IMG/VR virus record: IMGVR_UViG_3300035665_002032
Span: 1-34,129 of that record
DNA length: 34,129 bases
From: a virus
Strand: one strand, 5' to 3'
In this document: positions 1 through 34,129 of the stretch, one piece after another
How positions within the stretch are numbered: the stretch's first letter is position 1
How the letters are laid out: every line of letters starts with the position of its first letter
Program-made: the position numbers and the translations under genes
The notes under the pieces: generated by a model
The model's input: only the letters and a program-made list of their open reading frames with translations
Databases searched by the model: none
What the model was told of the DNA's origin: nothing

Positions 1-495
1 ATCACGCAAACAAATGCTACGCAGGACTTCACAAAACCAACAGACTTGGGGCGGTTCATATCAATGAAGACATTTGGGTCTTTTGTTCTTGACACGACTA
101 CTTCTGTTCCTGTTGATGTCATATATGATCCCGCAAAAGTTGAGTATATACTTCGCAGTAAGTTATCTCTGCCAACGGAAACAAATCCTATTGCATCTGT
201 TTCTGATAGGATTGCCGTTTATCCTTTGAGCATCAAGAGGATTAAGGTGCTGTATTATAAAATCCCTCAAAGTTTACTTTCAACAGATGGCAGCAGGAGT
301 TCTTCATCTCCTGTTTATGCTTATACAACGGCAGGCAGTCTTGAGGTGTTTAACACTACTAATTCAAGGGACTTTGAGTTACCTGACCAGTACATCCCAG
401 AGCTTGTAATTGAGATAGCCAAAATGGTTGGTGTCAATTTAAGGGATTCTGATGTGTATGCATATGCCAATGGACAATCTCAACAACAGCAGTAA
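1..495 (+). CDS. Virion structural protein, 5'-truncated by window edge
   Basis: The reading frame is open from base 1 to the TAA at 493-495, so the gene starts outside the window. A TTG at 46 and an ATG at 64 are internal codons and need not be starts. The visible 164 residues end in a helical segment with ELVIEIAKMVGVNLRD followed by a Gln-rich tail. From memory this ending resembles structural proteins of Bacteroidota podoviruses and crAss-like phages; I cannot name the family. The stop codon overlaps the next ATG by one base, which places it in the late virion operon. A head-tail adaptor or ring role is inference from position. Confidence 0.75.
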   Translation: MTQTNATQDFTKPTDLGRFISMKTFGSFVLDTTTSVPVDVIYDPAKVEYILRSKLSLPTETNPIASVSDRIAVYPLSIKRIKVLYYKIPQSLLSTDGSRSSSSPVYAYTTAGSLEVFNTTNSRDFELPDQYIPELVIEIAKMVGVNLRDSDVYAYANGQSQQQQ

Positions 496-1304
496 TGTCA
501 CGCAATTTAGTAACAGTAGATGAGATAGTTAACGACTTCATTCTATCCTTATCGGGGGATGATTATTGCTCTGATGTTAACGACACTATAGTTCGCAACT
601 ATGCTCTTAGAGGTATCAGGGAGATTGGTTTTGATATGTCTAAAGTGGTTCGCAGTTTAAAGATGCCTGTCAATCACTCATTGCAGAGTGTAGACTTGCC
701 TGATGACTTTGTGGACTTAGTTAAGATTGGTGTTGTTGGTGCTGATGGCCTTGTCTATGTATTTGGTGAGAATAAGAACATCAACATATCGCAGATTTAC
801 AAGACGAATGCAGCGGGGAACTACATAACAGGCACTGATGGATTGTATGAGCGTGAGGATGCTGATGCCAGGGAGGCTGCTTATCAGTCTATTTATGGTT
901 ATGAAACGTATCTGTTCAGAAACTTCCTGGATAATGATTCATATGGGGCTTTGTATGGCCTTGGTGGTGGTAATTATGCAGGTGAGTATAGGATGGATTA
1001 CGATCAGAACAGGATTGAACTCAATGGAATTGATGGTGTGGACTATGTTGTTATTGAGTACATTGCTGATGAGGCTCGTTCTGCCAACCCTTCCGTTCAC
1101 ATTTATGCTGAGTCTGCTATAAGGGCTTACATCTATTACAAGGTTATTGAGCGTAAGTCAAGTGTTCCGTCTGTTGAGAAGAATCGTGCCAGGGCTGAGT
1201 ATTACAATGAGCGTAGGCTTGCCAATTCTCGTTTGAAGTCATTTAATATGACTGAGGCATTGAAGGTTATCCGCAAGAACTTTAAGCAATCTCCGAAGTA
1301 CTAA
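495..1304 (+). CDS. Tail ring/connector-like structural protein
   Basis: A 269-aa soluble protein with no membrane segment. The N-terminal half has the pattern YALRGIREIGFD, then LPDDFVDLVKIGVVGADG. I associate this pattern with tail-tube or ring proteins of crAss-like and marine Bacteroidota podoviruses, analogous in position to tail tubular protein A of T7-like phages. The middle is rich in Tyr and Gly; the C-terminus is basic and helical. It starts on the last base of the upstream stop, and its own stop (1302-1304) abuts the following ATG, so translation is probably coupled. The family call is from memory of similar sequences, not from a search. Confidence 0.6.
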   Translation: MSRNLVTVDEIVNDFILSLSGDDYCSDVNDTIVRNYALRGIREIGFDMSKVVRSLKMPVNHSLQSVDLPDDFVDLVKIGVVGADGLVYVFGENKNINISQIYKTNAAGNYITGTDGLYEREDADAREAAYQSIYGYETYLFRNFLDNDSYGALYGLGGGNYAGEYRMDYDQNRIELNGIDGVDYVVIEYIADEARSANPSVHIYAESAIRAYIYYKVIERKSSVPSVEKNRARAEYYNERRLANSRLKSFNMTEALKVIRKNFKQSPKY

Positions 1305-4300
1305 TGCCGATAGATAAGCTAATACCGAGGTATCTTAACAAGGATGATGACTTCCTTATCGTCAAGGCTGTTGAGGCTGTTGATGCTTTGAACATACAGA
1401 CCAGTGATGATGAGGGGGGTAATGCTGGTGTCATGAAGAATGCTCTTGGTAATGTTTTAATTGCCACTGCTGCATCTGGTGATGCCTTGCCATCGGGGAC
1501 TAACACGGTTATAGGCACTGCCAAGTGTAAGCAGACTGGGGAGATATTTTACTTTGTTCACAACTCAAGCAATAATCATAGTGTTTACAGGTATTCAACG
1601 GCTACGAACACAACGAAGCTTGTTTATAGGGATTCTGTTTTAGGCTTTACGGCTACTGGATTTGTGAAGGGGGATTGTATGGTTAAGGAGAATGGCGATG
1701 TTCTGTTGTACTTCACTGATGGGGTTACAGATCCGAAGAAGATTAATGTTACGAGGGCATTGGCTAATACGACTGGCGTTAGTGGCTATCCGTATAAGGC
1801 TGCTGGTGCTAGTAGCTACACGGATGCTGAGAAGCTGTTGAGTATCACTACGATTAAGGCACCTCCGCTAACCCCTCCGATTGCGACTGTATCTTCTGAT
1901 ACTTCTATTACGAGCAACAACATAACAGATAAGTTACTTCAGTTTGCTTATCAATATGTTTATGAAGATGGGGAGTTATCTGCTATATCCCCTTATTCGG
2001 ATATTGCTACCAACTATATGAACTTTGTTGATGGGTATGTAACGGATGACATGAAGAATGTCTTTAACGCCATATCTGTTCAGTATAATAACAGCAAGGG
2101 TGATGTGAGTAAGGTGAGGATATTGTATAGGGAGGGGACTTTCAACAACTTCTCTGTGTTCAAGGAGGTGAGCAACAATAGGGCTGTTGCAACGGGTAGT
2201 GTCTTGTTCACTAATGCTACGATAGGGACAGTCATCTCTGATAATGAGATGAACAAGATGTATGATGCTGTTCCTCAAAAGTCAAGGAGTCAGGTTCTTT
2301 CAGGGAATAGACTTGCTTATGGGGGTTATACTGAGTTTTATGACAACACGAATGTAAGTGGCAATGTAGTTTTTGCTTATGAGAAGTCCTCACCTCGACT
2401 TACGAGTTTGTCTACGACAACCACAGGGACAACTGTCAGTGCATCGACTACTACGAACAATGTCAAGTTCACCCTTGATTTATCCAGCTTCCCTGAATCG
2501 TCTAGTTATGATACAACGATAAACTTGTCGTTGAACATTGGATCTGATTATCTTGGTATATCTAGTGGTTCGGCCTTTTCTGTTGGTAGGGTGTCTGGAG
2601 TTACGGCTGTTCAGCTTGGCGTCACTGAGCTTGCTATAAATAAAACATTCGTTGTTTCTGGTTATGCCGACAAGAATGTGTTGGCTTCGGCTGTGATATC
2701 TCAGCTTACTGGTGTGACATACACTGGGATAACCACCAATGCCAATTCAAACCTTTTCATTTCTCCGTTTAGGTATACATTTGCGGGTAATTTTGAGGCT
2801 ACGTTAGTAAATCCTACTATTAGCAGTGGTGTCATCACGCTTTCTATACAGTTGGGCAAGCTATATGTTCAGAGTGTTGACATTTGGTCTGGGTTAAACC
2901 CGATGATTGGGGAAAATCCTGTTGTTTGGAATGTTTCTAATGTTTGGGGTAATTACAACTATGAATTTGGCAAACTTAGGTTGTCTAACATATCGTCATC
3001 ATTTGGCATATCAGTTAATGCATACACTGCTTTTAAGTCTGGTCAAAGGCATAAGTTCGGTGTTGTTTATTACGATGGATACAATAGGAGTTCTGCTGTT
3101 AATGAACTTGGGGAGTTTTATAATCCAAACGAAGGCTCTAGAGGTGGTGCTAATTTAGGTCAGGCAAAAGCGATTGCAAGGATATCAAGCACTCCTCCAT
3201 CTTGGGCTAAGAAATGGCAGTTAGTTTATGCCCCGTATACAAGCTATGACTTTGCTTATAGGTATTCTGTTGCTGAGGCATTCCTTCCTGTTGAATTGAG
3301 TGGGTCTACTACAAACAGAAAGATATATCTATCAATGAGGCATCTTGAAGGTAAAAACACTTCTTATAAAGATGCTAAGGGGGCTATATTCAACTATTCT
3401 TATGCCAAGGGGGATAAGCTGAGGATAGTCAGCTATGTAAATCCTGCTGGCTCTGGCACTATTTCATATCCCAATGAGTATGTCTTTGATATACTTGGCT
3501 ATGACTTTATAAACACGACAGGCACTCTTGTTGTTTCCGGTATTACGAATTATCAGGAAAGGGGGACTGGGTGGTTTTTATCTGTTTCTGATGCTAACTA
3601 TAGTGACTTTAACACAGCTTCTATAGCAGCGTCTTCTGACTTTTGGGATAACGACACTATTGTAGAGATATATAGACCAATAAAGTCTTCATCCTCCCCA
3701 GTATATAGGGAGATAGGGGAGGTTTATGATATATATAGTGATGGAGGGTCTTTATATCACGATGGCAATAGAAATGCCACCTATATTCCGCCATCCACTA
3801 ATTTTAATGTTTCTTCAGGCACATTAATAGCTGAATCTAGCGGTCTTTTGGTTTATCCCGGCGACTCTATTACATTAACATCTGGGGTAACTAGCTATAA
3901 TAGAGTCATTCTAAATTCTAGTACAAATGCTTCTGGATATTCAGTAATAACTTTCGTTGAACCTGGCAGCATACCAGATGGAAAATACTCTTTTTCTTTT
4001 TCATCTTATCCATTAAGCACCGTTGTTCAGACTAACAATGGTGATTGCTATTATAGACCAAGGCAGGTAAAGTTAAATCCCATTTTAGTTTCACCAAACA
4101 CAGCTCCAAGTAATGTCTCTGGCATAAGATATGTTGATTACTTCGTTGAGGATTTAAGCGTTAGCGATTTCTTCACGTCAAACTTCATAAGTGTTGGTAG
4201 GCCAAATGCAGTCGCCCCAAATGCCTTTCAGATAGACAGGCGTTCATCTATAACCTATTCAGAGCCTTACGCCTTAGACTCATCAATACTAAAGCTATCG

Positions 4301-5542
4301 TCATTCAACGGGTCTCAGGGGAACTTCGTAGACTTACCTAACAGATATGGTGCTATTCAGTACATCCATGATAATGGGGATAGCATAACAGTCCTCCAGG
4401 ATGTTAAGTCTTCAGTCATCCCTATCAACAGAAACCTCGTAGAGTATTCGGATGGGAATGCAAATATTGTCGTGTCAAGTAATTACCTTGGAACGCAATC
4501 TGTGTATATGGGAGATTACGGCACACAAAACCCCGAAAGCGTTCAGATTTACGATGGTAGGACATACTTTGTAGATAAGAGGGCAGGCAAGGTTATCCGT
4601 ATTAGTGCAGATGGCATTGAAGCCATCAGCGAAGCAGGGGTGGATGCCTACACTCAAGATAAGTGCTTCATAACTGTTTCCACGTCTGGCTCTTATAAGA
4701 TTATAGGTGGCATAGACCCACAGCATTCAGAATATCTTGTAACTTATGTCAATGCATCAGGTGGCAACTCTGCAATAAGAGATACTATCGCTTATGACAC
4801 CAGTGACAAGGTGTGGAATACCCGATATTCCTTCATCCCTGAGGCTTATGAGCATTTGGATAACTATATGTACACATTTGCAAGTGGGAGTATATATAGG
4901 CACACAGACCAATCAACGAGAAATAACTTCTTCGGTGTTCAAGCAAGTTCATCTGTTAAGGTTATATCGGCACTAAACAATTCTATGGTTAAGGTGGCTA
5001 ATGCCATCAGCATAGAGGGGGATTCAGCCCCATCTGTCGTGATTTCTAACAAGAATCAGTCAACGAGAGCCATTGCATCTGGTGAGTTTCAACTCAAAGA
5101 GGGTAACTATTATGTTGACATCCCTCGTAGTTCAGGCACCACAGGTTCATCGAATTATCACGCCATAGGGACTGTGTCTGCATCATCTGTTGTAGGGGGT
5201 GATCTTCAGCTTGTTTTCAGCAATCCGATTAACATAATACCATTCCAGACATCGGGAACAGCATTCATCACTTGCACTACTGGTGGCGTTACTGGTACTA
5301 CGACATATACTCAGGCAACCATTATTGACAATAATACCTTGCGATTTACTGGCAGCGGAACTGCAATACCTGTTGGTGTTATCGTTGTTAATGTTTCTGA
5401 TTCATCTACTGATGGGGATGTTATGCGTGGACCATTCTTTGCCATAGAGGCTACGTTTGCATCCACTCAGCCAATTGAGATTTACGCTATTAATATGCAT
5501 TTTGCGAGGTCTAACCTTGCAAATGAATTAGGAAATGAATAA
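1304..5542 (+). CDS. Large tail stabilization / tail nozzle-like protein
   Basis: A 1412-aa protein rich in Ser, Thr, Gly, Asn and Tyr with many short beta-strand-like stretches, as expected of beta-propeller or beta-sandwich tail proteins. Residues around 130-150 read GDVLLYFTDGVTDPKKINV, a pattern of tail proteins that begin with propeller-like blades (the tail tubular protein B / stabilization protein position in podoviruses). Around 1090-1140 there are kelch-like pieces (RTYFVDKRAGKVIRIS). No coiled coil or signal peptide is seen. Its place directly after the ring-like protein and before the internal virion proteins supports a tail nozzle or hub role. A receptor-binding function cannot be excluded. 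Confidence 0.6.
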   Translation: MPIDKLIPRYLNKDDDFLIVKAVEAVDALNIQTSDDEGGNAGVMKNALGNVLIATAASGDALPSGTNTVIGTAKCKQTGEIFYFVHNSSNNHSVYRYSTATNTTKLVYRDSVLGFTATGFVKGDCMVKENGDVLLYFTDGVTDPKKINVTRALANTTGVSGYPYKAAGASSYTDAEKLLSITTIKAPPLTPPIATVSSDTSITSNNITDKLLQFAYQYVYEDGELSAISPYSDIATNYMNFVDGYVTDDMKNVFNAISVQYNNSKGDVSKVRILYREGTFNNFSVFKEVSNNRAVATGSVLFTNATIGTVISDNEMNKMYDAVPQKSRSQVLSGNRLAYGGYTEFYDNTNVSGNVVFAYEKSSPRLTSLSTTTTGTTVSASTTTNNVKFTLDLSSFPESSSYDTTINLSLNIGSDYLGISSGSAFSVGRVSGVTAVQLGVTELAINKTFVVSGYADKNVLASAVISQLTGVTYTGITTNANSNLFISPFRYTFAGNFEATLVNPTISSGVITLSIQLGKLYVQSVDIWSGLNPMIGENPVVWNVSNVWGNYNYEFGKLRLSNISSSFGISVNAYTAFKSGQRHKFGVVYYDGYNRSSAVNELGEFYNPNEGSRGGANLGQAKAIARISSTPPSWAKKWQLVYAPYTSYDFAYRYSVAEAFLPVELSGSTTNRKIYLSMRHLEGKNTSYKDAKGAIFNYSYAKGDKLRIVSYVNPAGSGTISYPNEYVFDILGYDFINTTGTLVVSGITNYQERGTGWFLSVSDANYSDFNTASIAASSDFWDNDTIVEIYRPIKSSSSPVYREIGEVYDIYSDGGSLYHDGNRNATYIPPSTNFNVSSGTLIAESSGLLVYPGDSITLTSGVTSYNRVILNSSTNASGYSVITFVEPGSIPDGKYSFSFSSYPLSTVVQTNNGDCYYRPRQVKLNPILVSPNTAPSNVSGIRYVDYFVEDLSVSDFFTSNFISVGRPNAVAPNAFQIDRRSSITYSEPYALDSSILKLSSFNGSQGNFVDLPNRYGAIQYIHDNGDSITVLQDVKSSVIPINRNLVEYSDGNANIVVSSNYLGTQSVYMGDYGTQNPESVQIYDGRTYFVDKRAGKVIRISADGIEAISEAGVDAYTQDKCFITVSTSGSYKIIGGIDPQHSEYLVTYVNASGGNSAIRDTIAYDTSDKVWNTRYSFIPEAYEHLDNYMYTFASGSIYRHTDQSTRNNFFGVQASSSVKVISALNNSMVKVANAISIEGDSAPSVVISNKNQSTRAIASGEFQLKEGNYYVDIPRSSGTTGSSNYHAIGTVSASSVVGGDLQLVFSNPINIIPFQTSGTAFITCTTGGVTGTTTYTQATIIDNNTLRFTGSGTAIPVGVIVVNVSDSSTDGDVMRGPFFAIEATFASTQPIEIYAINMHFARSNLANELGNE

Positions 5543-5550
5543 TATCTTTG
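5543..5550 (+). promoter_or_regulatory. Bacteroidota -7 promoter element (TAnnTTTG)
   Basis: TATCTTTG matches the -7 consensus TAnnTTTG used by the primary sigma factor of Bacteroidota. It lies in the 12-nt gap between two virion genes, 4 nt before the ATG at 5555. A transcript from here would be almost leaderless. The best upstream -33 candidate is CTTG or TTGC at 5516-5520, spaced 22-23 nt away, slightly longer than the usual 19-21. Initiation here is inference. Confidence 0.45.
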
Positions 5551-5554
5551 CACT

Positions 5555-6625
5555 ATGAAAATACCAATCAAGGAACTACTGATAAGATCGGTTTTTCTGT
5601 CTTTATGGGGGCTGTCACTGCTCTTCCCTGAGACTACCTCCGATAGCGTCAAGTACGCTATTGATCCTATGACTGCACTGCTTGTAGGCTCTATCATTGC
5701 TGGTGGGGCAGGTGCTGCTCAAATTGGCCATGGCATAGGTCAGCGCAAGAAGGCTAAGACTGAGTTAGATAGGCTTAATAAGTCTGCCCCTGATTTGAAT
5801 GCCCCTATCACAACCCCTGCTGAGTACTTTCAGGCATATAAAGATGCCTACAATCAGGATGTGATGAATAGGCAGCTTGAGTCCATTCGCACTGGTCTAG
5901 CAGGGACTACTGAGGCTCTTGCAGGTGCAGGTGGCAGGGCATTGCTTGGTGGAATCGGGGCGGCATCGCAGCAGGCTTCACGTCAATCGCAGAATGTTGC
6001 TGATGCTCAAATCAGACAACAGCTTGAGGCATTACAGAACCTCGCCTCTGCACAAGAGAGAACAAGGGGGATGCAAGAGAATAGGCTAGGGATGAGGGAG
6101 CAACGCTACCAAACTCAACTTGCCAATGCACAGGCAGGCTTTAATGCAGCCACGCAGAACATTATGAGTGGGATAGGCCAGATAGGTGGTGCGGGTATGA
6201 ATATCGCGGCAGGTGGCCTAAAAGGCATTGGTGGCCCTACAACTCCGGGTGTTGGTGGCAAGACTAATGCGGCTACTGGAGGCTCTACAACATCAATAAG
6301 AACCTCCCCTCAATTTTATAATCCTACTATCACTAAAGTAAATACCAGTCCTTTTGATTTACAAGGTCAGATGCCATCTAGATATAGGAATATGAGGTTG
6401 GACTACAAGAAGGGCGGGTCTGTTATGAAGACACCCGGTGATTTCTCGCACAAGAACAACCCGATTGATTTGATGCAGGGTGGCAAGAAGATAGGGGAGG
6501 CAACGGGTGGTGAGTACATCTTTAACCCCAAGCAGATGTCAAATATCAAGAGATATGTGAGTCAGGGGGATAAGTCCAAGTTGCACTCATATGTTAGGTC
6601 GCTCATTAAAAAGTTTGAAGGGTAA
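5555..6625 (+). CDS. Internal virion (ejection) protein, Gly/Ala-rich
   Basis: A 356-aa protein with a hydrophobic segment at about residues 8-24 and a second Gly/Ala-rich hydrophobic segment at about 40-58 (MTALLVGSIIAGGAGA). A Gln/Ala-rich helical region at 110-215 probably forms coiled coils. A Gly-rich spacer leads to a basic C-terminus containing GEATGGEYIFNPKQ, close to endings I know from phage internal and tape-measure proteins. As the first of three consecutive internal-type genes it occupies the position of T7 gp14. The ATG at 5555 was chosen because it sits just behind a TATCTTTG element. A start at the ATG for MTALLVG, about 38 codons in, is also possible. Confidence 0.6.
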   Translation: MKIPIKELLIRSVFLSLWGLSLLFPETTSDSVKYAIDPMTALLVGSIIAGGAGAAQIGHGIGQRKKAKTELDRLNKSAPDLNAPITTPAEYFQAYKDAYNQDVMNRQLESIRTGLAGTTEALAGAGGRALLGGIGAASQQASRQSQNVADAQIRQQLEALQNLASAQERTRGMQENRLGMREQRYQTQLANAQAGFNAATQNIMSGIGQIGGAGMNIAAGGLKGIGGPTTPGVGGKTNAATGGSTTSIRTSPQFYNPTITKVNTSPFDLQGQMPSRYRNMRLDYKKGGSVMKTPGDFSHKNNPIDLMQGGKKIGEATGGEYIFNPKQMSNIKRYVSQGDKSKLHSYVRSLIKKFEG

Positions 6626-8013
6626 TGGCGGCTTTCTCTACGAATGTCATTGAAATGCCAGACCTTGCGTCTAGGGCGTTTCAGATGTATCAGATTGGGT
6701 TATCTCAGCAAGAGAAGGCTGAAGAGAAGGCTAAACTAGAGCAAGAGAGGCAATCCTTAAAGCGGGAGCGTATTTCTGATGTAGAAGGAACTCGCGGGAT
6801 GCTCGATAAGGCATACTCACTTGAACCTGCTGCTAGAGAGGCGGCATCATTGCTTTTTAAGGAGTATGAGAAGGCAAGTGTAAACTACAACACAACGGGT
6901 TCTGAGCAGGATAAAGCCAGAATGTTTGAACTTAAAGGCAAGTTCAGTCAGGTTATAGGACAGGGGTTGGCTATTGCCGATCAGAAGAAGCAGGAGGCTG
7001 AGGAGTTTAGGCGCAACCCACAGCTATTCACCCCAGACTCAGAGAGAAACCTAAGTGAGCGCATAAAGCCTATTCAGTCATTCAAGCCGAGGGTGGATGA
7101 GAATGGAATTATAGTTGGCACTTACAATGGCGAGGAGATGCCGATTATGGATATCCCCTATTTTGGTAGTGAGATTATACCCGGCCTAAATGCTTTAGGT
7201 CTTGATAGGATTGACAATACCATTAAGGTTTTGAATCCAGAGAACATGGCTAAGATTGCTTTGCAGAACTTCATAGATGCCAATGGTGTTCGTCAGGACT
7301 TCGGCAGCTCAGTGACCTACAATAAAGATAACCTCATAAGGCTTTCTAATGACTGGCTGACTCAAGAGCTTGCTATTCCGGGGGCTATGGAGAAGGTGTT
7401 TATTTCAGATGCTGCCAATAAGACTGGGTTTGATCCAGAGAAATTGTCTAGGTCTGAGTATTTGAGGATTTTGGATGAATACAAGAATCCTGAATTGGCA
7501 AAGCAGGCTGTTGAAAGATATAAGACAAATGTCTTAAATAGGGTTGAGAGCATGATTCCTGCTGCTCAGGTTGGTGCAACGGGTGGTGGTGGCAGATCAG
7601 CAATTTCTGAAAAAACAAGTGATTACCTTGATTTAATCGGGATTGACAATCCACTTATTGAGGGTGGTGGTCAAGGAGGTGCTAAAGGTATCCGAAGGGT
7701 GGTTTTCAATCACGAATTACCAGTATCTGTTTCTGTTCCAGGTTTACTTGATGAGGAAGTCAAAGAAACTCAGTATATAAAGAATTTTGGCTTTGACAAA
7801 AACGGCAAGATGTACTTTACTGTTGAAGATGAAGCTGGAGATGTAATATCACCTAATGACCCAAAATTCAATTATAACAGATATTTATCTTCAATGACTA
7901 AGGAATTGAATAGAAATCGTGTTTACAATTTGATTAGGGATTATAGCAAGAACCTTTTAGAAAAGGGATCTGGGTTTAACGCAGACCAAGCGATAGAATA
8001 TTTACGCAAATAA
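6625..8013 (+). CDS. Internal virion protein, alpha-helical
   Basis: A 462-aa protein. Residues 25-50 (QQEKAEEKAKLEQERQ) and 85-130 are strongly charged and helical, typical of coiled coil. The middle is mixed and soluble, with no membrane segment or enzyme motif. The stop of the previous gene overlaps its ATG and only six bases separate it from the giant polyvalent gene, so the three are probably co-translated. By order and character it is analogous to the middle ejection protein (T7 gp15 position). That analogy is positional, as I recognise no specific family. Confidence 0.55.
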   Translation: MAAFSTNVIEMPDLASRAFQMYQIGLSQQEKAEEKAKLEQERQSLKRERISDVEGTRGMLDKAYSLEPAAREAASLLFKEYEKASVNYNTTGSEQDKARMFELKGKFSQVIGQGLAIADQKKQEAEEFRRNPQLFTPDSERNLSERIKPIQSFKPRVDENGIIVGTYNGEEMPIMDIPYFGSEIIPGLNALGLDRIDNTIKVLNPENMAKIALQNFIDANGVRQDFGSSVTYNKDNLIRLSNDWLTQELAIPGAMEKVFISDAANKTGFDPEKLSRSEYLRILDEYKNPELAKQAVERYKTNVLNRVESMIPAAQVGATGGGGRSAISEKTSDYLDLIGIDNPLIEGGGQGGAKGIRRVVFNHELPVSVSVPGLLDEEVKETQYIKNFGFDKNGKMYFTVEDEAGDVISPNDPKFNYNRYLSSMTKELNRNRVYNLIRDYSKNLLEKGSGFNADQAIEYLRK

Positions 8014-8019
8014 TAATAG

Positions 8020-11000
8020 ATGGATCCATTGGTAAAAAAAGTAGTAGATACTGGCATTTCTAAGGGTGTTGATTTTAATGAAATCTCATCCGCTATGTAC
8101 AATTCTGGTGCTGGTGAAAATCAGGTTCTTCAGGCTCAGGAATATTACAATCAAATTAAAAAAAAAAGTCCATCCGTAGCTGGGGTTTCTCCTTCCATAT
8201 CGGGGAGAACACCATCTTCATCGGGGTTCGGTCCGTTCAAGGTTAAGGGCCAGGGTGACCCAAATGACCCATCTGGGCTGTATGGCCAAGTAGAGGAGGC
8301 GAATAGGAGGATTAATACAGCCAACAGGATATATGATGTCTTGTCAAAGAAAGGGGAGTTATCTCCCAAAGAGATAGAGTCTGCTCGCAAAGACTATCAA
8401 GAGTACAGGTCTTTCTACCCTAATCTTCCAATAGACCCATCTAAAGATGTGGGCTTGCTTACTGATAACATCGCTAGAGATAGGATGAATATCAAGGCAA
8501 AGTCACAGCCAGATGAATCTAATTACAGGAAGTGGATGGATTATATCTATCAATCACAACCCGGAGGGGAGAATGGCTTTCTTGCTACAATTCTTCGTGG
8601 CACTGAAAAGGTTGCTGGTGATATTGTTTCTCTTGGGGGGGCTATTAACGACGCTACAGATGCATTCTATTCATCGGTGTTTGGTGAGGAAACGGCTGAA
8701 AACTACAAGAAGACATTCAAGGACACTCCGTTAGAGCCTGGGGCAATCTCTCGTCTTGGCAAGGGCATGGCAGAGCAGTGGAATGAGAACACAAAGAAGA
8801 TTGCCAGTAACTGGGATATGACTGAAGAGCAGTATGAGAAGGGTCCTGGTGAGGCACTGTTGGAGGGTGATTTCTCTACGGCAGGCAAGGGGATTGCCAT
8901 AGGCTTGCTTCACACTATGCCGGAACTCATCGCCACCGCCATTGGTCTTAGGACTATGAAAGGGGCGGCTTTAGCGGGTGAGGCTATTACTGCTAATTTG
9001 ATTAGCAAGGGAACTCCGAAGTGGATTGCAGGTGCTGCTGGCAGGGCAAGGGCTATGGCACCGACTACGCTACCATTATACACAGGTGCCAACTATGCTG
9101 AGGTTCTTGACGATCCAGAGTTCACCACAGGGGAGAAGCTTTTATATGCTGTTGGTAGTGCTGCTGGCTCTACAATAGCAGAGAGTGTTGGTGGATTTGG
9201 TGAGTACTTTTTGGGGGGTGCAGCTAAAAAACAAGCGGTTAATCAGGTTAAGTCCTCTATTATGCAGTCAATTGGCAGGGGGACTGTTGATATGTTAAAG
9301 GCAGCCGGTATCGAAGGTGCGGAGGAAGTCTTGGATGGTGGCATACAGCAGGCTTTAGGCATTGCCTTTGGTGACAGAAAGTTTGATGCCAATTCATTAT
9401 TAGATGGCTTTTTGATTGGGGCTACTATGGGGGGAGGTACAAACTTAATCAGCAAGTCCCCTTCGTTAATAGGCTTGTCATCTGATATGCTCACTACAAT
9501 AAAAATAACAGATGAGCTGTCTAAGATTCAAGGGGCGTTAAGTGACCCTAGTCTATCTGATGTGGAGAGGGATTTGTTGACGAATAGGGCGAGGGTTGCT
9601 AACAACGAGATTAGAAGGGCTAAGAATAATGCGGCTATATTCTTCCAGAACTACACCCCGGAAGATTTGCAGGAGACGATGACTTTGAATTCAGAAATAC
9701 GCAGACAGGTTGACAACATGCCATCATTCAAGACGAGTGAGGCTAAGTCTGCTGCAATTCAATCTGTTAAGGATTCGGTGGCAAGATTACAACAAATCGA
9801 AAGTAAATATGATAGCCAAAAGAAACAACAAGTACAAGGTGCTGTCCAAGCAGGGGCGCAACCTGGGGGAGTACCAGTCGAAGGAGCAGGCACAGAAGCG
9901 ACTGCGCCAGGTGGAGTTCTTCAAAATGTTGGCCAAACGCAACAAGAGCAAGTAGCCCAGCAGAGGACAGAGCAGGCTAGTGCCTTCAATGTAAGGCCAA
10001 GGCTTAAGAAGATGAAGGTCACGGCAAAGAATGCGCCGGGGGCGTACAAGATGATGATGGATGCCCTATCCAATTACACAGATGAATTTCTTCAGCAGAA
10101 TAAGACAGATCGTGCCAGTGTAGAGCGTGGTATAAAGAGTCTATTTGATGTCATCTCTTCTTTGGATGCTAAGGGGAGGACTGTGGAGATTGATGTGATG
10201 GGTAGTATTGATGAGGCTAACAAGCTCTTTGGATTTGAAATCAATGAAGTTGATGGAAAATTTAAGGTTTCTTCAAAAATACCAGGCGCAAATAGGGTGT
10301 TTGACACAAAAGAGGGGGCTGATGCTTACACTAAGAGAGTCTTGTATCGTGGGGTTAATATGATGAGTGATGGGGGTGATGTGAAGATCAGCGTTTTACT
10401 CCCTGCTATGCTTGATAATACTGGGTATCATGAGGCCTTGCACTCTTTAGAGGTTCTTGATGAGGATTCTGTTGGCAAGTTGGTTAAAGGCTTGAAGGAT
10501 GCTTTGAAGAAGCTCCCCGTCTTGGATAAGCGTATGGCTGATTTTGTCAAGGACTATGGGGATAAGTTAAAGGACAGTGAGTTTTTAGCTGAATTGGGGT
10601 CAATGATTTCAACAGGGGATATATCTGTTGAGGTTAGGGAATCCGTTATCAAGACGATTGCCAAGTCCTTTTTAGATTTCTTCAAGAGGGTTACGGGTAG
10701 TAGTGTTGACACATCCCCAACAGCCGAGCAGTTGGCTAGTACTTTTATTGACATTGCAGAGAAACTTGGCAGAGGGGAGAAGCAGGCTCCTTACAGAAAG
10801 ACTAGAAAGAAAGGGGAGGAGAGTGGTGCTGTTGATAGGGCGAAGGTTAGATTTCAGGGCATTGAAAGCGAAATATCTAATTTACCTGCCAATGAGCAGA
10901 AGAGGGCAAAGGAATTGTTTCAGTTGATAGGAGAGAATGCTGAATTAACTCAAGATGTTCGCGATAATTTGCAAGTTGCGAGATATATGGAGGATGATGG

Positions 11001-14000
11001 CAAGGATGTCGAAAATATCCGCATGGCTACTGGTTGGGAGAGGGGGAAGGATGGGATGTGGAGATATGAGATTCAGGATTTAGAATTTAAGAAAAAAATT
11101 GGTCGCTTTGAAGAGGATTTAAATCAAGTCATAAAATCTGCTAAAAATGGCAATTTAGAGCAATATGATTTAAATGAATTAATTGATTCAGATTTATTTT
11201 ATTTTTACCCATCACTAAATAATACTTCAGTTATTTTATCGAGAAGATTAGTAGTTGGTTTTCAGGATGTTTTAGGTGGAGCAGAAGGTTCTTATTACAA
11301 AGAAGGAAAAAGGGGTATTATAGCCATTAAGGCAAAAGAAGATTTAACTATAGAAAAGCTAAGGCTAATTTTAGTCCATGAAATCCAACACGCAATACAG
11401 GATATAGAGAATTTCGCAAAAGGGAATTATGGTGTCTCTATGCAGGATGAAGTTGCTGCCGAAAAAGAGATTAAGTTGCTTGATAATAAAATCGGCGTAT
11501 CAACTCAGATTATAAGAGATGGAAATGATTCTTTTTTATCTGAAAATATCAATGAATTAAGTGACTCTGAAAAGAGTGCTTATAAAGAGATATTGGACTA
11601 TTCAAAATCTGCATCAATGCCAATATTGGATGCGGCTAAGGTTTGGGATAAAATATGGAAGAAAGATAAAGATACCCAAAAAAACATTTTAAAGCAAAAT
11701 GAAAGGTATGTAAAAACAGCTGGCGAAGTAGAATCTAGAAACGTAGAAGCTCGTATTGGTATGACCCCAGAGCAACGCAGGGAGATGACCCTTGAAAAAA
11801 CGGAGGATGTGTCTAGGGCAGAACAAATTGTATTTTTTGACAATTCTTATGGGCAGGCGTTTCAATCTATTGAAGCATCGCAACCTAAGTTTCAGAGAGC
11901 CGCCTCTGATGAAATATCAATGGATGATTTCACTGCACTGTCTAAAAGGCTGAATAAGTTCTTTAAGGGGAATGTCAAGATTGTCGATGCTGACACCTTT
12001 GAAAAGGAATCTGAAAAATTCACGGGTGAGAAATTAGACCTAAAGTCTTATGATGGTAATGTCTATGGGGCTGTCCTTCCTAATGGCGTTATGTTTATTA
12101 ATGGCTTAGATGTCAACTCATTACTTCACGAACATACGCACTTGTTCAATCAAGTCGTTATGAAGGTCAATCCCCAACTATGGAATTCCATTAAAGAGGC
12201 AGTAAAGAAAACGGCAGAGTGGAGTCAAGTGAAGCGCAACCCATTATACTCCAATCTCAAAACAGATGACGAAGTAGCCGATGAAGTTTTCTCTAAAATA
12301 GTCGGGAATGCAGCTAAAAACGGTTGGCAGAAATATACCAATCAGTCAATATACCAAAATATAAAGGCGTTAGCGCAAAAGTTTTACAATACGATACTAG
12401 ACTTGTTTGGAGTGGACTACTACAAAGGGATGTCTGCCTCTGGATTGGCTGATTTAACCTTGACTGAATTGATGGGTGGGGTGTCTACATTGCCATACCA
12501 GATAGATGCCAAGATGAATGAGTTGATGTCTGAACTGTTCAAAGGCACAAAGTACCTTGATCAACTCAGATTTAATATAGATCCAAACTCCAGAAAGAAA
12601 TTTGAGAAGGCATTGGGGGAGAAGGATGGCAGGGCTTTGTATGAAATATTTGGCAATGTCCAAGATCCAAGCAAGCTAATTGATTTCGCCAAATCAAAGT
12701 TCCCTATCAAGGGTACTTTATCATCTATTGCTAAAAGACCTATTAAAGGTGATGACGGCTTTGTCATAAACAATGGCAACTTTGGCAGTATAGTCGTTTA
12801 CAAGGATTACGAGAAGTATCTTAATGAAGAATTAAAGCAGGTTGTTGATAAGGCTACACTGGATCCTCAAGATTTGCTTAATGAAGTTGGGTATACTTTA
12901 TTCAACCCAAGAAATTTAAGTGATGCGAGGAATTCTTTTCTCCATTACTATAAAAAGGGACACAACATATGCACACTTAATCCTGGTAGTGATCGCTTTT
13001 CAGGCTCTTTCGTAACATTCATTGTTAGAAATGATGCGGATCAAACGCCTTCGGCTGAAGATTTGACGCAAGACAATCTAACGGATGAGTGGAGGAAATA
13101 TTTAGAAAAGAATGGGAGGAAAAATAGTGATGGCACTTACAATTTAAATGGCTTAAAGCCAAATGCCTTAGACCCATACAGCACTAGTGTCATCTCTTTG
13201 CAGATAAATAAATCGAATGGCAGTACTAAAGAGATAAGCAGATATAACCACCAAATAAGTAGTCCTGACAACATATTCAGTAGAAATTTTGATAATTTAA
13301 TTGAGGGGCTTTCTGATGCGATGTTTAAAAAGTTTGGTGTAGAAAAAAACACTAAGCAATCGACAACACGAATGCCAAATGGTGTTATTCAGGATGCGAA
13401 TGGGGCATATTACAATTACATCTATGAAACTAATGGGGTGTATTATGGCGATGGTTACTATTTGGAAAATGGTGTAGCTACACTTTTAGATAGGGGTAGC
13501 GAAAGGATGGTTGATGGCTGGGTTATTAGCAATAGGGGTGATGGGACTGCGACTAACATTGACAGGACTACACGCGGGTTTCTTTATGGGGATGTAAAGA
13601 AAGTAAACTATATCAAGGGTGATGAAATCTCTCTAACAACGGAAAACGGCAACTTTGTATTTGAGGTGAAAAACGGGGCTGTTGTCAGGCTCATTGATTT
13701 TCCTAAAAAATGGAGGTTGGACAAATTGAATGATTTTTATGCTGGTTTACAATCTGGTTTAGAGTATGATAAAAATGGAAATTTGACTTTACCTGAACTT
13801 TATTTTATACAGTCTAGCTACATAAACATGCTTTGGGCTGATGATATTATTGGCATTTCTTCTTCTGTCGATTTTTACTCTACCAAAATTCAGTATTTAG
13901 GCAACCTTCAGTATATTAAAGGTTATGCTAATTTTAGGGACAGTCAAGTTAAATCTCTTGGTGAGTTAAAGTATATTAAAGGTCATGCTGATTTTATTGG

Positions 14001-17000
14001 CAGCCAAGTTAAATCTCTTGGCGAGTTGAAATATATCGGAGGTGATGCTATTTTTAGGGATAGCCAAATACAATCTCTTGGTGAGTTAAAGTATATCAAA
14101 GGCGATGCTAGTTTTAGGCGCAGCCAAGTACAGTCTTTGGGAGGTTTGAAGTATATCGGTGGTATTGCTCGTTTTGCTGATAGCCAAATTCAATCTCTTG
14201 GCGAGTTGAAGTATATCGGAGATGATGCTAATTTTAGTGGCAGCCAAGTTAAATCTCTTGGAGAGTTGAAGTACATCGGTGGTATTGCTCGTTTTGATCA
14301 CAGCCAGATTCAATCTCTTGGTAAGTTAAAATATATAGGCGGTAGTGCTAATTTTAATGATAGTCAGGTCCAATCTCTTGGGGAATTAAAATACATCGGA
14401 TATAATGCTAATTTTAATGATAGTCAGGTCCAATCTCTTGGAGAGTTGAGATATATAGGCCGTAATGCTCCCTACTATAATAGTCCAATAGATTCCAAGG
14501 CAATTGAAGATATTGAAGGGAAGTCAAATGACTCTACGGGTGAAATTATTCTTCGAGATGCAAATGATTTTAAAGAAAGCATGGAACGGGAGTTTGAGCA
14601 ATTTGCTAAAGAAGTAGAAGAAGAATTTACTGAAAGTCAGCTTAAGTTTCAGAGGATTGCAACATTCTTCTCTGGGGCTGGGACTTTGGAGGCTGCTATG
14701 ACTGATCCTACATCAGTAATGGCTGTTGAGTACACCCCAGACTATATTAAGGCTTACAATGAGGCTTTCAACACAGATTACAAAGCAAGGGATGTGCTTG
14801 ATATAGACCCTCAAGAGGTCATAGACTCAAACCCAGACATCTTCCACGCATCCCCAACTTGTAAGTCATTCTCCAAGGCACGAATCGGAACAAGAGAAGC
14901 CAAAGAGATGGATATCAAGAGTGCTGAATCTGTTGCGAGAGTCATCAGAGATGCCAAGCCTCCAGTTGTCACTATTGAGAATGTCCCAGACTACAAGGGC
15001 AGCCTACCATACGATAAAATAATCTCTGCCCTCAAAGATTCAGGCTATAAGTACGATGAAGGCATTTACAATGCCGCTGACTTTGGTGGCATTCAGCAAC
15101 GCAGACGATTAATCATTAGAGCTGCCTTGAATGTAGATTTACCTGCTATCCCTGACAAGAAAAAGCCCGGTGATTGGTTTAAGGCTTTAGAGCCTATGAT
15201 TGATTCAGCCCCTGATTCAGCATTCACCGGCAAGAGTGGAGATGAGAACTGGGAGGTGAAAAGGCTTCTTGACATGATTAAAAGCGGTAGGCTTTCTGCT
15301 GACAAGCCTATTATCACCATGGGCGGCTCTACAGATAGCGGTATTGCATCTGCTGCTAATGCAGGTGGACCTGCCCCCACCTTGACATCAAGTAGTAAGC
15401 AAATCCCACGAATCATCATGCCTGATGGCAGGATTAAAAGGGTTACTCCCGATATGATGAGGGTGCTGATGGGTTTGCCGGAATCATACAGAATCCCTGA
15501 TGACTGGAAGACCGCTAAGGAAGTCCTTGGGAACGGCATAGATGGGAACATCACAAGAGCATTGATAGAGCCTTTGTCAAAGAAATCAGAGGAGTTTAGT
15601 AAATCACAGCCAAAGTTCCAAACCCCGATAGATGAGGCCTTTGACAGACAACAGACCTTCATTGATGAGATGTCGAAGAAAAGGGGTGTGCTACGCAATT
15701 TAAACCCTAGGCTTTTGGACAGGGCATCACCGCTTAAAAAGAAGTTGATTGATGCCAACCTTAAGAATGCAAGGGATTTATTTGTAGCTCAGGCAGGGGC
15801 AGGTTCAAGGGCTAAGATGTTCATTGATGAAAACTTTGGTCCAATCTACAATGGACTGAACAAGCAAAACACCGAATACCTTGACAAAATAATACAACTA
15901 CGAAGGATAATACAAATTGACGAGGACTTCGACAGTAAAGGGAAGCCAAGAATCAAGCACACTGCTGACAAATACAACAGACCCATAAACAAAGAGGTTG
16001 CTGAGAAAAACTTAGTTGACTTTGAGTCAATATTAGGGTCTGCGCTATACAATGACTTAATCCGTAGGTCTGAGCTGTACTTCGACTCCTACAAGAAGCT
16101 GTTGAGCATCATGAGGGAGAGTGGCCTCATAACTCAAGAATTGTATGACAGCCTCAAGTCATTGCTGTATCAACCTCGTAAGTTCCTCGATCAGTTCGTA
16201 AGCTTTGATGATGGTGACACAGTTATTGATATTAAGGACTTGGCACTGAATGAGTATCAGATTAAGACATTGCAGAATGGCTCTGACTCAGAAATCATGA
16301 TGAACTCAAAGCTGTTATTGGCATTCTCTGCTAAAAGTGTATTCTCAAGAGCAGCAAGGAATAAGACATACACAGCTATATCTGAGGCAACGAAAGACCC
16401 CAATAACAATGGGTGGATATCTGATAAAGAGCTAAAGAACTTTGAGCCTGTCAATTATTTTGTCGATGGCGTTAGAGAGCAGTTCTTCATCCGTGGCGAC
16501 TTCAAAAAGCAACTCTATGATTCCACCAGGCACTTGATAAGCCCTGCCGCTGCCAATATCATAAGGATGCTTTCAGGCTCGGCAATTTTAAAGTCTTTTG
16601 CTACGCAGGTTAACCCATTGTTTGCGTTAAAGAACTTCCCAAGGGATATACTTCATGTTGCCATGTTCACCAATGCCTATGGCAACAACCTCTACTCATC
16701 TATATTCCGCATATCGAGGGATGCGTTCAAGGGTATGCATGATAAGATGTCTAAGAGCGCAGACTTCAAAGAGTGGCTTGACTACGGCGGCGGAATGGAC
16801 TTCCTGTCAACAGAAGGGTTTGAATCCCGATCCATACGAGATGGGGTTTACACCAAGGTGCGCGATGCCCTGTCTACTTTCGGGGAGTACTCTGAGGTTG
16901 GTGTTAGGCTTGCCGTGTACAAAAAGACAAGGGATGAGCTTGTAGATAAGTTCATCAAGGATAACGGTAGAACCCCAAATAAAGATGAATCTGATTCCAT

Positions 17001-18405
17001 TAAAACAGAGGCGGCTGTTGCATCTAGAGAAATCATAGACTTTGCTCAGGGTGGTTCTTGGGCTAAGGCTGGTGAGAATTTCATCCCCTACCTAAATGCA
17101 GCGATACAAGGCTTTAGGGTTGCTACTAACTACATAGTGAAGAATCCAAAGAACTTTGCAGTGAAGGCATCTCAACTAGCACTTGCCGTTGGTATGATTA
17201 TGTTTTACAACTCTTTGATGGCTGATGACGATGACTGGGAGGGAATATCTGATGGAGAGAAGATGCGCAACTTCATAATCTTCCTCCCACTTAAGGATAA
17301 GGATGGCAACCGCTATTACCTCAAGATAGCTAAGACGCAACAGTCTATCCTCTTCTCTACGATGTTTGAAATAGCATCTGCCAAGATACTCAATGAGGTG
17401 ATGAACCCGGATGGTGATGATAAGGTGGCTAAAAAGTACATGATGTATGGGGACCGCAATTACAATGCGGTTAGGGATGGCATTACATCATTCCTCCCTA
17501 AAAATCCACTTGAGGTAAAGAAGGAGTTGACATCCGCAATCCCTTTAATCAATGCTATATCTGCCATTGACAATCATGATACATTCTTTAACTCTAAGGT
17601 GAGTTATGACTATCAGAAGATGCCTGCTATGTATGAGGATGTCCTCGATCCTGATGTACCTTACTTCTACAAGGCTTTATCTCAGTCTATGTATCCTGTA
17701 ATTCAGTTGGGACCAAAGAGGATGGAGACGGCTGTTGGGAAGATTACTACCGGTGCTGAAACATCTATTATTGTTGCTGGGGCATATCATCTCCTTGACA
17801 ATATTTCTAGGAAGGTTGCGGATGTTAAAACCGATGAGTTAAATATTGGTGAGGTTCCCTCTGATAATCCAAAGCTTAAGGCTATATCATCTTTATTCTC
17901 CCCGTTAAAGGGTGTTGTCAAGTCTGTCAACCCTGGTATAAAGAAGTATCAGTATGAAGATGACTTAAACAGCATTTCATTACGAGGGGCGGCTACTGTT
18001 GAAACCATAAAGAATGCGTCAAGGAATTTAGGTGAGAAGTATTACGACGCAGTTCGTGGTGAGGGTGATTTAACCAAGGATGAGGTTATCAGCCAGGTTA
18101 ATGAATACAAGGATATGTTGCTAAAGAGTGGTGTTCAGCCATCTCAGGTTAAGGTTTTCATTGAGTCGTTTAAGATGTCTGCTAAGTCAAACCCCAAGAC
18201 GAATTGGGAGGCTGGGTATTACGATATCATGTACAGTCCATCTAGTGAGGCTACTGTTGGCATTATAAGCAAGTTGAAGGGGTCGAATCTTACTGATGAT
18301 GAGCTGAAGGAGTACTTTATCAACTACAAGAAAAGTACTGGTTACAAAATAAAGAATGTTGGTGAGGTTTATTCTTTGTATAGGAAATCAAGAGATAAGA
18401 AATGA
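8020..18405 (+). CDS. Giant polyvalent virion protein: metallopeptidases, LRR-like repeats, C5 methyltransferase
   Basis: A single intact 3461-aa frame. Residues 1-945 hold a hydrophobic, Gly/Ala-rich region (about 270-480) and a zinc-peptidase motif HEALH at 804-808. Residues 946-1292 hold a second motif, HEIQH at 1120-1124, then EARIGMTPEQRREM, typical of phage polyvalent proteins. Residues 1293-2211 hold a third motif, HEHTH at 1370-1374, a domain at about 1600-1800 (LSDARNSFLHYY, SRYNHQ) and the repeat array 1956-2156. Residues 2212-2534 are a C5 cytosine methyltransferase: FFSGAG, SPTC with Cys2281, ENVP, QQRRR, LGNG. Residues 2535-3461 resemble the LPD38 region (FIPYLNAAIQG about 3020). 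Polyvalent proteins are known to enter the host with phage DNA. This one occupies the T7 gp16 position, but I see no transglycosylase domain. Confidence 0.85.
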   Translation: MDPLVKKVVDTGISKGVDFNEISSAMYNSGAGENQVLQAQEYYNQIKKKSPSVAGVSPSISGRTPSSSGFGPFKVKGQGDPNDPSGLYGQVEEANRRINTANRIYDVLSKKGELSPKEIESARKDYQEYRSFYPNLPIDPSKDVGLLTDNIARDRMNIKAKSQPDESNYRKWMDYIYQSQPGGENGFLATILRGTEKVAGDIVSLGGAINDATDAFYSSVFGEETAENYKKTFKDTPLEPGAISRLGKGMAEQWNENTKKIASNWDMTEEQYEKGPGEALLEGDFSTAGKGIAIGLLHTMPELIATAIGLRTMKGAALAGEAITANLISKGTPKWIAGAAGRARAMAPTTLPLYTGANYAEVLDDPEFTTGEKLLYAVGSAAGSTIAESVGGFGEYFLGGAAKKQAVNQVKSSIMQSIGRGTVDMLKAAGIEGAEEVLDGGIQQALGIAFGDRKFDANSLLDGFLIGATMGGGTNLISKSPSLIGLSSDMLTTIKITDELSKIQGALSDPSLSDVERDLLTNRARVANNEIRRAKNNAAIFFQNYTPEDLQETMTLNSEIRRQVDNMPSFKTSEAKSAAIQSVKDSVARLQQIESKYDSQKKQQVQGAVQAGAQPGGVPVEGAGTEATAPGGVLQNVGQTQQEQVAQQRTEQASAFNVRPRLKKMKVTAKNAPGAYKMMMDALSNYTDEFLQQNKTDRASVERGIKSLFDVISSLDAKGRTVEIDVMGSIDEANKLFGFEINEVDGKFKVSSKIPGANRVFDTKEGADAYTKRVLYRGVNMMSDGGDVKISVLLPAMLDNTGYHEALHSLEVLDEDSVGKLVKGLKDALKKLPVLDKRMADFVKDYGDKLKDSEFLAELGSMISTGDISVEVRESVIKTIAKSFLDFFKRVTGSSVDTSPTAEQLASTFIDIAEKLGRGEKQAPYRKTRKKGEESGAVDRAKVRFQGIESEISNLPANEQKRAKELFQLIGENAELTQDVRDNLQVARYMEDDGKDVENIRMATGWERGKDGMWRYEIQDLEFKKKIGRFEEDLNQVIKSAKNGNLEQYDLNELIDSDLFYFYPSLNNTSVILSRRLVVGFQDVLGGAEGSYYKEGKRGIIAIKAKEDLTIEKLRLILVHEIQHAIQDIENFAKGNYGVSMQDEVAAEKEIKLLDNKIGVSTQIIRDGNDSFLSENINELSDSEKSAYKEILDYSKSASMPILDAAKVWDKIWKKDKDTQKNILKQNERYVKTAGEVESRNVEARIGMTPEQRREMTLEKTEDVSRAEQIVFFDNSYGQAFQSIEASQPKFQRAASDEISMDDFTALSKRLNKFFKGNVKIVDADTFEKESEKFTGEKLDLKSYDGNVYGAVLPNGVMFINGLDVNSLLHEHTHLFNQVVMKVNPQLWNSIKEAVKKTAEWSQVKRNPLYSNLKTDDEVADEVFSKIVGNAAKNGWQKYTNQSIYQNIKALAQKFYNTILDLFGVDYYKGMSASGLADLTLTELMGGVSTLPYQIDAKMNELMSELFKGTKYLDQLRFNIDPNSRKKFEKALGEKDGRALYEIFGNVQDPSKLIDFAKSKFPIKGTLSSIAKRPIKGDDGFVINNGNFGSIVVYKDYEKYLNEELKQVVDKATLDPQDLLNEVGYTLFNPRNLSDARNSFLHYYKKGHNICTLNPGSDRFSGSFVTFIVRNDADQTPSAEDLTQDNLTDEWRKYLEKNGRKNSDGTYNLNGLKPNALDPYSTSVISLQINKSNGSTKEISRYNHQISSPDNIFSRNFDNLIEGLSDAMFKKFGVEKNTKQSTTRMPNGVIQDANGAYYNYIYETNGVYYGDGYYLENGVATLLDRGSERMVDGWVISNRGDGTATNIDRTTRGFLYGDVKKVNYIKGDEISLTTENGNFVFEVKNGAVVRLIDFPKKWRLDKLNDFYAGLQSGLEYDKNGNLTLPELYFIQSSYINMLWADDIIGISSSVDFYSTKIQYLGNLQYIKGYANFRDSQVKSLGELKYIKGHADFIGSQVKSLGELKYIGGDAIFRDSQIQSLGELKYIKGDASFRRSQVQSLGGLKYIGGIARFADSQIQSLGELKYIGDDANFSGSQVKSLGELKYIGGIARFDHSQIQSLGKLKYIGGSANFNDSQVQSLGELKYIGYNANFNDSQVQSLGELRYIGRNAPYYNSPIDSKAIEDIEGKSNDSTGEIILRDANDFKESMEREFEQFAKEVEEEFTESQLKFQRIATFFSGAGTLEAAMTDPTSVMAVEYTPDYIKAYNEAFNTDYKARDVLDIDPQEVIDSNPDIFHASPTCKSFSKARIGTREAKEMDIKSAESVARVIRDAKPPVVTIENVPDYKGSLPYDKIISALKDSGYKYDEGIYNAADFGGIQQRRRLIIRAALNVDLPAIPDKKKPGDWFKALEPMIDSAPDSAFTGKSGDENWEVKRLLDMIKSGRLSADKPIITMGGSTDSGIASAANAGGPAPTLTSSSKQIPRIIMPDGRIKRVTPDMMRVLMGLPESYRIPDDWKTAKEVLGNGIDGNITRALIEPLSKKSEEFSKSQPKFQTPIDEAFDRQQTFIDEMSKKRGVLRNLNPRLLDRASPLKKKLIDANLKNARDLFVAQAGAGSRAKMFIDENFGPIYNGLNKQNTEYLDKIIQLRRIIQIDEDFDSKGKPRIKHTADKYNRPINKEVAEKNLVDFESILGSALYNDLIRRSELYFDSYKKLLSIMRESGLITQELYDSLKSLLYQPRKFLDQFVSFDDGDTVIDIKDLALNEYQIKTLQNGSDSEIMMNSKLLLAFSAKSVFSRAARNKTYTAISEATKDPNNNGWISDKELKNFEPVNYFVDGVREQFFIRGDFKKQLYDSTRHLISPAAANIIRMLSGSAILKSFATQVNPLFALKNFPRDILHVAMFTNAYGNNLYSSIFRISRDAFKGMHDKMSKSADFKEWLDYGGGMDFLSTEGFESRSIRDGVYTKVRDALSTFGEYSEVGVRLAVYKKTRDELVDKFIKDNGRTPNKDESDSIKTEAAVASREIIDFAQGGSWAKAGENFIPYLNAAIQGFRVATNYIVKNPKNFAVKASQLALAVGMIMFYNSLMADDDDWEGISDGEKMRNFIIFLPLKDKDGNRYYLKIAKTQQSILFSTMFEIASAKILNEVMNPDGDDKVAKKYMMYGDRNYNAVRDGITSFLPKNPLEVKKELTSAIPLINAISAIDNHDTFFNSKVSYDYQKMPAMYEDVLDPDVPYFYKALSQSMYPVIQLGPKRMETAVGKITTGAETSIIVAGAYHLLDNISRKVADVKTDELNIGEVPSDNPKLKAISSLFSPLKGVVKSVNPGIKKYQYEDDLNSISLRGAATVETIKNASRNLGEKYYDAVRGEGDLTKDEVISQVNEYKDMLLKSGVQPSQVKVFIESFKMSAKSNPKTNWEAGYYDIMYSPSSEATVGIISKLKGSNLTDDELKEYFINYKKSTGYKIKNVGEVYSLYRKSRDKK
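13885..14490 (+). repeat. About ten 60-bp in-frame repeats coding 20-residue LRR-like units
   Basis: The unit encodes roughly SQVQSLGELKYIGGxAxF followed by two variable residues and repeats about ten times in frame inside the polyvalent protein (residues 1956-2156). Leu, Gly, Ile and Phe are fixed while the turn residues (RD, IG, RR, AD, SG, DH, ND) vary. At DNA level neighbouring units are very similar; the two last full units share a long identical stretch. Such periodic repeats build a solenoid that normally binds protein or another large ligand. The array could expand or contract by slippage. Confidence 0.85.
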
Positions 18406-18815
18406 AGCGCATCCTTATTTTAGTACTTCTACTGTTACTTCCATCTTGTTCGGCTCAGTGGCATTTAAAAAGGGCTATCAAGAAATCCCCTGATATTATT
18501 AAGACTGAGTACATCACTATTACGGATACCGTTATAACTAAGGGGGTTGAGCATTATGACACCATTGTCACCAGAAGCGTTGACACTATTGAGGTGGCTA
18601 AGGAGAAACTACAGTTAAAGATTATAAGAACCTATGACACTATTTCAATTCAGGCTAAATGCCTACCTGACACAATCATTAGGACAATTGAAACCCCTGT
18701 TGAAACAATTGTGTTTAAGGAGAAGACCCCGGCTATCAGATATATCTCAAGTACGGTTTGGGGACTCGCAGCAATACTATTGATTGTTGCTGTTATAAAG
18801 ATTTGGGTAAGTTAA
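18402..18815 (+). CDS. Unimolecular spanin-like lysis lipoprotein
   Basis: A 137-aa protein. The first 16 residues (MKRILILVLLLLLPSC) are a lipoprotein signal with lipobox LPSC, so acylation is expected at Cys16. A Thr/Asp-rich periplasmic region follows (TITDTV, YDTIV, SVDTIEV). Residues about 115-136 form one C-terminal membrane helix (SSTVWGLAAILLIVAVIKIW). A lipid anchor in the outer membrane plus a C-terminal inner-membrane helix is the layout of unimolecular spanins, which fuse the two membranes in the last step of lysis of Gram-negative hosts. The ATG overlaps the polyvalent stop as ATGA. Its 3' end overlaps the convergent mutase gene by 39 bp. No holin or endolysin is visible nearby. 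Confidence 0.7.
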   Translation: MKRILILVLLLLLPSCSAQWHLKRAIKKSPDIIKTEYITITDTVITKGVEHYDTIVTRSVDTIEVAKEKLQLKIIRTYDTISIQAKCLPDTIIRTIETPVETIVFKEKTPAIRYISSTVWGLAAILLIVAVIKIWVS

Positions 18816-19895
18816 CGACTCTTTGCAGAATTTCAGCGCAGAATCTATAACTTGATGCATATCGTAGTATTTGTATTCCGCAAGTCTTCCGCCAAAATAG
18901 ACATTCGGTAATGAACGTGCTAAATCTTTGTATGCCTCATAAATGGCGTTATTGCGATTATCGTTCACTGGGTAGTATGGATCTGTTTGCTCCACAATGT
19001 AAGGCACTGGAAACTCCGTGCTAATCCAAGATCCTTCCGATTGTGATTCTTCAAAGTGCTTATGCTCAATAATGCGGGTATAAGGGACATCCTTATCGCA
19101 GTAGTTCATCACAGGGCATCCTTGAACATTTTCACTTGGATAATATCGGTGCTGATGAACTACCGTTTTGTATTCAAGATGCCCATGCTTATATCCAAAG
19201 AACTTATCAATCGGGCCTGTGTAAATTAGATTCTTATATTCTGGCAATGGAGATGTAAAGAAATCTGTTTCAAGCATTACGGGAATACCATCCAGCAGTT
19301 TTTCAAAAATCTGCGTATAACCACCAACGGGAATGCCTTGGAAGGTGTCGTTGAAATAGTTGGTATCGTAGGTAAAGCGAACAGGAAGGCGATTTACAAT
19401 GCTCGCTGGCAAAGTTTCCGCATCCCGCATCCATTGTTTTTCGGTATAACCTTTAATAAGCAGTTCATACACCTTGCGGCCTACCTTCTTGATTGCAGAT
19501 GTTTCAAGATTTTCGGCATCGCCAATCCCTTCGCAATCATTGGCTATGCAATCTATCGCCTCTTTGGGAGTTGTTGCATTGTAGACTTTCTCAAAAGTGT
19601 GCATGGAAAAAGGCAACGAATAGACCCGACCCTTTGCCGTAGCCATCACTTGCAACCTGAAAGGCTTAAACTCTGCAAACTGGTTAATCCAAGCCCAAAC
19701 GGTTGGGTTATTGGTGTGGAAGATGTGAGGGCCGTAGACATGAATGTTAATACCATCCCTCTGCTCCGTGTAGCAGTTGCCCCCGATGTGATTGCGCTTC
19801 TCTACAACTACGACTGATTTACCTTGGTCGTGCAGGTGTTTGGCACAAATAGCACCAAAAAACCCAGAACCTACAACCATATAGTCAAAAATCAT
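18777..19895 (-). CDS. glf: UDP-galactopyranose mutase
   Basis: A 372-aa protein, the usual length for bacterial UGM. This flavoenzyme converts UDP-galactopyranose to UDP-galactofuranose in the cytoplasm. The N-terminus carries the FAD-binding pattern VVGSGFFGA, then EKRNHIGGNCYTE and HVYGPHIFHT, both diagnostic of the family. The family Arg and Tyr residues of the C-terminal half (YPVND, YKYYDMHQ) are present, so it looks intact. It is the last gene of a minus-strand glycan cassette: its ATG overlaps the upstream DUF3431-type gene as ATGA, and glycosyltransferases precede it. Its role is presumably to supply Galf for a phage-directed surface or virion modification. Confidence 0.93.
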   Translation of the reverse strand: MIFDYMVVGSGFFGAICAKHLHDQGKSVVVVEKRNHIGGNCYTEQRDGINIHVYGPHIFHTNNPTVWAWINQFAEFKPFRLQVMATAKGRVYSLPFSMHTFEKVYNATTPKEAIDCIANDCEGIGDAENLETSAIKKVGRKVYELLIKGYTEKQWMRDAETLPASIVNRLPVRFTYDTNYFNDTFQGIPVGGYTQIFEKLLDGIPVMLETDFFTSPLPEYKNLIYTGPIDKFFGYKHGHLEYKTVVHQHRYYPSENVQGCPVMNYCDKDVPYTRIIEHKHFEESQSEGSWISTEFPVPYIVEQTDPYYPVNDNRNNAIYEAYKDLARSLPNVYFGGRLAEYKYYDMHQVIDSALKFCKESLTYPNLYNSNNQ

Positions 19896-20464
19896 GGTAA
19901 CCCTTCAAAGATTGTTGGCCAAAGACGTTCAAATGCGTGTGCATACCCATCAATATCTGTGTCATGAAATCTTATAGCTTTTTCGTAAAACTCAATAGGA
20001 TGCCTATGAATAGCCTCCTTGGTCACGGCAAAGATTGCTCCAGCACCAAACCAAATCGGGTGGTTAAAATCCTCCCCAAATAAAGAGTGAGCCACTTCAG
20101 GGAGCAGATTTGACCAGCAATGGTAAGGCCAGCAGCGGCATTGCAGATTATCAACTTGCAACACCCAAGAACATAGATTTTGAAATGGCTTATCTAGTCC
20201 CTCTTGGATGATTAAATGCGTTTTATCGATAAAATCAGAGCAGTGTGGGAATGGATCGCCTTGTGTGAATATTGTCACATTTGACAGTGAGTTATATCTA
20301 CTTATTATGTGGTGAAGATATGTATGGGACTCTCTGCCTATATTTTGTAATTTCACACAATCAACGTCAATCTCATCCCCTTTATTGTAAATTGTTTTTT
20401 TTGAGTCAAAAAATTTCAGCCAATCTATATTTTCGTTATATCTGGCAACTACAATTTCATTCAT
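19892..20464 (-). CDS. DUF3431-type protein, glycosyltransferase-associated
   Basis: A 190-aa protein. The start VVARYNENIDWL, the central NIGRESHTYLHHII and the TIFTQGDPFPH segment match the DUF3431 family as I remember it. That family is generally found in polysaccharide gene clusters and has no settled biochemical role. WFGAGAIFAVTKEAIHRHP near residue 145 resembles the acceptor-side loop of GT-A type transferases. It has no membrane segment. It lies three bases from the upstream glycosyltransferase-like gene and overlaps the mutase downstream, so it is part of the same cassette. A divergent glycosyltransferase is the likeliest activity. Confidence 0.7.
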   Translation of the reverse strand: MNEIVVARYNENIDWLKFFDSKKTIYNKGDEIDVDCVKLQNIGRESHTYLHHIISRYNSLSNVTIFTQGDPFPHCSDFIDKTHLIIQEGLDKPFQNLCSWVLQVDNLQCRCWPYHCWSNLLPEVAHSLFGEDFNHPIWFGAGAIFAVTKEAIHRHPIEFYEKAIRFHDTDIDGYAHAFERLWPTIFEGLP

Positions 20465-20467
20465 AGA

Positions 20468-21157
20468 TTAAAAAGTTACATTTTGAAACATATTGAGGGC
20501 AGGCATCCCCTTGAATAAATCAACAACAGACAGCTCATAACTGCCAAGCCATCCCTCTGCGGAATACTTATCCTCTGTAAACGGATTCCTCAAATTCTTG
20601 ATGTGGCTTGACTTAGCCCACCAAAAGTTCCCTGCAAAGAATGGATATCCATCTGGGTGATGCTCTTTGTACATCTGAAAGTACTCAGGGAATTCCTCTT
20701 TACACAGATAATGACACCCAACAGCATCTACACCCGGCTTCTCCAACTCCCTTATCGCTTGCGTCCAACGAACTACATTAAAGAACAGCATAGACCTAGC
20801 CCACAGTTGATTGACAATACCTCCCCTTGAAGTCCCCTTCGTATGAGCATAAAACAAGTAGCCATCATCTGTTTTGGCAAACTCCCACAGCTTTTCTAAT
20901 GTCACCCCTTCATATCCACTATCACGCTGTGCGGCAATTTGAATCTTGGGGTTCTGGTAATTATTCTGAATGTGATCAATCACAGCCTTCCGTTGTTCCG
21001 GTGATCCAATAATACCCACCTGAACAGACTCTAAATTGTCCATAAGGGCATATGCATTCAGCGTCACGAAGTGCTGATGCACAGGCAAAAGCCAGTTGTC
21101 AGCCCCTGCATAGATGTGGAAGAAATGATTAAGCTTCTTTTGGCTTGAGGACTCCAT
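20468..21157 (-). CDS. Glycosyltransferase-like protein
   Basis: A 229-aa protein. The N-terminus FFHIYAGADNW is followed by GYLFYAHTKGTS at about 100, WARSMLFFNVVRW at about 120 and FFAGNFWWAKSSHI at about 178. From memory this set occurs in small glycosyltransferases of capsule and LPS clusters that carry the YxHTKG motif. No signal peptide or membrane helix is seen. The ATG at 21157 lies 29 nt inside the end of the upstream gene. It is kept because no later in-frame ATG precedes the conserved FFHIYAG segment. The sugar donor and acceptor cannot be told from sequence alone. Adjacent glf suggests Galf as one candidate donor. Confidence 0.7.
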   Translation of the reverse strand: MESSSQKKLNHFFHIYAGADNWLLPVHQHFVTLNAYALMDNLESVQVGIIGSPEQRKAVIDHIQNNYQNPKIQIAAQRDSGYEGVTLEKLWEFAKTDDGYLFYAHTKGTSRGGIVNQLWARSMLFFNVVRWTQAIRELEKPGVDAVGCHYLCKEEFPEYFQMYKEHHPDGYPFFAGNFWWAKSSHIKNLRNPFTEDKYSAEGWLGSYELSVVDLFKGMPALNMFQNVTF

Positions 21158-22268
21158 CTTGTATTAGTTTAGGTATTCTATCTTGCATCTGATTCTCTTC
21201 GTAAATTCTTTTATATAAGTTCCCCTTCTTACAGAATATCTCCTGAAAGCAGAAGTTCTTCAAGACATAATCTTGTAGATTCTTAGCCATCCCCTCTCTC
21301 ATCTGTGGGTCGAGTATCAGTTGTTTGGTGTACTTATACCAACCCATAGGGTCATTATGCTTCACGATAAACCCATTCTCCCCATGCTTGATATGCTCTG
21401 CATAGTAGTTCATGTTGGATGCGATAATCGTCTTGCCCATCCAACCTGCTTCTACGACCTTCAACTCACTCCTTGACTTGTTGAATTCAGTCATATTCAC
21501 AGGGGCGTAGGTGACATCAACCTCGTTATATCCGTACATATAGTCATACACGGATCGAGCAGGTATTCTATTGTAATTAGGGTTTCTGCCCTTGTTGCTA
21601 AATACAGACTGATAATAATTGTACGCATCATTGTCGTTGTAACCTGCAAGAGTCACTGTATACTTCCCATTTAAAGATGTGTCATTGCACAGCTTCCTCA
21701 TCCCCTCCTCCATAAGAGCAATATCCTCAATGTGTTGCGCCCCACCAAACCATCCAAACCTTGTATATGGGGCAGGCTTATGAACAGGGACATACTGATG
21801 AAACTTATTCGGATATGGGGTGTTCTTGATGACTGTTATGTTAGGGTTTATCTCCCTGGCTCTGCTGGCAAGGTATTCCGTTGAGCAGGTTACATAGTCA
21901 GCAAGCCTTATATTCTCTTTGATAATAGCTGTTAGGTTGTTGTCTTTGTAATGCTTGTAGCTTATGTGAGCCTTGTTAAGCACCCAATAGTCATCAAGAT
22001 CGAGGACAATCTGCGCCCTACACTGCTTTAAGTTGTTCTTCGTTTCAGCAACAGCCTCAACAGACCTTGTGTCAAACACCCTGCTCACCACAAATATATC
22101 TGTGTTGTAAAAGCCCTCCTCGGCTATCTTCTCAAACCCTGTGTAGTTGACAAACTGAAAGTCTGTGCTGTTCTCTTCAAGGTATGAATTTGGCATATTT
22201 AAGCGATACAGTGCGCTTCCGGACTCCTCTTGGGTGTATATAGTGGAAACAACAATTGGCCTTCTCAT
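21129..22268 (-). CDS. GT4-like glycosyltransferase
   Basis: A 379-aa GT-B fold candidate. The N-terminal half contains DIFVVSRVF and QIVLDLDDYWVLN. The nucleotide-sugar half starts at about residue 190 with RFGWFGGAQH and ends with the GT4 signature region SELKVVEAGWMGKTIIASN, then EHIKHGENGFIV at about 315. Glutamates in the KVVEAG and HGENGF contexts correspond to the usual EX7E catalytic pattern. It leads the glycan cassette. The previous gene (nuclease-like) ends 9 nt before, so it may be read from the same transcript. Likely action: transfer of a sugar onto a host surface glycan or virion component. Confidence 0.85.
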   Translation of the reverse strand: MRRPIVVSTIYTQEESGSALYRLNMPNSYLEENSTDFQFVNYTGFEKIAEEGFYNTDIFVVSRVFDTRSVEAVAETKNNLKQCRAQIVLDLDDYWVLNKAHISYKHYKDNNLTAIIKENIRLADYVTCSTEYLASRAREINPNITVIKNTPYPNKFHQYVPVHKPAPYTRFGWFGGAQHIEDIALMEEGMRKLCNDTSLNGKYTVTLAGYNDNDAYNYYQSVFSNKGRNPNYNRIPARSVYDYMYGYNEVDVTYAPVNMTEFNKSRSELKVVEAGWMGKTIIASNMNYYAEHIKHGENGFIVKHNDPMGWYKYTKQLILDPQMREGMAKNLQDYVLKNFCFQEIFCKKGNLYKRIYEENQMQDRIPKLIQDGVLKPKEA

Positions 22269-22277
22269 ATTGCTTCT

Positions 22278-22811
22278 TTATGCGTTTAAATGATAAGTCT
22301 TAGTGTCATCTGCAATCTTGTCTATTATATAATCCAGAACGCTGTCTTCAAATAATACTGTCATAGGAAACCATACATAGACATCATCTCTCCTGTTCCT
22401 TGTTGTTAGCTTATATGGGACTATCTTACCGGAACTTATCGTTGGGGTGTCATCAGGCTTTATCTCCATCTTTATTCTTTGGTGTAGACTCTCTCTATTC
22501 ACCACTGCCCAGATGTCATTAAACTCATATGCTATTTTATCGGCACCACCAACTCCCCATCCTTTTGTTCCTGATACGTTGATGAATTCAAACACAGAGT
22601 ATTTATCCTCTACACTGCTGTCGCATCTTGAACTCCTTTTTGCTTTTATGTCTATTTTAACTCCATCAATGCTCACATCCCAATGTTCTGTTCTATCCTG
22701 CATATAGGATGCCTTTATGAATGTAGACGGCAGTCCTCTGCACAAGATGTAATCACTAACGAACCTGGTTTCCGCTAATGCCCCTAAGACTTGTTGGTTT
22801 CTTATATTCAT
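22278..22811 (-). CDS. Putative PD-(D/E)XK-like nuclease
   Basis: About 177 aa from the ATG at 22811. An alternative ATG at 22853 would add 14 residues and lengthen the overlap with the upstream gene from 56 to 98 nt. The core HWDVSIDGVKIDIKAKRS has the acidic residue followed by hydrophobic-D/E-x-K spacing of PD-(D/E)XK nucleases, and a conserved ALAETRF helix precedes it. No other domain is visible. A phage-encoded restriction-like or repair nuclease is possible, but the assignment rests only on this motif. It sits between glycan genes and a second PD-(D/E)XK protein. Confidence 0.5.
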   Translation of the reverse strand: MNIRNQQVLGALAETRFVSDYILCRGLPSTFIKASYMQDRTEHWDVSIDGVKIDIKAKRSSRCDSSVEDKYSVFEFINVSGTKGWGVGGADKIAYEFNDIWAVVNRESLHQRIKMEIKPDDTPTISSGKIVPYKLTTRNRRDDVYVWFPMTVLFEDSVLDYIIDKIADDTKTYHLNA

Positions 22812-23031
22812 TTGAACTAAATTGCATTTCTCTCCACTCTTTAACGGCATCACGCATAAACGTAAGCTCTCTCTTCACCTCCATTATATAATCTGTGCAA
22901 CGTTTCCGGGTGTATATCTCATCGACTATCGGATCCCCATTTTTATCGTGAAGATCTTCGTACAACCTTGCTGTTGAGTCGTATATATTATTGGTGGCTG
23001 ATGAGAAGTATTTAGACAGCTCCCTTTTCAT
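22756..23031 (-). CDS. Hypothetical helical phage protein
   Basis: A 91-aa, charged, mostly helical protein with no recognised motif, signal or membrane segment. Its start overlaps the end of the upstream nuclease gene by 20 nt and its end overlaps the next gene. This tight packing supports a real coding sequence. The C-terminal tail is basic (KKPTSLRGISGNQVR). Confidence 0.6.
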   Translation of the reverse strand: MKRELSKYFSSATNNIYDSTARLYEDLHDKNGDPIVDEIYTRKRCTDYIMEVKRELTFMRDAVKEWREMQFSSNEYKKPTSLRGISGNQVR

Positions 23032-23509
23032 GGGTTATGTGTTTTTGTAGTATATCCATAACTTGATCAACCTGCTTTTGGTTTTTTGGCATAAAGACCA
23101 TATAGTCAGACATATTATTGATGTAAAGATAGTGGATAAACAACTTCCATCGTATGTTAAATGAATGATTGCTTAATATAAACCCCTTTGTTTCAATGAT
23201 AAACTTATGCTTTACAGATACGAAATCTGGTGTATATGAAATTGGGAGTTGAAGGCTGCCTGTCCTATCCTTCATCAGCGTACTCTTGGCTGTTGTCTTA
23301 TAGTACAATCCTTTGTACTTAAAGCTATCTAAAAGTTGATATGAAACACCTTCGTACTGGTAGTCAATGTTCAGTTCATCTAATTTTCTAGCGCAATACG
23401 ACTCTAATTTTGACTTGTACCTCCCATCGCCTACATAGCTCCCTATAGATGACTTCCCCTTTCTTCTCCCCCCTTTGGGGGTTGAGGATCTGATTATTTT
23501 CTTTGCCAT
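23012..23509 (-). CDS. PD-(D/E)XK nuclease, T7 endonuclease I-like
   Basis: 165 aa from the ATG at 23509. The frame is open further upstream (to 23572) but that part is the 3' half of a tRNA-like gene, so I place the start at MAKKIIRSS. A basic N-terminal tail (KGGRRKGKS) leads into KSKLESYCARKLDELNIDYQYEG and then YTPDFVSVKHKFIIETKG. That is the Glu...Asp-X(n)-Glu-X-Lys arrangement of T7 endonuclease I and related Holliday-junction or resolvase-like nucleases. Probable role: resolving branched replication intermediates or degrading host DNA. The length fits this family (about 150 aa). Confidence 0.7.
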   Translation of the reverse strand: MAKKIIRSSTPKGGRRKGKSSIGSYVGDGRYKSKLESYCARKLDELNIDYQYEGVSYQLLDSFKYKGLYYKTTAKSTLMKDRTGSLQLPISYTPDFVSVKHKFIIETKGFILSNHSFNIRWKLFIHYLYINNMSDYMVFMPKNQKQVDQVMDILQKHITHEKGAV

Positions 23510-23514
23510 TTTAG

Positions 23515-23609
23515 TACCGAGGTGGGAGTCGAACCCACATTTACAACTTCTGTTTACGGTCGGGGTGCGCACTCCCTAATTGTCGTTTTACCACTTAAAC
23601 TACTTCGGT
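23515..23609 (-). tRNA. tRNA-like gene with an oversized anticodon loop
   Basis: About 95 nt. The D arm is perfect (GTTT/AAAC around a GG-containing loop) and so is the T arm (GTGGG-TTCGACT-CCCAC). The acceptor stem is ACCGAA against TCGGT, with one base missing or mismatched on the 3' side. ACAAT pairs with GTTGT in the anticodon-stem position, but the loop between them is about 31 nt instead of 7 and contains a self-pairing GGGAGTGCGCACCCC. I cannot assign an anticodon. It could be a degenerate tRNA, a tRNA with a small insertion, or a tRNA mimic. CCA is not encoded. Confidence 0.55.
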
Positions 23610-23651
23610 TTTTTCTAATATCATTTTGTTGGCGTCAACGAAATGGTTTTG

Positions 23652-23722
23652 TGGCCATGGCAGGATTCGAACCTGCAATAAACCCCGCCATTGGGGTGTG
23701 TGTGCCTTTCCACCACATAGCC
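23652..23722 (-). tRNA. tRNA-like gene, anticodon not assignable
   Basis: 71 nt. The acceptor stem GGCTATG/CATGGCC pairs along all 7 bp (one G-T) and the T arm GCAGG-TTCGAAT-CCTGC is perfect. The D region pairs poorly, with a CACACACAC run. ACCCC can pair with GGGGT, but this leaves a 6-nt loop AATGGC. The 7-nt alternative gives TGG (Pro) at positions 34-36, with A instead of U at 33 and one stem mismatch. The identity is therefore left open. Confidence 0.6.
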
Positions 23723-23725
23723 TTG

Positions 23726-23797
23726 TAGTCAGGACAGGATTCGAACCTGTATTTGCAGGCCCTTTCGAGCCCGTGGTTACCATTACGCCACCTGACT
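23726..23797 (-). tRNA. tRNA-like gene with non-standard anticodon arm
   Basis: 72 nt. The acceptor stem AGTCAGG/CCTGACT is a perfect 7 bp with discriminator A, and the T arm ACAGG-TTCGAAT-CCTGT is perfect. The D loop carries the usual AATGGTA. The best anticodon stem is CGGGC/GCCTG, closing an 8-nt loop TCGAAAGG. No 7-nt loop with U33 fits. The decoded codon is not assigned. A Bacteroidota -7 promoter element lies 7 nt upstream of the mature 5' end. Confidence 0.6.
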
Positions 23798-23804
23798 ATT
23801 TACA

Positions 23805-23812
23805 CAAATATA
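23805..23812 (-). promoter_or_regulatory. Bacteroidota -7 promoter element for the tRNA cluster
   Basis: Read on the minus strand this is TATATTTG, a perfect TAnnTTTG. It ends 7 nt before the first base of the leading tRNA-like gene, so transcription would start at or just before the mature 5' end. No good -33 TTTG is seen at 19-21 nt spacing. Confidence 0.5.
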
Positions 23813-23814
23813 CA

Positions 23815-24006
23815 CTACTTCTCCCCAATTTCCCCCTTCAGCTTCTCGACGTAGACCGCTGCATCCATCAACTCCTCCTGCAGGTGTTGCAGCCATTGCA
23901 TCAGCGTCAGGTCATCGCGCTCCATCGTTGTGCCGTACTTGCGCTTGCCCTGTTCCGCTCTTGTCCTAAATTGGTCAATAACTGACTCGACTATCTTATC
24001 GCTCAT
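23815..24006 (-). CDS. Small MazG/DUF-type phage protein
   Basis: A 63-aa helical protein with R-x-E-x-GK-x-KYG near residues 16-25 and WLQHLQEELMDAAVYVEKL at 43-60. The EExxDAxxY helix recalls the metal-binding helix of small MazG-like and related phage nucleotide pyrophosphohydrolases, but the protein is too short to be a complete classical enzyme and could work as an oligomer. It overlaps the RyR-domain gene upstream by 11 nt. Base composition is GC-richer than that of the replication genes further right. Confidence 0.6.
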   Translation of the reverse strand: MSDKIVESVIDQFRTRAEQGKRKYGTTMERDDLTLMQWLQHLQEELMDAAVYVEKLKGEIGEK

Positions 24007-24355
24007 GATTGTCTTTTAGCGCGTTCACAATTGCGCAAAATAAAGCGTCTTTTTTTTGCTGAAATTCAGGTAATTGCTCGAATGGGACGATACAAGGGTG
24101 CGTTTTTTTAACGGTATCCTTTACCTCCCCATACACCCACCCATCTGAAATCTTTTCCTGCATCCATGCGTTATGCTGTGCATCTTCTTTTGCGTCAGGG
24201 TTGTTTAATTTAAAGGCAACACCAGAAATGGCGCTGTCTCGCTGCCATTGTTCGGCATCATCCCAATGACTTTGACTAAAGTCCCCGTTTGCTTGGCACC
24301 ATACTCTATTAGCCTCATGGCATGCCTTGGCGATATACTCTATTTTTTTATCCAT
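23996..24355 (-). CDS. RyR-domain protein
   Basis: A 119-aa protein covering essentially one RyR domain: KACHEANRVWCQANGD, WDDAEQWQRDSAISGV, DGWVYGEVKD and KTHPCIVPFEQLP are the conserved blocks. RyR repeats are best known from ryanodine receptors, and stand-alone copies are common in Bacteroidota genomes and phages, where they are thought to bind nucleotide-like ligands. No membrane segment is present. It lies in a compact minus-strand row with a small MazG/DUF protein and a DNA methyltransferase, a setting that suggests a link with nucleotide or DNA modification. Confidence 0.8.
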   Translation of the reverse strand: MDKKIEYIAKACHEANRVWCQANGDFSQSHWDDAEQWQRDSAISGVAFKLNNPDAKEDAQHNAWMQEKISDGWVYGEVKDTVKKTHPCIVPFEQLPEFQQKKDALFCAIVNALKDNHER

Positions 24356-24365
24356 TTTCAGTTAT

Positions 24366-24653
24366 TTAGGCAAACAAAAATTGGTGCAGTTCCTCCACCG
24401 TGCGGCATACTTCATTGCCATCCTTGTCCCACATCTGTAAATCCTCACGCCTGCCGAAATCCTTCTCGTACATCCACCAACATAAAGTTTCGTACTGGTC
24501 TTCATTTAAGACGTGCTTCAACAAAATGCTGATGACTTCCTGTTTTGGCTCATCGAACTCGGATAAGTCGATGCCAAGTTTGTAGGCATCCATTTTACGC
24601 TTGTAATCCGTATCTATAAGGTTCAGCAGGTTTTGTAGTTCAGTTAGGGTCAT
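24366..24653 (-). CDS. Hypothetical phage protein
   Basis: A 95-aa acidic helical protein with two Trp-containing segments (LCWWMYEKDFG and LQMWDKDGN). No known motif, signal peptide or membrane helix is recognised. Its ATG overlaps the stop of the upstream methyltransferase (ATGA), so it is probably translationally coupled to that gene. A methyltransferase accessory role is possible on position alone. Confidence 0.6.
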   Translation of the reverse strand: MTLTELQNLLNLIDTDYKRKMDAYKLGIDLSEFDEPKQEVISILLKHVLNEDQYETLCWWMYEKDFGRREDLQMWDKDGNEVCRTVEELHQFLFA

Positions 24654-25858
24654 TGCTGTGCGTGTTTAATTCGTGCCTGTGCTATTGCGACGTACTCGGC
24701 CTCGCGTTCAATGCCGATGAAGCTAAAGCCTTCGAGTGCCGCCGCTTTGCCTGTGCTTCCTGATCCCATAAACGGATCGAGGACGATTCCATCGGGTGGC
24801 GTTACGAGCCTGCACAGGTATCGCATCAGGTCGGTGGGTTTGACGGTGGGGTGAAAATTGGTTCGCATCGGGTGATTAGTAGGCTTCCCTTCTCTTGTTT
24901 CAATTCCCGACATCGCACCCGCCTTGCGTTGTTCCATCCCCTCGCACCCCTCATCCCTGTCGCGTTTGCTTGCCTTGGCGCAGTAGAAGAACCGCGCGGC
25001 GGAGCCTGAATCGCCATAGGTTTCGGATAGCGGGTGTTCTTCATCAAACTTGCCGTAAATGCCATTTGGAGAGCCGTTTGTTGTTCTGTTATTCCAAGGC
25101 CCCATTTTACCACTCTTGGTATCAGGAAACAACCCCACCACCTCCTCGCTTCCATCGTGGATGAAGTTGGCAGGCCAGCGGCCGAGTGCAGTTGTTGTGC
25201 CAATTTTCGGGTCGCTTACTTTATAGTTAGCCGTACCGCTCCAATTAGTTGTCCTTTCCTCCGTCCCCACCCTACACCCATCCACGTTAATCGCACCCGT
25301 GCCGTGTTGCAGTACGTTCTCCGCTACCGTGCCAATCAAGGGCTTCCGCGCCACCGTTATCGGCTCAAGTGCGGGTTTTAACGCAGTGCCCCAGCCTTCC
25401 CATTGCTTCGCTTCGGGGGTGGCGGGGTCAGAATATATATATTCGGTTGCAGTTGCCTGCCCATATCGCGCGTTATGTATATTTCCTGCATGGTGTTTTT
25501 TTGTCCCCACCACCTTTCGCTCCGCTCCTGCCGCCTTATCAATCGCCTTGCTCACATCCAGCGACTTCGGAAACCCCGACCCGTACACCCAAGCAATCAT
25601 ATCGCGTATCTCAAACCCAGCGTCCTCAATCCTTACCGCCATTCGGTGCTGTGTCCTCGTGCCAGCAAAAGCCAGCAGATGCCCGCCAGGCTTCAACACC
25701 CGAAGGCACTCCGCCCACACTTCAACGCTCGGAACATCGTAGTCCCACTTCTTGCCCATAAACGACAGGCCATACGGCGGATCAGTCACGACAGCATCAA
25801 CGCTGCAATCAGGCATAGAACGCAAGACCTCAAGGCAATCGCCGTGTATCAGTTCAGT
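24650..25858 (-). CDS. Beta-class DNA N6-adenine or N4-cytosine methyltransferase
   Basis: 402 aa from the ATG at 25858; a TTG seven codons earlier is disfavoured. The catalytic motif IV DPPY is at residues 27-30, followed by GLSFMGKKWD. The SAM-binding motif DPFMGSGSTG is at about 361-370, preceded by HPTVKP and LCRLVTPP. This order (DPPY first, FxGxG last, target-recognition region between) defines the beta class. It methylates exocyclic amino groups; the recognition site cannot be read from sequence. No cognate restriction nuclease is adjacent, so protection of phage DNA is the likely role. It is conspicuously GC-rich compared with the neighbouring primase gene, suggesting later acquisition. 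Confidence 0.9.
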   Translation of the reverse strand, partial: TELIHGDCLEVLRSMPDCSVDAVVTDPPYGLSFMGKKWDYDVPSVEVWAECLRVLKPGGHLLAFAGTRTQHRMAVRIEDAGFEIRDMIAWVYGSGFPKSLDVSKAIDKAAGAERKVVGTKKHHAGNIHNARYGQATATEYIYSDPATPEAKQWEGWGTALKPALEPITVARKPLIGTVAENVLQHGTGAINVDGCRVGTEERTTNWSGTANYKVSDPKIGTTTALGRWPANFIHDGSEEVVGLFPDTKSGKMGPWNNRTTNGSPNGIYGKFDEEHPLSETYGDSGSAARFFYCAKASKRDRDEGCEGMEQRKAGAMSGIETREGKPTNHPMRTNFHPTVKPTDLMRYLCRLVTPPDGIVLDPFMGSGSTGKAAALEGFSFIGIEREAEYVAIAQARIKHAQQ

Positions 25859-25876
25859 CATTGAATTTAATTTGTG

Positions 25877-25884
25877 CAAATCTA
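25877..25884 (-). promoter_or_regulatory. Bacteroidota -7 promoter element upstream of the methyltransferase
   Basis: On the minus strand this reads TAGATTTG (TAnnTTTG). The methyltransferase ATG is 18 nt downstream. The -33 position shows only a weak match. It would drive the row of genes from the methyltransferase to the small MazG/DUF-type protein separately from the primase gene. Confidence 0.5.
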
Positions 25885-25889
25885 ATTAA

Positions 25890-27707
25890 TCAAAATGGAG
25901 ATTCAGCCAGCGTGTTGAATAATTTACTCCCATCTCTGAAATAAAAGGTGTCTCTATTTAGGTTAGCTTGGAATGTAAGTGGCTCCTCAAAGCCAGTGGG
26001 CGCACCGCCAGTTTCCGTCTCCCGTATCTTACGAATATGCATCTCAACAAGTCTCCTCATAGATGGATCTGGATGCTGAATCCTCCTGTGCAACGTGATG
26101 AAATCATCAGCACGGTTGACAAACTTAGCGCCACCCTCAGTCTGCTCTGCGAAAGGAGGAACTGGCAAGCCATCCTTCCCCTTAACCCGCTGAGCCTCTG
26201 TAACAGCATGTACATTCAGCCAAACAGCAATGCTCTTTGAGTTGCTTAACGTCAACAGCTCACTAACAGCCTCGTAGTCATACTCATGAACACCAAGGCT
26301 AAACGCCTGCTTCATATCCCTCTTAAGCCCATTGTAGGGGTCAATAAAGACCCCATCAATGCCATCATTGGCAATCAACTTATGAGTGAATGTAATCAAG
26401 TCATAAATGCTATAAGTCTGGGCATTGTCAATGATGATGAAGTGCTTCCCAACCCAATCATAAGCCATCTTCATATCCGCAGTCGTCATCTTATCAATAG
26501 GCATACCCATAGCAAATGTCATCAGCCTCATCTTGATAGAGGCAGTCTTATTCTCTGATGAATACACAGCCCACTTCCACCCAAAGTTCATAGCAGCAGC
26601 CACTTGTAAGTATAGCGCAAATGTCGTCTTACCGATATTGCTATGCCCATTTATAATAGTGAAATTCCTCTTATACCTCCAATGGTCATCAATGGAGGGG
26701 ATGCCAAGTTTAATACCCTGCTTGATAACACCACCAGCATACGCTGATATCCACTTAAAGTCCTCATCATTACTGCTGATGAACGACATATCCCCATCCA
26801 GGATACGCAACTCTCTACGCATCTTATCTTTCTCATCATGTATGCTCTTGATAGGCTGTGTCTTGCCCCTCGCAATGCCATCCCTTATAGTGTGCTGCGC
26901 CCCTGATATCGAGTCAATATCCCTCTTGCAAATCTCCCTCGATAAAACCCTGACCACCTCATCCTCCTCCATATTTCCAGAAGCTATATAGCCACCACAA
27001 AGTATAGATGCCCTCAACAAGACATTGTGCTTATCACCATCAGGGGCTTTCCTAATCATCTTGCAGGCTATGTTCAGCGTCTCATAATCTGTGTTTATGT
27101 TAGGCTGACTCACAAGAGCATCCTCCTTAGGCCTTTCGCTTATCAAGCCCCCATACACAGCAGACTCCTCATTGAGGATTATCTCAGGGTCGTAGCTTAT
27201 AAAGCAAGCCCTGCTCACGTTGATGCTCGTGGGGTCTGCATCAATATTGTGAGCATCCTTGTAATACTTGCAGATAGCCTTATAATGCTCCCTATGTCTT
27301 TCCGGGTTGCTTATCTTCATCAACACCTTCAAGCCTGTGCCGGTGGGACTGACAAAGCAGGCTAATGTATATGGGTCGAAAGAAAGCTTGTTCTTGTATT
27401 CTACAACAGATACATTATCCAAGTCTATGCAGATAATGCCTGAGTGCTGAGTTAAAGCGGAGTCTTCACGCTTAGAGAATATCCCAGAGAACAATATGAC
27501 TGGGAGCTTCCTCTTAATTGCATTCTTCTTATCCTTGTCTTTTTCATTCCTTAGGGATTCAATAATCGGTAAAGAACTTTTGTGGCCATCCATTATCAGC
27601 GTTACCGCTTGAGAAAGACTTATAGTATGTGGTTGTTCTGTTGACGAAAGTGTCTGGAAAATAGTTATTCGTCTCTGTAATATTGGGGTTTGGTTTGTCG
27701 TGGTCAT
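25890..27707 (-). CDS. Primase-helicase, BT4734/VirE-N type with RecA-like ATPase
   Basis: A 605-aa protein. Residues about 10-190 match the BT4734-like (VirE N-terminal) primase-type domain: LPVILFSGIF, HSGIICIDLDN, FVSPTGTGLKVLMK. Residues about 330-560 form a DnaB/Twinkle-like RecA ATPase with Walker A GHSNIGKT at about 354-361 and Walker B-like GVFIDPYNGL. It also has GGAKFVNRADDFITLHR, typical of replicative helicase C-terminal motifs. It presumably primes and unwinds DNA at the phage fork. The first 149 nt overlap the end of the upstream DUF1599-like gene in another frame. The N-terminal residues before LPVIL look family-like, so I keep this early start. Confidence 0.85.
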   Translation of the reverse strand: MTTTNQTPILQRRITIFQTLSSTEQPHTISLSQAVTLIMDGHKSSLPIIESLRNEKDKDKKNAIKRKLPVILFSGIFSKREDSALTQHSGIICIDLDNVSVVEYKNKLSFDPYTLACFVSPTGTGLKVLMKISNPERHREHYKAICKYYKDAHNIDADPTSINVSRACFISYDPEIILNEESAVYGGLISERPKEDALVSQPNINTDYETLNIACKMIRKAPDGDKHNVLLRASILCGGYIASGNMEEDEVVRVLSREICKRDIDSISGAQHTIRDGIARGKTQPIKSIHDEKDKMRRELRILDGDMSFISSNDEDFKWISAYAGGVIKQGIKLGIPSIDDHWRYKRNFTIINGHSNIGKTTFALYLQVAAAMNFGWKWAVYSSENKTASIKMRLMTFAMGMPIDKMTTADMKMAYDWVGKHFIIIDNAQTYSIYDLITFTHKLIANDGIDGVFIDPYNGLKRDMKQAFSLGVHEYDYEAVSELLTLSNSKSIAVWLNVHAVTEAQRVKGKDGLPVPPFAEQTEGGAKFVNRADDFITLHRRIQHPDPSMRRLVEMHIRKIRETETGGAPTGFEEPLTFQANLNRDTFYFRDGSKLFNTLAESPF

Positions 27708-27975
27708 CTTCTAAGGCTATTTTTAGTAAAATTAAATAACCAATCAAGTCTGTAATCGTATCTTCGGTTTGGTCTGTAATCCCTTTGTTCTTTATTCTAT
27801 TTAGCTTGTCGTCTATACGGGCGCAGATGGCTTTGACTGGGGTTAGCGCACTAAAAACTCCTAGCGGGGAAAGTGCGCTGTTCCCGTAACTAGCATTTTT
27901 CATCAATAAGAGATCTTCGATTTCTTTAATCTTGGATGATATCCTCTGCTCTGGAGTCTGTTGGGTAGTACTCAT
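27559..27975 (-). CDS. DUF1599-like (nucleotide modification associated) protein
   Basis: A 138-aa protein. KNASYGNSALSPLGVFS at about 26-42, ARIDDKLNRI at about 52-61 and EDTITDLIGYLILL at about 70-83 match the DUF1599 family, also described as a nucleotide-modification-associated domain. The family is linked to phage and bacterial loci that handle modified nucleotides. The C-terminal about 50 residues (NPNITETN... onward) are Asn/Thr/Tyr-rich and overlap the primase-helicase start by 149 nt. Its ATG overlaps the end of the HTH gene. Confidence 0.75.
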   Translation of the reverse strand: MSTTQQTPEQRISSKIKEIEDLLLMKNASYGNSALSPLGVFSALTPVKAICARIDDKLNRIKNKGITDQTEDTITDLIGYLILLKIALEDDHDKPNPNITETNNYFPDTFVNRTTTYYKSFSSGNADNGWPQKFFTDY

Positions 27976-28237
27976 CGTTTTGTATTTTTTGACAAATTTG
28001 AAAATCTTTAATCATATCAGTCATAATCCTGTGGATGCCCCTGGCGAAGTTGACTGTTGGCTTTTGCTCACCATGATAAATCCTTTCAACGAAAGCCCTA
28101 GTCATACCGATATTACCTGCTATTGCGTTACGCCTAACACCATAGTCATCAACCCAAATTCTGAATAGATGAAGTGCTACGTCTGGATGGAATGGGGGAG
28201 GGGAGTATTCGCCCCCCGGATATTGAGGCCTGCTCAT
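27926..28237 (-). CDS. HTH (Cro/CI-like) DNA-binding protein
   Basis: A 103-aa protein. Residues about 38-72 (AIAGNIGMTRAFVERIYHGEQKPT) fit a helix-turn-helix of the XRE type: a short helix, a Gly turn, a recognition helix with R and Y, then a K-P turn. The N-terminus is Pro/Gly-rich. Probable transcription regulator of the early or replication block; the operator is not identified. The leader contains ATAAAGGTTTAA just before the ATG, one of the few SD-like stretches here. Its end overlaps the DUF1599-like start by 50 nt. Confidence 0.65.
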   Translation of the reverse strand: MSRPQYPGGEYSPPPFHPDVALHLFRIWVDDYGVRRNAIAGNIGMTRAFVERIYHGEQKPTVNFARGIHRIMTDMIKDFQICQKIQNDEYYPTDSRAEDIIQD

Positions 28238-28252
28238 TCATTAAACCTTTAT

Positions 28253-28603
28253 CTAGTCTTTTATGAATGAACCATCCACCATCTTGCCTGTTCTGTCTTT
28301 GATTTCCTGGTAGGCATATCCAAGGGCAGACATAACATCATAGCCACGGATTTCAGCGAAGATGATTAGCGTAACCATGATATCTCCAACAGCGTCAATC
28401 TCCTCTTTGCGCTTTTTCTTGAGTATTGCTGACGCTAACTCACCGACTTCTTCGATTATTTTAATAAGCTGTTTGTCGCTATTCTCTTCTTTCACGAGTC
28501 CTTTGTCATCAGCCCAGTCTACTACATCGGAGATTAGTTTTTCGTACTTGCAGCGGTGGTCATTAATTTGACAGTCATCGAATCCTTGAGTGTGTTTTTC
28601 CAT
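28253..28603 (-). CDS. MazG-type NTP pyrophosphohydrolase
   Basis: 116 aa from the ATG at 28603. The frame extends upstream to 28654, but that start would run into the DnaA-like gene. IIEEVGELASAILKKKRKEEIDAVGDIMVTLII carries the EExxE...ExxD metal-binding pattern of all-alpha NTP pyrophosphatases. The C-terminal KDRTGKMVDGSFIK is typical of phage MazG-like proteins, which hydrolyse (d)NTPs to monophosphates and may lower ppGpp-type signals or non-canonical nucleotides. It lies 4 nt downstream of the DnaA-like gene. Confidence 0.85.
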   Translation of the reverse strand: MEKHTQGFDDCQINDHRCKYEKLISDVVDWADDKGLVKEENSDKQLIKIIEEVGELASAILKKKRKEEIDAVGDIMVTLIIFAEIRGYDVMSALGYAYQEIKDRTGKMVDGSFIKD

Positions 28604-28607
28604 TGTA

Positions 28608-29003
28608 TTAAATTGTTTTATTTTCGGGTTGCAAGATAGCAAGTAAATCATCATCAGTCATTCTCTTTATTTTATTGATGAACCTCCAATTTGGCAGGTA
28701 TGGGTCAACAGCTTGTACTGAATGAATGACTGATGTGTGGTGCCTACCGAGGAGGTTGGCAATTGATTGCAGTGTCACTATGTTGCCGTGGTATGTTCTA
28801 AGCACATAGCAAAGAGCGTGCCTCCCCGTTGCGATATGAAGCATCCTCGATCCAGACATCATCTCTTTCTTTGTAGTACCTACAAGTCTACATATCTGAT
28901 CTGAATAAAAGTCAGCAATTTTATTTATGAAGTAGTTGAACTGCAACTCTTCATCTATCGGCTTTGCTGTCATCCTTTTCTTGTATATTTTTCTTTGTGT
29001 CAT
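28608..29003 (-). CDS. DnaA domain IV-like DNA-binding protein
   Basis: 131 aa from the ATG at 29003, which overlaps the methyltransferase stop as ATGA. A longer upstream frame to 29108 lies inside the methyltransferase C-terminus and is not used. The C-terminal half has ALCYVLRTYHG, then LQSIANLLGRHHTSVIHSVQAV, which mirrors the DnaA domain IV signature GxRxHSTVxHA that binds DnaA boxes. There is no AAA+ domain. It may target the phage origin, or occupy host oriC or host DnaA boxes. Roles are inferred from the domain. Confidence 0.75.
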   Translation of the reverse strand: MTQRKIYKKRMTAKPIDEELQFNYFINKIADFYSDQICRLVGTTKKEMMSGSRMLHIATGRHALCYVLRTYHGNIVTLQSIANLLGRHHTSVIHSVQAVDPYLPNWRFINKIKRMTDDDLLAILQPENKTI

Positions 29004-31465
29004 CCGTTTAAAATTGTGTCTATTAGTTGAATCCTTTGCCCTATCCAGCGCATCACCGGAACAGCCATTGAGTTGCCACAAGCCTTGTACCTCGGCCCAT
29101 CTGGGCATTGGTCAGCAGGTTTGTTGCGGTATGGTATTTTTGTCCACCCCCTCGGAAATCCTTGTAAAATTTCCGTTTCAAACGGAGTCAATCTTCGGAT
29201 AGCACAGCTTCTTTGTGTTGGTTGACCTTTATTAGCATTGGATTGCCATACTTCTTGAACCTTTGATAATGCTTCTCGCAATAACCAAGGCCTTTCATCG
29301 GATTCCCACAAATCTTGCAAGAGCCTTTTTGACGATGACTTTTCATATGGCAACTGCGACAAATACGTTCTAAGTTCTGCAATGAGTTGTTTAGGTAATT
29401 CCCATCCTTGTGATGCACATCCTTCGCATCCTGCTTCCCGCAACGATTGCAACAACCACTCGGAATAATCTTCCTTGCGTGATAATGGGCTGTAGATGAA
29501 CCTACTATCGGAGAATGACGCTGGTCGTATGCCAAGCCCATACAAATCCGATTGCAGTATTTGCGTTGATTGAAGTGAATTAAATACTCCAAATCCCCAT
29601 TGGGCAAACGCTTTCTCTCCAATTTTTTCTCGCAATAGTGACAATGCTTTAATGGTGTTTCTTTCTTGTGCGCCGGCATAATTTAAACCTTTATTCACAA
29701 AGGTATGACTAAAAGCGTTACCCTCCAACACCGCTCCATAATGGTTTACATCAGAAGCCGAAGAACCAATGGTCTGCGATGTATTCTCGTTGACAGTTTG
29801 GTTGTAGGTGTCCACGGCAATCGGTTGGGCAATCTGCTGATCTTGCGCTGCGCTAATCGTAAAGGCTTGCTCTTCTTGACCAAGGTAGCCTTTGCCTCCA
29901 CCTTCGCATCCACCACGAACTTTGAATGCTATCGGTTGGGCAATTGCGTGTGGGCCTTTTGCCACAAGCGATGACATTGTTTCTCCTGATTCAATTCTTG
30001 GCTCGTATTGTGCATTCTCGCCTTGATTGAAGGCAGCACGGTCTATGATGGTTGGAGCATAAACCATATTTCCTGTTTCGTTTGAACCGCTTGGGCCTCC
30101 ATATCCTGTTTTCCATTTGCTTGTAACGGTCGGGCTTAAATTTCCTCCTGCACAACTGATTTCGCTTGCCTTTCCAACGCCTCCTTCAGCATCGGTGGTA
30201 ACTTCTTCCCTCTTTTTTCTGCTCGGTTTAATATCCCTTTGCAGGCTTTCGGACTCAAATAATACCGCTGCGGCAGGTCGCCAGTCTCCAAGGTATCCGA
30301 TAACAGCGTTTCTATGTTGGGCTTGTTTAAGGAAATCACCGACCTCGTAAATCCCTGCCATTTCGCTAAAAATGTCGCTATTTGTTTGTCTCGCATAATT
30401 TGTAAGTTCTTGTAATAGGGTCAAAGAAGATAATGTTGCGCTTAACGAGTTCGGGGACGAGTCGCTCAAACGAGCAATGAGCCGACTTATGCTCTCCCCT
30501 GCTTGAAAAAAGATAGAGATTTTGGATTGAATTGTTTCCCTTGTCAAAGTCAATGTGGTGTACAATTTCATCACTTCGTAGAGGTCTTCCAATGCTTTCC
30601 TCAACGACTCTTCGGTGAGTGTAGATTGGCCTTCCTGATTCAAACCCATCAATAGGTCTTCCAGAGTGAGTTCCTTTTGACTTTTTTCTCCAAGAGGCAA
30701 ATCCCAATTTTTTTGCACGGGATGATGTTTCAGGAATACCTCTACCAAGAGTTCTTGCCAATTCTTGTAGTTGCAGTTTTCCGTAAGAATTCCGAATAAC
30801 TTCATCCTCCTCATCACTCCATCTCTTGAGAGGCTTGCTTGATCCGATTTTATTGGCTCTCGCTCGTACAGACTCAACACCTCTATTAAGATGCCGTGCA
30901 ATATCTCGGTGAGACATTGTGCTATAGTTAGAGCGGATGTAATCGTCCTCTCTTTCAGTATAGAATCTACGCTTTGTCCACATACAAAAACTCTTCTTCT
31001 TCTTTGTGCTACTCCGAAATATTGTGCATCAAGGATTTCAACATCACAAATATAGCCAATTTCTTCAAGACCGTCTAAAAATGATTGAAAATCTTTGCCT
31101 TGATTGCTACTTATGATGCCTGGTACATTCTCCCAAACAATCCATTTTGGCTTTTTTATGTCAATCAAAGACAAAAATGTTAAAGTCAAATTCCCCCTTG
31201 GGTCTTCCATCCCCTTCCTAAGACCAGCTACGGAAAAAGACTGACAAGGAGTCCCACCAACCAAAAGGTCTATGTGAGAATCCAAAAAGGTTTTGTTTGA
31301 AAAAAGTTTAGTCATATCCCCCAAATTTGGTACAGTGGGGTATCTGTACTTCAGAACTTCTGAAGGGAAGTGTTCTATTTCGCTGAACCACTGCGCCTCA
31401 AATCCGAGGGATTCCCAAGCCACCGAAGCTGCTTCGATGCCTGAACAAACGCTACCGAACTTCAT
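29000..31465 (-). CDS. C5-cytosine DNA methyltransferase frame interrupted/overprinted by HNH genes
   Basis: An 821-codon frame encoding all C5 methyltransferase motifs: SVCSGIEAAS (I, residues 5-14), GGTPCQSFS with Cys74 (IV), WENVPG (VI, 111-116), AQRRRR (VIII, 153-158), then RRLTPFETEILQGFP (about 763-777) and YKACGNSMAVPVM (X). Typical members have 350-450 residues. The excess comes from residues about 163-390 and about 596-759, exactly where two HNH genes lie in other frames. The text resumes as YLGDWRPAAAVLF at 391, which in related prophage enzymes follows motif VIII directly (from memory). No Hint/intein motifs are seen. Whether the full 821-aa product is active is open. It overlaps the next genes at both ends by a few bases. 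Confidence 0.8.
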   Translation of the reverse strand: MKFGSVCSGIEAASVAWESLGFEAQWFSEIEHFPSEVLKYRYPTVPNLGDMTKLFSNKTFLDSHIDLLVGGTPCQSFSVAGLRKGMEDPRGNLTLTFLSLIDIKKPKWIVWENVPGIISSNQGKDFQSFLDGLEEIGYICDVEILDAQYFGVAQRRRRVFVCGQSVDSILKERTITSALTIAQCLTEILHGILIEVLSLYEREPIKSDQASLSRDGVMRRMKLFGILTENCNYKNWQELLVEVFLKHHPVQKNWDLPLGEKSQKELTLEDLLMGLNQEGQSTLTEESLRKALEDLYEVMKLYTTLTLTRETIQSKISIFFQAGESISRLIARLSDSSPNSLSATLSSLTLLQELTNYARQTNSDIFSEMAGIYEVGDFLKQAQHRNAVIGYLGDWRPAAAVLFESESLQRDIKPSRKKREEVTTDAEGGVGKASEISCAGGNLSPTVTSKWKTGYGGPSGSNETGNMVYAPTIIDRAAFNQGENAQYEPRIESGETMSSLVAKGPHAIAQPIAFKVRGGCEGGGKGYLGQEEQAFTISAAQDQQIAQPIAVDTYNQTVNENTSQTIGSSASDVNHYGAVLEGNAFSHTFVNKGLNYAGAQERNTIKALSLLREKIGEKAFAQWGFGVFNSLQSTQILQSDLYGLGIRPASFSDSRFIYSPLSRKEDYSEWLLQSLREAGCEGCASQGWELPKQLIAELRTYLSQLPYEKSSSKRLLQDLWESDERPWLLREALSKVQEVWQSNANKGQPTQRSCAIRRLTPFETEILQGFPRGWTKIPYRNKPADQCPDGPRYKACGNSMAVPVMRWIGQRIQLIDTILNG
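29188..29679 (-). CDS. HNH endonuclease nested in the methyltransferase gene (+1 frame)
   Basis: A 163-aa protein read in a different frame of the same strand as the methyltransferase. It has an N-terminal zinc-binding pair (HCHYCEKKL, KYCNRICMG) and a second pair (CCNRCGKQD) leading to DVHHKDGNYLNNSLQNLERICRSCH, the HNH core with NN and CxxCH. A C-terminal zinc-binding unit follows: CKICGNPMKGLGYCEKHYQRFKKYGNP. This is a complete free-standing phage HNH protein, probably a homing endonuclease or DNA-nicking enzyme. Its own TACCTTTG element lies 19 nt before the ATG, and ATAAAGGTTTAA precedes the start, so it can be expressed independently. It ends about 60 codons before the methyltransferase stop. 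Confidence 0.82.
   Translation of the reverse strand: MPAHKKETPLKHCHYCEKKLERKRLPNGDLEYLIHFNQRKYCNRICMGLAYDQRHSPIVGSSTAHYHARKIIPSGCCNRCGKQDAKDVHHKDGNYLNNSLQNLERICRSCHMKSHRQKGSCKICGNPMKGLGYCEKHYQRFKKYGNPMLIKVNQHKEAVLSED
29698..29705 (-). promoter_or_regulatory. -7 promoter element of the nested HNH gene
   Basis: On the minus strand this is TACCTTTG (TAnnTTTG), 19 nt before the HNH ATG at 29679. A GTTG at 29726-29729 sits 20 nt upstream, a 3-of-4 match to the -33 TTTG with the expected spacing. This is the best two-part Bacteroidota promoter match I found in the window, and it lies inside the methyltransferase frame. Confidence 0.5.
30136..30396 (-). CDS. Small overlapping frame with prophage-type motif
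   Basis: An 86-codon frame, +1 relative to the methyltransferase, starting 18 nt inside the end of the proximal HNH gene. Residues 35-75 read LETGDLPQRYYLSPKAC, KGILNRAEKRGK and LPPMLKEALE. I recognise this motif from small proteins in many prophages. The same DNA in the methyltransferase frame gives YLGDWRPAAAVLF, which I also recognise. It may be a true overlapping gene, a remnant, or an alternative exon-like piece. No function is known to me. Confidence 0.4.
   Translation of the reverse strand: MRDKQIATFLAKWQGFTRSVISLNKPNIETLLSDTLETGDLPQRYYLSPKACKGILNRAEKRGKKLPPMLKEALERQAKSVVQEEI
30378..30983 (-). CDS. HNH homing endonuclease nested in the methyltransferase gene (+2 frame)
   Basis: A 201-aa protein whose ATG lies on the codons for Val161-Cys162 of the methyltransferase, right after motif VIII. 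Two Myb/SANT-like DNA-binding helices repeat (residues 6-46 YTEREDDYIRSNY...ARANKIG and 53-92 WSDEEDEVIRNSY...SRAKKLGF). A PF13392-type HNH domain follows: THRRVVEESIGRPL, EIVHHIDFDKGNNSIQNLYL, HKSAH. This domain set is typical of free-standing phage homing endonucleases, and insertion beside a conserved motif of an essential-looking gene fits homing. The stop lies about 30 codons before the methyltransferase sequence becomes recognisable again. Confidence 0.85.
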   Translation of the reverse strand: MWTKRRFYTEREDDYIRSNYSTMSHRDIARHLNRGVESVRARANKIGSSKPLKRWSDEEDEVIRNSYGKLQLQELARTLGRGIPETSSRAKKLGFASWRKKSKGTHSGRPIDGFESGRPIYTHRRVVEESIGRPLRSDEIVHHIDFDKGNNSIQNLYLFSSRGEHKSAHCSFERLVPELVKRNIIFFDPITRTYKLCETNK

Positions 31466-31665
31466 CAGCTTACATTTGAATATCCGTTTCTTTTTTGAAT
31501 CTCTTGTAGCACAACCTGAACCTTTTCTTTAATAGAATTGACAAGCTCACTATCATCAGAGTTTCGTTCAATAGCCCCTTCTAAATTGGCTAACTCCTGG
31601 TCTAATGATATAAGACTAATCCCAGATAGCCATTTCTTGTATGCGGATTTGCTTGAATTAGTCAT
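31465..31665 (-). CDS. Hypothetical small phage protein
   Basis: 66 aa from the ATG at 31665, which overlaps the stop of the upstream gene by 8 nt. The frame is open to 31683, but the later start fits the packing better. It is acidic-helical (LDQELANLEGAIERNSDDSE, KVQVVLQEIQKR) and probably forms a coiled coil. No motif is recognised. It lies immediately before the C5 methyltransferase, sharing one base with its ATG, so co-translation is likely. Confidence 0.55.
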   Translation of the reverse strand: MTNSSKSAYKKWLSGISLISLDQELANLEGAIERNSDDSELVNSIKEKVQVVLQEIQKRNGYSNVS

Positions 31666-31879
31666 CATCACCCACCTCCTCATCGTTTTTGCTGAAGATG
31701 CTAGATATAACCTCTTGATCGTATCCCGATGACATCAACAGCATTTCAAGTAGTGCCTGAATATCTCTGATGTTTAAATCCCAGGCATCTCGCGTGATAC
31801 TGGATTTACTTAGCCCCATATGAGGCATATTGACTTCAATAGTCAACTTAGTGTAGTATTTTGATTTCTTTTCTGACAT
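31658..31879 (-). CDS. Hypothetical small phage protein
   Basis: A 73-aa protein with a beta-like N-terminus (KYYTKLTIEVNMPHMG), a helix (RDIQALLEMLLMSSGYDQEVISSIF) and a very acidic tail (NDEEVGDDD). No family is recognised. The leader TTTAAACTTTAAACCA before the ATG resembles leaders of other early minus-strand genes here. The acidic tail could contact a DNA-binding partner, but that is speculation. Confidence 0.6.
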   Translation of the reverse strand: MSEKKSKYYTKLTIEVNMPHMGLSKSSITRDAWDLNIRDIQALLEMLLMSSGYDQEVISSIFSKNDEEVGDDD

Positions 31880-31932
31880 TGGTTTAAAGTTTAAATGATA
31901 TATGAGAAACTTCGTGGAAGGGAAAGCTTTAT

Positions 31933-32211
31933 TTAGAAGGGGAGGTCATCTGACCCAACAGATGCTTTCGCAGGTGTTGATGCAGGTTTAGACGTTACAT
32001 TATCCCTCGGCTCAAGTAGTGTGGCATATGGTTTCCCTGATGCCTTACCGGTGCGGATGCGGATGCGAACCTTTGCGTTCTTATCTGCTTTTTGCATTGC
32101 ACGATGCATCTCTTCAACAGATAGTGCTATCGTGTAGCCAACGTGCTGATTGTTGAATTCATCACTGAATACGCTTCCAATGAATTCCAATTGATTTTGA
32201 TTTGTTTCCAT
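31933..32211 (-). CDS. Small protein with SSB-like acidic C-terminal tip
   Basis: A 92-aa protein. The N-terminal about 65 residues carry strands and basic patches (VRIRIRTGKASGKPYATL). A Pro/Ala/Thr-rich linker then leads to the last residues SDDLPF. An acidic tip ending in D-D-[IL]-P-F after a disordered linker is the hallmark of bacterial and phage single-stranded DNA-binding proteins, where it recruits replication and repair partners. The body is shorter than a normal OB-fold SSB and I cannot confirm the fold. Neighbours include the RecB-like nuclease directly upstream, which fits a recombination or replication role. Confidence 0.6.
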   Translation of the reverse strand: METNQNQLEFIGSVFSDEFNNQHVGYTIALSVEEMHRAMQKADKNAKVRIRIRTGKASGKPYATLLEPRDNVTSKPASTPAKASVGSDDLPF

Positions 32212-32223
32212 AAAAAAAAGGGT

Positions 32224-33021
32224 TTAAAGAGTTTGATGATGTAAAAAAGAGTAGATATCCTTCCCTTCCACGAAGTATTCTACATAAGTCTGAATCGCTT
32301 TGTTCATCATATCAACACCAGAGAGATAGAACTCCTCGCTGATATTTACAATACCAAGGTCATAGCTACCCTTGTCGATAACGATGTAACGAAAGTCTGT
32401 GTGATGGACATTGAAGAGCTTGCAATATATTGCAGCTTGAGCATTGTAGCCGTACAAGAATGCCGACTTCCTGAATGATTTGATGTCACTTGTTGTTTTA
32501 ATGTCGTAGACAACTCCATCGTGAGTGATGATGTCAGCCTTGCCACGAAAGGCAAGCCCCTCTATCAATCCAACTGTTGGGACCTCATGGCTTGACTGTT
32601 CGATAATCTGTTGTAGTATTGGGTTCTTGCGAACAGCCGTCACCATCTTGTCTATCTGCACAGATTCACCCTCTGTTATCAGTATCCTATCTGAGTTCAT
32701 TTCAGCCTCTTTAAAGGCTTTTGTTGCTCTGCTTGATACATTTATCACCTCATACATTCCGTTGACTTTATGTGGCTCTAAAATCATTGTATGAGTAATC
32801 TTACCGATGCTAAGGGCTGGTGATTCCAGTGATGTTCCGTTCAGGTAGTAGTGGTATATCTTTGGGGAATCAGCGAGCATTTTCACTGCTGATGAGGAGA
32901 GCGAACTCTTCCCCATATATCCGTAGTAGAAGTCATCATCAATCATGCTTTCGATGAGTTCTTTTTTGCTGTGTATCGACCCATCTAACAGGATGATACT
33001 GTCATTAGATTGTTTTGTCAT
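32224..33021 (-). CDS. RecB/RecE-like PD-(D/E)XK exonuclease (DUF3799-like)
   Basis: 265 aa from the ATG at 33021; a longer frame to 33060 would overlap the upstream gene. LSSSAVKMLADSPKIYHYYL at the N-terminus, SIGKITHTMILEP, then FRGKADIITHDGVVYDIKTTSD and YNAQAAIYC are the ordered motifs of the PDDEXK_12/DUF3799 family: His, Asp, D-x-K and the QxxxY-type motif. These are RecE/Cas4/RecB-like nucleases used by phages to resect double-strand ends for recombination. No annealing protein (RecT/Erf type) is recognisable beside it. The SSB-tail protein is its closest candidate partner. Confidence 0.85.
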   Translation of the reverse strand: MTKQSNDSIILLDGSIHSKKELIESMIDDDFYYGYMGKSSLSSSAVKMLADSPKIYHYYLNGTSLESPALSIGKITHTMILEPHKVNGMYEVINVSSRATKAFKEAEMNSDRILITEGESVQIDKMVTAVRKNPILQQIIEQSSHEVPTVGLIEGLAFRGKADIITHDGVVYDIKTTSDIKSFRKSAFLYGYNAQAAIYCKLFNVHHTDFRYIVIDKGSYDLGIVNISEEFYLSGVDMMNKAIQTYVEYFVEGKDIYSFLHHQTL

Positions 33022-33035
33022 TGGTTTGGTTTGGT

Positions 33036-33677
33036 TTAGTAAATGTATTTGCCTACCCATTGGGTATGGCCTTTGGGGGTGGTTATACTAACTTGTCTTA
33101 GTGGTTTACGATATTCTTCTTCAAAGCATTTAATCTCACACTCAAAAGCATTCGGCATTTTGGGAAGGTTGAGTGATTGGATTGACTCTCCATAAAACTT
33201 ATAAAACTTTACTGCATACTCACCTGAAGTTATTTTTCTATTTTCTTCTGAAAAAATGATAGCTTTGTGTATGGCAGTTTTAAGTTGTTCCTCTGTGTAC
33301 TTGTACTTCTCTTTGGCTTTGTTGTAGCCTACAATAAATGATGAAACCTCATAATCAGTAACTCCAACTTTTTTATATGAACTTTTAAATTCCTCAGCCA
33401 ACTTCTCAACCTCATCTTCAAGTGGTGGTAACAAGTCTACGCCTTGAAGAGCAGGCGAGTTGTTGAGTGGTAAGTGGGCTATAATTTTCTTACACTTTTT
33501 ATAATTGAAAACTCTATCATGCTCAAAATTTTCTATACTTACTTTTTGTTCTACACTATCTGATTTATACACTTTTGTGACTATTCCTTCTTTGAAAAAG
33601 AAATAATTACCTTCTTTAATCTCTGAATCATCTACCACCAATAGGTAGCTGTCTGTTTTAATGATGCTGTGTGTCAT
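33036..33677 (-). CDS. Conserved phage hypothetical protein
   Basis: A 213-aa protein. The N-terminal about 70 residues are beta-rich. KKIIAHLPLNNSPALQGVDLLPPLEDE follows, a block I recognise from Bacteroidota phage hypotheticals. Residues about 90-150 are helical (EVEKLAEEF, KYKYTEEQLKTAIHKAI). No catalytic motif, signal or membrane segment is seen. Start and stop abut neighbours (ATGA with 33674 upstream; 14 nt before the nuclease ATG). Its place in front of the exonuclease suggests a DNA-metabolism role. Confidence 0.7.
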   Translation of the reverse strand: MTHSIIKTDSYLLVVDDSEIKEGNYFFFKEGIVTKVYKSDSVEQKVSIENFEHDRVFNYKKCKKIIAHLPLNNSPALQGVDLLPPLEDEVEKLAEEFKSSYKKVGVTDYEVSSFIVGYNKAKEKYKYTEEQLKTAIHKAIIFSEENRKITSGEYAVKFYKFYGESIQSLNLPKMPNAFECEIKCFEEEYRKPLRQVSITTPKGHTQWVGKYIY

Positions 33678-34021
33678 AGTTTAACTGGGGTTATAAGTAT
33701 AATCAATTTATTCAAACAAGCAAGTTCAGCTTCTTCGTAAGTGTCACAATGGTACACTAAAGAGGATTGAACAACTGGATTGTAATGTCCATCATCAAAC
33801 TCAATAAAGTGCCTTAACCCGTGTTTTTCCCTGAACCACCTAAACGCTTGTTGGTAGAGGGGGGCAACAACTTCAAATTTATGCACATTTTTGAAATAGC
33901 TGTAATAGCCTTCCGATTCATACAACTCAACAGTAGCAGTGTAAAATGAAAAGCATTGCTCATCAAACCCAAGACCTTTGAGTGCAAGGGCTTGTTCATA
34001 AGGGATAAATTCGTTTTTCAT
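33674..34021 (-). CDS. Conserved phage hypothetical protein
   Basis: A 115-aa protein with FIPYEQALALKGLGFDEQCF at the start, VAPLYQQAFRWFREKHGLRHFI in the middle and TYEEAELACLNKLI at the end. From memory this is a widespread but uncharacterised family in phages and mobile elements of Bacteroidota. It is soluble with no enzyme motif. The ATG overlaps the upstream partial gene (ATGA), and its stop overlaps the next gene, so the row is translationally coupled. The leader TAAACCCAACCCAATT contains the AAACC motif seen in front of other genes in this block. Confidence 0.75.
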   Translation of the reverse strand: MKNEFIPYEQALALKGLGFDEQCFSFYTATVELYESEGYYSYFKNVHKFEVVAPLYQQAFRWFREKHGLRHFIEFDDGHYNPVVQSSLVYHCDTYEEAELACLNKLIILITPVKL

Positions 34022-34129
34022 AATTGGGTTGGGTTTATAATTGAATTAACTTTTTGGATGATAAGGTCGCCAATGTACTTTCGGCAAATGTCAGCTGTTT
34101 GCAATCGATTTTCGATAGCGGCAGCGGCA
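34018..34129 (-). CDS. 3' end of a gene continuing beyond the window
   Basis: On the minus strand a frame is open from the right edge to a TGA at 34018-34020 that overlaps the next ATG (ATGA). The 36 visible residues are helical (AIENRLQTADICRKYIGDLI, then QKVNSIIN). The fragment is too short to name. The ATGA junction is the main support. Confidence 0.55.
   Translation of the reverse strand, partial: AAAAIENRLQTADICRKYIGDLIIQKVNSIINPTQL

What the first reader, a model, noticed from the sequence alone, without database searches (positions are those of the whole stretch)
23515..23797. Three clustered tRNA-like genes whose anticodon arms are all non-canonical
Acceptor stems are complete in two of the three, and T arms are intact in all. 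The anticodon regions give a loop of about 31 nt (gene 1), a 6-nt or U33-less loop (gene 2) and an 8-nt loop without U33 (gene 3). A strong -7 promoter sits at the correct distance from the first gene, so they appear to be expressed. Random decay should also hit the T and acceptor arms. Selective change in the anticodon arm suggests decoys for anticodon nucleases, unusual decoding, or tRNA mimics. I may have missed a better fold.
Basis: partly seen in the sequence, partly recalled or inferred. Interest (0 to 1): 0.65.

Follow-up and report, generated by a model that had tools for sequence, protein, structure and literature searches.

The report
Phage tRNA scaffolds carrying swappable RNA cargo
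The three odd tRNA genes are real members of a large, apparently undescribed class of phage RNAs that keep the ends and elbow of a tRNA but have the anticodon part replaced by one of hundreds of unrelated structured RNA pieces, as if phages had invented the 'tRNA scaffold' that laboratories use to stabilise foreign RNA.

Summary
Observation confirmed: three minus-strand tRNA-like genes (23515-23609, 23652-23722, 23726-23797) score 39-43 bits against Rfam tRNA. None has a 7-nt anticodon loop with U33: an 8-nt loop that can close as a 7-bp GAAA hairpin, a 6-nt loop, and a 31-nt loop. They are not decaying: the 95-nt gene with the 31-nt loop is identical in four other contigs whose flanking coding DNA is only 87-96% identical. 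Searching with the scaffold showed something larger. In IMG/VR the same ends (AGTCAGG + D arm ... ACAGGTTCGAATCCTGTCCTGACTA) enclose 264 mutually unrelated middles in 408 unique genes (Chao1 about 586). Cargo replaces the anticodon arm and sometimes extends the D loop. Cargo helices covary strongly, cargo recurs in unrelated phages, and cargo is swapped between conserved flanks. Phages with several copies almost always carry different ones, some beside ordinary tRNA clusters. None was found in 84,980 bacterial/archaeal species genomes with the promoter+scaffold pattern. Intron, decay and decoding readings fail tests. Best explanation: stable, non-decoding RNAs in which a natural tRNA scaffold presents interchangeable RNA cargo, probably against host or defence proteins (target inferred, not shown).

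The parts
23726..23797 (-). tRNA-like gene t1 (family A scaffold: AGTCAGG acceptor, D arm, T arm, A73) with the anticodon arm replaced by a 7-bp GAAA hairpin / 8-nt loop
   Evidence: Rfam tRNA 41.7 bits; ARAGORN tRNA-??? 'gaaa'; MFE fold; 17 copies in 3 variants in the fetched loci
23756..23773 (-). cargo region of t1: CGGGCTC-GAAA-GGGCCTG
   Evidence: one stem change in L014 (C40 to U40) keeps pairing
23652..23722 (-). tRNA-like gene t2 (GGCTATG acceptor) with a 6-nt anticodon loop, no U33
   Evidence: Rfam 42.6 bits; ARAGORN 2-base 'tg'; 28 copies in 3 variants in relatives, anticodon stem-loop invariant
23682..23697 (-). anticodon-arm replacement of t2: ACCCC-AATGGC-GGGGT
23515..23609 (-). 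tRNA-like gene t3 (ACCGAAG acceptor, A6 bulged) with a 31-nt insert between ACAAT and GTTGT
   Evidence: Rfam 39.4 bits; identical over 95 nt in L007-L010; 26 copies with the 31-nt loop invariant
23548..23578 (-). 31-nt cargo loop of t3: TAGGGAGTGCGCACCCCGACCGTAAACAGAA
23805..23812 (-). TATATTTG, Bacteroidota-type -7 box 7 nt upstream of t1
   Evidence: conserved before t1 in relatives and present, 4 nt from the gene, in L014, where the upstream genes are unrelated
23622..23645 (.). near-perfect 24-bp palindrome CATTTCGTTGACG(C/T)CAACAAAATG between t2 and t3
23012..23509 (-). endonuclease / Holliday-junction-resolvase-like gene; homology break with relatives (terL there) falls exactly at the t3 3' end
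   Evidence: PHROG hits; all four relatives' matches end at 23515

Best explanation
The three genes encode small, stable, non-decoding RNAs built on a tRNA scaffold. Acceptor stem, D arm and T arm are kept, so host tRNA enzymes (RNase P/RNase Z, CCA enzyme) can trim and protect the RNA. The anticodon arm, and in some relatives the D loop, is replaced by an interchangeable structured RNA cargo that does the work in trans. Each phage carries one to at least eight such RNAs, almost never two with the same cargo, and cargo-scaffold units are exchanged between phages. Most likely function (inferred): the cargos bind or decoy host proteins, chiefly antiphage defence factors, which would explain virus restriction, high diversity, swapping at one locus and stockpiling of different cargos. 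Shown here: scaffold plus structured variable cargo, covariation, modular exchange, absence from the cellular genomes sampled, no canonical anticodon arm in most members. Inferred: processing, stability, trans action, target. The confidence given is for scaffold-plus-cargo non-decoding RNAs with a trans role; I put the anti-defence step alone at about 0.35.
For: Three Rfam-level tRNA folds without usable anticodon loops. t3 is 95/95 identical in four contigs whose adjacent coding DNA is 87-96% identical. 408 unique AGTCAGG-scaffold genes fall in 264 cargo clusters, Chao1 586; in 106 of 112 multi-copy loci all copies differ. Covariation: cargo 1, 100% of cells paired, 9 two-sided changes, 0/500 shuffles; a second scaffold/cargo family, 99.3% paired, 10 pairs with two-sided change including 6 of 8 in the helix that replaces the anticodon stem, 0/500 shuffles for cells paired and covariation score. 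The same cargo sits on a different, compensated acceptor (AGTGCAG/CTGCACT) in GenBank MW202828. Cargo recurs with no flank similarity in 154 of 224 pairs at 84.5% mean identity; where both flanks are related, cargo is on average 95.5% identical, and in the pairs printed the flanks are mostly 73-96%. Allele swap between conserved flanks: L138 vs L149, upstream 91.5%, downstream 98.6%, unrelated cargo. The same phages keep ordinary tRNA clusters. No gene lies inside a long same-strand ORF (0/494). None found in 257 Gb of species genomes or, with the family acceptor, in 395 Bacteroidota genomes.
Against: No expression, processing or binding data. The retrieval patterns specify parts of the scaffold, so scaffold constancy is partly by construction. 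Mean folding z of 56 cargos is only -0.48, so many cargos show little nested structure or rely on pseudoknots. About 15% of the less biased members still get an ordinary ARAGORN call (50 of 331), so the family grades into normal tRNAs. For the window's own t1-t3 the anticodon arms hardly vary, so covariation is shown for relatives, not for them. Nothing links a cargo to a defence system.
Confidence: 0.62

Rival explanations
1. tRNA punctuation: the elements are processing signals placed before genes, and RNase P/Z cuts define mRNA ends. The middle is unimportant filler.
For: 30% of copies have an ORF start within 60 nt downstream against 11% at random; t3 lies 4-6 nt before the terL or endonuclease start codon.
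Against: Filler should drift, but cargos are conserved and covary, are no less conserved than related flanks, and copies in one phage are nearly always different. Several sit in tandem or next to ordinary tRNAs.
Confidence: 0.15
2. Antisense or regulatory sRNAs: conserved cargo loops base-pair with host or phage mRNAs; the tRNA parts only stabilise.
For: Some cargos have conserved single-stranded loops with covarying stems, e.g. GUAAUAGYCAAUAA and AGUUCUGCAG.
Against: In 3.8 Mb of phage loci 42 of 264 cargos hit unmasked sequence, but long near-full-length matches point to other copies on slightly different scaffolds, as verified for MW202828; no complementary target was found. Short targets and host genomes were not tested.
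Confidence: 0.15
3. Unusual decoding: 8-nt, 6-nt or expanded loops read 4-base or 2-base codons or promote frameshifting.
For: t1 could present GAAA; an 8-nt loop is known to decode in yeast mitochondrial tRNA-Thr (PMC7609411).
Against: Only 6 of 56 cargos could form a 7-nt loop with U33 against 3.6 by chance; cargos of 50-115 nt are unlikely to fit a decoding site; phage ORFs read normally in table 11; the same phages carry ordinary tRNA sets.
Confidence: 0.04
4. tRNA introns: the cargo is spliced out to leave a normal anticodon loop.
For: t3 has a 5-bp stem on both sides of its 31-nt loop.
Against: A 5-bp stem flanking the insert occurs in 26 of 264 clusters against 22.3 in shuffles, and with U33 in 4 against 6.9. 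No bulge-helix-bulge splicing is known in bacterial hosts (general knowledge).
Confidence: 0.02
5. Decaying tRNA genes or selfish DNA cassettes with tRNA-like ends and no RNA function.
For: Units spread between unrelated contexts and a collapsed remnant exists (L229 near 4176).
Against: Two-sided compensatory changes in cargo, acceptor and T stem, invariance of the t3 cargo and a promoter box directly at some gene starts argue for selection on RNA.
Confidence: 0.05

Closest known systems
Engineered tRNA scaffold for recombinant RNA (PMC3753655 and refs therein)
   Same: Acceptor stem, D arm and T arm kept; anticodon stem-loop replaced by arbitrary RNA
   Different: Man-made for overproduction; here natural, viral, with hundreds of conserved cargos and sometimes a second insertion site in the D loop
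tmRNA (ssrA)
   Same: tRNA domain joined to a non-tRNA domain in place of the anticodon arm
   Different: tmRNA lacks a D stem, carries a coding tag and is one universal bacterial RNA (general knowledge); here the D stem is present, no tmRNA is predicted, cargos are unrelated to one another, and the genes are viral
Phage tRNAs with anticodon-loop mutations that evade anticodon nucleases (PMC10264068)
   Same: Phage-encoded, change concentrated in the anticodon arm, proposed anti-defence role
   Different: Those are described as phage tRNAs changed by anticodon-loop mutations; here the anticodon arm is gone or replaced by 20-115 nt of other structure
Phage tRNAs that counter retrons and PARIS (PMC11555353, PMC11455837)
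   Same: RNA counter-defence by tRNA genes
   Different: As I understand them these are ordinary tRNAs that replace or spare cellular tRNA; here the RNAs lack an anticodon
Allo-tRNAs and other non-canonical tRNAs (PMC7609411)
   Same: Unusual arm lengths, some found in metagenomes
   Different: They keep a usable anticodon; that review does not mention phages

Membership tests
Ordinary decoding tRNA | Acceptor stem, D arm, T arm with T-loop signature | tested here: met
   Rfam 39-43 bits, full-length match; t3 acceptor has one bulged base
Ordinary decoding tRNA | 7-nt anticodon loop with U33 and an assignable anticodon | tested here: not met
   for the window; 50 of 56 cargos without, the rest near chance
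tRNA with anticodon-loop intron | Canonical anticodon stem formed by the two ends of the insert | tested here: not met
   26/264 vs 22.3 null; of the window genes only t3 has such a stem
tmRNA | tmRNA fold with tag-coding region | tested here: not met
   ARAGORN, which also searches tmRNA, finds none in the window; D stem present
tRNA pseudogene | Random decay across all arms | tested here: not met
   t3 identical in relatives; covariation in relatives
tRNA scaffold (working principle) | Acceptor, D and T arms kept; other structured RNA in place of the anticodon arm | tested here: met
tRNA scaffold (working principle) | Processed by tRNA enzymes and stabilised in the cell | not testable with these tools
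   needs RNA from infected cells
Anti-defence RNA decoy | Binds or is cut by a defence protein and restores phage growth | not testable with these tools
   no partner known
Rfam RNA families other than tRNA | Match over gathering score within the cargo | tested here: not met
   only tRNA among the matches listed (best 150 of 168) in 105 kb of cargo-rich loci; also only tRNA

The most novel reading that the evidence does not exclude
Phages run a natural RNA-scaffold platform: a shared tRNA chassis on which hundreds, possibly thousands, of unrelated structured RNA inhibitors or decoys are mounted, swapped by recombination and stockpiled in different combinations, forming an RNA counterpart of anti-defence protein arsenals.
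Probability: 0.35. Interest if true: 0.95.

Novelty: categorically new. Interest (0 to 1): 0.86.

Why it matters
Eight full-text searches of an open-access library turned up no description of such RNAs, and of 331 scaffold genes retrieved without requiring the 5' acceptor or promoter, 263 get no ARAGORN call and 18 more only 'tRNA-???'. If the cargos act on host or defence proteins, they are a ready-made library of natural RNA aptamers and inhibitors on a chassis already known to work in the laboratory. They also offer a direct test of why phages carry tRNA genes: in these phages part of the 'tRNA' content is not for decoding.

Tried and rejected
Protein search with the downstream endonuclease found no relatives. 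Cultured-phage DNA search with the window cluster gave only short matches, mostly to T arms of ordinary tRNAs. A simple intron reading was tested and rejected. An antisense reading was tested against 3.8 Mb of phage DNA without finding a target; a script to inspect all 42 hits failed on a key error and was not rerun. A common sequence motif among cargos was sought: GGTRARA is in 10 of 56 against 2.5 expected, but there is no shared core. Folding z-scores of cargos are only weakly negative. A first covariation structure was mis-registered by two columns and corrected. An early alignment (A2) contained a mis-joined row and was discarded for A3. Scanning 395 Bacteroidota genomes gave one partial tRNA-like hit without the family acceptor (L450). 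T4 stable RNAs of unknown function were considered as a parallel, but nothing usable was found.

Full report
WHAT IS THERE. Three genes lie on the minus strand in the order t1 (23726-23797), t2 (23652-23722), t3 (23515-23609). All match the Rfam tRNA model end to end at 39-43 bits (gathering score 29). ARAGORN sees t1 and t2 only, without an amino acid. t1 folds best with a 7-bp GAAA-capped hairpin where the anticodon arm belongs (8-nt loop if only five pairs are formed). t2 has a 6-nt loop AAUGGC. t3 has a 31-nt loop between ACAAU and GUUGU. None offers a 7-nt loop with U33. A TATATTTG box of the Bacteroidota -7 type precedes t1 by 7 nt. In the window alone such boxes are no commoner than chance, but it is conserved before t1 in relatives, and in L014 it stands 4 nt before the gene although the genes upstream are unrelated.

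NOT DECAY. A DNA pattern from t3 found four further contigs. The 95 nt of t3 are identical in all of them, cargo loop included, while the neighbouring coding sequence is 87-96% identical. Among 26 copies of t3 the 31-nt loop never changes, while the T arm, variable region and discriminator do. The anticodon arms of t1 and t2 are nearly invariant too. t1 is present without t2 and t3, t3 without t1 and t2, and so on, so the genes are independent modules.

A MUCH LARGER FAMILY. Two more scans with 3' half patterns that fix neither the acceptor 5' strand nor the promoter also hit their limit. Together they give 408 unique genes with the scaffold AGTCAGG-TGGCGGAATTGGTAGACGC ... ACAGGTTCGAATCCTGT-CCTGACTA. 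Length is mostly 80-135 nt and the middles fall into 264 clusters without detectable similarity. Chao1 puts the number of cargos behind this sample at about 586. The scaffold was partly specified by the queries, so its constancy is not itself evidence; the unrelatedness of the middles is. Of 331 genes from the less biased scans ARAGORN gives no call for 263 and 'tRNA-???' for 18. A stringent structural scan finds 465 non-canonical tRNA-like genes in the fetched loci and none in the same DNA reversed; dozens have other acceptors, among them t2's. A few members are normal tRNAs, such as a Leu(UAA)-like and an Ile(UAU)-like gene, so the family grades into ordinary tRNAs.

CARGO IS STRUCTURED AND CONSERVED. 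In cargo cluster 1 the helix 5' of the T arm changes sequence repeatedly with every cell still paired (9 two-sided changes, 0 of 500 shuffles). In a family on the acceptors TCACTCT and CCATTCT the anticodon stem is replaced by an 8-bp helix with six two-sided changes, an internal loop of conserved sequence and a covarying hairpin (99.3% of cells paired, covariation score above all 500 shuffles). One cargo occurs on AGTCAGG in a 52-kb contig and on a compensated acceptor AGTGCAG/CTGCACT in the GenBank phage MW202828. The same cargo can occur with or without an extra D-loop hairpin, as in L305 and L306. Of 224 comparable pairs sharing a cargo, 154 have no similarity in either flank, yet cargo is 84.5% identical. 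Where both flanks are related, cargo averages 95.5%, and flank pieces in the pairs printed are mostly 73-96% identical. At one locus beside terL the flanks stay and the cargo is exchanged (L138 and L149). 112 loci carry two to eight copies; in 106 of them every copy has a different cargo. Record G003 keeps 15 ordinary tRNAs in one cluster and at least five scaffold RNAs some 26 kb away; other large phages carry big ordinary tRNA arrays together with scaffold RNAs.

WHERE IT OCCURS. The promoter-plus-scaffold pattern has 21 matches in 257 Gb of species genomes and none is a tRNA-like gene. A 3' half pattern has one match, without the family acceptor, in 395 Bacteroidota genomes. Prophages with variant scaffolds could be missed. 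The phages are uncultured. The terminase beside t1-t3 in relatives is 51% identical to Flavobacterium phage terminases, and the window has a BT4734-type primase/helicase, so Bacteroidota hosts are likely for the window's lineage.

EXPLANATIONS TESTED. Introns: a canonical anticodon stem flanking the cargo is no commoner than in shuffles (26 vs 22.3 of 264; with U33, 4 vs 6.9). Decoding: U33-bearing 7-nt loops are near chance (6 of 56 vs 3.6), and the same phages have ordinary tRNAs. Decay: argued against by invariance and covariation. Antisense to phage DNA: no target found; the one hit verified in detail is a variant copy of the same gene. Punctuation: scaffold RNAs lie somewhat closer to the next ORF than random points (30% vs 11% within 60 nt), but this does not explain conserved, covarying and non-redundant cargo.

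MECHANISM. Shown: a tRNA chassis with interchangeable structured cargo, moved as units, found in viruses and not in the cellular genomes searched. Inferred from established tRNA biology: RNase P/Z and CCA processing, protection from nucleases, possible charging. Inferred from the pattern of diversity: cargo acts in trans on host proteins, most likely defence factors. The principle is the laboratory 'tRNA scaffold', built from acceptor stem, T and D arms with the anticodon stem-loop turned into an insertion region (PMC3753655). Eight literature searches found no description of a natural, cargo-diverse version; the library is open-access only, so an unheld report is possible.

Noticed in passing
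window 23622-23645: 24-bp near-perfect palindrome CATTTCGTTGACG(C/T)CAACAAAATG after t2; in relatives the core GTTGACGTCAAC is perfect and it overlaps the start codon of the next gene (terL in L016).
   Followed up: partly
window 23012-23515: Homology with relatives breaks exactly at the t3 3' end: they continue into terL, the window into an endonuclease-like gene; tRNA-like ends may serve as recombination joints.
   Followed up: partly
L229 near 4176: Collapsed scaffold AGTCAGGTGGTGGAATTGGTAGACTCAGTCCTGACTACA lacking cargo and T arm, apparently a deletion remnant.
   Followed up: no
L020, L285, L306, L429: D-loop insertions (hairpins such as GCACA...TGTGC) combined with anticodon-arm cargo; the D loop is a second insertion site.
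   Followed up: partly
L020, L397, L429 cargo: A cargo that contains its own T-arm-like hairpin; stem inverted CCCG/CGGG to CGGG/CCCG between variants, with helices that appear to interleave as a pseudoknot.
   Followed up: no
L014 2940-3130: Beside a t1 copy: a very short T-arm-bearing RNA and a 129-nt tRNA-like gene (acceptor TGGCTAT) with a large hairpin-rich insert.
   Followed up: partly
window 23996-24355: Short protein with a RyR domain (Pfam 46.7 bits).
   Followed up: no
window 18777-22268: Minus-strand sugar genes: a glycosyltransferase (phrog_7162) and, by eye, a UDP-galactopyranose-mutase-like protein.
   Followed up: no
L297 2326 onward: Phage gene that by eye resembles an asparaginyl/aspartyl-tRNA synthetase, near scaffold RNAs in a 246-kb contig.
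   Followed up: no
L450 near 1500: Bacteroidota genome stretch ending like a tRNA (ACAGGTTCGATTCCTGTCGGGGCTAC) with an odd 5' part, not called by ARAGORN; perhaps an integration scar.
   Followed up: no
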